46,807 nt of DNA from Gammaproteobacteria bacterium bin55 (GTDB lineage: Bacteria; Pseudomonadota; Gammaproteobacteria; Pseudomonadales; Azotimanducaceae), in NCBI GenBank assembly GCA_002238665.1, contig MPMU01000008.1:1-46807 (forward strand). The letters are read 5' to 3'. The translations under genes were made by a program, and so were the position numbers. A model generated the notes under the pieces. It saw nothing but the letters and a program-made list of their open reading frames with translations. It made no database searches and had not been told where the DNA came from. This document shows positions 1 through 46,807 of this stretch, piece by piece. Each line of letters begins with the position of its first letter. Position 1 is the first letter of the stretch.

Positions 1-566
1 CGAGAAGACAAAACATCATCGACAGTGATTGGAGCACCGTACATGGCTCTTGGGTTCATCCCTGCCCATTCTCGTTGGGCAACTGCGACTGACGCGAGTT
101 GTGCATGAGTAAGCCCGTAATCCTTCATGAACCGGAGTACACCCATTCCGAATAATGTGGTGGGACCCATCGGTCCAAATGGCACTTCAAATTGTGAAGC
201 GAAAGATGCTCCTCCGCCACCACCAAACCCGCCGACACCCACTCTTGATCGTCCGCTCTCACCGTGCGTAATCAACACGGTTTCACAGTAACCCGCTTCT
301 ATGGCAGCAACAGCGTGTCGTACATGGATGAGAAACGAACAGCCTCCTACGGAAGTTCCGTCTACCCATCTTGGCGTAACACCCAAATAGTGCGCTAATT
401 CAACCGGAGAAGCACCTGCGGTCGCTAAGCCATCGATATCTGCAAATGTCAGACCTGCATCGGCGAGGGCATTCCGCGCGCCATCTGCATGCAGTTGCAT
501 TTGACTTAATTCTGGGATAACTCCGAGACTCGTGGTCTCTGAGGCACCAACTACTGCAACAGTCAT
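1..566 (-). CDS. Thiolase / SCP-x-like acetyl-CoA acyltransferase, N-terminal part (runs off the left edge)
   Basis: The ATG is at 566-564 and the frame stays open for 188 codons to the edge of the window. The protein begins MTVAVVGASET and continues with PELSQMQLHADGAR and LADAGLTFADIDGLA, the usual N-terminal layout of thiolase-fold proteins of the SCP-x / lipid-transfer class. A glycine-rich stretch (GVGGFGGGGG) follows. Members cleave or condense acyl-CoA substrates, often of branched or sterol side chains. The gene lies 3 bases downstream of a DUF35 zinc-ribbon/OB gene, the standard partner of this thiolase class, which supports the call. The C-terminal half with the later catalytic residues is outside the window, so catalytic competence and substrate cannot be judged. 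Confidence 0.8.
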   Translation of the reverse strand, partial: MTVAVVGASETTSLGVIPELSQMQLHADGARNALADAGLTFADIDGLATAGASPVELAHYLGVTPRWVDGTSVGGCSFLIHVRHAVAAIEAGYCETVLITHGESGRSRVGVGGFGGGGGASFASQFEVPFGPMGPTTLFGMGVLRFMKDYGLTHAQLASVAVAQREWAGMNPRAMYGAPITVDDVLSS

Positions 567-569
567 ACG

Positions 570-989
570 TTATGCTCCGGTGGGTTGAAATAAGGCCACG
601 GTTACTTCGTCGTTGACTTTTTCAAAGACAACTTCGAGATCCATATCCAGTTGCAGAGCTTCTGGTGTCTGCTCACAATTGACGATATTGGTCATCATCA
701 TTGGACCCTCTTCCAGCTGAACCACTGCTATGGCGTAGGGACCGTGAAAAGAGGGATGCTGTCGGTGGTTAATCATGTAGCTGACCAATTTCGCCTTTCC
801 ACTGGCTTTGAATATTTCCACCTCGCCAGACCCTGTCGTAGGACAGAAGGCTCTTGGTGGGAAATACACAGTACCGCAATCTTTGCATCGTTGCAACAGC
901 AATTCATGATTACGAGTACCCTCCCAAAAATGTTCAGTTTCAGGAGTGGGTTTGGGTGCATAACGCGGACGAAGTTCAGGTTCAGCCAT
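570..989 (-). CDS. DUF35 / OB-fold acyl-CoA-associated protein with rubredoxin-like zinc ribbon
   Basis: A 139-residue protein of normal length for the family. The N-terminal half contains HFWEGTRNHELLLQRCKDCG, then PPRAFCP, which is the rubredoxin-like zinc ribbon. The C-terminal half (from about residue 60) is the OB-fold part with the conserved pattern of a Tyr-rich strand, a His-Pro-x-F motif and the PYAIAVVQLEEGP strand. These proteins bind the acyl-CoA or the thiolase partner and are co-transcribed with it, as here (3 bases apart, same strand). The fourth zinc ligand is missing: C35, C38 and C49 are present, but the position of the last Cys is Thr52 (CPTTG). The function is known only by association with the thiolase. 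Confidence 0.85.
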   Translation of the reverse strand: MAEPELRPRYAPKPTPETEHFWEGTRNHELLLQRCKDCGTVYFPPRAFCPTTGSGEVEIFKASGKAKLVSYMINHRQHPSFHGPYAIAVVQLEEGPMMMTNIVNCEQTPEALQLDMDLEVVFEKVNDEVTVALFQPTGA

Positions 990-1014
990 AAATGAAATCT
1001 GTGTAATTGAGTTC

Positions 1015-1029
1015 GAGACGAATCGTCTC
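1015..1029. promoter_or_regulatory. Perfect 7-1-7 dyad upstream of the DUF35-thiolase operon
   Basis: GAGACGA-A-TCGTCTC is a perfect inverted repeat ending 26 bases upstream of the DUF35 start codon. Its position fits an operator for a dimeric repressor of the thiolase operon. No cognate regulator is visible in the window, so this is inference. Two more dyads follow at 1050-1063 and 1067-1088. Confidence 0.3.
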
Positions 1030-1193
1030 TAGGAAAGTTGCTTGGTTTTAGCTATCGGTAGCTACGCGCTAAATCTTCAAGATTTGAGCGTATCAGGGTA
1101 AAAATTGTATGGGTAACTGAACGGCTGATGGTTCTCTCGCGCGAATTTCTCCGTCGATCCGCATTCTAGGAACGTTGAGTTAAGGCAAATTTT

Positions 1194-2006
1194 CTAGCGA
1201 TTTGCGAGTTCAACGAGAAACTCCACCCATTCCTTGTTCGTATCGCCCACCCCAAGAAAAGCATCGTTCAAAAGATTCTGTTTGTTGAAGCGGAATAGCG
1301 AGCCATCGGTATTAAAAATCTCCCCACCGGCTGCCAAAAGAACGGCGTGCGCAGCACCTAAATCCCATTCGTAAGTGTGTTCGAATCTTGAGTATAGATC
1401 CGCTTTACCTTCGGCGATGGCACAAAACTTCAAGCTACTACTCTCCGAGAGGAGTTCCATAGTCGGGAACTGCATTTTCAAGCGCTCCAGGAAAGAATCA
1501 TCTCTAGGCGTTCTGTGATTCTTACTCGCTAAAACCGCCAAATCTGATTGTCGATCTCTCGTACTTATCTGTACGGTATCGCCACCGGCACTCTTCCAAG
1601 CCATTCCTTTTTCGGCATTGCCAACATAGCTGATATCTCGCAACGGGGCGTATACCATCCCGAGTACCGGCCTCCTGTCCTTGATCAAGGCAATATTGAC
1701 CGTGAACTGTCCTTTTCCAGTTGTGAATGAACGGGTCCCGTCAATGGGATCGACCAACCAGAACTCTGACCACTTTGATCTCTGCTTGAAGTCCCAGGCC
1801 TTGCCTTCTTCTGTCAATATCGGAATGTTTCCTTCAAGTTTCAAGAGCTCTTCAGTTATATACTCATCTGCGAGCTTATCGGCAATAGTGATAGGCGATC
1901 CATCCGCCTTTTTTTTGACCTCAAATGATCCTTCGTAAATTTTGAGAATCTTCGCTCCGGTGGTTCTTCCGATGCGATCCAATTCCTTTAATAACTTATC
2001 ATCCAT
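1194..2006 (-). CDS. cysQ: 3'(2'),5'-bisphosphate nucleotidase CysQ
   Basis: A 270-residue inositol-monophosphatase-fold enzyme that hydrolyses 3'-phosphoadenosine 5'-phosphate (PAP) to AMP, recycling a by-product of sulfate assimilation and coenzyme-A-linked transfer. Metal-binding motifs are visible: the acidic ILTEEG segment (about residue 63), DPIDGTRSF (86-94) and the C-terminal WDLGAAHAVLLAAGG. Length matches the family (about 246-270). The start overlaps the nudE stop by 8 bases, so the two are translationally coupled. The order cysQ-nudE-yrfG is the same as in Pseudomonas. Confidence 0.93.
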   Translation of the reverse strand: MDDKLLKELDRIGRTTGAKILKIYEGSFEVKKKADGSPITIADKLADEYITEELLKLEGNIPILTEEGKAWDFKQRSKWSEFWLVDPIDGTRSFTTGKGQFTVNIALIKDRRPVLGMVYAPLRDISYVGNAEKGMAWKSAGGDTVQISTRDRQSDLAVLASKNHRTPRDDSFLERLKMQFPTMELLSESSSLKFCAIAEGKADLYSRFEHTYEWDLGAAHAVLLAAGGEIFNTDGSLFRFNKQNLLNDAFLGVGDTNKEWVEFLVELANR

Positions 2007-2601
2007 CGGCGATGGTTTTCCTTTGCTGAATGTGACTCTGTACTAGCATTAGCGTTGCTAGTGAACGGGCTTCTGAGATCTCTGCACTTTGAAGAAGGGT
2101 ATCTACGTCTGCCAACGGCCAGGGCACAACTTCTAGCGGTTCCGGCTCATCGCCTGGCATTGATTGCTCATAAAGATCTGTAGCCAAGTATGCATGGACT
2201 GAATAACCCATTTGTCCCGGTGCGACTGTCAGTTCTTTCAGATGCGAGAGTTTTCGTGCTGCAAAACCCACCTCTTCCATGAGTTCTCGATTGGCAGCCT
2301 CGGCTAAATCCTCTGAGGATTCTACTCTACCTTTTGGTAATGCCAACTCATACTTATGGATCCCTGCCATATACTCTCTTACTAGAAGTATCTGATTGTC
2401 CTCGGTGAGCGCACAAACGATCACCGCGCGTCCGATGCGCTGAGGGAGCCGTTCAAAGACGCGCTCCGCTCCATTCGAGAATCGCAGATGTAGCGACTCA
2501 ATGCTAAAGAGACGGCTTCGAGCTACTATTGATGATGCGAGTACTTCAGGCAGTTTCACATTTTTTTTCTGATTTTCAAGGAGCGGAAAGTTTAACGACA
2601 T
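1999..2601 (-). CDS. nudE: ADP compounds hydrolase NudE (Nudix)
   Basis: A Nudix hydrolase acting on ADP-ribose, Ap3A and NADH-type dinucleotides. The Nudix box is complete: GR at the start, the conserved Glu five residues on, then REL.EEVGF (residues about 91-112 of this form). FSNG.ERVFERLP upstream and GDEPEPLEVVPWPL downstream are typical of NudE. I chose the ATG at 2601, giving 200 residues, closer to the usual 186-190. An ATG at 2655 would add 18 poorly conserved residues and overlap the divergent gene by 56 bases. With the 2601 start, the two divergent start codons share the bases CATG at 2599-2602. Confidence 0.9.
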   Translation of the reverse strand: MSLNFPLLENQKKNVKLPEVLASSIVARSRLFSIESLHLRFSNGAERVFERLPQRIGRAVIVCALTEDNQILLVREYMAGIHKYELALPKGRVESSEDLAEAANRELMEEVGFAARKLSHLKELTVAPGQMGYSVHAYLATDLYEQSMPGDEPEPLEVVPWPLADVDTLLQSAEISEARSLATLMLVQSHIQQRKTIADG

Positions 2602-3253
2602 GGTAAATTGGGATGAGGTGGACTGCGTATTTCTGGATATGGATGGTTCACTCATTGATCTTCATTTCGACGATGTCCTTTGGAACGAACTGCTTCCTCG
2701 ACGCGTCGCTGATGCCCAGAAGATCAGCATTGAAGCTGCCAATGAAAAACTGTACGGCGATCGTTCACCTGGTGACCTCCTTTGGTATTCTCTGCCTCAT
2801 TGGACGGAGTTAACCGGTGTCGACATGGTGGGACTCCACGAAGAACTAGCTCACCTTTTGGCGTTTCGCCCTGGTGCTGAGGATTTTCTTCAGACCATGC
2901 AATCCTGCGAGACAACCCGTATGGTCATATTGACAAACGCACACACACAGAGTTATGCCGTCAAAGACACCGTCCTTGCGTTATCGGATAGAGTGGATGC
3001 TTGGTACAGTTCGGCACAACTAGGTTTACCTAAGGAGAATCCTGATTTTTGGAAGAGGCTATCTAAAATTGAACCCTACGACCCAACTCGAACCATGTTC
3101 GTAGATGACACGACGTCAGTCCTTGAGTCGGCGCAATTTGCCGGAATAAAGCATCTTTTCACCATCGCACAACCAGATATGTCCCGGCCTAGTCGTAAAA
3201 ATCTACGATTCCCTGCCATCGTGAACTTCATGGACTTGATCAACAATGTCTGA
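2600..3253 (+). CDS. yrfG: GMP/IMP nucleotidase YrfG (HAD family)
   Basis: A 217-residue haloacid-dehalogenase-type phosphatase. In E. coli this protein dephosphorylates purine mononucleotides. HAD motif I is FLDMDGS (nucleophile Asp13, acid/base Asp15). Motif II is VILTNAH, the Lys motif is LPKENPDFW and motif IV is FVDDTTSV. The N-terminus MVNWDEVDCVFLDMDG matches the family, which fixes the ATG at 2600. GGAAAG about 9 bases upstream can serve as ribosome binding site. The last 8 bases overlap hslR. Confidence 0.92.
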   Translation: MVNWDEVDCVFLDMDGSLIDLHFDDVLWNELLPRRVADAQKISIEAANEKLYGDRSPGDLLWYSLPHWTELTGVDMVGLHEELAHLLAFRPGAEDFLQTMQSCETTRMVILTNAHTQSYAVKDTVLALSDRVDAWYSSAQLGLPKENPDFWKRLSKIEPYDPTRTMFVDDTTSVLESAQFAGIKHLFTIAQPDMSRPSRKNLRFPAIVNFMDLINNV

Positions 3254-3641
3254 GACACTCGAATCCATTCGAGTAGATAAATGGTTATGGGCCGCAAGAT
3301 TCTTTAAAACGAGAAATAAGGCAAAAATTGCGGTGAGTGGTGGAAAGGTGCACGTCAATGGTGATCGGTGTAAAGTTTCCCGCACCATAAAGCCCGGCGA
3401 TGTGATTACTCTCAGCCGAACTGACTCCAAAGAGGATGTCTTGGTGACCGCACTCTCTGACCAGCGCGGCAACGCCACGATGGCTCAGGAACTTTACGAG
3501 GAAACGAAAGAATCTATCGACCGACGGGAAGAAGCTCGGGCGGCACGCTTACTGACAAAAGCGGGACTCAGCACTCCGAAGTTGCGACCGACCAAGAAAA
3601 ACCGTCGAGAATTACTCAAAGCAAAACGACAAAGAGCATAG
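3246..3641 (+). CDS. hslR: Heat shock protein 15 HslR (S4 RNA-binding domain)
   Basis: A 131-residue basic protein. The S4 domain occupies about residues 8-70 (IRVDKWLWAARFFKTR, GGKVHVNGDR, KPGDVITLSR), followed by a Lys/Arg-rich helical tail (LRPTKKNRRELLKAKR). Hsp15 binds 50S subunits carrying a stalled nascent chain with peptidyl-tRNA and helps recycle them. The gene overlaps yrfG by 8 bases, as in the enterobacterial and Pseudomonas cluster. hslO (Hsp33), normally next, is not present downstream. Confidence 0.93.
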   Translation: MSETLESIRVDKWLWAARFFKTRNKAKIAVSGGKVHVNGDRCKVSRTIKPGDVITLSRTDSKEDVLVTALSDQRGNATMAQELYEETKESIDRREEARAARLLTKAGLSTPKLRPTKKNRRELLKAKRQRA

Positions 3642-3745
3642 TGTGGTATTGATGGTGCCTCTTGGAACATTTTGAAACAACAATTCAAGTAGCGTTATTT
3701 GCTACGCCGTGCAATAATTTAAACTCAAAGACTCTGTGATTTACT

Positions 3746-5305
3746 GTGGCTGCTAACTACGACGATGTACTATACTCAGGTTCTCGATTCAATCTGAGTT
3801 CCCCTTGCCTGGTCGAACAGGTGATTCAGAATGGGGAAGGTAATTTTGCGTCGAACGGTGCTCTCGTCGTCAACACTGGCGAACGAACAGGTCGCTCACC
3901 TCGCGATCGGTTCATCGTTGAAGAACCATCTACTAGTAAGAAGGTAGATTGGGGTGAAGTCAACCAACCGATAGCTCAAAGTACGTTCAATCAACTCTGG
4001 GCTCGCGTCTCAAACTATTTAAGCTCAGCCAACTGCTACGTTCAAGAGCTCCATGTAGGCGCTGACCCAGAACACTACCTTCCTCTTCGTGTGACCGCCG
4101 AATACGCTTGGCATGCGCTCTTTGCGCGAAACATGTTCATTCAACTCGAACAAGACTACAACCCAAAGCACAAGCCGGTTTGGCAGGTACTCTGCGCACC
4201 AAATTTTGTATGCGATCCGGCGCGCGACGGAGTCAACTCCGAATGCACGGTCATGATCGATTTCTCACAGAAAAGCGTGCTGATTGCCGGAATGAGATAC
4301 GCAGGCGAACTTAAGAAAGCAATGTTCTCGGTATTGAACTTTGTACTACCCGAATTCGATGTGCTTCCCATGCATTGCAGTGCTAATATCGACGACCGAG
4401 GACGGGTAGCCCTGTTTTTTGGCCTATCGGGTACAGGGAAAACCACGTTATCCGCTGATCCTAATTGTGCACTGATCGGCGACGACGAGCATGGTTGGGC
4501 GGTCGGAGGCGTTTTCAACTTTGAGGGTGGTTGTTATGCGAAATGCATCAATCTTTCTCGAGAAAATGAGCCCTTGATTTATGACGCACTTCGATATGGT
4601 TCCATCCTAGAGAACGTGGTCATTGATGTGGATACACGTGAACCTGACTACGAGGACAGTTTTTTCACCGAGAACACCCGCGCTTGTTATCCTCGCACAC
4701 TGATCGAGCCTCGAGTACTTGAAAATCGCGGACCCGAACCACAAACAGTGTTCTTCTTGACCTGCGATGTCAGTGGGGTTTTACCTCCAGTATCTATTCT
4801 CTCACCACAGGCAGCGGCTTACCATTTCCTTCTCGGCTATACGGCAAAGGTTGGATCTACCGAAGTAGGATCAACGGAAGCGTATTCAGCTACATTTTCA
4901 GCATGTTTTGGTGCTGCTTTCCTGCCAAGGCCTCCCAAGGACTATTCAGAACTGCTAGTACGCAGAATCAAAGCACAAAACACCCAGGTATTTCTAATCA
5001 ATACCGGTTGGACTAGCGGCGGTTACGGCGTCGGCGAGCGTTTCAGGATTCCGATTACCCGCAGTATCATTAAAGAGGTACGGGCAGGAAGGATTGACCT
5101 GACCAAAACCCAGCATCTCCCGAATTTGAATTTGGATATACCGATATCGATTCAAGGCGTCGATTCAGCTCTCTTAAATCCAAGAAATACATGGAAAGAC
5201 AAAGACGCTTACGACCAAGCAGAAGCAACGCTGATCAGTAAATTCAAAGAGAATTTCGCTAATTTTGACGTTTCTGCGGAGACCTCAGCAGCTGGACCTA
5301 GATAG
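3746..5305 (+). CDS. pckA: Phosphoenolpyruvate carboxykinase (ATP)
   Basis: A 519-residue cytosolic enzyme making PEP from oxaloacetate with ATP, the first committed step of gluconeogenesis. Signatures: TGERTGRSPRDRFIV near the N-terminus, MHCSANIDDRGRVALFFG, the kinase-1a loop GLSGTGKTTLS (about 226-236), the metal-binding IGDDEHGW and the downstream FEGGCYAK. The start is GTG at 3746 after a 104-base gap from hslR. The N-terminus is about 20 residues shorter than in E. coli (540). The GSTEVGSTE stretch near residue 368 aligns with GTE.G.TE in homologues and is not an insertion. A 6-bp hairpin (5307-5329) follows the stop, without a T-tract. Confidence 0.95.
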   Translation: MAANYDDVLYSGSRFNLSSPCLVEQVIQNGEGNFASNGALVVNTGERTGRSPRDRFIVEEPSTSKKVDWGEVNQPIAQSTFNQLWARVSNYLSSANCYVQELHVGADPEHYLPLRVTAEYAWHALFARNMFIQLEQDYNPKHKPVWQVLCAPNFVCDPARDGVNSECTVMIDFSQKSVLIAGMRYAGELKKAMFSVLNFVLPEFDVLPMHCSANIDDRGRVALFFGLSGTGKTTLSADPNCALIGDDEHGWAVGGVFNFEGGCYAKCINLSRENEPLIYDALRYGSILENVVIDVDTREPDYEDSFFTENTRACYPRTLIEPRVLENRGPEPQTVFFLTCDVSGVLPPVSILSPQAAAYHFLLGYTAKVGSTEVGSTEAYSATFSACFGAAFLPRPPKDYSELLVRRIKAQNTQVFLINTGWTSGGYGVGERFRIPITRSIIKEVRAGRIDLTKTQHLPNLNLDIPISIQGVDSALLNPRNTWKDKDAYDQAEATLISKFKENFANFDVSAETSAAGPR

Positions 5306-5337
5306 CTAAGACATTCTGATCCGGTCTTAAATTCACA

Positions 5338-6912
5338 TTGCCTGCTTCATCGTGTCTCAGTCTGCCTGAGTACTTAAACCAACTACGCCAAGACAAATCT
5401 TTACTTGATATCCAGCGTGGCATTGAGAAAGAATCGCTACGTGTAAACGACGAAGGTGCTCTTGCGGAGACTCTTCATCCAAGAGCTTTTGGTTCAAAAC
5501 TCACACACCCCAGCATTACGACAGATTTTGGCGAGGCTCAGCTTGAGTTTATTACCGGCACTCACTCCAGCGTAGATGCCTGTTTGGATGAGCTTGACGG
5601 CATCCATCGCTACGCAAGTCAGGTTCTCGACAAAGAATATCTCTGGCCACTGAGCATGCCATGTATGTTGGGTGAAGAGGAAGATATCCACCTCGCTGAC
5701 TATGGAAACTCCAACACAGCTCAGATCAAGTCCATTTACCGTCGAGGACTGGCAAATCGGTATGGTCGGCTCATGCAGATTATTTCCGGCATTCACTACA
5801 ACTTCTCATTCTCCGATGAATTCCTGCAACACCATGCAGAGCGTTTAGGCCAGGAGTTCTCATCTGAATTTATCAACGACAGCTACATGCACCTGATCCG
5901 AAATTTCAGACGCTATTCGTGGTTGTTGATTTACTTATTCGGGGCATCGCCAGCAGTCTGCGGTACCTTCGTACCTTCGGGACAACACAGGCTGTTACCA
6001 CTGGACGAAGGCTCGTACTATCGACCCGATGCTACGTCTTTGCGCATGGGACCCTTAGGTTATCAGAGCGAGGCGCAAGCAGAGCTTTATGTCACCTATA
6101 ACTCCCTAATTGAGTATCTACGAACGTTGCGCGTAGCGCTCACCGATCCTTATCCAAGATATACGAGATTAGGTGTTAAGCGACAAGGTATGTACCAACA
6201 GCTCACTGACTCGCTACTGCAAATTGAGGCTGAGTTTTACAGTCCAATTCGCCCCAAGCGGAAAGCCGAAGACAACGAACGACCATTCTGTGCACTGCAT
6301 AGTCGCGGCATCGAATGGGTTGAGATTAGATGTCTAGATATTGATCCATTCGTTCCCTATGGCGTGGCTAGCGATACACTGCACTTCGTGGACGCTTTTT
6401 TGCTTTACTGTCTTATCTCACAAAGCCCCTATGACACCAAGCAGGACTATCTCGTGCTTCTCAAGAATCAGTCGATCGTGGTCCATGACGGCGGTGCACT
6501 ACCTGATCTAAACATGGATCTAAATAACACAGTTCCAATGAAAGATATGATTGCTCCCGTCCTCAAGGACGTGATGGCTGTGGCAGAAGTAATGGACGAA
6601 ATCTACGGTGATAGCGACCACGTTAATGCGGTCCAACAACAGATGGACAAAGTCGAAAACAAGAAACAGCGTCCTGCTACTGTCTTATTGGAAGCTATGG
6701 TCGAGCAACAGCGTACATTCTCGCAGTATGGATTGAATTTGGCTAAAGAACACCACCGGTACTTCCAAGCCAATCCCTTATCGAATGCTGAATTGGAAGG
6801 ATGGGCCAACAAAACTGAGGAATCTTTACAGGCACAAGCAAAAATCGAAAGTGCCGAGTCTGAGCCTTTTGACTCTTATCTCATGAGTTATCTGGAACTC
6901 CCAGAGGTCTAA
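5338..6912 (+). CDS. gshA: Glutamate-cysteine ligase GshA
   Basis: A 524-residue ATP-dependent ligase joining L-glutamate and L-cysteine, the first step of glutathione synthesis. It is of the gammaproteobacterial type-1 family: IQRGIEKESLRVN at the start of the domain, LTHPSITTDFGEAQLEFIT, WPLSMPCMLG, SGIHYNFSFSDEF, LFGASPAVC and EIRCLDIDPF. The start is TTG at 5338. No upstream ATG is available before the pckA stop at 5305. The stop overlaps the acpH ATG in TAATG, indicating coupling. Confidence 0.95.
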   Translation: MPASSCLSLPEYLNQLRQDKSLLDIQRGIEKESLRVNDEGALAETLHPRAFGSKLTHPSITTDFGEAQLEFITGTHSSVDACLDELDGIHRYASQVLDKEYLWPLSMPCMLGEEEDIHLADYGNSNTAQIKSIYRRGLANRYGRLMQIISGIHYNFSFSDEFLQHHAERLGQEFSSEFINDSYMHLIRNFRRYSWLLIYLFGASPAVCGTFVPSGQHRLLPLDEGSYYRPDATSLRMGPLGYQSEAQAELYVTYNSLIEYLRTLRVALTDPYPRYTRLGVKRQGMYQQLTDSLLQIEAEFYSPIRPKRKAEDNERPFCALHSRGIEWVEIRCLDIDPFVPYGVASDTLHFVDAFLLYCLISQSPYDTKQDYLVLLKNQSIVVHDGGALPDLNMDLNNTVPMKDMIAPVLKDVMAVAEVMDEIYGDSDHVNAVQQQMDKVENKKQRPATVLLEAMVEQQRTFSQYGLNLAKEHHRYFQANPLSNAELEGWANKTEESLQAQAKIESAESEPFDSYLMSYLELPEV

Positions 6913-7490
6913 TGAACTTTCTTCTTCATTGTTGGCTTGGCAGAGCTAATGATGGACTAATCGCCGGAGGTTTTCTTGGTGATTTTGTCAAAGGTCCAAT
7001 CCCGACCGCGTATCCAGTTGAGTTGCAGCGCGGCATAGCATTGCATCGCTACATCGACACTGAAAGTAATCGACTCGAGGCGATGCGTTCCACGTACTTT
7101 CGGTTTGGCAAGTCATTAAGAAGACCCGCACCGATCCTCCTGGATCTTGTAGCCGATCACATATTTGCGAAGTACTGGAATGAATTTACCGAACTCCCTC
7201 TGACTGAGTTCACGTCGCATTGTTATCAGGTCATTGGCCAACACGAAATCCCATCAAGTGCAACTAGACTTTACGAACACATGTGTCGAACGGATCACTT
7301 TGCCCGATACAGAAACGTTGACGTGATTTACGATGTATGTCACCGTATACTGGTGCGATTACGCATGGAACAGCACACTAAGCAACTTGAGACTATATTA
7401 GTTTCTGAACATGAGAACTTTAAAGAAGATTTTGAGGTCTATTTCCCAATACTTGAGCAAAAGGTAGAAGCTTGGCTGTTGGAAACATAA
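6912..7490 (+). CDS. acpH: Acyl carrier protein phosphodiesterase AcpH (DUF479)
   Basis: A 192-residue HD-like hydrolase that removes the 4'-phosphopantetheine prosthetic group from holo-ACP. The N-terminus MNFLLHCWLGRANDGLIAGG followed by LGDFVKGP, then GIALHRYIDTES, and RRPAPILLDLVADHIFAKYW give the conserved His/Asp metal ligands in the right order. Length fits E. coli AcpH (193). It is coupled to gshA by a one-base overlap and in turn overlaps the dsbB reading frame. The cellular role of ACP turnover is not well settled in any species. Confidence 0.88.
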   Translation: MNFLLHCWLGRANDGLIAGGFLGDFVKGPIPTAYPVELQRGIALHRYIDTESNRLEAMRSTYFRFGKSLRRPAPILLDLVADHIFAKYWNEFTELPLTEFTSHCYQVIGQHEIPSSATRLYEHMCRTDHFARYRNVDVIYDVCHRILVRLRMEQHTKQLETILVSEHENFKEDFEVYFPILEQKVEAWLLET

Positions 7491-7963
7491 CTCAAATCCG
7501 TATGCCAGAATCTGCTCGTGACTGGTGTACATTCGTGATATTTATCGCTGGTGGTTCACTCATGGGTGCATTAGCCTTGCAGGAAGTGCTTGGCCAAGAA
7601 CCTTGTGCACTATGTCTTAGTCAACGAATCGCCCTGGCCCTGGTGGGCCTGACAGCCGTTTGGGCGATGTTCGACTCCAGTCAACGAAAATGCTATCCGA
7701 TCTTTGCACTGGCATTTAGTGGACTAGGTCTGATATTTATCTTCCGGCAATTGTGGATTCAATGGGTCCCTGGTGCAGATGAGTCATGTGGAGCCGGCCT
7801 TTCCTATCTACTCGCAAACGACTTCCCAGCAAGCGACATAGTCAGAGCTATGCTACTTGGCACCGCCGACTGCACCGAACATCCTTTTACGCCATTGGCA
7901 TCTCTACTAGCATTTGCACTCGTGAGTTTCGGTTTAGTAAAGCAACTACAAGCCACCAACTAA
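7472..7963 (+). CDS. dsbB: Disulfide bond formation protein DsbB
   Basis: A 163-residue inner-membrane protein that reoxidises DsbA and passes electrons to quinone. Four membrane segments are visible (FVIFIAGGSLMGALALQEVL, the IALALVGLTAVWAMF stretch, PIFALAFSGLGLIFIF, and the C-terminal LASLLAFALVSFGLV). The first redox pair is EPCALCLSQRIAL between segments 1 and 2. The second pair is supplied by ESCGAG and TADCTEHPF. I kept the TTG at 7472 because AAGGT lies 7 bases upstream. An ATG at 7502 would give 153 residues but has no well-placed ribosome binding site. It overlaps acpH by 19 bases. Confidence 0.9.
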   Translation: MAVGNITQIRMPESARDWCTFVIFIAGGSLMGALALQEVLGQEPCALCLSQRIALALVGLTAVWAMFDSSQRKCYPIFALAFSGLGLIFIFRQLWIQWVPGADESCGAGLSYLLANDFPASDIVRAMLLGTADCTEHPFTPLASLLAFALVSFGLVKQLQATN

Positions 7964-7986
7964 CCCTCTAAATATCTTCTCTAACC

Positions 7987-9855
7987 GTGTTACAGCTTTC
8001 GGACGTAACGTTCAAGTTCGGTGAGACCACACTCTTTGAAAACCTTTCATTCAGGGTGCATGCCGGCCATCGGGTAGGCATAGTTGGACGAAACGGCGTA
8101 GGCAAGTCAACACTTTTTAATCTGATTCGTCGACAGTTGCAAACTGAAGAAGGGGTTATTGACTTCCCAAGAAAATGGCGGCTCGCATGGTTGAACCAGA
8201 ACGTCGCGCCCTCTGAAAGAACCGCCATGGATTTCGTCATAGATGGACATCACGCGCTGCGTAATACTCAACAACAAATTACTCATGCGGAAAAAGCCGG
8301 AGACGATCTGCAACTTGCTACCCTACTCGGTCAGTACGACGACCTAGGTGGCTATCAGATAGAAGCGGAAGCCGGCCGAGTCCTACATGGATTAGGGTTT
8401 AAAAAGGAGGATTTCTCAAAGGCACACCGCGAGTTTTCTGGAGGTTGGCGAATCCGGCTGAATCTTGCACAAACGCTCATGACCCCCAGCGATCTGATGT
8501 TGCTGGATGAACCAACCAACCATCTTGATTTAGAGGCCACGTTTTGGTTGCAGAACTGGATTGATCGATATGAAGGGACTTTAGTCTGTGTCTCACACGA
8601 TCGAGAGTTTCTGGATAGAGCAGTGCACAACATCATTCATCTAGATCATCTACGAGCATGGGAGTACAAAGGTGACTACTCCTCCTTTGAACGACAACGT
8701 GCGGAGCGCTTGGAGAGAGAGTCAATTACCTATGAGCGTCAAGAAAATGAGCGGGCTCGTATCGAACGATTCGTTAATCGGTTTAGAGCTAAACCTACAA
8801 AGAAGAAGCAAGTTCAAAGTCGAATCAAGATGCTGGAGCGCATGCAATTGACACCGCCTTTGCGGTCCCAGTCACCCTACAGGATCCAAATTCCTAACCC
8901 CCTGCGTCAGGACAATCCGATGATCTCTCTCGATGAAGCGAATCTTGGTTACGGGAATACAACGGTGTTATCCAAAGTTACCCTTCGTATCTACGCCGGG
9001 AATCGCATTGGGGTTTTGGGTCTGAACGGTGCAGGAAAGTCAACACTGTTGAAGTCAATATCTGGGGATATTCAGCCTTTGTCAGGGTCCTTGCAAATTA
9101 GCAACCACACCAAGCTTGGGTATTTCGCACAACATCAATTAGAACTACTCAATGGTGAAAACAGCCCTTTTGCCCAACTCCTCTCCGAAGAACCGATCAC
9201 CGAGCAAACAGCAAGAAACTATCTCGGAGGTTGGGGATTTCGCGGGCAGGATATTTTTCGACCGATCCGTCAATTCAGTGGTGGCGAGAAGGCTCGACTC
9301 GTACTTGCATTGATTACACGAGCACAACCTTCCGTTCTTCTACTTGATGAACCTACCAATCATCTGGATATTGAAATTCGTGATGAACTCACACTGGCGC
9401 TACAGGAATACGCAGGTGCAATGCTCATCGTTGCACATGACCGCCATATGCTTAGGAACTCGGTCGACGAGTTCTGGTTGGTTCGCAACGGAACCGTCAC
9501 ACCATTTGAGGGTGATTTAGATGATTATGAGAGCCTTGTTAAAGAGAACGACGACTGGGACAATTCCAAAGAATCAAAACGTGCATCTCAGAAGGATCTA
9601 AGACGACACCGTGCCGCTGCCAGAAGTGCAATCAAGAACTTAGTTCAAAGACGAACGGAGATTGAAACGCTTCTCGACGCTCATCATGCAGAATTAGAGG
9701 GACTGAATAAATCCTTGATGGATCCAGATGAACTGCACAAAATGGATGGTCTTGAAATCCAGCATCGCACAAAACAACATGCAAGCTTGAAAAATCGCAT
9801 TAAAGTTCTAGAGAGCGAATGGGACTCACTCGTCGAGTCCATTGATGATTCGTAG
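7987..9855 (+). CDS. yheS: ABC-F family ATPase YheS
   Basis: A 622-residue soluble protein with two ABC ATPase domains in one chain and no membrane segment, so ABC-F rather than a transporter. Domain 1 has GIVGRNGVGKSTLF, the signature FSGGWRIRLNLAQ and LLLDEPTNHLDL. Domain 2 has GVLGLNGAGKSTLL, FSGGEKARLVLAL and LLLDEPTNHLDI. The interdomain linker is the P-site tRNA-interaction motif region (FRAKPTKKKQVQSRIKMLER). Overall similarity is to YheS rather than Uup or EttA. A charged C-terminal coiled coil covers about residues 525-615. The likely role is ribosome-associated translation rescue. The start is GTG, 23 bases after dsbB. Confidence 0.9.
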   Translation: MLQLSDVTFKFGETTLFENLSFRVHAGHRVGIVGRNGVGKSTLFNLIRRQLQTEEGVIDFPRKWRLAWLNQNVAPSERTAMDFVIDGHHALRNTQQQITHAEKAGDDLQLATLLGQYDDLGGYQIEAEAGRVLHGLGFKKEDFSKAHREFSGGWRIRLNLAQTLMTPSDLMLLDEPTNHLDLEATFWLQNWIDRYEGTLVCVSHDREFLDRAVHNIIHLDHLRAWEYKGDYSSFERQRAERLERESITYERQENERARIERFVNRFRAKPTKKKQVQSRIKMLERMQLTPPLRSQSPYRIQIPNPLRQDNPMISLDEANLGYGNTTVLSKVTLRIYAGNRIGVLGLNGAGKSTLLKSISGDIQPLSGSLQISNHTKLGYFAQHQLELLNGENSPFAQLLSEEPITEQTARNYLGGWGFRGQDIFRPIRQFSGGEKARLVLALITRAQPSVLLLDEPTNHLDIEIRDELTLALQEYAGAMLIVAHDRHMLRNSVDEFWLVRNGTVTPFEGDLDDYESLVKENDDWDNSKESKRASQKDLRRHRAAARSAIKNLVQRRTEIETLLDAHHAELEGLNKSLMDPDELHKMDGLEIQHRTKQHASLKNRIKVLESEWDSLVESIDDS

Positions 9856-9882
9856 CTACGATAGACCATTAAGACAGAATTC

Positions 9883-10623
9883 ATGCGCATTTTTCGACGA
9901 ATGGAGCACTGGGTTCGGAATCAAACGAAGCGCCTAGGGCCGATTATCTATGCGGGGAATCGCGTATTCTGCCCAATCTGTAATCGCACCTATCGCAAAT
10001 TTCGATCTGCTGGACGTGGATTACATAGACGAGAGAACGCAGTTTGCTACACCTGCAAGGCTAGAGAACGTGATCGATTGGTTCACAGGTTCCTGTGCCA
10101 ACGACATGCAGAGCTCAGCTGTCCAGGACTAAACCTACTGCATATCGCACCCGATCCAAGCCTTTCTCACATGCTGGATGAATTAGCCTCAGGCGGGAGG
10201 ATCACAGCTGACCTGGTTCGTAGAGATGTCAATGTACGTCTCGATATCTGTCAGTTACCTTTTAGCAATGCTTCCTTCAGAGCAATTTACTGTAGTCACG
10301 TACTGCAGGACTTACCCGATGATGAATGTGCTCTCAAAGAGATGTTTCGAGTCCTGAAAGATGACGGCTGGGCGCTGGTTTTAGTGCCACTACACGGCCG
10401 TACTTCCCATGAATGGGAAACCAAAGGGCTACACGCTTCAAAATTCGATGCACCAGGGACTGTTCGTAGCTACGGCTCAGATATTGAAGATAAATTCGCT
10501 AATAACGGGTTTTGCGTCGAGCGGATAACAGTCGACCAGCTATTTACAGAGATGGAAAGTATTTTCTGCATGCTAGACGACGAGACCGTTGGCGGGGTGT
10601 ATTTACTAACCAAACCAAATTGA
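9883..10623 (+). CDS. Class I SAM-dependent methyltransferase with N-terminal zinc ribbon
   Basis: A 246-residue protein. Residues about 28-75 form a Cys4 zinc-binding unit: CPIC (C30, C33) and CYTC (C55, C58), followed by KARERDRLVHRFL. The rest resembles a type-11 methyltransferase: LLHIAPDPSLSHML where motif I is expected, DICQLPFSNASFRAIYCSHVLQDLPDD for motifs II-IV, and EMFRVLKDDGWALVLVP after it. The usual glycine-rich motif I is degenerate, replaced by HIAPDP, a variant seen in a family of uncharacterised methyltransferases. The substrate is unknown. It follows yheS by 27 bases and ends in a terminator, so it is the last gene of the plus-strand run. Confidence 0.75.
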   Translation: MRIFRRMEHWVRNQTKRLGPIIYAGNRVFCPICNRTYRKFRSAGRGLHRRENAVCYTCKARERDRLVHRFLCQRHAELSCPGLNLLHIAPDPSLSHMLDELASGGRITADLVRRDVNVRLDICQLPFSNASFRAIYCSHVLQDLPDDECALKEMFRVLKDDGWALVLVPLHGRTSHEWETKGLHASKFDAPGTVRSYGSDIEDKFANNGFCVERITVDQLFTEMESIFCMLDDETVGGVYLLTKPN

Positions 10624-10643
10624 CACCTGATTCAGGTGTTTTC
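10623..10643 (+). terminator. Rho-independent terminator after the methyltransferase gene
   Basis: ACACCTG, a 3-base loop, and CAGGTGT form a 7-bp stem directly at the stop codon, followed by TTT. The stem is short and the T-tract modest, but the position at the end of the run is right. Confidence 0.6.
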
Positions 10644-10809
10644 AGAGTCAATGTCTAAAATCACACTTTAATTTCAGATGCTTTGTGCGTTTGCGTGCTT
10701 AGTGGTCCCGGCTAATTCGGCAGACCCACATCCTGTATATCATCCAAAGTAAGCTTCAAGCGATTACACAAACAAGCAAATCGCCGCCTTACTCAACGTC
10801 TAAACAATT

Positions 10810-13677
10810 TTGACCGACAGTCACGATATCATCGCAGTTCGCGGTGCACGAACTCATAACCTCCAGAATATCGATGTAGACATACCTCGTGACAAGCTGG
10901 TCGTTATCACCGGACTGTCCGGTTCTGGTAAGTCTTCACTTGCTTTCAACACGCTCTATGCGGAAGGACAAAGGCGCTATGTAGAGTCCTTGTCTACATA
11001 TGCTAGACAGTTTCTATCGACCATGGATAAACCGGATGTGGATCACATTGATGGTCTATCTCCTGCCATTTCAATAGAGCAAAAGTCAACGTCCCACAAT
11101 CCGCGGTCGACGGTTGGTACGATCACGGAAATATATGACTACTTGAGATTGCTGTTCGCTCGGGTAGGTGAAGCCAGATGTCCGACTCACAACCATGTGC
11201 TTACTGCACAGTCGACATCTGAAATCGTTGATCAGGTACTAGCACTACCCAAAGAATCCCGAGTTCAAATCATGGCTCCTGTGGTGCGGGACCAAAAAGG
11301 GACACATGAGCATGTGTTCGCCGAACTCACAGCTAATGGCTACATACGAGCGAGAATCAATGGGATTGTCGTCGACCTGGATCAGACACCTTCTCTAGAA
11401 AAGAACAAGAAACACTCGATTGAGGTCATTGTCGATCGTTTGGTGATTCGACCAGAACAACAACAGCGTCTCGCCGAGTCGTTTGAAACGGCGTTGGAAT
11501 TAGGTGAAGGCAAAGCAGTTCTCAGCAGTATGAATGCCGACCCGGAATTTTCTGAGATACTGTTTTCAAATCGATTTGCCTGTCCAGAGTGTGGTTATTC
11601 GTTGAGTGAGCTGGAACCGAGAATGTTCTCGTTTAATAGCCCTCACGGCGCTTGCAAGAGATGCGATGGATTAGGTGTTGAGCAGGACTTTTCACCGGAA
11701 CTGGTCATTCACGATAGTGAACTGAGCATATCTGAAGGAGCTGTACGAGGCTGGAACAATACCTCAGTGTACTACTTTCATCTACTCAAGTGTCTTGCCA
11801 AGCACTATCAATTTTCCGTAGATGTACCTTATAAGACGCTACCAAACAAAATACAGCAGATCATCCTCTGGGGTAGTGCTCGAGAAAAGATCGACTTCAG
11901 TTTTGAACAAAAAGACTGGGCTATTAAGCAATCTAAAACCTGGGAGGGTGTCATCCCCCAATTGCGTCGTAGATTTGCTCAGACCTCGTCTGCACATATA
12001 CGCGAGGAAATCTCTCGAAGATACATGACCATATCTTCCTGCGGAGAGTGTCATGGCACCAGATTAAGAGAAGAGTCTAGGAACGTCTTTGTCGGCAAGG
12101 ATTCAATCGCCAACATCACATCGTTCTCGATAGAAGAAGCGGTAAATTACTTCAAAGCATTGAATCTATCTGGACAACGGGGACAGATCGCCAATAAGGT
12201 ATTGTCTGAGATCAAAGCGCGGCTGCAATTTCTATATGACGTCGGTCTTAACTATCTCACGCTTGATCGAAGCGCAGGTACTTTATCCGGCGGCGAAGCC
12301 CAGCGCATTCGACTTGCTAGTCAGATAGGAGCAGGTTTAGTCGGGGTGCTCTACATTCTCGATGAACCTTCGATTGGTCTACACCAACGTGATAACAACA
12401 GATTACTCAAGACTTTAAAACACCTACGGGATATTGGTAATACTGTACTGGTCGTTGAACACGATGAGGAGGCCATCCGTACAGCTGACCACATTCTGGA
12501 TATTGGGCCTGGTGCGGGTGTACATGGAGGCACCATCGTTGCACAAGGCACTCTAAAACAGATCACCCAACAACCCAAATCAGTTACTGGGCAGTACCTG
12601 TCCAGACAACGAACAATCGAGGTTCCTGCCACCAGATTACCGATTGACAAGCGCAAGACACTCACCCTGAAAGGTGCTATTGGTAACAATCTAACGGGTG
12701 TAGACGTTGATTTTCCATTGGGTCTATTTACGTGCGTCACAGGTGTCTCTGGGTCCGGCAAGTCCACATTGGTGAACCAAACGCTTTATCCAATCACCGC
12801 AAAAGCATTGAACAAGATGGTAAATATCACGGTTCAGCCCTACGACGAAATCGTTGGCTTGAATCTCCTGGATAAGGTGGTTGATATCGATCAGAGCCCG
12901 ATCGGTCGTACTCCTCGCTCAAATCCAGCCACCTACACACAAATGTTCACGCCTATCCGGGAGCTATTTGCGAAGACTCAGGAAGCTCGCGCCCGAGGCT
13001 ACAAGGCCGGGCGTTTTTCCTTTAATGTCCGAGGTGGTCGCTGTGAAGCTTGTCAAGGGGATGGTGTCATTCGCGTTGAAATGCACTTTCTGCCTGATGT
13101 TTATGTCAAATGCGATACCTGCGACGGCAAGCGCTACAACCGCGAGACACTAGAGGTTCTCTACAAAGGCAAGAATATCCACGAAGTGTTGGATATGACC
13201 ATCGAGGAGGCATTCGATTTCTTCGGTGCGATCCCAGCTATCCGTTCAAAATTAGCAACACTAATGGATGTGGGACTTTCCTATATTCGACTGGGGCAGA
13301 GTGCGACAACGTTATCTGGAGGCGAAGCGCAACGTGTCAAGCTGTCCAAGGAACTCTCAAAACGTAGCACTGGCAAGACACTCTACATATTAGATGAACC
13401 AACGACTGGTCTGCACTTCCTTGACATTCAGCACTTATTGAACGTGCTCACGCGATTACGTGACTCCGGTAATACAGTGGTCGTCATCGAACACAATCTT
13501 GACGTAATCAAGACTGCAGATTGGATCATCGATTTGGGTCCAGAAGGTGGAACGCAGGGTGGTCAAATAGTGGCGACCGGCACACCTGAAGAAGTTGCCA
13601 GTATTCCCGGCTCTTATACAGGTCAGTTCTTACGAAACGTGCTGGACTTTAAAACCTTTTCCGAAGCGGCAGGTTAA
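10810..13677 (+). CDS. uvrA: Excinuclease ABC subunit A (UvrA)
   Basis: A 955-residue DNA damage-recognition ATPase of nucleotide excision repair. The N-terminus is [20 protein letters not shown] and the first Walker A is [17 protein letters not shown]...CKRC zinc module follows (about 257-285), then the signature [16 protein letters not shown] with [15 protein letters not shown]. The second half has [12 protein letters not shown], the CEAC...CDTC zinc finger and [15 protein letters not shown] with [13 protein letters not shown]. Length is near the E. coli 940. The start is TTG at 10810. The 186 bases upstream hold the methyltransferase terminator and no LexA box that I could find. It converges on rplQ. 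Confidence 0.96.
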
Positions 13678-13678
13678 T

Positions 13679-13724
13679 CAAAGGGTTGGTTCTACCCAGC
13701 TTTTAACTTAGGTGGAACCCTTTG
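13679..13724. terminator. Candidate bidirectional terminator between uvrA and rplQ
   Basis: CAAAGGGTT (13679-13687) and AACCCTTTG (13716-13724) form a 9-bp inverted repeat across the 30-base gap between the converging stop codons. It reaches into the last rplQ codons. A smaller GGGT...ACCC hairpin followed by AGCTTTT lies inside. The large loop makes efficiency uncertain. Confidence 0.4.
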
Positions 13725-14346
13725 GTTTAGCTTCTTCAGTCTTTTGGCTTTCCTCTGATTGAGGAGCATCAGACTCTGTCGAGGTAGTCTCTGAATCCAC
13801 CGCTTCAGCAGTACTTTCTGTTGTAGAAGCTTGTGCCTCCGTTGCCTCTGAAGTCTCAGGTTGTGGTTTCTCTTCCACTTCCACTACTTCAGCTTTAGGC
13901 TCCTCAACCGGTGCTGGCGCTTCTGGTTCAGCAACCGTAGATGCAACAGGTTCTGTCGACTCTATATCCTCTTCGTCGTAGTCTGGTCTGGGACGATCTA
14001 CCAATTCAACGTAGGCTACCATGGTAGCGTCGCCGTGGCGATAGCCCGCTTTCAGTATGCGTGTGTACCCACCAGGTCTGCTCTTGTATCTTGGGCCTAG
14101 CTCTGCAAACAGCTTTCCAACTGCAGGCTTGCTTCGCAGACGCGCAAACGCCAACCTTCGATTAGCGACCGAATCTTCTTTTGCCAGCGTGATCAAAGGC
14201 TCTACCTTTCGGCGTAGTTCCTTTGCTTTGACGGTCGTAGTCTTGATCAATTCATGCTCGATTAACGACGCTGCCATATTCGTAAACATCGCTTTGCGAT
14301 GAGCTGAGGTGCGGTTTAAATGTTTACCGCTCTTACGGTGTCTCAT
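13708..14346 (-). CDS. rplQ: 50S ribosomal protein L17 with long acidic C-terminal tail
   Basis: The first 120 or so residues are ordinary L17 ([49 protein letters not shown]). L17 sits near the peptide exit tunnel of the 50S subunit. From about residue 125 to 212 there is a low-complexity tail rich in Glu, Ala, Ser, Thr and Pro, absent from the 127-residue E. coli protein. Comparable A/E tails exist on actinobacterial L17. It is the last gene of the alpha operon, 33 bases after rpoA. Confidence 0.95.
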
Positions 14347-14379
14347 GACTATTCTTCGACTTCTGTGAAAATGCTCGTC

Positions 14380-15432
14380 TTAGGAATCTAACGGCTGTTC
14401 GAGCTTGCTTTGTTCAATGCGCCAACCAGGAAGTTTCATGTCCAAAGAAAGTCCCTTCGCAGCTAGCGCTGCTTTGATTTCGCTCAGTGACTTAGCACCT
14501 AAGTTGGGGAAACGCAAGAGTGATTTCTCATTCGCCTGTACCAAGTCTCCCACATACTTAATGTTCTCACCCTTAAGACAATTCTGGGCTCGCACCGACA
14601 ATTCGAGATCTTCTATTGGACGCTGCAGCAGTGGATCGGTGGACTCACCTTTCACTGGCGCGGTAATTTGGCCCGCGAGTTCTTCGTCTACAAATACCGA
14701 GATTTGCTGCTGAAGGATTGTCGCTGCACGAGTGACCGCTTCGCGAGGGTCGATTGTGCCATTGGTCTCAATATCCAGAACCAGCTTGTCCAAGTCAGTT
14801 CGCTGATCAACCTGAGTATTTTCGACATTGTACACGACCTTGCGAATAGGTGTAAAGCTGGCATCCAACTTAAGTGAATTCTGATGACGATTTTCTGTGT
14901 CCTCAATCTCATCAGCCATTTTGTAACCTCGACCACTGGTTACAGTTGCGTGCATTCGAATTTCCGCTTTTTCATCAAGCGTACAGATAAAGTGCTCTGG
15001 ATTGACAATCTCACAGAGCGACGAGTGAGAGAAATCTCCAGCGGTTACTTCCTTCGGACCTTTTTCGTGCAGTACTAATTCAGCGCTATCACCGTGCTTG
15101 AGGTGAATCGCAACATTCTTTAGATTCAGAAGGATGTTCTGGACATCTTCTCGAATTCCGTCTTTATGGGTGTATGGATGGAGAACATCGTCAATCTCGA
15201 CCTCAGAAATGGCCGCGCCCGGCATGGAAGAGATCAGAATGCGTCGGAATGCATTGCCTAGCGTGTGACCGAATCCACGTTCCAGGGGCTCTATGATCAC
15301 TCGAGAATGGGTCTCACTGATTTCGTCTACTACCAGCTCATTGGCTGTGAGAAATTGATTGACGGCACTCGTCTCAATCGGTTCTTGCCCGCCGATACTG
15401 GCTGGGGTATCAATTATTGAATCAACTGACAA
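14380..15432 (-). CDS. rpoA: RNA polymerase subunit alpha
   Basis: A 350-residue subunit that dimerises to seed polymerase assembly. The NTD contains [20 protein letters not shown] and [20 protein letters not shown]. The CTD (from about residue 260) has [16 protein letters not shown], where the Arg aligns with E. coli R265 of UP-element binding, and [13 protein letters not shown]. The start is TTG at 15432 with AGGAG 8 bases upstream. This adds about 15 poorly conserved residues before the [12 protein letters not shown] segment that aligns with the E. coli N-terminus. Confidence 0.96.
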
Positions 15433-15506
15433 TATATGGTCTCCTGCAAATCTGTAAGGTTTGCTCTAATTTTTGAATTGTTTACAGAGAAAAATGATTT
15501 GGTGTG

Positions 15507-16148
15507 CTACTTTGAGTAGTACTCAACGATTAAGTTCTCATTAACATCCAAGGCTATTTCTTCACGCTCTGGTAGCCGCTTAAAAGTACTTTGGTATTTG
15601 TCAAAGTCAATTTCAAGCCAAGGTACGGGTGCTCTCTGTTGCGCCAGCTCAATAGCCACTGCAATTCGGCCTTGTGATTTGCATTTGTCCCGCACGGTAA
15701 CGATATCTCCTTCACTCACCAAATACGAGGCGATATTCACCGGTTGACCATTGACCTCAATGGATTTATGTGAAACCAATTGACGAGCTTCGGAGCGAGT
15801 TGAACCAAAGCCTGATCGGTAGACCACGTTATCCAGTCGACATTCGAGAAGCTTCAGAAGATTGAAGCCACTGGGTCCTTGTTGACGATCAGCCTTCTTT
15901 TGATAATTTCGGAACTGTTTTTCCAAGACACCGTACATCCGACGGACTTTCTGTTTTTCCCGTAGACGAACGACGTAATCGGGGTCTCCGCCGCCTCGAC
16001 GTCCTTGTGTGTGCTTCCGACGCACCATTGCACCAGGTAATTTGTCGGCATGACACTTTTCATCTAGTCGACGAATTCCACTCTTGTGGAATAGGTCAGT
16101 GCCTTCTCGACGACTGAGTTTTAGCTTTGGACCTAAATATCTCGCCAT
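15507..16148 (-). CDS. rpsD: 30S ribosomal protein S4
   Basis: A 213-residue primary 16S rRNA-binding protein and, in E. coli, the translational repressor of the alpha operon. [20 protein letters not shown] at the N-terminus and the S4 domain ([26 protein letters not shown]) are clear. I placed the start at ATG 16148, preceded by AGGGGAA. A longer frame from 16190 would overlap rpsK by 31 bases and add 14 unconserved residues. Confidence 0.95.
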
Positions 16149-16159
16149 AGTTTGTTCCC

Positions 16160-16603
16160 CTAAATTCGCCGTTTTTTCGGTGGTTGACAACCGTTATGAG
16201 GTAACGGCGTGAGGTCGGTAATTGAGTTAATTCTCAGACCTTTGTTATTTAGTGCTCTAATCGACGATTCACGGCCCAGTCCTGGACCCTTGACACGTAC
16301 ATCGACACTTACCATGCCATAATTTTCAATCGCTCGCGTCGCCGCTCGCTCTGCTGCTATCTGTGCTGAGTAGCCTTGTGACTTACGCGAGCCACGAAAG
16401 CCCGAACCACCGGCCGATGCCCAAGAAATTGTGTTTCCTTGACGATCCGTTAGCGTGATGATCGTATTGGTAAACGAGGCGTGTATATGAGCAATACCAT
16501 CAGCCACATGAGCGCGTAAACGACGTCTTTGAACCGGCTGTTGTGATTCCTGCTGTTCCTCTTTCTTTTCTGGCGTTTCAGTTCCTTCTACTTGATCGAC
16601 CAT
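16160..16603 (-). CDS. rpsK: 30S ribosomal protein S11 with acidic N-terminal extension
   Basis: A 147-residue platform protein of the 30S subunit contacting the mRNA exit region. The core starts at about residue 26 ([20 protein letters not shown]) and ends [17 protein letters not shown]. The first 24 residues ([20 protein letters not shown] and on) are Glu/Gln-rich and have no counterpart in the 129-residue E. coli protein. The ATG at 16603 has GAGGATAAG immediately upstream, so the extension is probably translated. It is 1 base from rpsM. Confidence 0.95.
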
Positions 16604-16604
16604 C

Positions 16605-16961
16605 TTATCCTCGAATTAATCGTTTTGGACCCTTCCGGGTTCTGGCATTAGTGCGCGTTCGTTGCCCTCGCACCGGCAGTCGCCGACGATGACGTATACC
16701 TCGATACGTACCGAGATCCATGAGCCGCTTGACATTCATTTGTTGCTCGCGACGTAGATCCCCTTCTACCGTGTAGCTCTGGACTTTGGAGCGCAACCTA
16801 TCGAGTTGCTCCTCGGTCAGTTCACTAACTTTGCTATCGTTCGCAATTCGCGCTTCTTGGCATATTCGTTCAGCTGTACTCCGGCCGATACCGTAGATAT
16901 ATGTCAATGAAATACATACATGTTTCGCATCTGGAATGTTGATACCTGCAATACGTGCCAC
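16605..16961 (-). CDS. rpsM: 30S ribosomal protein S13
   Basis: 118 residues, the same length as E. coli. [31 protein letters not shown], then [20 protein letters not shown] at the C-terminus. S13 sits in the head of the 30S subunit and bridges to the 50S. The start is GTG at 16961, five bases after the rpmJ stop. It opens the alpha-operon part. Confidence 0.96.
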
Positions 16962-16966
16962 TTTAC

Positions 16967-17083
16967 TTATCCCTGTCTTTGCTTGTGTTTCGGATCAGCT
17001 TTGCAAATCACATACAAAATGCCGCGACGCCGCACAATCTTGCAATTGCGGCACATCTTCTTTACGGATGCTCTTACCTTCAC
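16967..17083 (-). CDS. rpmJ: 50S ribosomal protein L36
   Basis: A 38-codon gene between secY and rpsM, found by reading the minus strand directly. It begins [20 protein letters not shown] (GTG start) and ends [12 protein letters not shown]. The zinc ligands C11, C14, C27 and H33 are present, so this is the zinc-binding (C+) form. Length is identical to E. coli L36. AGTAGGT lies about 8 bases upstream of the GTG. Confidence 0.95.
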
Positions 17084-17101
17084 AGTGTTTACCTACTTTC
17101 C

Positions 17102-18436
17102 TCAAAATCGTGTTCGGCGACTAGTGTTTTTCAGGTTTGCTTTTTCCATAAGTTTGGCATACTGACTTGACATCAGATGTGCTTGTACCTGAGTCATAAA
17201 GTCCATCGAGACTACGACAACAATCAACAGCGCAGTTCCGCCTAACTGGAATGTCACATTGAAAAACACAATCATGAATTCGGGTAGCAAACAAACCAGC
17301 GTGACGTAAAGCGCACCAAATACGGTCAATCGCGTAATCACGTCATCTATATACTGCGTCGTTTGCTGACCAGGGCGGAGCCCTTGGATGAATGCTCCTT
17401 GGCGTTTCAGGTTATCCGAGGTTTCCTTTGGATCGAAAACGATAGCTGTATAAAAGAAACTGAAGAAAATAATGCCTGCGGCAAAAAGCAGAATATAGAG
17501 CGGTTGCCCTGGACTCAGAACTAACGCAACTTCCTGTAGCCAACCCATTCCCGGACCTTGGCCGAACCACTGTGCCATCGATGCCGGAGCTAGCAACAAG
17601 CTAGAAGCAAATATCGCCGGTATAACCCCTGCCATATTGATCTTCAGGGGTAGATGAGTTCGTTGTCCTTGTACCATTTGACGACCTTGCTGTCGTTTTG
17701 CATAGTTCACTGGAATGCGTCTCTGACCACGTTCAATGAATACCACAAACCCTACCACGATCACTGCAAACAGTCCGATCGCACCCAACGCGACGATATT
17801 GATATCGCCTTGTCGAGCCGCTTCAAAAGACTGGCCAATTGCACCTGGAAATCCTGAGACAATGCCAGCGAAAATAATCAATGAAATGCCGTTGCCTACA
17901 CCACGTTCGGTAATCTGTTCACCCAACCACATCAGGAATAACGCGCCTACCACAAGCGTCGAAATCGATATGAAATAGAACGTGAAGTTCGCCTCAAAAG
18001 GCAATCCCTGAGCTACCAATGTGCCCGTTAGAGCAGATGCTTGAAGTAACGATATGAGGACGGTTCCATACCTTGTGTATTTCGTGATCTTGCGCCTTCC
18101 GGCCGCACCCTCTTTCCGTAACTGATTCAGCCTCGGATACATCATCGTCGCCAAATTCATGATGATGCTAGAGGTGATATACGGCATGACTCCGAGAGCG
18201 AGAATACTCATGCGTTCAAGAGCACCACCGCCAAACATATTCACAAGATCAAGGATGCCACCCTGCTGCGTCTCGAACAGAGCTCGCAGACTATCGGGAT
18301 TGATTCCCGGTACAGGTATGTGTGTCCCTACCCTGTAAATAAAGAGTGCTAAAAGGACAAACAGTAGCCGATTACGAAGTTCCGTGAGGTTGCCTTCAGA
18401 AGTGGCTAATGCCGGTTGTCCTATCGTAGAAACCAT
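17102..18436 (-). CDS. secY: Protein translocase subunit SecY
   Basis: A 444-residue inner-membrane channel of the Sec translocon with ten hydrophobic segments. Recognisable parts include LLFVLLALFIYRVGTHIPVP in segment 1, GALERMSILALGVMPYITSS around the plug and segment 2, and GLRPGQQTTQYIDDVITRLT before segment 9. It lies 6 bases after rplO, at its normal place at the end of the spc operon. Its partner secE is encoded at 45.5 kb in this window. Confidence 0.96.
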   Translation of the reverse strand: MVSTIGQPALATSEGNLTELRNRLLFVLLALFIYRVGTHIPVPGINPDSLRALFETQQGGILDLVNMFGGGALERMSILALGVMPYITSSIIMNLATMMYPRLNQLRKEGAAGRRKITKYTRYGTVLISLLQASALTGTLVAQGLPFEANFTFYFISISTLVVGALFLMWLGEQITERGVGNGISLIIFAGIVSGFPGAIGQSFEAARQGDINIVALGAIGLFAVIVVGFVVFIERGQRRIPVNYAKRQQGRQMVQGQRTHLPLKINMAGVIPAIFASSLLLAPASMAQWFGQGPGMGWLQEVALVLSPGQPLYILLFAAGIIFFSFFYTAIVFDPKETSDNLKRQGAFIQGLRPGQQTTQYIDDVITRLTVFGALYVTLVCLLPEFMIVFFNVTFQLGGTALLIVVVVSMDFMTQVQAHLMSSQYAKLMEKANLKNTSRRTRF

Positions 18437-18442
18437 TTATGG

Positions 18443-18877
18443 TTACTCCTGAATTGAACCACCAGCTGCCTCAATGGCAACTTTGGCATTCTTTGTCACA
18501 TGCACTCCTGAAACCTGATAGGCTCGGTCGACTTCACCTGAATGAATAATTCGTGCACGTTTCATATTTTTATGGAGAATCCCAGCACTCAGTAGTGTCG
18601 CCAAAGTGACCTGATCCCCTTCTATATGCTTCAGCTCGGAGAGCCGAACCTCTGCCGTTGTGCGTCCCTTACGGGACTTGAAACCATAGGTAGGCACTCG
18701 CTTCTGTAAGGGTAATTGACCACCCTCAAAGCCTATGCGTACGCCGCCTCCAGACCGAGAATTCTGACCTTTATGACCTCGCCCACAGGTCTTTCCTCGA
18801 CCTGCACTCGCACCTCTTCCTGCTCTAACCCGATTCTGTCGAGAACCAGGGGCAGGAGATATTTCATTCAATCGCAT
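18443..18877 (-). CDS. rplO: 50S ribosomal protein L15
   Basis: 144 residues, identical in length to E. coli L15. The Gly/Arg-rich N-terminal arm (RAGRGASAGRGKTCGRGHKG) that threads into 23S rRNA and the globular end (VHVTKNAKVAIEAAGG) are both present. The ATG at 18877 shares a base with the rpmD stop. A late assembly protein of the 50S subunit. Confidence 0.95.
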   Translation of the reverse strand: MRLNEISPAPGSRQNRVRAGRGASAGRGKTCGRGHKGQNSRSGGGVRIGFEGGQLPLQKRVPTYGFKSRKGRTTAEVRLSELKHIEGDQVTLATLLSAGILHKNMKRARIIHSGEVDRAYQVSGVHVTKNAKVAIEAAGGSIQE

Positions 18878-19071
18878 TATTGTGACTCTTCTACGAGTGA
18901 CACCATATACGCCACCTGTTTGTACATTCCGCGTGTGGCTGCTGTGTCTTCGACTTCCACGACCTGGCCAATTTTTCTCAACCCCAACCCTCGAACACTT
19001 TTTCGATGATTAGGTAATCGACCTATCAGACTCTTGTCAAGTCGCACTTTAAACATCTTTTTGTTTGCCAT
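18877..19071 (-). CDS. rpmD: 50S ribosomal protein L30
   Basis: A 64-residue protein of the short bacterial form: FKVRLDKSLIGRLPNHRKSV, then RGLGLRKIGQVVEVEDTAAT. Its position between rpsE and rplO is canonical. It binds 23S rRNA near the 5S region. Confidence 0.94.
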   Translation of the reverse strand: MANKKMFKVRLDKSLIGRLPNHRKSVRGLGLRKIGQVVEVEDTAATRGMYKQVAYMVSLVEESQ

Positions 19072-19074
19072 GAG

Positions 19075-19581
19075 TTAACCCACGACCTCCTCGATAGACA
19101 GGCCGCGTTTTTCCGCAACCGTACGTGGAGACTTCATGTTGTTCAGTGCTTTCATGGTCGCACGTACCACGTTCAACGGATTGGTCGAACCGTAGCATTT
19201 ACCAAGCGCATCCCGGATACCTGCGGCTTCCAGTACTGCCCGCATTGCACCACCGGCAATCAATCCAGTACCTTCAGAAGCCGGACTGACAAAAATCTTC
19301 GATGCACCGTGCCGCTCAGTGACGGCATACCATAGTTTGTTTCCGTTCAAATCCACTTCATACATGTTGCGGCGTGCTTCTTCCATGGACTTACGGATCG
19401 AAGCATTCACATCTCTTGCTTTACCTAGGCCAAATCCTACCCGACCATTCTGGTCACCTACGACCGAGATGGATGAAAAACTGATGATTGAGCCTCCCTT
19501 GACGGCCTTTCGGACGCGTCGATGATGCACTAGTTTTTCAAATAGACTTTCGTCATTTCGATTATTGTCACGCATCGCCAT
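19075..19581 (-). CDS. rpsE: 30S ribosomal protein S5
   Basis: A 168-residue protein with the double-stranded RNA-binding N-terminal domain ([20 protein letters not shown]) and the C-terminal beta-alpha-beta domain ([20 protein letters not shown]). It lies near the 30S mRNA entry and affects decoding fidelity. I placed the start at ATG 19581 with GGAG 7 bases upstream. The frame stays open to 19599 but that would overlap rplR. Confidence 0.95.
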
Positions 19582-19582
19582 C

Positions 19583-19933
19583 CTAAAACTCCAATCCACC
19601 TGCTCGAGCGGCTTCGGCCAACGCCTTTATACGCCCATGATATTTAAAACCGGATCGATCAAATGCAACTTTCTTTACACCCGCTTCGATCGCTCGGGAT
19701 GCAATAAGCTCCCCCACCTTGGTCGCCGTGGCAACATTGCCACAGGACGGCCCGCGTAGGGAAGGATCAAGCGAAGAAGCCTGAACCAAAATCCGGTTAC
19801 CATCTGGTGCAATGACCTGCGCATACATGTGACGCGGCGTTCGATGCACCGTTAATCTCGTTGCGCCAAGTTCACGCATCTTCCAACGTGATCGCTTCGC
19901 ACGTCTCAGTCGGGCTTGTTTTTTGCTCTTCAT
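19583..19933 (-). CDS. rplR: 50S ribosomal protein L18
   Basis: A 116-residue 5S rRNA-binding protein. Signatures are [37 protein letters not shown] and the C-terminal [20 protein letters not shown]. Length matches E. coli (117). It mediates attachment of 5S rRNA with L5. Confidence 0.95.
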
Positions 19934-19944
19934 GATGACAAAGA

Positions 19945-20484
19945 CTAAACCTTCTTCTTGCTTTCCTTACGTCTTACGTATTCGGATTCGTATCGAATTC
20001 CCTTGCCTTTATAGGGCTCAGGGGGTCGAAAACCTCTGATCTCGGCAGCGGTTTGACCAACCAGTTGCTTGTCAATTCCCTTCACGGTGACCGTGGTGCC
20101 TGTAGGCACTTCAAGATCAATTCCATCGGGTGCATCGAATTCAACAGGGTGGGAATATCCAAGTTGTAACGTCAGCTTTCTGCCATTGAGTTGCGCTCGA
20201 TAGCCAGTTCCCTGGATTTCTAATTTCTTTTCCCACTGCTTCGAAACACCTTCGATCATGTTTTTGACAAGTGCTTGGATGGTACCTGCCATTGCCTTGT
20301 TTGACTTTTGACTATCTTTATGAGAAATTGACACGACATTGTTGTCGAATTCGACTTGGATCGCTTTGTCGGCAATATCAACCCCCATGGTACCGTGCTT
20401 ACCTTTGACGGTAACTTCAGATGGCGTTACCTTCAATTCAACCTCTGTCGGCACTTCGACTTGGCGTAATGTTGTTCGACTCAT
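19945..20484 (-). CDS. rplF: 50S ribosomal protein L6
   Basis: 179 residues with two L6 repeats: [16 protein letters not shown] in the first and [20 protein letters not shown] in the second. The conserved C-terminal [20 protein letters not shown] is intact. L6 supports the factor-binding centre of the 50S subunit. The ATG is 12 bases after rpsH. Confidence 0.95.
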
Positions 20485-20496
20485 GGCTATATACCT

Positions 20497-20892
20497 CTAA
20501 AACACCGTGCAGAGTACTTCGCCACCGATGCCTCGGCGCTTCGCTGCTTTCCCGGTCATAACACCTTGTGAAGTCGAAACGATAGCCACACCGAGTCCTG
20601 CGTTTACGCGCGGCAACTTATCCACCGTCGCGTAAATTCGCAACCCAGGTCGGCTAGTACGCTTTAACATGTCGATCACGGGAGTGCCATCTTCAAGGTA
20701 CTTTAGTTCAACAGTCAATTCTGGTTTAACACCTTCGGCGATGTTGTAACTGGTAATGAAACCTTCGTTCAATAGCACTTCGCAAATCGCTTTCTTCTGC
20801 TTGGAAGAAGGCATCGTAGCGGTCTTTAAAGATGCCATCTGTGCATTGCGAATGCGCGTCAGCATGTCAGCGATCGGGTCTTGTAAACTCAT
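20497..20892 (-). CDS. rpsH: 30S ribosomal protein S8
   Basis: 131 residues: [20 protein letters not shown] at the N-terminus, [19 protein letters not shown] in the middle, and [19 protein letters not shown] at the end. It is a primary 16S binder. In E. coli it represses spc-operon translation by binding at the rplE start. I did not attempt to fold that site here. Confidence 0.96.
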
Positions 20893-20902
20893 AGTCGTAT
20901 TC

Positions 20903-21208
20903 CTACCAACTCGCCTTCTTTAAACCAGGGATATGCCCTTCCATCGCGGCGATCCGTAGCATGTTACGACCCAATCCAAACTTACGATAGACACCTCGTG
21001 GTCGTCCCGAGAGCGCGCATCGTCGACGCAGACGAACAGGGCTCGAATCCCTCGGCAACTTCTGCAGTTGAACCTGGGCCTCCCAACGTTCTTCCGCATC
21101 CAAATTCCGGTTATTGATGATGGCTTTTAATTCAGTACGTCTTGCCTGATACTTCGCCACCAGAGCCTCTCGCTTCTTACCACGAGCTATCACAGATTTT
21201 TTAGCCAT
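20903..21208 (-). CDS. rpsN: 30S ribosomal protein S14 (zinc-independent form)
   Basis: 101 residues, the long C-minus form without a zinc CxxC pair, like E. coli S14. Recognisable segments are [39 protein letters not shown] and [13 protein letters not shown]. It lies in the 30S head, 2 bases after rplE. Confidence 0.95.
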
Positions 21209-21210
21209 GA

Positions 21211-21753
21211 CTAGGTCCTAAATGGAAAATCAAACGACCGAAGTAGCGCAAGCCCATGCTCATCGCTCTGCGCCGAGGTAGTAATTGTGATGTTCATGCC
21301 TCGAATTCTGTCTACCTTGTCATAATCAATTTCTGGAAAAATAATTTGTTCTGTAATACCCAACGAGTAGTTCCCTCTGCCATCAAATGATCTTGGGCTC
21401 AAACCACGAAAGTCACGCGTTCGCGGTAGCGCTATCCCAATCAGTCGATCAAGAAACTCGTACATCTTCGCACGTCGCAGAGTTACCTTACAGCCAATCG
21501 CCCAACCTGCTCGGATTTTAAACGCAGCCTCTGACTTTCTGGCATAGGTGATCAAGGGCTTCTGCCCGGCGATAATTGACATGTCCTCAACGGCACTATC
21601 GAGAATCTTACGATCATTGATCGCTTCGCCGACACCCATGTTCAGCGTGATCTTCTCAACCTTTGGAACTTGAATAACCGTCTTAAGATCCAACTCGGAC
21701 ATCAGCGACGGTATGACTTCCTCGTGATATCTAGTTTGTAGTGCAGGAATCAT
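21211..21753 (-). CDS. rplE: 50S ribosomal protein L5
   Basis: 180 residues: [59 protein letters not shown] and the C-terminal RSFDFPF. It binds 5S rRNA and contacts P-site tRNA. ATGA overlap with rplX. Length is like E. coli (179). Confidence 0.96.
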
Positions 21754-22070
21754 TGGTAACTTTCAATCTTTTCATTTGAGGACTTATACACCCTCGATTT
21801 TTTCTGGTCTTCATCTATCTTTATTTTCACTCGATCAGCCCTATCGGCTTCGCGGTTGAAAATGGCCACATTGGATACATGTATCGGCGCTTCCCTATTA
21901 AGAATTCCATGGGGCTGACCTTCCCCCATCATTCGTTGATGCTTCTTCACGATTTGGATGCCGCCAACGATGACACGGTCTTTGCCGACGAATCGTTGGA
22001 TCTCCCCAACTTGCCGTCGATTTTTTCCTGCCAGGACGATGACCTCATCGCCTACACGTAATTTCTTCAT
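21750..22070 (-). CDS. rplX: 50S ribosomal protein L24
   Basis: 106 residues with an N-terminal KOW motif ([20 protein letters not shown]). [15 protein letters not shown] and [18 protein letters not shown] follow. It is an assembly initiator of the 50S subunit near the tunnel exit. The stop overlaps the rplE start (ATGA), and the gene lies 3 bases after rplN. Confidence 0.95.
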
Positions 22071-22073
22071 TGC

Positions 22074-22442
22074 CTATATCACTTCCGGTGCCAGAGACAC
22101 GATACGCATGAAATTAGATGTGCGTAACTCTCGCGTGACCGGTCCAAAAATCCTGGTTCCGGCTGGTTGTAGCGCTTCATTCAGAATTACGACAGCATTC
22201 TGATCAAAACGAATCAACGAACCATCAGGTCGTCTTACACCTTTCTTAGTTCGTACGACAACCGCCTGATAGACTTTGCCTTTCTCCACCCTTCCTCTAG
22301 GCACGGCTTCTTTAACTGATACTCGGATGATGTCGCCGATTCCAGCATAGCGGCGTTTCGATCCTCCAAGCACCTTAATGCACTTGACCCGTCGCGCGCC
22401 ACTATTGTCCGCGACCTCAAGCATTGTCTCGGCTTGAATCAT
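22074..22442 (-). CDS. rplN: 50S ribosomal protein L14
   Basis: 122 residues, close to E. coli (123): [20 protein letters not shown] at the N-terminus, [18 protein letters not shown], and FGPVTRELR near the C-terminus. A barrel protein at the subunit interface (bridge B8) and the docking site of RsfS. It follows rpsQ by 5 bases. Confidence 0.96.
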
Positions 22443-22447
22443 GGTGG

Positions 22448-22726
22448 TTAAACCTCTCTTGCCTTATCGTCGATTGACTTGAGCTTGAAAGACTTCATCT
22501 TCGAGATTGGTCGACACTCGATCGCACTCACAGTATCTCCCAAATTGCACTCATTGTTCTCGTCATGTACATGGATTTTCGAAAACTTACGAATGATCTT
22601 GCCGTACAAAGGGTGTCTTAAGCTACGATCCACTCGAAGTACGACAGACTTATTGCCACTTCGTGAAATCACCTTGCCGGTGATCACGCGAGGATTAGTT
22701 TCTCGCTCCATTACTTGCTCAGCCAA
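22448..22726 (-). CDS. rpsQ: 30S ribosomal protein S17
   Basis: 92 residues, OB fold: [40 protein letters not shown] and [13 protein letters not shown] primary 16S-binding protein. The N-terminus is a few residues longer than in E. coli (84). It overlaps rpmC by 8 bases. Confidence 0.95.
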
Positions 22727-22910
22727 TTTGTCGTTCTCGCATAATCGTTCTAACTCGGGCTATATCTTTTTTTGCATTAATCAGTAAGTGCGTCTGAGGT
22801 AGCAGATCAGAGGCTTTTTGCATTCGAAGAGTAAACGCTTCTTTATAGAGTCGTTCCAACTCAGCCTTCATCTCGTCGTCGCTCAATTCGCGAATTTCTT
22901 CTGTTTTCAC
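22719..22910 (-). CDS. rpmC: 50S ribosomal protein L29
   Basis: A 63-residue two-helix protein: TEEIRELSDDEMKAELERLY, FTLRMQKASDLLPQ and [17 protein letters not shown]. It lies at the tunnel exit, contacting SRP and trigger factor. The start is GTG at 22910, overlapping the rplP stop by one base. Confidence 0.94.
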   Translation of the reverse strand: MKTEEIRELSDDEMKAELERLYKEAFTLRMQKASDLLPQTHLLINAKKDIARVRTIMRERQIG

Positions 22911-23323
22911 TAAAACACCGACCGTGTTACTATGTTGGTGGAAAAGGGCAATTTCGATGCCGCCAATCGGAATGCTTCTCGAGCGACAGGTTCAGGCACA
23001 CCTTCAATTTCATAGATCACACGACCTGGTTGAATCTGTGCAACCCAATACTCCACATTACCCTTGCCTTTGCCCTGTCTAACCTCCAATGGTTTCTTCG
23101 TGATCGGTTTATCTGGAAAAACTCGGATCCAGACTTTACCACCCCGTTTCACATGTCGGGTTAAGGCACGTCGACCTGCTTCGATCTGTCTAGCAGTCAA
23201 GCGCCCGTGACTGGTCGCTTTCAAACCTAATTCGCCAAACGAGATTTTAGAGCCTCGATGGGCTAGACCTCGATTCCGGCCTTTGTGTTGCTTTCTGAAC
23301 TTAGTTCGTTTTGGCTGTAACAT
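22910..23323 (-). CDS. rplP: 50S ribosomal protein L16
   Basis: 137 residues: [20 protein letters not shown] at the N-terminus, the loop [20 protein letters not shown] and [19 protein letters not shown]16 helps position tRNA in the A site and organises 23S helices late in assembly. It lies 9 bases after rpsC. Confidence 0.96.
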
Positions 23324-23332
23324 GGTCTTGAG

Positions 23333-24001
23333 CTATCTTCGTTGTTCGGCCGCAGTGGCGGATTCTTTACCGATGATTTCGCCTTTGAAGATCCACACTT
23401 TCACGCCGAGTACACCGGATGCCGTTTTCGCTTCTGATACCGCATAATCAATATTTGCACGCAACGTATGATTGGGTATCCGTCCTTCAGCCAGAGTCTC
23501 AGACCTGGCTTGCTCTGCACCTCTAATGCGACCCGATACTCGGATCTTTAGACCTTCCACGTCATCCTTGAATTTCAAGGTTTCCTGCGCTACCTTGCGC
23601 ATCGTGCGTTTTACGTCTGCACGTTTCTCGATTTGTTGACAGAGTTTTCTCGCTACTAAGAACGCGTCAATCTCACCAGGATTGATTTCCGCAATATTGA
23701 CTGTGACGGGTAACCCCATCATCTGTGATAACTTGGCTCGTAAATCTTCGATATCACGGCCGTTTCGACCGATCACAATTCCTGGCCGGCTTGTATGGAT
23801 TGTGATATTAACTCGATCTCGCGGTCGCTCGATCACAACCTTGCCGACGGATGCACGTTCCAACTGCTTGTGGATGTATTCCCGAACCTTTAGGTCCTGC
23901 AAGAGGTGCTCGGAATAGGTCCGCTTGTCGGCATACCATACCGAAGTATGCTCGGTGGTGATTCCGAGTCGAATGCCTTTTGGATGTACTTTTTGACCCA
24001 T
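23333..24001 (-). CDS. rpsC: 30S ribosomal protein S3
   Basis: 222 residues: MGQKVHPKGIRLGITTEHTS, the KH-type RNA-binding loop RPGIVIGRNGRDIEDLRAKL, and the C-terminal VSGRIRGAEQARSETLAEGR with VKVWIFKGEI. It forms part of the mRNA entry channel. Somewhat shorter at the C-terminus than E. coli (233). Confidence 0.96.
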   Translation of the reverse strand: MGQKVHPKGIRLGITTEHTSVWYADKRTYSEHLLQDLKVREYIHKQLERASVGKVVIERPRDRVNITIHTSRPGIVIGRNGRDIEDLRAKLSQMMGLPVTVNIAEINPGEIDAFLVARKLCQQIEKRADVKRTMRKVAQETLKFKDDVEGLKIRVSGRIRGAEQARSETLAEGRIPNHTLRANIDYAVSEAKTASGVLGVKVWIFKGEIIGKESATAAEQRR

Positions 24002-24023
24002 GTTTACGTTTTCCTAGTCCCTT

Positions 24024-24359
24024 TTATTCGCCGTCTGAGACCACGACTGTGATGTGACATGTTCTCTTACTGATCATGTCCCGACGGCCCTGCGATCGGG
24101 CACGTACGCGTTTGAGGGTTGCACCTTCATTGACCCACACTTCCTGAACTTTCAGTTCATCGATGTCGGCGTTTTCGTTTGTCTCTGCGTTGGCCACCGC
24201 GGAATCCAAGGTCTTGAGCAAGCATTTTGAGCCTTTATTGACATTGAACTGCAACAGCTCAATGGCTTTCTCAACGCTCAATCCACAAATCTCCCTAGCC
24301 ATAGGCCGAGCCTTTTGAGCTGATAGGCGTATGCCTTTGCTTATTGCTCTTACTTCCAT
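24024..24359 (-). CDS. rplV: 50S ribosomal protein L22
   Basis: 111 residues: EVRAISKGIRLSAQKARPMA, then the extended hairpin loop ending ATLKRVRARSQGRRDMISKR that lines the exit tunnel. The hairpin appears normal, with no insertion or deletion that would suggest macrolide resistance. Confidence 0.95.
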   Translation of the reverse strand: MEVRAISKGIRLSAQKARPMAREICGLSVEKAIELLQFNVNKGSKCLLKTLDSAVANAETNENADIDELKVQEVWVNEGATLKRVRARSQGRRDMISKRTCHITVVVSDGE

Positions 24360-24370
24360 ACCAACCTCAC

Positions 24371-24667
24371 TTAGGGACGAGACTTGCGGTCTGCCGCTTG
24401 TCGCCGTCCTGCACCCGCATGATTACGGAATGTTCTTGTCGGCGCAAACTCGCCGAGCTTATGTCCAACCAAGTCCTCGGTGATAAAGACCGGCATATGT
24501 TGTCGACCGTTGTGTACCTGGATGGTCAAACCGACCATCTCTGGAATGATCATTGAACGTCGAGACCAGGTCTTAATCGGCCGACGATCCTTAACCTGCT
24601 GCGCTTTCTCCACCTTCTTCATCAGATGGAGATCAACAAAAGGACCTTTCCTTAATGATCTAGCCAT
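24371..24667 (-). CDS. rpsS: 30S ribosomal protein S19
   Basis: 98 residues: [60 protein letters not shown] and FAPTRTF. A 30S head protein near the A site. Slightly longer C-terminus ([15 protein letters not shown]) than the 92-residue E. coli form. Confidence 0.95.
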
Positions 24668-24670
24668 ACT

Positions 24671-25498
24671 CTAACGCTTTCCTCGCCGGCGAACGATCAG
24701 ATGATTGGTTCGCTTGTTGTGTCTTGTTCGATACCCTTTCGTGGGTACGCCAGTGGGTGATACAGGGTTTCTACCACCTGATGATTTACCTTCGCCTCCA
24801 CCGTGTGGATGGTCGACTGGATTCATCGCCACGCCGCGTACTGTCGGACGTATTCCCCGCCAACGTTTCGCACCTGCTTTGCCAAAGCTCTGCAGATTGT
24901 GTTCTGAGTTTCCTACTTCCCCAAGCACAGCCCTACACTCGGCCAATACCCGACGAACTTCACCTGAACGTAGTCGTAGTGTGGCATAGGCACTCTCACG
25001 CGCCATCAGCTGGGCTGAGGTACCTGCACTCCGAGCTAGCTGCGCGCCTTTACCAGGCTTTAGCTCGATGCAGTGGATGACACTACCCAAAGGAATATTC
25101 CGGATAGGCATCGCATTCCCCACACGAATAGGCGCAGTCGTACCAGACTGCACTTCATCATTGACGCGTAGCCCGGTAGGGGCGACGATATAACGCCGCT
25201 CACCATCCGCGTACTTAAGTAGCGCAATATTAGCTGAACGATTCGGATCGTATTCAAGCCTCTCTACCACCGCACGGATGTTGTCCTTATTTCGCTTGAA
25301 GTCAATGATTCGGTAGTGGTGTTTGTGACCACCACCACGATGACGAACGGTTATCCGGCCTTTGGCATTGCGTCCACCTGTACTGTGTTGCTTTTGCAAT
25401 AAAGGCTTATAAGGAGAGCCTTTGTGTAAATCCGGATTGACGACCTTTTGTACAAATCGTCGTCCTGGAGAAGTGGGTTTAGTTCTTACGATGGCCAT
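24671..25498 (-). CDS. rplB: 50S ribosomal protein L2
   Basis: 275 residues: [40 protein letters not shown], and the C-terminal [20 protein letters not shown]. The catalytic-centre-near His region is intact. One of the most conserved 50S proteins, required for subunit association and peptidyl transferase structure. It is 1 base after rplW. Confidence 0.97.
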
Positions 25499-25499
25499 G

Positions 25500-25820
25500 T
25501 TATTCCAACTCTGTCACATCGATGGATTGACCATCTTTAATGCGCACATAAGCTTTCTTCCAACTCTTGGTATGCCCTTTGTGCACCCGAATCCGGCCAT
25601 TACTCGCTCGCCTGCGAAGTTTGGCTTTGGCATGGTAATTCACTGTAGTGACTTTCAGCACGTCTACACTGAATAGCTTTTCTACTGCTTTCTTGACCTC
25701 AGACTTACTTGCGTCAGGTGCCACCTTGAATCCGTATTGATTTGAATCTCTGCCAATCCGAGTGGTTTTCTCTGTGACATGAAGTTCGCGGATTATGTTG
25801 TACAAACGTTCTACTTTCAT
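25500..25820 (-). CDS. rplW: 50S ribosomal protein L23
   Basis: 106 residues: [40 protein letters not shown] and the C-terminal [15 protein letters not shown]. It is the docking site of trigger factor and SRP at the tunnel exit. ATGA overlap with rplD. Confidence 0.95.
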
Positions 25821-26422
25821 GCTAGGCTTGCCTCGATTTGTTTGAGTGCGCCAAGCGAGATTAAGACTTGCTCTTGCGAAAGTAGGTTAGTGGGACGGAG
25901 TTGGTGAGGAAGGGAGATTGCAACGTGGGGGAGATTTTTGGCGGCGAGTTGAAGGTTATTGGACGGTTCATTGTCCACTAGCAGGACTTGCTGGGTTTCC
26001 AGATCCTGCAGTTTCTGTTTGAGTTCTTTCGTTTTTGGAGATTCCAGACCTAAATCTGAAATTACCACCAGCCGTTCTTCTCGCAGAAGTTCTGACAGAA
26101 TACACCGCATGGCCTGCCGAAACATCTTTCGATTGATCTTAATGTTGCGTTTAATCGGCGATGCCGGAAAAATCACACCACCTCCTCGCCACATAGGACT
26201 TCTTCGAGTACCAGCACGTGCACGGTCCATTCGCTTCTGACGCCACGGTTTTCTTCCCCCACCGCGAACGGCAGATCGATTTTTCTGTGCCCGTGTACCT
26301 GTGTGTCCTTTAGCGATCGTTGAATTCAGGACTTGATGCACCAATGGTTCGTTGAACTCGCAACCAAACACGGCATCCGAGACTTCAACGGACTCCGTGG
26401 AATTCCTTAAGACAATATTCAC
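25817..26422 (-). CDS. rplD: 50S ribosomal protein L4
   Basis: 201 residues, the E. coli length. The tunnel-lining loop contains [20 protein letters not shown], then [21 protein letters not shown]-terminal [13 protein letters not shown]-type helix (here [14 protein letters not shown]). In E. coli it also represses the S10 operon by acting on the rpsJ leader. The start is GTG, GTGA overlap with rplC. Confidence 0.95.
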
Positions 26423-27087
26423 GATGTTTCACCTGTTCGTGATTGCTCGCCTACTTTAACCGCAGGTTTGACGATGACTCGACCGCCCTTCGCTCCTGCA
26501 ATGGCACCTTTGACTAATAACAAGCTATGGTCTTCATCCACCTTAACAACTTCCAGATTTTGAACCGTGCTCTTTCGGTTACCTAAGTGGCCTGACATCT
26601 TTTTACCTTTAAACACACGACCCGGTGTCTGGCATTGACCTACAGACCCGAGCGCGCGGTGTGAAATCGAGTTTCCGTGCGTGCTATCCTGTGAGTGGAA
26701 ATTCCAGCGTTTTATCGCACCCGCATAACCTTTACCAATGGATGTACCGGTTACATCTACTTTCTGACCTTCAAAAAACTGACCTACGGTAAGCTCAGAC
26801 CCCACATCCAGATCAGATCCTTGCCCTTCACCCAGACGAAATTCCCACAAACCTCGCCCGGCCTCGATACCTGCCTTGGCGAAGTGCCCGGCTTCGGGTT
26901 TGTTTACCCTCTTCTGCTTTGCTTTACCTGTGGTGATCTGCACTGCACGATATTTATCCCGATCTTGCGTCTTCAACTGCGTGACGCGATTCGGCTCAGC
27001 TTCAATGACTGTCACGGCAATGGACCGACCCGACGCATCAAAGACGCGCGTCATGCCTTTTTTAATACCAACAATTCCTAAATCCAC
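26419..27087 (-). CDS. rplC: 50S ribosomal protein L3
   Basis: 222 residues: [20 protein letters not shown] at the N-terminus and the central extension [20 protein letters not shown], whose Gln aligns with the methylated Gln150 of E. coli. [20 protein letters not shown] follows. It nucleates 50S assembly. The start is GTG at 27087 with AAAGGAAG 7 bases upstream. An 8-bp hairpin lies just upstream (27110-27130). Confidence 0.96.
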
Positions 27088-27109
27088 CGTGTTCTTCCTT
27101 TGCCATGGG

Positions 27110-27130
27110 GGTTGTCAACAAATGACAACC
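27110..27130 (-). promoter_or_regulatory. 8-bp hairpin between rpsJ and rplC
   Basis: GGTTGTCA and TGACAACC form a perfect 8-bp stem with a 5-base loop, 22 bases upstream of the rplC start. No T-tract follows, so it is not a standard terminator. Possible translational or processing element. Confidence 0.35.
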
Positions 27131-27166
27131 GCCATACCTAAATAATTACTATTTACCCATCTCTTG

Positions 27167-27481
27167 CTAAGTGACTTTGATCTGAATATCCACACCAGAG
27201 GCAACCTCGAGCTTCGCCAAGGCATCTACCGTCTTATCGGTGTAATCCACGATGTCAATCAATCGCTTATGGGTACGAATTTCATACTGGTCACGTGCAT
27301 CCTTGTCCACATGTGGCGATATCAGCACCGTCCACCGCTCCGTTTTGGTCGGGAGAGGTATGGGACCAACCATCTGTGCACCAGAACTCCGAATCGTCGT
27401 GACTATATCATCTGTAGTCTTGTCTAGAAGGCGATGGTCAAACGCCTTCAACTTAATGCGTACTTGCTTGTTGTCTGCCAT
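27167..27481 (-). CDS. rpsJ: 30S ribosomal protein S10 (NusE)
   Basis: 104 residues: [60 protein letters not shown]. In addition to its ribosomal role it is the NusE partner of NusB and NusG in antitermination. First gene of the S10 operon, behind a candidate promoter and a structured leader of about 95 bases. Confidence 0.97.
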
Positions 27482-27511
27482 TGCTTTTTATCTAGAGTAA
27501 ACAAGACCCAA

Positions 27512-27547
27512 CAGGGATAGCTTCGCTAACCCCTGGTCCAAAAGGAC
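27512..27547 (-). promoter_or_regulatory. Hairpins in the S10-operon leader
   Basis: On the minus strand, GTCC-TTTT-GGAC (27547-27536) is followed by an imperfect stem CAGGGGTTAGC / GCTATCCCTG (27535-27512), ending about 30 bases before the rpsJ ATG. The position fits an autoregulatory leader. Whether L4 binds here cannot be read from the sequence. Confidence 0.35.
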
Positions 27548-27584
27548 GGGAATTTTACTTCCTTAACCCCCTAAAAAATAATCG

Positions 27585-27613
27585 AAAATATCTAACGATT
27601 CAGTCTTGCTCAA
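27585..27613 (-). promoter_or_regulatory. Candidate sigma-70 promoter for the S10 operon
   Basis: TTGAGC (27613-27608), a 17-base spacer, and TATTTT (27590-27585) match the consensus at four of six positions each. It lies between the tuf terminator and rpsJ. Predicted transcription start near 27578. Confidence 0.4.
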
Positions 27614-27644
27614 GAGCACCCCAAAAAGGTCTCTCAAGCGATGT

Positions 27645-27678
27645 AAAAAAACCTGTCAATCTTTGACAATTGACAGGT
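27645..27678 (-). terminator. Rho-independent terminator after tuf
   Basis: On the minus strand, ACCTGTCAAT, an 8-base loop and ATTGACAGGT make a perfect 10-bp stem followed by a T-run (27650-27645 plus one). It starts 15 bases after the tuf stop and separates the str and S10 operons. Confidence 0.9.
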
Positions 27679-27692
27679 CAACTATGCTTTTC

Positions 27693-28889
27693 TTAAGCGA
27701 TAATCGAGGTGACGATACCTGCGCCTACTGTCCGTCCACCTTCTCTAATCGCAAACTTCAATCCTTCATCCATCGCGATCGCGCTGATCAGCTTCACTTC
27801 AAGCTCGGTGTTGTCACCAGGCATTACCATAGCGCCATCCGATTCCAAGATAACCTCGCCTGTTACGTCCGTAGTTCGGAAATAGAACTGTGGACGATAG
27901 TTCGAGAAAAACGGCGTGCTTCTACCACCTTCACCCTTCGACAATACATAGACGGATGCCTTGAACTGGGTATGTGGCGTAATCGATCCTGGGACCGCTA
28001 ACACCTGACCGCGCTCTACTTCATCTCTCTTCATGCCACGCAGAAGAACACCGATATTTTCACCGGCTCGTCCTTCATCCAGAATCTTGCGGAACATCTC
28101 CACTCCGGTACACGTAGTTTGTTGGGTAGGTCGAATGCCGATTACCTCGAGCGTATCACCTTGCTTGACGATACCACGATCAACACGACCGGTCACAACC
28201 GTACCACGACCTGAAATTGAGAACACGTCCTCAATTGGCATCAAGAACGGCGCATCAATCGCACGTTCTGGCTCTGGAATGTATTCATCCAGTGCTTTAA
28301 TCAACGCTCGGACGCTACCGTCTGCATCATCCCCTTCCTCACCGTTCAGTGCATTCAGCGCACTCCCGACAATAATCGGCGTGTCTTCATCAAACTCAAA
28401 TCCAACCAACAGATCCTGGACTTCCATAGTGACAAGCTCAACCAATTCTTCTCGGTCTTCTGCGTCTAACTCGTCGACTTTATTGATGTACACGACGATG
28501 CGAGGTACACCTACCTGCCTAGCTAATAAAACGTGCTCACGAGTCTGTGGCATTGGACCATCTGTCGCTGAAACAACTAGGATTGCTCCGTCCATCTGAG
28601 CTGCACCAGTGATCATGTTTTTCACATAGTCTGCATGTCCTGGACAGTCAACGTGTGCGTAGTGTCGATCTTCACTCTCGTATTCCACATGAGTGGTTGC
28701 AATCGTGATGCCTCGTTCCCGTTCTTCGGGCGCATTGTCGATTTCATCGAATGCCTTAAATTCCCCGCCACGATCCTCCGCGCAAATCTTCGTCATTGCG
28801 GCTGTTAACGTCGTCTTACCGTGGTCGACATGACCAATCGTCCCAACATTAACGTGAGTTTTAGTTCGTTCGAATTTCGCTTTAGCCAT
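27693..28889 (-). CDS. tuf: Elongation factor Tu
   Basis: A 398-residue GTPase delivering aminoacyl-tRNA to the ribosome. G1 is [14 protein letters not shown], the effector region is [16 protein letters not shown]3 is [13 protein letters not shown]4 is NKVD and G5 is GSALNAL. Domains 2 and 3 follow ([34 protein letters not shown]). It is the tufA position behind fusA. It is the only tuf in this window. Confidence 0.97.
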
Positions 28890-28944
28890 GGTTGTACTCC
28901 CTTGTTAAATTCCCTTCGTTTGCTTAAATTAACTGTGCTGCAAG

Positions 28945-31038
28945 TCAGTGTGATTGAATGACTTCGGCAAGGCTGCTGGGTACTTCATCGTACTTATTGA
29001 ATTCCATTGAGAAGGTTGCCCGACCCTGCGTTGCCGACCGCAGGTCGGTGGCATAACCAAACATTTCGCCCAATGGAATAAATGCACTAATAATTTTACC
29101 TGTAGGATTCTCATTCATAGATTCGATGATTCCACGTCGGCGACTAATATCGGAAACGACATCGCCCATATACTGTTCCGGAGTCACCACGTCGACCGAC
29201 ATGACCGGTTCCAGCAGTACCGGATTGGCTTCACTAACGCCGTTGCGCAGCGCTGTGGAACCAGCTATCTTGAACGCTATCTCACTGGAATCAACTTCGT
29301 GATACGATCCGTCGTACAACGTCGCCTTGATATTGATCAACGGGTAACCTGCGACCACACCGTTTGACATTTGTTCCTGAATGCCTCGATCAACAGCGGG
29401 AATGTATTCACGAGGAACTACTCCGCCGACAATTTGGTCGACAAATTCATAAGTTAATTCACTGTCTTTGAGAGGTTCAATCCGCAAGCGCACATGACCA
29501 TACTGTCCACGTCCACCTGATTGTCGAACATAGCGTCCTTCAGTCTCTACAGACTTCTTGATCGTCTCACGATAAGCTACCTGAGGCTTGCCGATATTAG
29601 CTTCAATAGAAAACTCGCGGCGCATTCTTTCAACAAGCACCTCAAGATGGAGCTCGCCCATACCCGCAATAATGGTCTGTCCGGACTCTTCATCGGTCCG
29701 TACTTGAAATGACGGATCTTCTTGAGCTAATTTGGACAACGCAACTGCCATCTTGTCCCGATCTGCAATCGATTTCGGCTCAACCGCTACGGCGATCACA
29801 GGCTCTGGAAAATCCATTTTTTCCAATACAACCTGTTCTTTTTCGGCACATAACGTATCGCCTGTGGTGATATCTTTAAGCCCGATAGCTGCCGCAATAT
29901 CCCCAGCACGAACTTCTGAAATCTCGTTACGTGTGTTAGAGTGCATCTGCACCATTCGTCCTACACGTTCTCGTCGTTTCCGACTGCTGTTATAGACTCT
30001 CGAACCTGATTCAAGGACACCTGAATAGACTCGGAAGAAGGTCAATGTTCCTACAAAAGGATCCGTTGCAATCTTGAAAGCTAGTGCGGAGAAGGGCTCT
30101 TCGTCCCTAGACTCTCGAACTGCGGTTGTTTCTCCGTCAGCAAGCACACCTTCAATCGCTTTCACCTCTGTCGGAGCCGGTAAATAGTCAATGACCGCAT
30201 CGAGTACCGGTTGTACACCTTTATTCTTAAATGCTGAACCACAAAAAGCTAGAACGATTTCATTCGCAAGTGTGCGGGCTCGCAAACCTTGTTTAATTTC
30301 CTCGATCGATAACTCTTCACCTTCAAGGTACTTATTCATCAGATCGTCATTCGCTTCCGCTGCCATTTCCACTAACGACTCTCTATGCAACTCTGCTTCT
30401 TCTCGCAGCTCCTCAGGAATTTCTTCTGTATGCATCTCTAATCCCTGGTCTTCAAAGTACCAGTACATCGCTTTCATTTCAATGAGATCAATAACCCCTT
30501 TGAACTGATCCTCCGCACCGATAGCGAGTTGCACCGGTACTGGCTGCGCACCCAGTCGATCTTTGATTTGTCCGACAACACGAAGAAAATCCGCGCCGGC
30601 ACGGTCCATTTTGTTCACGAAGACCATTCTTGGTACTTCGTAACGGTCCGCCTGTCGCCAAACTGTTTCGGACTGAGGTTCAACACCAGAGGTACCGCAA
30701 AATACGACGACTGCACCGTCTAGCACTCGAAGACTACGTTCAACCTCAATGGTGAAATCCACATGTCCAGGTGTGTCAATAATGTTTATGCGATGCTCAG
30801 GAAACTGCTCGGAAGTACCGTTCCAAAAGCAAGTCGTCGCCGCGGATGTAATTGTGATTCCGCGTTCCTGCTCCTGTTCCATCCAGTCCATCACGGCCGC
30901 ACCATCATGGACCTCGCCTATCTTGCGTGATATCCCCGCATAAAACAATATGCGTTCAGTGGTTGTCGTTTTACCCGCGTCAACATGCGCGACAATCCCG
31001 ATATTTCGATAACGATCTATCGGAGTACTACGAGCCAT
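28945..31038 (-). CDS. fusA: Elongation factor G
   Basis: A 697-residue translocase GTPase. G1 is [19 protein letters not shown], the effector is [12 protein letters not shown]3 is [20 protein letters not shown] and G4 is [10 protein letters not shown]. Domain III-V segments are visible ([33 protein letters not shown]). I placed the start at ATG 31038 ([15 protein letters not shown]). Seven more codons to 31059 are open but unconserved. Canonical place between rpsG and tuf. Confidence 0.96.
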
Positions 31039-31114
31039 TTTCTGCCCTACCTGCAGCAATCCAAGTTTGAAAAGTTAGTTTTTAGTTTGTGGACTTCCCT
31101 GTCCAAACATCTAC

Positions 31115-31585
31115 CTAGAAACGGTAGTGTTGGAACATTCGGTTGGCTTCGGCCATCCTATGTGTATCCGTACGTTTGCGAACCGCGCTGCCGCGTTCGC
31201 TGGCAGCGTCGCCTAATTCCCCGGCCAGCCGAGCCGCCATGGTCTTCTCAGGTCGTTTACGGGCAATCTCGACAATCCAACGCATCGCCAAAGCTGATCG
31301 CCTAGATGGTCGAACTTCAATGGGTACTTGATAAGTCGCACCACCTACCCGTCTCGACTTTACCTCAACGGTTGGCGCTACATTGGCCAGTGCTTTCTCA
31401 AATACCTCTATGGGATCATCTTTTTCGCGCTTTTCAAGTAGCTCCAATGCCCCATAAACTATTCGTTCCGAAACGGCTTTCTTTCCATCAACCATGACAT
31501 GGTTAATGAATTTTGCTACCGTCACATTGTGATATTTCGGGTCCGGGAGGAGCGTCCTTTTTTCGGGAATTCTTCTTCTTGCCAT
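31115..31585 (-). CDS. rpsG: 30S ribosomal protein S7
   Basis: 156 residues: [40 protein letters not shown] and [20 protein letters not shown]. It nucleates 30S head assembly, and in E. coli it represses the str operon by binding the rpsL-rpsG gap. That gap is 75 bases here. Confidence 0.96.
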
Positions 31586-31660
31586 ATTTTGAAAATCTCT
31601 TCAGGTTGATCTCACATGCGACCTTGTGGCCCAGTGAGCCTTACTTCAAGAGGTCTACCG

Positions 31661-32047
31661 CTAGACTTCGGCGATAACTCCCCCTTGTTTCGTGCCGTAC
31701 TTGGAGCGACCTTGTTGCCGATTCGCAACCCCGGCCGTATCGAGTACACCACGTATTGTGTGATAGCGCACACCAGGTAAATCTTTTACCCTGCCACCAC
31801 GTATTAACACGGTCGAGTGTTCTTGGAGATTATGACCGATACCACCAATATAGGCATTCACTTCATAGCCGTTGACCAATTTCACCCTGCATACTTTGCG
31901 CATCGCTGAATTTGGCTTCTTGGGTGTCGTTGTATACACACGAGTGCAGACACCCTGTTTTTGAGGGTTACCGCCAAGCGCAGGTACTTTACTCTTAGTT
32001 ACCTTACGCTTTCGTGGTTTCCGTACCAACTGACTAATTGTTGTCAA
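31661..32047 (-). CDS. rpsL: 30S ribosomal protein S12
   Basis: 128 residues in the decoding centre. [19 protein letters not shown] retains the Lys pair around positions 42-43, and [14 protein letters not shown] keeps the second streptomycin-linked Lys, so no classical resistance substitution is present. The start is TTG at 32047 after GGGGATAAAC. First gene of the str operon. Confidence 0.96.
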
Positions 32048-32073
32048 GTTTATCCCCGGTTTTTATTCATTAA

Positions 32074-32102
32074 ATTAATGAGGTGAGCTAGCTATTTCCC
32101 AA
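32074..32102 (-). promoter_or_regulatory. Candidate promoter for the str operon
   Basis: TTGGGA (32102-32097), a 17-base spacer and ATTAAT (32079-32074). The -10 lies inside a perfect AT-rich dyad, TCATTAA-A-TTAATGA (32067-32081). It sits in the 264-base gap between rpoC and rpsL, which otherwise holds a 7-bp hairpin (32110-32127) without a T-tract. Confidence 0.35.
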
Positions 32103-32235
32103 GTACACCTTACTTCCGCAGAAGCAATGCATATCGTTTTGGGGTGCGAATTTTAGGCATAAAACACATCAATTCATTAGCTTTAGTAAGTTTTCAGATT
32201 TAGACAAAATCCAACCTGTTACGTAATCAATTTTC

Positions 32236-32340
32236 TCAGTCAAAGTAGCGATGAATCTGAACTACAGCGGAGACCAAAGCACGCGCTTCAGCCTCCGCAT
32301 TTTCAGCTAATTCAGGATCCTTCAGACACTGACAATTCAT
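32236..32340 (-). CDS. Possible small ORF overlapping the rpoC stop (34 codons, unproven)
   Basis: In the +1 frame relative to rpoC, ATG at 32340 opens [20 protein letters not shown], continues [13 protein letters not shown] and ends at TGA (32238-32236). It overlaps the last 29 bases of rpoC. The Ala/Glu-rich helical composition looks coding-like, and GGTGGGG stands directly before the ATG. It could be a small protein, the relic of a longer RpoC tail lost by frameshift, or chance. I recognise no family. Confidence 0.2.
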
Positions 32341-35300
32341 CCCCACCGCTATGTTCTGATACGATCTGACTCGTTTCATCAACGGTCAAGCCACGCGCTT
32401 CAGCTTCTTCCATAAGCCGTCGCTCTTCAGCTTTACGCTTCTGTTCACGATGGAACTCAAGACCTGTACCTGCTGGAATTAATCGTCCGACAATGACGTT
32501 TTCCTTCAAGCCGCGCAACTCGTCTCGCTTACCGTGTACGGCAGCGTCTGTCAGAATCCGTGTGGTTTCCTGGAACGAAGCGGCCGAGATAAAGGACGCG
32601 GTTTCTAGCGATGCTCGTCGAATTGGTAGCAATACTCTTTTTGCCGCAGCCGGTATTAGCTTGGCTTCCTTAAGCTCGTCGCAGCTATCGCGCCAGTGGT
32701 CCAGCTCAACCAACTCACCTTTGACATATTCGGAATCGTTCTGCTCAGTGACTTCCACCTTTCTAAGCATCTGATGCACGATCACCTCAATGTGCTTGTC
32801 ATTAATGACAACACCTTGCAGTCGATAGACTTCCTGGATTCCGTCAACGATGAATTCAGTCAATTTATGGACACCTCTAAATGCGAGAATGTCGTGTGGG
32901 TCTAATGCGCCACCATCGACAATGATTTCACCCATCTCAATCCTGTCACCTGGAAATACGGTGATATTCCGTGACTTGTTGATGAGCTTCTCATAGGAAG
33001 TTCCCTCTTCGTCCGTAATCACGAGACGATTCTTGAGTGCCGTATCTTTGCCGTAACTGACAGTTCCCGACTGTGCTGCTAAGATCGCTGATTCCTTCGG
33101 CTTACGTGCCTCAAACAGATTAATAACCTGAGGCAAACCACCGACGATATCCATGTTACCTGAACTTTCGGTTGGTACAGACGCAATCTTTTGTCCTCGC
33201 TCTATAAATCCTCCAGGCGTAGACGCCATGGGCTCAATGATGGCTGATTCAGGTAACTCATGCATTGAAGCTACGTGGGTCGTAAACATCTTCGTACGAC
33301 TTTGAACTGAATCACCGGCTTCCACATGTAGCACCGAACCAAATGGCACTTCCTGCTTATCTGTAGCAGTCGATCCACCTCGAGCTCGAGATCGAGCACT
33401 ATCTACCCACAGTGAACCACCCGGGCGGGCTACAATGACCTTACCGTCATACTCAAACGTCTCGATGTTCTCGAACATGACCTTACCGGAATTCCGTGCA
33501 GCGACTGAATTCTCTTGACGATTCAGGTCTACGATACCAATTCGCGGACTCAGTTCACGTCCTTCAGTCGTACGTTCGGACTCCTTCTTGACCTCTAACG
33601 TGTCAATATTTGTCTGTTCATCTCTCAACAGCGTGACCGTTTCACCACTGATCAAGTCAATTGGGATGGTCACACCACTCACATTCTCAGAAATAATCGG
33701 TCGTGAGAGCGTATCCCAGTTAGCAATTGTCTGACCTGCAGAGACCGTAGAACCATCTGGTACAGTGAGTACCGCGCCGTAAGGAATCTTATGACGTTCT
33801 CTTTCAATGCCAGCATTATCTCTAACGATAATCCTTCCCGAACGGTCCGCTGATATCCAAGAATTCTCAGATTCACGTTCGACTAGCTGTCGAATCTCAA
33901 ACTTGATCGTACCTTCGGTATTTACCGTGACATCGTTTACAGCAGTATCTCTAGAAGCTGCACCGCCGTGGTGGAACGTTCGCAACGTAAGCTGAGTACC
34001 AGGCTCGCCGATAGACTGTGCCGCCATCACACCGACCGCTTCGCCTTTATTGACCAGATGCCCTCGGGCCAGGTCGCGACCGTAGCACTTGGCACACAAT
34101 CCGTACTTGGTTTCACATGTGACAGGTGATCGAACCTTAATTTCATGCACAGTTTGGAGTCGGTCCAGAATATCTTCGTCGATCAGATCGCCTTTCTCGA
34201 GTATTACTTCCTCCGTGAACGGATCCTTTACTACGTCCGCAGTCACGCGCCCCAAAACTCTGGCAGCTAGTCCCTCCACCACTCTTCCTCGTTCGATGAT
34301 AGCTTGTAGATTCAGACCATTCGAGGTTCCGCAATCCGCTTCAGTAATCACCAGATCCTGTGCAACGTCGACCAAACGACGCGTGAAGTAACCCGCAAAC
34401 GAAGTTTTCAGTGCAGTGTCTGCGAGACCTTTTCGAGCCCCGTGAGTGGACATGAAGTACTCGTTCACCTTTAGTCCTTCACGGAAGTTCGCCACGATGG
34501 GCGATTCCATGATTTCACCATTAGGCTTTGCCATCAGACCACGCATACCACCTACCTGACGCAACTGCGTCGGCGTACCTCGAGACTTCGAGTCGGCGTA
34601 CATGTAAACCGAGTTGAACGATTTCTGTTCTACCTCGTCACCTTCTGCAGTCACCGTGGTTTCGGTTTCTAGCTCATCCATCATTGCCTTACCGATTTGG
34701 TCAGACGCTTTACCCCAAATATCGGTGACCTTGTTGTACTTCTCGGTCTCGGTGGTGAGACTGTTTTCAAACTGATATTCGATCTCCGAGGCAGCCTGAT
34801 TGGCCGTGTCAATAATTGACTCTTTCGCGTTCGGAATGATGAAATCCTCGATGCAGATCGAGCAACCAGATTTAGTTGAGTAACGGAATCCCATATTCAT
34901 GAGTTGATCGGCAAAGATAACAGTATCTTTCAAGCCAAAGTTCCGGTAGACATAGTCAATCAGCTTTGAAATCTGATCTTTCGGTAGAACCTTGTTGATC
35001 AACTGAAAATCCATGCCTTCAGGAATAATGTCAGCTAACAAAGCTCGACCTACAGTCGTACCCACCATCTGGTAATTTCGATGCCCCTGGGCGTCAATCG
35101 ACTCGAGACGAACTTTGATCTTGCTATGTAGTTCGACTTCGTCATTCTGATAGGCTCGAGTGACCTCTTCGAAATCGGTAAACGTTCGGTTCTCGCCCCG
35201 ACCATTGACCTTTTCTCTTGTCAGGTAATAAAGACCGAGTACGACATCCTGGTTCGGATTAATAATCGGCTCACCGTTGGCAGGTGACAAGATGTTGTTG

Positions 35301-36769
35301 GTCGACATCATAATTGCTCGAGATTCAAGCTGAGCCTCAAACGTCAATGGCACATGTACGGCCATCTGATCTCCATCGAAGTCAGCATTGAAAGCGACAC
35401 AAACCAAAGGATGGAGCTGAATCGCCTTACCTTCGATCAATACCGGCTCAAATGCCTGGATACTAAGGCGGTGTAACGTCGGTGCACGATTGAGCAGCAC
35501 TGGATGTTCTCGAATGACGTTTGGCAGAACTTCCCAAACTTTGTAATGCTCCGCATCCACCATGTTTTTAGCCATCTTTGTGGTAGGCGCATACTGTCGT
35601 TTAGCTAGCTCGTTGTATACAAACGGGCGGAATAGCTCAAGTGCCATGCGTTTCGGTAAACCACACTGATGAAGTTTCAAAGTGGGTCCAACGACGATGA
35701 CTGAACGTCCGGAATAGTCGACACGCTTACCTAGTAGGTTCTGACGGAACCGACCTTGCTTACCTTTAATCATGTCCGACAGAGACTTGAGAGGTAGCTT
35801 ATTGCGGCCAGTGGCTGCTCGGCCACGTCGACCGTTATCCAGCAACGCGTCTACTGCTTCTTGAAGCATTCGTTTTTCGTTGCGTTGAATGATCTGCGGG
35901 GAGCGAAGTTCCATGATCCTCGCCAAACGATTATTTCGACTAATAACTCGACGATACAAATCGTTCAAATCAGAGGTCGCAAATCGACCGCCTTCCATGG
36001 GGACGAGTGGGCGCAATTCCGGCGGCAACACGGGAAGCGTCTTCAGTACCATCCAAGCTGGGTTGTTCCCGGACTTGATAAACGCATTCACCAACTTAAG
36101 TCGCTTGGTGATTTTGCGTCGAGTACTTTCCGAGTTTGTCTCCTCCATCTCGATTTGAAGTTGCTGCTGCAGTTCTTCCAGATCGAGTGTTTCAAGTAAT
36201 TCCTGGACGCCTTCGGCGCCGATATTGGTGCTGAATACTTCTTCTCCACCCCACAATTCTCGAGCTTCCTGAAGTTCGTCATCCGTCATTAGCTTTCGTA
36301 GCGGAATCTGTTCCGGAATAGTGGTCTCGGTTACCACATGCTGATCGAAATAGATAATGCGCTCGAGTTCTTTGAGGTCCATGCCGAGCAACAATGCCAT
36401 TCGAGATGGAATCGACTTCACGAACCATATGTGAGATACCGGGCTGGCTAGCTCGATGTGCCCCATCCGTTCCCGCCGAACTTCCTTGGTAGTTACTTCG
36501 ACGCCGCACTTTTCACAGATTACGCCGCGATGCTTAGGTCGCTTGTACTTCCCGCACAGACATTCGTAGTCATTGATCGGCCCGAAAATTTTGGCACAGA
36601 ACAGGCCATCCCGTTCTGGTTTCAACGTTCGGTAATTAATGGTTTCCGGCTTCTTTACCTCACCGTAGGACCATCGTCTAATTTCCTCTGGTGAAGCTAA
36701 TCCGACGCGAAGGGCGTTGAAATCTTCAACAGCCTTTACTCGGTTGTTAGGAATTAACCAAGGTGCCAT
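32312..36769 (-). CDS. rpoC: RNA polymerase subunit beta prime with expanded SI3
   Basis: A 1485-residue catalytic subunit. The N-terminal zinc site is [20 protein letters not shown]. The catalytic Asp triad is in [15 protein letters not shown], the bridge helix is near [16 protein letters not shown], and the second zinc site combines EADCGTSNG with [15 protein letters not shown]. The trigger loop is around [16 protein letters not shown] (about 922-937), interrupted by SI3. SI3 spans about residues 940-1212 against about 190 in E. coli, which accounts for the whole length excess over 1407. The C-terminus [20 protein letters not shown] is normal. The start is ATG, 14 bases after rpoB, behind a run of eight G. 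Confidence 0.97.
33230..33500 (-). repeat. RpoC SI3: extra barrel-sandwich domain copy
   Basis: About residues 1090-1180. Pattern: [29 protein letters not shown], then [17 protein letters not shown]. This mirrors the first SI3 domain upstream (GTIKFEI..., [28 protein letters not shown]). E. coli has no such segment at this point, so it reads as a tandem duplication. Confidence 0.65.
33670..33935 (-). repeat. RpoC SI3: first barrel-sandwich domain
   Basis: About residues 945-1033: [50 protein letters not shown] and [14 protein letters not shown]. It aligns with the first SI3 domain of E. coli (KVPYGAVL...DGEQVAGGET...NWDP) and is the presumed parent of the extra copy. Confidence 0.7.
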
Positions 36770-36783
36770 GTCTTATCCCCCCC

Positions 36784-39700
36784 CTAAACGTTTTCTAATT
36801 CAATGTTCAAACCAAGCGAACGTATTTCTCTACGAATTACGTTGAATGATTCTGGTATACCAGGTTTCATGCGATAGTCACCATCCACAATATTGCTGTA
36901 AACCTTCGCTCGACCATCTAGGTCATCTGACTTGAAGGTCAACATCTCCTGTAAGGTGTGTGCGGCTCCATAGGCTTCCAGCGCCCAGACTTCCATTTCC
37001 CCAAATCTTTGACCACCTAACCTGGCTTTACCACCTAGTGGTTGTTGGGTTACCATGCTGTATGCACCGGTAGACCTTGAGTGCATCTTGTCGTCTACCA
37101 AGTGGTGCAACTTGAGCATGTACATGTAGCCGATTGTGACCGGACGATCAAAGGCTTCACCAGTACGACCGTCGTATAGCGTCGTCTGACCATTCTCTGG
37201 TAGACCAGCCTTTCGTAACAAATCCTGAATGTCAGCTTCTTTAGCACCATCAAAGATAGGAGTCGTGATACTCAGTCCTTTTCTGAGATTGCCAGCTAAC
37301 TCAACCAATTCCTGATCCGTCAACGAATCGATATCTTCGTGATGACCTTCGGTTTTGTTATAGATGTCATTGAGATAAGCCCGTAGTTTCGCAACCGACT
37401 GCTGTTGGTCCAGCATGTCACCGATCTTTTGACCTATTCCCTTAACAGCCCAGCCTAATTGGGTCTCAAGTACTTGGCCAACATTCATTCTGGACGGCAC
37501 GCCAAGTGGGTTCAAGACGATGTCAATAGGCTCACCGTTTTCGTCATAAGGCATATCTTCCACCGGCATGATCACGGAAATCACGCCTTTGTTGCCGTGT
37601 CGACCGGCCATTTTGTCCCCAGCCTGGATGCGCTTCTTAGTCGCCAAGTAAACCTTGACTTCCTTTAAAACACCTGGTTGGAGATCGCTACCTCTTGAGA
37701 ACTTGGCTTGTTTCTCATCTCTGAGTTTTTCGTGCTGTTCACGAAGTTTCCTCAGATCGCTCTCAACCGTTTCCAGCATGCGGTTCAGCTGGTCATCTTC
37801 CATCCGAATCGTGAGCCACTCATCGTCGTCCATAGCATCCAAAATGGCTGCTGTGATCGCACGACTCCCGTCATAGCCAGGGATGCTCACTGCCTTCTGG
37901 TTCAATATAGCCTTTCGTATGGAATCGAAACTCGATCGTTGATAAATCTGATACTCATCTGCGAGATCGTTTTCGTAAGCAATCAGAGCTTCTTCTTCAA
38001 TTTCATAAGCACGTTCATCTTTGTCCACGCCTTCTCGAGTGAAGACGCGTACCTCAATAACGGTACCTGAAACACCCGAAGGAACCCGCAAAGAAGTGTC
38101 TTTTACGTCATCAGCTTTTGCACCAAAAATGGCTCGCAAGAGCTTTTCTTCGCCAGTTGCCTGAGATTCTTCTCTAGGAGTCACCTTGCCGACGAGAATA
38201 TCGCCTTCCTTAACTTCTGCGCCCAATCTGACAATACCACACTCGTCGAGCTGACTGAGTGCTGAATCATTCACATTAGGTATATCTGCAGTAACTTCCT
38301 CATTCCCCATCTTCGTTTCTCGAGCCGTACATACTTCCTCGAGAATGTGTATTGAGGTGAATCGATCCTCTTGAACGACACGTTCAGACACCAGGATCGA
38401 ATCTTCATAGTTAAAGCCATTCCACATCATGAACGCGATTCGGACATTTTGTCCTAAAGCGAGTTCACCAAGATCTACTGATGGACCATCTGCCAGGACG
38501 TCGTTCGCTTCGATCCGGTCACCTTCTTTAACAATCGGACGTTGGTTGATACAGGTATCTTGATTGGAGCGCTTGAATTTAGTCAGGTTGTAAATGTCAA
38601 TGGCATCCGTCACACCCTTTGACGCTTCGGGATCGACTCGAATCACGATTCTTCCCGCGTCCACCAACTCTACAATGCCTGGTCGTTTAGCGGTTACGCA
38701 TACACCTGAATCCCGCGCGACATAACCTTCCACCCCGGTTCCTACCAAAGGCGCCTCTACCTGCACAGTAGGCACAGCCTGCCGTTGCTGGTTAGAGCCC
38801 ATGAGCCCTCTGTTGGCCTCATCATGCTCAAGGAAAGGAATTAATGCTGCGGAGATCGAAACGATTTGCTTCGGCGATACATCCATGTACCTCACTCTGT
38901 CACTAGATCGACGTGTGAATTCACCGTCCACCCGGACATCTACACGATCTTCGGCAAACTCACTCACATCCGTGATGGGTGCGTTGGCTTGCGCAATAGG
39001 GTGTTGCCCTTCGTCCATGAACGATAGATATTCGATCTTGTCACTGACTTCGCCTTCTTCTACCACACGAAACGGTGCTTCTATGAAGCCATGCTTATTG
39101 GTTCGTGCGTGGATCGTGAGACTACTGATGAGACCAATGTTGGCACCTTCAGGTGTCTCAATCGGACATACTCGACCGTAATGGGAGCGGTGCACGTCAC
39201 GTACTTCGTATCCAGCATGTTCGCGGGTAAGACCACCTGGTCCCAATGCCGATACTTTCCGTTTGTGCGTAACTTCCGCCAACGGATTAGTCTGTTCCAT
39301 AAACTGCGACAGCTCATGGCCACCGAAAAATTCCTTGACAGCTGCGGCTATAGGCTTTGTATTTATCAAATCCTGAGGCATTAGCTTGTCTGCCCAAGCA
39401 TTTGAAAGTCGGTCTTTAACCGCTCTGTCTACCCGGCGTAGCCCACCGCGAAATGCGATCTCTGCCAATTCACCGACCGACCGAACTCGCCTATTTCCTA
39501 GGCTATCGATATCGTCGACTGTTTCCTGTTCGGTGTCACTTTCCTCGTCTGGCACTTGAACCACTTCGAGCAGCTTCTTGAGTACGCCAATAATGTCGTA
39601 CTTATCCAGAACGTTTGGATCTAGATTGGTCTTGAAAACTGCCTCTACTTTGGGATCGGCCATCTGCTGCAAGCGTTTAAGTGCCGCACCATACAGCGCA

Positions 39701-42624
39701 TCTCCGGTCTGCGCGAGGTGATTCCCGTCCTGATCCTGATATGTGAATTTACAGGTCAAGCCGCGGATATATACATCCGGATCTAACTGGTGTAGATTCA
39801 CGAGTACGTCAATTTCACTGACTTGAGACTTCCGCAGTTGGGTGACGACATCTGGATTTAATTTTCTCCCTTTTCGGAGAACGACTTTGCCTTCAATTTC
39901 GACATTTTCCTTCGCCGTCAGAAGCGACAGGTTGTTTTCTTCTTCCCATCCCAACCTACGGTTGAACTTCATGCGGCCTACGCCAGAAAGCTCATACTTC
40001 TCTTGCGCGAAAAACGTTCTAGTGAATAAGGTCTGCGCAGACTCCAAAGTAACTGGTTCGCCCGGACGCAACACGTTATAAATCTCAACCAAAGACTGTG
40101 CCTTGGAGTTCTTTGGCTCAGTGTCAGGATCTCTTCGTAAGGTGTCGGCAATAAAGGATCGATCTTTAAAACCACTGATTGCGAGTGTTTCGAATTCATC
40201 GACACCCCAATCTCGCATTCGGGTAATGTGGTCCGTGTTTAGAACAGTGTTACATGGAAGCAACACTTCACCAGACTCGATATCCTCAATGTTCTTAGCC
40301 AAGATCAGCCCGTCAAAGAAGCTGTCTGGCACCTGAAACTTTCTATTCTTATCCGTCAGTCCTTTCAATCGATTGATCGCTCTTCGATTCACGCGATCTC
40401 CGGCATTGCAGATAATCTCGCCTTCTTCGTCGAAATAATCAATGCGGGCAGTTTCACCACGAAGATGATCGGGGTCCCACTTTGAATATCGGAGTTTTCG
40501 CTCACCACGTGACTCAAACTCAAACGTGAATGTTTGATAGAACTCATCAAGAATGTTTTGATCCGACAAGTCCAACGCCCTGAGCATGTGCGTCACATGC
40601 AGTTTCTTCTTGCGGTCAATTCGAACAAACACATACTCTTGCTGATCTCGATCGCGACCCGAACGTGCCTGACCAGATCTTGTCCTTCCGCTATCCGGCG
40701 TTCGCCAATTAGCTGTATCGGATAGCCCTTTGATGTATCTCGAGTGCAACTCGGAGAGTTTCTCAATCGAGCTTGCTTCTTCTGCCGAATGCTCCTTTGC
40801 TAATTCCGCTTCAATCGCCTCAACGTAGATCGCATCTGAGTCATCTTCCTTTTGACCATGGATTCTTCGCTGTGCGTCCTTTTCCTCTTCTTCTCGGAGC
40901 ATTGGCGGTGGTTCATGCGCGGACATGAAATTAACAATATCCTGAGGTATTACACCTTGTTCGGTCAGTTCGTCGGTGATCTGCTCTGCAGTGTTTTCAT
41001 TGATAAACAATGTCTGCAAATCAGTTATGCCGTATTCCCGCGCCAGCTCTAGCGTTGAAGGAGAGATCATCTCCCCTGCTTCAAGGATAACTGAATCATC
41101 TTCTGGATTTATGATCGATTCAACAACCATCTGATCAAGTAGAAACTCTTCTGGAACCTTGATTTCATCAAGCTTCTTCATCCTTGATACGTGATAGGAG
41201 GTGAAAACTGTGTCCGCACGCACGATGTTCCGGTTGCTGTCACCTTTGACATCCATCGGGCAGACCCGTCCTAACAGACGTTCTGGGTCGGGTAAGTCGA
41301 GTATCGCCAACCCACCCTCAATCAAGGTGTAGTTGTCATGTGCGATGGTTTCGCTTAAGACTTTCGAGAAATCACCTGAGTGCTGATTTAACAGCACCTT
41401 TACTGCTTGGAAATACTCGTGCTGTTTTCTTGGGATAGCACCCGCTTCATAAGCATCTTCTACACCGCTTGCGGCTTTGATCAGGCCACTAAGAGTTTTC
41501 GCGTACCGTGAACGATTAATGTGTATCGTCTTGAATTCTGCGATTTGAGCGTCGCGGATTCGTCGTAGGAAGCCTTCATCAAGGGAGTTGCCTTGTTCTA
41601 CGATCACCTGGCCTGAATCGGGGTCCAAGATTTCCTCAGCAACTTGTCGGTAGTGCAGGAACTCTTCGGAGACCTCTATACGCTTTTTTTCGATGGAACA
41701 TTTATTTAGTCGCTGTGCATGTTTCTGTGTGACTAATGCACCTTGTGCAACAATGACTCGATCATTGTCATCAAACAAATCGACAGGTGCTTCTTCTCCA
41801 ACATAGCGCTCTGCATCGTCGATATGCCAGTAGAAAGAGTCTTCGTCCTGGACAAAAATTTCGTCCGTTCCGATATATTTTTCGATCAACTCGGTTTTCG
41901 GTATGCCTAAACCAGACATCCATTCGCCGACCTCACGGACAAAGCGAGCATTTTCATCTTTGCGATGTCGATCGCGTTCTCGTCGATCGGTGTCTTCTTT
42001 GACTTCCCGTTCTCGTTGTTGGCGTTCGCGATGCTCCTTGGAGTCAAAACCAAGTTCGAAATCCAGCCACGAACCGATCGCGGGAATTACTCTGGCACTA
42101 AAAACTTTGCGGTTCGCATAGGTCTTACCGTCGTCGTGCATCATGTAAACACCGGGTGAACGATGCAGTTGCGAAACCACGACACGTTCAATCCCTTTAA
42201 TAACAAAGGTACCATTCGGCGTCATCAATGGGATGTCGCCAATAAATATCTCTTGATCGATGGCTTCCGCGATTCGTCGTTCTTTTGTCTCTCGGTCGTA
42301 GTGCAAGAGCCGCAGGACCACATGCAGTGGTGCTGCGTAATTAATACCGTGGTGGATGCACTCCTCCCAGGTAAATTCAGGTTCTAGGAGCTCATACTTC
42401 ACATAGTCCAGTGCTGCTTTCTCGTTATTACTAACGATAGGAAGTACCGCTCGAAAACCTGCGTGTAGTCCGATGTTCTCCCGCTTGTCGGCAGATACAT
42501 TGGCTTGCAGGAACTGCTTATAGGAATCGAGCTGGATGTCTAGCAGATTCGGAAACGGCATGGTTTCACGCAATCTACCGAAATTTTTACGAATGCGCTT
42601 CTTTTGAGTAAAGCTATACGCCAT
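36784..42624 (-). CDS. rpoB: RNA polymerase subunit beta, greatly enlarged (1946 residues)
   Basis: It starts AYSFTQKKRIRKNFGRLRE and ends EIRSLGLNIELENV, like E. coli beta (1342), and the frame is open throughout. The conserved core is intact: VSQLHRSPGV, GRMKFNRR, LGPGGLTREHAGYEVRDVH, GRVCPIETPEGANIGL, DGPSVDLGELALGQN, KMAGRHGNKGVIS and GGQRFGEMEVWALEAYGAA. SI2 is present with its coiled coil (residues about 1590-1690). Two extra insertions explain the length: residues about 192-664 in the lobe, between GSWLDFEL and VFVRIDRKKKL, and about 893-1006 after GRMKFNRRLGWEEE. Both carry SI1-like modules. Rif-region differences from E. coli are described among the findings. It is 95 bases downstream of rplL. 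Confidence 0.95.
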   Translation of the reverse strand: MAYSFTQKKRIRKNFGRLRETMPFPNLLDIQLDSYKQFLQANVSADKRENIGLHAGFRAVLPIVSNNEKAALDYVKYELLEPEFTWEECIHHGINYAAPLHVVLRLLHYDRETKERRIAEAIDQEIFIGDIPLMTPNGTFVIKGIERVVVSQLHRSPGVYMMHDDGKTYANRKVFSARVIPAIGSWLDFELGFDSKEHRERQQREREVKEDTDRRERDRHRKDENARFVREVGEWMSGLGIPKTELIEKYIGTDEIFVQDEDSFYWHIDDAERYVGEEAPVDLFDDNDRVIVAQGALVTQKHAQRLNKCSIEKKRIEVSEEFLHYRQVAEEILDPDSGQVIVEQGNSLDEGFLRRIRDAQIAEFKTIHINRSRYAKTLSGLIKAASGVEDAYEAGAIPRKQHEYFQAVKVLLNQHSGDFSKVLSETIAHDNYTLIEGGLAILDLPDPERLLGRVCPMDVKGDSNRNIVRADTVFTSYHVSRMKKLDEIKVPEEFLLDQMVVESIINPEDDSVILEAGEMISPSTLELAREYGITDLQTLFINENTAEQITDELTEQGVIPQDIVNFMSAHEPPPMLREEEEKDAQRRIHGQKEDDSDAIYVEAIEAELAKEHSAEEASSIEKLSELHSRYIKGLSDTANWRTPDSGRTRSGQARSGRDRDQQEYVFVRIDRKKKLHVTHMLRALDLSDQNILDEFYQTFTFEFESRGERKLRYSKWDPDHLRGETARIDYFDEEGEIICNAGDRVNRRAINRLKGLTDKNRKFQVPDSFFDGLILAKNIEDIESGEVLLPCNTVLNTDHITRMRDWGVDEFETLAISGFKDRSFIADTLRRDPDTEPKNSKAQSLVEIYNVLRPGEPVTLESAQTLFTRTFFAQEKYELSGVGRMKFNRRLGWEEENNLSLLTAKENVEIEGKVVLRKGRKLNPDVVTQLRKSQVSEIDVLVNLHQLDPDVYIRGLTCKFTYQDQDGNHLAQTGDALYGAALKRLQQMADPKVEAVFKTNLDPNVLDKYDIIGVLKKLLEVVQVPDEESDTEQETVDDIDSLGNRRVRSVGELAEIAFRGGLRRVDRAVKDRLSNAWADKLMPQDLINTKPIAAAVKEFFGGHELSQFMEQTNPLAEVTHKRKVSALGPGGLTREHAGYEVRDVHRSHYGRVCPIETPEGANIGLISSLTIHARTNKHGFIEAPFRVVEEGEVSDKIEYLSFMDEGQHPIAQANAPITDVSEFAEDRVDVRVDGEFTRRSSDRVRYMDVSPKQIVSISAALIPFLEHDEANRGLMGSNQQRQAVPTVQVEAPLVGTGVEGYVARDSGVCVTAKRPGIVELVDAGRIVIRVDPEASKGVTDAIDIYNLTKFKRSNQDTCINQRPIVKEGDRIEANDVLADGPSVDLGELALGQNVRIAFMMWNGFNYEDSILVSERVVQEDRFTSIHILEEVCTARETKMGNEEVTADIPNVNDSALSQLDECGIVRLGAEVKEGDILVGKVTPREESQATGEEKLLRAIFGAKADDVKDTSLRVPSGVSGTVIEVRVFTREGVDKDERAYEIEEEALIAYENDLADEYQIYQRSSFDSIRKAILNQKAVSIPGYDGSRAITAAILDAMDDDEWLTIRMEDDQLNRMLETVESDLRKLREQHEKLRDEKQAKFSRGSDLQPGVLKEVKVYLATKKRIQAGDKMAGRHGNKGVISVIMPVEDMPYDENGEPIDIVLNPLGVPSRMNVGQVLETQLGWAVKGIGQKIGDMLDQQQSVAKLRAYLNDIYNKTEGHHEDIDSLTDQELVELAGNLRKGLSITTPIFDGAKEADIQDLLRKAGLPENGQTTLYDGRTGEAFDRPVTIGYMYMLKLHHLVDDKMHSRSTGAYSMVTQQPLGGKARLGGQRFGEMEVWALEAYGAAHTLQEMLTFKSDDLDGRAKVYSNIVDGDYRMKPGIPESFNVIRREIRSLGLNIELENV
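39580..39912 (-). repeat. RpoB SI1-like module pair D (second insertion)
   Basis: About residues 905-1015. First half: EGKVVLRKGRKLNPDVVTQL with SEIDVLVNL. Second half: DQDGNHLAQTGDALYGAALK and VEAVFKTNLDPNVLDKYDI. Same layout as SI1: a short beta pair with Gly, a helix, then a strand and partner segment. It sits after GRMKFNRR, where E. coli has only a short linker. Confidence 0.6.
40135..40446 (-). repeat. RpoB SI1 module pair C (native position)
   Basis: About residues 727-830, aligning with E. coli SI1. First half: RIDYFDEEGEIICNAGDRVN, RRAINRLKGL, FQVPDSFFDG. Second half: SGEVLLPCNTVLNTDHITRM, DEFETLAISG, SFIADTLRRDP. This is the copy expected in any gammaproteobacterial RpoB and the reference for pairs A, B and D. 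Confidence 0.8.
40969..41271 (-). repeat. RpoB SI1-like module pair B (first insertion)
   Basis: About residues 452-552. First half: RNIVRADTVFTSYHVSRMKK then LDEIKVPEEFLLDQMVVE (compare VPVEYIAGKVV in E. coli SI1). Second half: DDSVILEAGEMISPSTLELA, REYGITDLQTLFINENTAEQ (compare IETLFTNDLDHGPYISETL). The similarity is close enough to see by eye. Confidence 0.7.
41476..41778 (-). repeat. RpoB SI1-like module pair A (first insertion)
   Basis: About residues 283-383. First half: NDRVIVAQGALVTQKHAQRL then KKRIEVSEEFLHYRQVAEEI. Second half: SGQVIVEQGNSLDEGFLRRI then EFKTIHINRSRYAKTLSGLI. The alternation of a V.EEF-type segment and a hINr/TLFIN-type segment is the same as in pairs B and C. Confidence 0.65.
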
Positions 42625-42660
42625 TCAGTACCCCGGAAAATAGAATAAAGGAATCCCCAT

Positions 42661-42678
42661 CTGGGTCGCTGGACCCAG
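42661..42678 (-). promoter_or_regulatory. Hairpin between rplL and rpoB
   Basis: CTGGGT, a 6-base loop and ACCCAG, with an alternative CGCTGG/CCAGCG pairing inside. No T-tract follows. In E. coli this gap holds an attenuator and an RNase III site; the same role here is inference. Confidence 0.35.
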
Positions 42679-42719
42679 CGCAATAGGGAGTGTGTTGTGT
42701 AATGTGGCTTTCAGCCTGG

Positions 42720-43103
42720 TTATTTGACCTCTACAGTCGCACCAGCTTCTTCCAACTTTGCTTTGACTTCTTCGGCTTCGTCTTTGGAGATGGCTTCCTT
42801 TACGGCTACAGGCGCACTTTCCACCAAATCCTTGGCTTCCTTCAGACTTAGTTCCGCTACACCGCGCAATGCTTTAATAACCTGAACTTTACCTTCACCG
42901 AAGCTTTGCAGTACCACATCGAATTCAGTTTGCTCTACGGCCTCTTCCGCTTCTCCAGCATCAGTGGCGGCAGGGCCAGCAGAAACGGCAACTGCGGCAG
43001 CCGTCACACCGAATTTTTCTTCCATCGCCTCAACAAGCTCGACTACTTCCATTACGCTCATGTCAGCGACTGCTTGAATAATCTCGTCTTTTGAAAGACT
43101 CAT
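42720..43103 (-). CDS. rplL: 50S ribosomal protein L7/L12
   Basis: A 127-residue stalk protein. N-terminal dimerisation domain ([20 protein letters not shown]), an Ala/Glu-rich hinge, and the C-terminal factor-binding domain ([39 protein letters not shown]). It recruits and stimulates the translational GTPases. It lies 49 bases after rplJ. A small GGCT/AGCC hairpin follows the stop. Confidence 0.96.
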
Positions 43104-43152
43104 GGTCTATTTCTCCAATTTATTGCTAAACGTTTGCATCCGACCCGTAAAA

Positions 43153-43683
43153 CTAAGTTTCGGATGACTTTTGATCCTTGACTGCTACTAAAGTTCGAAC
43201 TAATTTCGAAGGTACTGCATTTAAAACCTGTGCCAACTTGCCTACCGGGGCTGTCATCACGGAAAGCAGTCGGGCAATGGCTTCTTCTTTGGTCGGAACG
43301 GATGCGACCCTGTCCAAGTCGTTGGGATTGACCCATCGACCTTCTAGAGAAATACCTTTTATCTCTAGCTCAGGTAGCTCCTTCATCACGTTCTTTAATA
43401 AACGCGCTCCGGCACTTGGATTTTCTTGACTAAAGGCAAGTACCACTGGGCCTTGTAGCGACTCTTCTATACAAGTGTGCTTTGAACCTTCCAACGCGCG
43501 TCGAATCAAGTTATTCCGTACCACGCTCAGCTTGACACCTTCGTCTCTTGCTTGGCGACGCACTTGAGTGAACTGATTCACCGTAATACCGCTATAGTCG
43601 GCGACGATCACACTTGTACTGCTCTCAAGGGCAGTTTTAGTGTCTTCGACTATTTCGCTTTTTCGAGCACGAGTTAAAAACAT
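43153..43683 (-). CDS. rplJ: 50S ribosomal protein L10
   Basis: 176 residues: SSTSVIVADYSGITVNQFTQ, VVRNNLIRRALEG and the C-terminal L12-binding helix. It forms the base of the stalk and, in E. coli, represses rplJL by binding an mRNA leader. Here only 6 bases separate it from rplA, so that leader cannot be in the usual position. Slightly longer than E. coli (165). Confidence 0.95.
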   Translation of the reverse strand: MFLTRARKSEIVEDTKTALESSTSVIVADYSGITVNQFTQVRRQARDEGVKLSVVRNNLIRRALEGSKHTCIEESLQGPVVLAFSQENPSAGARLLKNVMKELPELEIKGISLEGRWVNPNDLDRVASVPTKEEAIARLLSVMTAPVGKLAQVLNAVPSKLVRTLVAVKDQKSSET

Positions 43684-43689
43684 AAAAAT

Positions 43690-44385
43690 CTAGACCCTTA
43701 ACGACGCTTCGTCGACCTTGACACCTGGTCCCATGGTCGTAGACACTGTGATTCTCTTTAGGTAACGGCCTTTCGCTTTTGGTGGCTTTACCTTTTTCAA
43801 CTCTGTGATCAATGCTTCAATGTTTTCCTGGACATGATTTTTGTCCTGCCCAACCATACCCACGCGGGTATGTACAACTCCGCCTCGGTCTGTTCGATAT
43901 TGAACTTGGCCGCTCTTTGCATTCTTTACAGCTAACGCGATATCATCAGTCACAGTACCCGTCTTCGGGTTAGGCATTAGACCTCTGGGACCAAGGATTC
44001 GACCTAGTTGCCCAACAACTCGCATCGCATTTCGCGCTGCAATTGCAACGTCGAAATTCAATTCACCAGCCTTGACTTGATCTGCCAAATCATCCATACC
44101 CACCAAGTCAGCACCCGCTTCTCGAGCTTCATCGGCCTGTGCCGCATCTGCAAATACCGCGACTCTGACTTGCTTGCCGTTACCGTGCGGAAGTATCGTT
44201 GCACCACGAATGTTCTGGTCAGTTTGCTTCGAATTGATGCCCAGATTTATGGCGATATCAATGGACTCTTTCATCTTTGAGGTTGCAAGTTCCTCAATCA
44301 GTTCGAGTGCTTCATCGATCGTATAGTCCTTCGTTCGATCAACTTTCTCTTGGGCAGCCTTTACGCGCTTCGATAACTTCGTCAT
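43690..44385 (-). CDS. rplA: 50S ribosomal protein L1
   Basis: 231 residues: [60 protein letters not shown] and [19 protein letters not shown]. It forms the mobile L1 stalk at the E site. TAATG overlap with rplK. Confidence 0.97.
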
Positions 44386-44816
44386 TAGATTCCCTCGACG
44401 TCAATGCCTGCACTTCGTGCACTGCCTGCGAGTGTACGAACTGCGGCTTCCATTTCCGCCGCTGTCAAGTCGGCTTGTTTAATTGATGCTATTTCCTCTA
44501 ACTGGGCACGTGTGACCGTACCTACCTTTAATGTATTGGGTGTACCGCTTCCTTTTTCAATGTTCGCAGCTTTGCGAATCAGGAAGGAAGTTGGTGGTGT
44601 CTTCGTGATATACGTGAAACTTCGATCGGCATAGACCGTGATTTCCACCGGTATGGGCATACCTTTTTCCATCCCTTCGGTCTTGGCATTGAATCCTTTA
44701 CAGAATTCCATGATGTTCACACCATGTTGACCTAAGGCCGGTCCTACCGGTGGACCCGCCTGTGCTTCGCCGGCCGCGACCTGTAGCTTGATAAAACCAA
44801 TTACTTTCTTTGCCAT
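44385..44816 (-). CDS. rplK: 50S ribosomal protein L11
   Basis: 143 residues: [20 protein letters not shown] and [20 protein letters not shown] in the N-terminal domain, then [15 protein letters not shown] at the C-terminus. It is part of the GTPase-associated centre and needed for RelA activation. I placed the start at ATG 44816. The frame is open 11 codons further but without conservation. Confidence 0.96.
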
Positions 44817-44870
44817 TACTTCATTGCCCAGCTGACCTCGGAGGGTCAACCAGGTTTCTAATCTCTGTAG

Positions 44871-45425
44871 TTATCCCTTCTCGACTTGCGAGAATTCCAA
44901 GTCAACAGGCGTAGACCTATTGAAAATTGATACCGCAACTGTCAAGCGACTCTTCTCGTAGTCGACCTTTTCCACGGTACCACTGAAGTCATTGAAAGGA
45001 CCGTCGATCACGCGAACCAGCTCACCTGGTTCGTAGACGATCTTGTGAATAATGCTGTCACTTCCTTTCTCTACGCGGTCTAGTACTTCTCTGGCATCAG
45101 CATCTGAAAGCGGTGATGGCAGAAATTCCCGACCATTCGGGGAATCTGCGTGTTGCTTTGTACCGATAAATCCAGTAACCCTTGGTGTGGTCCGCACCAG
45201 CAAGGTAGTTGCTGCGCTAGGTCGCATTTGGACGAAGATGTAGCCTGGGTAGAAGCGCCGTTCAGTTTGGCGTTTTCTTCCACCACGCATTTCGACGACT
45301 TCTTCCGTGGGCACCAGGACCTCACCAAATTCGTCCTTCTCTTCGGAATTCTCTATCCGATCTCGAAGTGTATCTGCGATATTCTTCTCATGTCCTGAGT
45401 AGGCACCAACCACGTACCATTTCAT
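44871..45425 (-). CDS. nusG: Transcription termination/antitermination factor NusG
   Basis: A 184-residue factor binding the beta-prime clamp helices. NGN domain: WYVVGAYSGHEKNIADTLRD, VPTEEVVEMRGGRKRQTERR, FYPGYIFVQM. KOW domain: PGELVRVIDGPFNDFSGTVE, DYEKSRLTVAVSIFNRSTPV. I chose ATG 45425, preceded by GGTGA 8 bases upstream. A TTG at 45461 would add 12 residues and overlap secE. Confidence 0.96.
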   Translation of the reverse strand: MKWYVVGAYSGHEKNIADTLRDRIENSEEKDEFGEVLVPTEEVVEMRGGRKRQTERRFYPGYIFVQMRPSAATTLLVRTTPRVTGFIGTKQHADSPNGREFLPSPLSDADAREVLDRVEKGSDSIIHKIVYEPGELVRVIDGPFNDFSGTVEKVDYEKSRLTVAVSIFNRSTPVDLEFSQVEKG

Positions 45426-45453
45426 CTCAGGTTTCACCGGTTCTGTTGCTGTA

Positions 45454-45834
45454 TTATCCAAGAGCGCTTTTAATACCCCACGATAGTAGCGAGTCCAATC
45501 CCCAGAGGATGAGAGCTACAACCATCACCATTAAGATCACAATCATTGTCGTCTGAATAGTCACCTGACGTGTCGGCCAAACCACGCGGCGTACTTCTGC
45601 GCGCGCATCCTTCCCTAATGCCCAAAGAGCTTTTCCACGTTCAGTTTGTAATAGGGTAAAACCAGCCGCCGCCGCTACAACGAGCAACGCGATTACACGA
45701 ACCAGTAGTGATTCGTTCTGGAAGTACCAATTACCAAAAATACCACCAACAACTAGGCTAATAACAACTAACCAGTAGAGCCGATCCAACCCTACTTGAG
45801 TTGCTGTTGGTTTTGATCTAGATTCAGTCGCCAA
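45454..45834 (-). CDS. secE: Protein translocase subunit SecE
   Basis: 126 residues, three membrane segments (YWLVVISLVVGGIFGNWYF, VRVIALLVVAAAAGFTLL, TTMIVILMVMVVALILWGLD), the enterobacterial-type long form. The conserved amphipathic part EVRRVVWPTRQVTIQT precedes the third segment. Start TTG at 45834. It stabilises SecY. Located directly upstream of nusG as in most bacteria. Confidence 0.94.
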   Translation of the reverse strand: MATESRSKPTATQVGLDRLYWLVVISLVVGGIFGNWYFQNESLLVRVIALLVVAAAAGFTLLQTERGKALWALGKDARAEVRRVVWPTRQVTIQTTMIVILMVMVVALILWGLDSLLSWGIKSALG

Positions 45835-45873
45835 TGCTACGAAATTTTACTTAATTAAATTTTTGTGGATGGT

Positions 45874-45949
45874 TGGCACGCCAGGAGGGAATCGAACCCC
45901 CAACCTGAGGTTTTGGAGACCCCTACTCTACCTATTGAGCTACTGGCGT
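45874..45949 (-). tRNA. trpT: tRNA-Trp (CCA)
   Basis: Full cloverleaf on the minus strand: acceptor ACGCCAG/CTGGCGT, anticodon loop CTCCAAA with anticodon CCA, T-loop TTCGATT, encoded 3' CCA. 76 bases. It lies 40 bases upstream of secE, as in Pseudomonas. Confidence 0.95.
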
Positions 45950-45998
45950 ACAGTGGATAAGTACCCTACCCGCTCTTAAAAAGAACGTTGAGGCTAAA

Positions 45999-46020
45999 TG
46001 AACATACCGATTCATGTTCA
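45999..46020 (-). repeat. 7-bp inverted repeat between tRNA-Thr and tRNA-Trp
   Basis: TGAACAT and ATGTTCA with an 8-base spacer, no T-tract. In the transcript this would be a hairpin. It may be a processing site or a transcription-factor dyad. Confidence 0.35.
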
Positions 46021-46060
46021 ATTGTGCAACAAAAAGCTCAATTTCAATAATCGCAAAACG

Positions 46061-46136
<76 letters not shown>

Positions 46137-46193
46137 AACCGATAATCGACAGCGCCACCCTACGTCTGTTCTCTATGTCAGCCTAATCACAAC

Positions 46194-46267
46194 TGGTGCG
46201 GGTAGCGGGAATCGAACCCGCGCCATCAGCTTGGAAGGCTGAGGTTCTACCACTGAACCATACCCGC
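46194..46267 (-). tRNA. glyT: tRNA-Gly (TCC)
   Basis: Acceptor GCGGGTA paired with TACCCGC, anticodon loop CTTCCAA with anticodon TCC, T-loop TTCGATT, encoded CCA. 74 bases. Confidence 0.95.
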
Positions 46268-46299
46268 AACGCATGAGATTGATTGATGACTTTTAATGT

Positions 46300-46384
46300 T
46301 GGTGCAGGGGGAAGGATTCGAACCTTCGAAGGCTACGCCGTCAGATTTACAGTCTGGTCCCTTTGGCCGCTCGGGAACCCCTGC
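46300..46384 (-). tRNA. tyrU: tRNA-Tyr (GTA)
   Basis: 85 bases with the long variable arm of class II tRNAs. Acceptor GCAGGGG/CCCCTGC, anticodon loop CTGTAAA with anticodon GTA, T-loop TTCGAAT, encoded CCA. Confidence 0.95.
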
Positions 46385-46431
46385 ACGAGCTTTATTTTTG
46401 TTTTGCACTCTTGTTTTTTAATGCATACAAC

Positions 46432-46507
46432 TGGTGCCGCCACAAGGAGTTGAACCCTGGACCTTCTCATTACAAGTGAGCTGCTCTACCGACTGAGCTA
46501 CGGCGGC
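46432..46507 (-). tRNA. thrU: tRNA-Thr (TGT)
   Basis: Acceptor GCCGCCG/TGGCGGC (one G-T pair), anticodon loop CTTGTAA with anticodon TGT, T-loop TTCAACT, encoded CCA. 76 bases. First of the five tRNA genes in transcription order. I found no convincing promoter in the 97 bases before it. Confidence 0.95.
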
Positions 46508-46604
46508 GATATGTGGATAAATTCTAATTGTGTCCGGCCAGGACGTGTTTTGAGCTCGCACAAGGCCAGTTTCGTTGAAAAAGACAAACTTTAAAAAGCA
46601 TTGT

Positions 46605-46807
46605 TCACTCTAGTGCGAGTTCTAGACCTTCAAATACAAGTGATGGTTTCAGGATTGAAGGAAATTTCAAGTGTTGTTGGATAACTTCAGCGTCTCCTCC
46701 TGTTAAGAATACTTCTGGCTTTTCACTGGCGTGTCGATTAAATACCGCATCGATCATGGACACACACATTAGCACCGCACCGTTGTGAACTGCATTACGA
46801 GTGTTCG
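46605..46807 (-). CDS. coaX: Type III pantothenate kinase CoaX, C-terminal part (runs off the right edge)
   Basis: The minus-strand frame from the edge reads NTRNAVHNGAVLMCVSMIDA, then VFLTGGDAEVIQQHL and LVFEGLELALE before TGA at 46607-46605. The T.NAV..GA segment, TGGDA and the terminal L.F.GL.L are the C-terminal signature of CoaX, which phosphorylates pantothenate in coenzyme A synthesis. Position before the tRNA-Thr/Tyr/Gly cluster is as in Pseudomonas. The catalytic N-terminal part is outside the window. Confidence 0.85.
   Translation of the reverse strand, partial: NTRNAVHNGAVLMCVSMIDAVFNRHASEKPEVFLTGGDAEVIQQHLKFPSILKPSLVFEGLELALE

Follow-up and report, generated by a model that had tools for sequence, protein, structure and literature searches.

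An RpoB of 1946 residues with a beta lobe probably enlarged by three further SI1-type modules

Results

The RNA polymerase beta subunit of Gammaproteobacteria bacterium bin55 is probably a functional protein, with a beta lobe to which three SI1-type modules (BEAN, tandem BBM2) have been added beside the native one. Its gene lies in the window, by which we mean the whole stretch of 46,807 nucleotides that was analyzed, from a draft assembly of 183 contigs that is 88% complete. The rpoB reading frame is unbroken over 1946 residues (36784 to 42624, minus strand) and scores 1642.6 bits against TIGR02013, for which the cut-off is 801.15; rpoC, with 1485 residues, is the next gene (32312 to 36769, minus strand). 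The initial annotation had called this length exceptional, and we confirmed that it is in censuses of 150 genomes from the family and 150 from the phylum. We found the RpoB C-terminal domain in 121 of the 150 family genomes, where the longest other frame had 1473 residues, and in 135 of the 150 phylum genomes, where the longest other frame had 1734 and the next over the cut-off 1461. The frame of 1734 was rejected as a long RpoB, being an upstream open frame that runs into an RpoB with no insert at the site described below. No other intact RpoB above 1473 residues was present in either census. A genus mate outside both samples, G012, would have an RpoB of 1550 residues if an in-frame TAG were read through.

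An insertion of about 470 residues had been annotated in the beta lobe at 40633 to 42051 (residues 192 to 664), and we recovered it both by phmmer against the Pseudomonas aeruginosa beta subunit and by alignment with relatives. In the phmmer search against PDB chains, residues 1 to 194 of the query matched P. aeruginosa beta 1 to 193 and residues 660 to 895 matched 193 to 418, so that residues 195 to 659, approximately, have no counterpart there. The relatives have a short loop between SWLDFEL and VFVRIDR at this site. We refer to the insertion as insert 1 and place it at residues 192 to 661, in a lobe loop flanked by SWLDFEL and QEYVFVRIDR (40642 to 42051, minus strand). Its codon usage (−3.95 log units per codon) is like that of the RpoB core (−3.94), whereas other frames score −4.31 to −4.55; insert 1 is real coding sequence. 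We considered an intein or other mobile insertion and rejected it: the best Pfam match to insert 1 had an E value of 0.33, the best PHROG match 0.4, and neither a Hint nor a homing-endonuclease domain was found.

About 60% of insert 1 is module, and the remainder is linker and helices. Extra module A (residues 220 to 373; 41506 to 41967, minus strand) comprises lobe helices and an SI1-type domain, and extra module B (residues 423 to 546; 40987 to 41358, minus strand) an acidic SI1-type domain. A C-terminal linker (residues 586 to 661; 40642 to 40869, minus strand) is predicted to form helices and then a low-confidence stretch, the last blocks having a mean pLDDT of about 39. Both A and B show V.EEF and I/LFIN segments, as first described. 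To score these modules we used a lobe HMM built from 100 distinct native lobes of 114 found, with duplicates and G012 left out. Separately, 13 of 80 named loci in which the search pattern gave no lobe were excluded from the counts. Module A scored 71.5 bits and module B 54.1 bits. The fragments used for shuffling scored 74.5 and 57.1 bits, and the maxima were 9.3 and 7.0 among the shuffles that were scored (868 and 883 of 1000, respectively). When the HMM was run on all 131 frames of at least 80 residues in the window, the rpoB frame matched in the order A (68.3 bits), B (51.1 bits), native SI1, insert 2, and the best domain in any other frame scored 5.2 bits. An HMM-HMM comparison, which had been named as a check that could overturn the initial annotation, found similarity instead: hhalign against the lobe profile gave 98.9% for A and 98.1% for B. 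With tblastn, insert 1 matched the SI1 of genus mates at E values of 3e-15 and 2e-12 and its own SI1 at 1e-7. Against the protein's own native SI1, A and B show 19 to 22% identity over common columns and 22 to 29% in local BLAST alignments. Since the similarity in sequence and profile extends across both BBM2 halves, A and B are SI1-type modules. Because both include the lobe helices that precede SI1, the copied unit would be larger than SI1 itself.

The AF2 models had a mean pLDDT of 85 for A and 77 for B. In Foldseek, the top match for both was the Escherichia coli lobe 7egs (E of 3.3e-8 for A and 3.0e-10 for B), while 3lti ranked fourth for A and ninth for B; TM-scores by query length against 7egs were 0.44 to 0.47, with part of each model unaligned. 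Thus, both modules are predicted to have the SI1 fold, although the alignments behind the models are circular: they held 60 of the 67 lobes with the query and the window's native lobe, and because native lobes favor the native fold the models are not independent evidence. With that caveat on the fold, the tblastn matches, the lobe HMM scores over shuffles and the hhalign comparison bear out the earlier reading of the insert as largely SI1-type modules.

The native beta-lobe segment with the native SI1 spans residues 662 to 889 (39958 to 40641, minus strand) and scores 228 bits against the lobe HMM. Just after it, behind VGRMKFNRRLGW, lies insert 2 (residues 894 to 1004; 39613 to 39945, minus strand), a third extra module of putative SI1/BEAN type that appeared as a second phmmer gap, with query residues 895 to 1002 against P. 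aeruginosa beta 418 to 421. Insert 2 scored 16.5 bits against the lobe HMM, where the 844 of 1000 shuffles that were scored reached at most 6.9. By hhalign it matched the lobe profile at 96.5% as a seven-genome profile and at 85.4% as the window sequence alone, and the seven-genome profile ranked E. coli SI1 first in the PDB (E of 0.0054).

An insert at the insert 2 site is present in six genus mates that form one clade with this genome, seven genomes in all. The core RpoB tree (36 rows) groups this genome with the insert 2 carriers (100/99). Insert 2 is probably older than A and B, given that an insertion in this position occurs across a clade of the genus. The window's copy is just 23% identical to that of L003 and, against a profile built from its six counterparts, scored 12.4 bits (shuffles at most 7.9, for the 932 of 1000 that were scored), while the window's native SI1 scored 13.7 against that same profile. 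With this profile we looked for proof from sequence that the window and its six mates share one insert 2, and did not obtain it; because insert 2 scored no better than native SI1, common descent rests on site and clade. Insert 1, in contrast, is known from one genome, an incomplete assembly. It was absent from all 17 genus mates, judged by match positions and lengths, and had no full-length match among 390 genomes of the order at an E value of 1e-13 or below. Scans of named genomes and viral contigs with six short peptide patterns, which distant relatives could escape, gave no relatives either, and on these scans a foreign or viral carrier was rejected. Separately, G012 has an SI1 expansion of its own. 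Within one genus, the same lobe has therefore been enlarged separately at least three times (insert 1, insert 2 and G012).

The glutamate of the TGE helicase-interaction triad of SI1 is essential for PcrA binding in Bacillus subtilis. SI1 binds the C-terminal domain of PcrA/UvrD through this triad, according to PMC8318588. The glutamate is kept in 100 of 100 native lobes, 88 of which have TGE itself, and the window's native SI1 has the TGE-like SGE (residues 784 to 786; 40267 to 40275, minus strand). At this position A has SGQ, its glutamate lost (residues 337 to 339; 41608 to 41616, minus strand), and B has DDS (residues 509 to 511; 41092 to 41100, minus strand), with Q and S in place of the glutamate. 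By these residues, A and B lack the helicase-docking triad of SI1. In the native SI1 of the seven insert 2 carriers the triad is TGE or SGE in six and TDE in G005, which is unexpected should the tether to the helicase have been lost, and counts against our preferred explanation. G012, outside the set of 100 lobes, has no such triad in the stretch examined. The basic patch (E. coli beta 268, 272 and 275), with columns set by the 4- and 3-residue spacing rather than by an E. coli row, reads L/K/Q in A, V/Y/S in B and R/R/N in the native copy. These three positions carry a basic residue in 90, 100 and 91 of the 100 native lobes; A retains one of them and B none. The net charge is −37 over the 470 residues of insert 1 and −21 over residues 399 to 585 for B; per 100 residues, insert 1 (−7.9) is close to the native SI1 part (−6.7), and only B (−11.2) stands out. 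An altered lobe surface had been predicted, and at the level of sequence this holds: A and B have lost the helicase motif along with the greater part of the basic patch.

The UvrD Tudor domain was found (E of 0.001 or below) in ten of the 18 genomes of the genus, four of which exceed the curated cut-off, and these ten are exactly the genomes with neither insert nor SI1 expansion. Their UvrDs have 750 to 775 residues with a C-terminal tail. In contrast, the UvrD frames of all five insert 2 carriers in which UvrD was found have 680 to 692 residues and end after the helicase core. Three genomes, each less than 90% complete, gave no UvrD: that of the window, G001 and G012. Loss of the Tudor domain seems paired with lobe inserts in this clade, a link that is only suggestive because it amounts to one event on one branch. 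The initial annotation was incomplete in having missed this loss, insert 2 and the SI1 expansion of G012.

Discussion

By position, SI1 (beta-i4) corresponds to E. coli beta 225 to 343, inside the lobe. A and B match the profile and fold of the proteobacterial SI1 (BEAN type 4, two tandem BBM2; PDB 3lti and 7egs) and insert 2 matches it more weakly, but only the native copy is at that site: A and B precede VFVRIDR, and insert 2 follows the lobe. This RpoB also differs in having three modules besides the native one, and in A and B being without the helicase motif and largely without the basic patch. Tandem repeats of one to six BBM2 at the beta-i4 site were predicted by earlier workers, as cited in PMC2939025. 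There too the lobe grew by repeating the same small module, but within the beta-i4 site, whereas here the copies are upstream in a different loop and downstream, and A and B bring the neighboring lobe segment with them. Our RpoB fits type 4* (type 4 BEAN with additional multidomain insertions) by definition rather than by site comparison; PMC11515920 names Armatimonadetes for this type, whereas here it concerns one branch of a gammaproteobacterial genus and is apparently recent. From the table coordinates in that paper, insert 2 seems to be at about the same place as Firmicutes SI1 (beta-i5, BEAN type 3), at the end of beta-uD2; however, it resembles E. coli SI1 in sequence. In the parts of the literature accessible to our search, we recognized no description of extra SI1 copies outside the beta-i4 site or of an oversized RpoB.

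A and B most likely arose when a lobe segment bearing SI1 was duplicated and the copies then diverged strongly. The initial annotation held that the lobe grew by duplicating its own insert; the SI1-type copies stand, while their source in the protein's own SI1 does not follow from the trees. The module tree (43 chosen rows, including three of the six insert 2 mates) recovered A and B as sisters (87/93) and put the native lobe with the insert 2 clade (87/80), which we count against the preferred reading. However, a single clade of A, B and the native lobe, while not recovered, was not rejected either (p-AU 0.353; long branches), and own-gene duplication is compatible with these data though unproven. 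We regard it as unlikely that the modules came by recombination or transfer from the RpoB of another organism. The separate branching of A and B would fit such a source, as would the fact that A matches best not its own SI1 but a native SI1 from a different family of the order (32%, E of 4e-17); yet the single clade was not rejected, the native lobe has also changed so much (no row is more than 35% identical to it) that slow-changing homologues would match best anyway, and insert 1 had no full-length match in the 390 genomes of the order at the E value given above and no relative in the short-pattern scans of named and viral sequences. An assembly or binning artifact is extremely improbable, even for a draft of 183 contigs with insert 1 in one genome only. 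Insert 1 is in frame at both ends inside a contig, with core-like codon usage and similar GC, and the copies, 19 to 29% identical to native SI1, are too diverged for misassembled reads of the same gene and lack the core motifs that come after SI1 in an ordinary RpoB. Divergence of the copies and their coding signal rule out an assembly duplication.

We propose, tentatively, that the modules would form folded beads on the lobe, facing downstream DNA and the secondary channel, and that they might alter lobe movement and offer new docking surfaces; the latter is suggested by the absence, in A and B, of the docking motifs known for SI1. The predicted role is that of a remodeled lobe surface. A rival reading, short of probable, is that the growth was neutral: SI1-bearing segments were copied into surface loops that tolerate them, in an RpoB that changes fast, and stay on as harmless ballast. 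In the core tree no end branch is longer than that of this RpoB (1.04 versus a median of 0.098), the known docking motifs are missing from A and B, and deletion of SI1 in E. coli gave relatively minor growth defects according to PMC2939025. Such a deletion also prevented growth at 42 degrees, and SI1 contacts TraR, according to PMC6970531. Against ballast, A and B are only 19 to 22% identical to their own native SI1 and still score as SI1 with confident models, which suggests selection on the fold; moreover, insert 1 has the codon usage of the core, and the insert at the insert 2 site was retained in seven genomes. Acceleration specific to RNA polymerase was not supported, as neighboring-operon proteins, only part of them named by Pfam, are also just 49 to 83% identical to genus mates.

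It is very unlikely that the extra modules serve as additional copies of the established SI1 sites for UvrD or DksA/TraR. They share the SI1 fold, DksA in this genus has a very long basic tail and insert 1 is acidic, but A and B have lost the docking glutamate that all 100 native lobes keep, which argues that they are not spare docking sites. The basic patch is largely gone from both, the clade UvrDs that were found have no Tudor domain, and per residue the acidity of insert 1 is barely above that of the native SI1 part. Because these UvrDs are without the SI1-docking Tudor domain, the old helicase tether that constrained SI1 is probably gone in the clade. A fuller scenario is speculative and rather improbable: UvrD lost its Tudor tether, SI1 modules then multiplied at new positions in the lobe, and these may now serve other partners that control lobe opening and downstream DNA, such as the basic tail of DksA on acidic B. 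The clade's loss of the Tudor domain provides a natural experiment on whether the lobe is constrained by the tether between SI1 and the helicase.

The prevailing view is that RNA polymerase acquired its domain insertions in ancient times. The authors of PMC11515920 read their data as suggesting that insertions ceased in later bacterial evolution. Our results suggest that an essential RNA polymerase has still been gaining domains recently, and that domain insertion is seemingly ongoing and can be caught near its start. The long-tailed DksA itself is not tied to the insert, as long DksA frames are found in 18 of 18 genus genomes whatever their RpoB. By frame length only, they are also present in some other genera.

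The window's RpoB is enlarged by SI1-type modules at two sites

The rpoB gene (36784 to 42624, minus strand) is a single open frame of 1946 codons, and its product scores far over the RpoB cut-off of the family profile. When aligned to solved structures, the protein fell into three aligned blocks with two gaps between them, and residues 195 to 659 and 896 to 1001 had no counterpart in P. aeruginosa beta. Alignment with relatives placed insert 1 at residues 192 to 661, between SWLDFEL and VFVRIDR, and insert 2 at residues 894 to 1004, directly after VGRMKFNRRLGW. The initial annotation had described insert 1 correctly; insert 2, apparent in both alignments, had been overlooked. The adjacent RpoC (32312 to 36769, minus strand; 1485 residues) contains a stretch, at about residues 1080 to 1185, that fails to align to most genus mates; unbroken RpoC frames in the genus mates span 1403 to 1462 residues.

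We searched with a lobe HMM built from 100 distinct native lobes. Insert 1 contained two copies, at residues 219 to 374 (71.5 bits; module A) and 422 to 550 (54.1 bits; module B), while shuffled A and B sequences reached at most 9.3 and 7.0 bits. Across all 131 frames of at least 80 residues in the window, rpoB gave four matches, in the order A, B, native lobe, and insert 2 (68.3, 51.1, 221.4, and 9.2 bits), and the top domain outside rpoB scored 5.2 bits. By hhalign against the lobe profile, A gave 98.9% and B 98.1%; insert 2 gave 96.5% as a seven-genome profile and 85.4% for the window sequence alone. A plain tblastn search also matched A and B to the native SI1 of genus mates (E values of 3e-15 and 2e-12). 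AlphaFold models of A and B had mean pLDDT values of 85 and 77, and the top Foldseek match for both was the E. coli lobe structure 7egs (E values of 3.3e-8 and 3.0e-10). The alignments behind these models had native lobes as rows, and thus the models show that the A and B sequences fit the SI1 fold, not that they reach it unaided. Together, these results bear out the earlier proposal that insert 1 consists largely of SI1-type modules. For the insert 2 profile, E. coli SI1 ranked first among all PDB chains (E value of 0.0054), and all but one of the 18 matches listed were beta or beta' chains of RNA polymerase, the exception being an archaeal L10; these proteins are named as carriers of BEAN domains (PMC11515920).

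The matches of A and B start at HMM positions 10 and 30 of 218, upstream of SI1 proper, so the copied unit took in the lobe helices preceding SI1. Both stop near position 160; thus, A and B lack the core motifs PGEP and VGRMKFN.

Insert 1 is close to its surroundings in GC content (0.47 versus 0.48 to 0.49) and shares the codon usage of the RpoB core, with the rpoB frame favored over the other five. A and B are 19 to 22% identical to the window's native SI1 over common columns and 22 to 29% in local alignments. This is too diverged for an assembly repeat, which is a very unlikely source for them.

Insert 1 is absent from the 17 genus mates

We found insert 1 in none of the 17 genus mates. Six of them (G001, G005, G009, G015, G016, and G017) carry insert 2 alone, with RpoB of 1472 to 1473 residues, and 10 have neither an insert nor an SI1 expansion. 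In the remaining one (G012; locus L042, contig C196), the native SI1 encoded by rpoB is separately expanded by about 150 residues, and the gene has one in-frame TAG. The G016 rpoB (locus L043, contig C68) also has one in-frame TAG; its contig name puts the coverage at about 8, and sequencing error is possible. That two genus genomes show such a codon is curious.

RpoB had been called far outside the usual size, and length censuses agree. In the family, where the C-terminal domain was found in 121 of 150 genomes, the longest RpoB frame besides the window's was 1473 residues. In the phylum (135 of 150 genomes), the next frame above the cut-off was 1461 residues, setting aside a 1734-residue frame in G653 that proved to be an upstream open frame. 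A 1528-residue frame in G640 had a weak, below-cut-off match. Searching 390 genomes of the order with insert 1 gave matches at E values up to 1e-13 in 22, the window's genome among them; the 21 others matched only residues 27 to 193 of the insert, in RpoB frames of at most 1401 residues.

In the core tree, the window groups with the insert 2 carriers (support 100/99) on a long branch of 1.04, and the tree program warned of possible long-branch attraction. Among named relatives, the nearest are the MAGs JAGWBO010000003 and JAPOVY010000088.

Origin of the modules

Site and clade agree on one insertion for insert 2. Independent insertions at this site are also compatible with the sequences: the window's insert 2 shares 23% identity with that of locus L003 and scores 12.4 bits against the profile of the other six, above shuffles (at most 7.9 bits) but below the window's own native SI1 (13.7 bits). 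A single insertion is thus probable by site and clade, not by sequence. For insert 1, the module tree makes A and B sisters (support 87/93) and joins the window's native lobe to the insert 2 clade (87/80); one clade of A, B, and the native lobe was not rejected (p-AU of 0.353). These comparisons are best fitted by a single capture or duplication event with subsequent doubling. The lobe had been suggested to have grown by duplication of its own SI1. The SI1-type character of A and B stands, and the p-AU value allows such a source, which makes the same gene a possible origin.

Possible consequences for the beta lobe

A TGE triad in SI1 mediates the docking of PcrA/UvrD, and in B. subtilis the glutamate of this triad is essential (PMC8318588). 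The glutamate is kept in all 100 native lobes and the full triad in 88; the triad position reads SGE in the window's native copy, SGQ in A, and DDS in B. At the positions of three basic residues conserved in SI1 (PMC2939025), the native copy has R/R/N, A has L/K/Q, and B has V/Y/S. Given these changes, A and B are not additional copies of the known SI1 docking sites.

Ten of the 18 genus genomes gave a match to the UvrD Tudor domain (PF21196, E values up to 0.001), with four of the matches above the curated cut-off. The ten are all the genus genomes with neither insert nor SI1 expansion; the search found the domain in none of the seven insert 2 carriers, the window's genome included, or in G012. 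We located UvrD in 15 of the 18: frames of 750 to 775 residues with a C-terminal tail in the ten insert-free mates (L174 to L183) and frames of 680 to 692 residues, ending right past the helicase core, in all five insert 2 carriers with UvrD (L184 to L188). The three genomes in which the search gave no UvrD (the window's genome, G001, and G012) are each less than 90% complete. Since the carriers form one clade, the Tudor absence counts as one event and gives no statistical link.

Lobe and SI1 move together upon TraR binding, and most of the interface between TraR and the lobe comes from SI1, whose deletion nearly abolishes activation by TraR (PMC6970531). Modules this bulky, sitting on the lobe close to downstream DNA, may change how it moves and provide new surfaces for contact. 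Insert 1 is acidic, with a net charge of -37; per 100 residues this is -7.9, little different from the -6.7 of the native SI1, and module B stands out at -11.2. The long basic tail of the genus DksA is a possible partner of the lobe modules.

The window genome's DksA (G000:C110:4479-5534, L156) has, with an assumed start codon, an N-terminal tail of about 231 residues and net charge +34. This histone-H1-like tail, rich in Lys, Ala, Ser, Thr, and Pro, is also seen in genus mates (L157 to L167). Long DksA frames (334 to 661 residues, stop to stop) occur in all 18 genus genomes, with sequences read for 12, and in some other genera of the order.

For the beta-i4 (SI1) site, one to six BBM2 repeats are cited (PMC2939025); the window's RpoB resembles these in module repetition and differs in sites. 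Type 4* RpoB also has extra multidomain insertions (PMC11515920), whereas the present case is apparently recent within one genus; data in that report were taken to suggest that RNA polymerase insertions ceased in later evolution. As far as the literature searched shows, what is new here is the sites, with the neighboring lobe segment included, the module number, and the recency within one genus.

Elsewhere in the window, the C-terminal 95 or so residues of ribosomal protein L17 (13708 to 14346, minus strand; 212 residues) form an acidic tail of low complexity, and a match to Rfam Alpha_RBS (16929 to 17014, minus strand; 38.7 bits, cut-off 38) lies downstream of secY within the ribosomal-protein operon.
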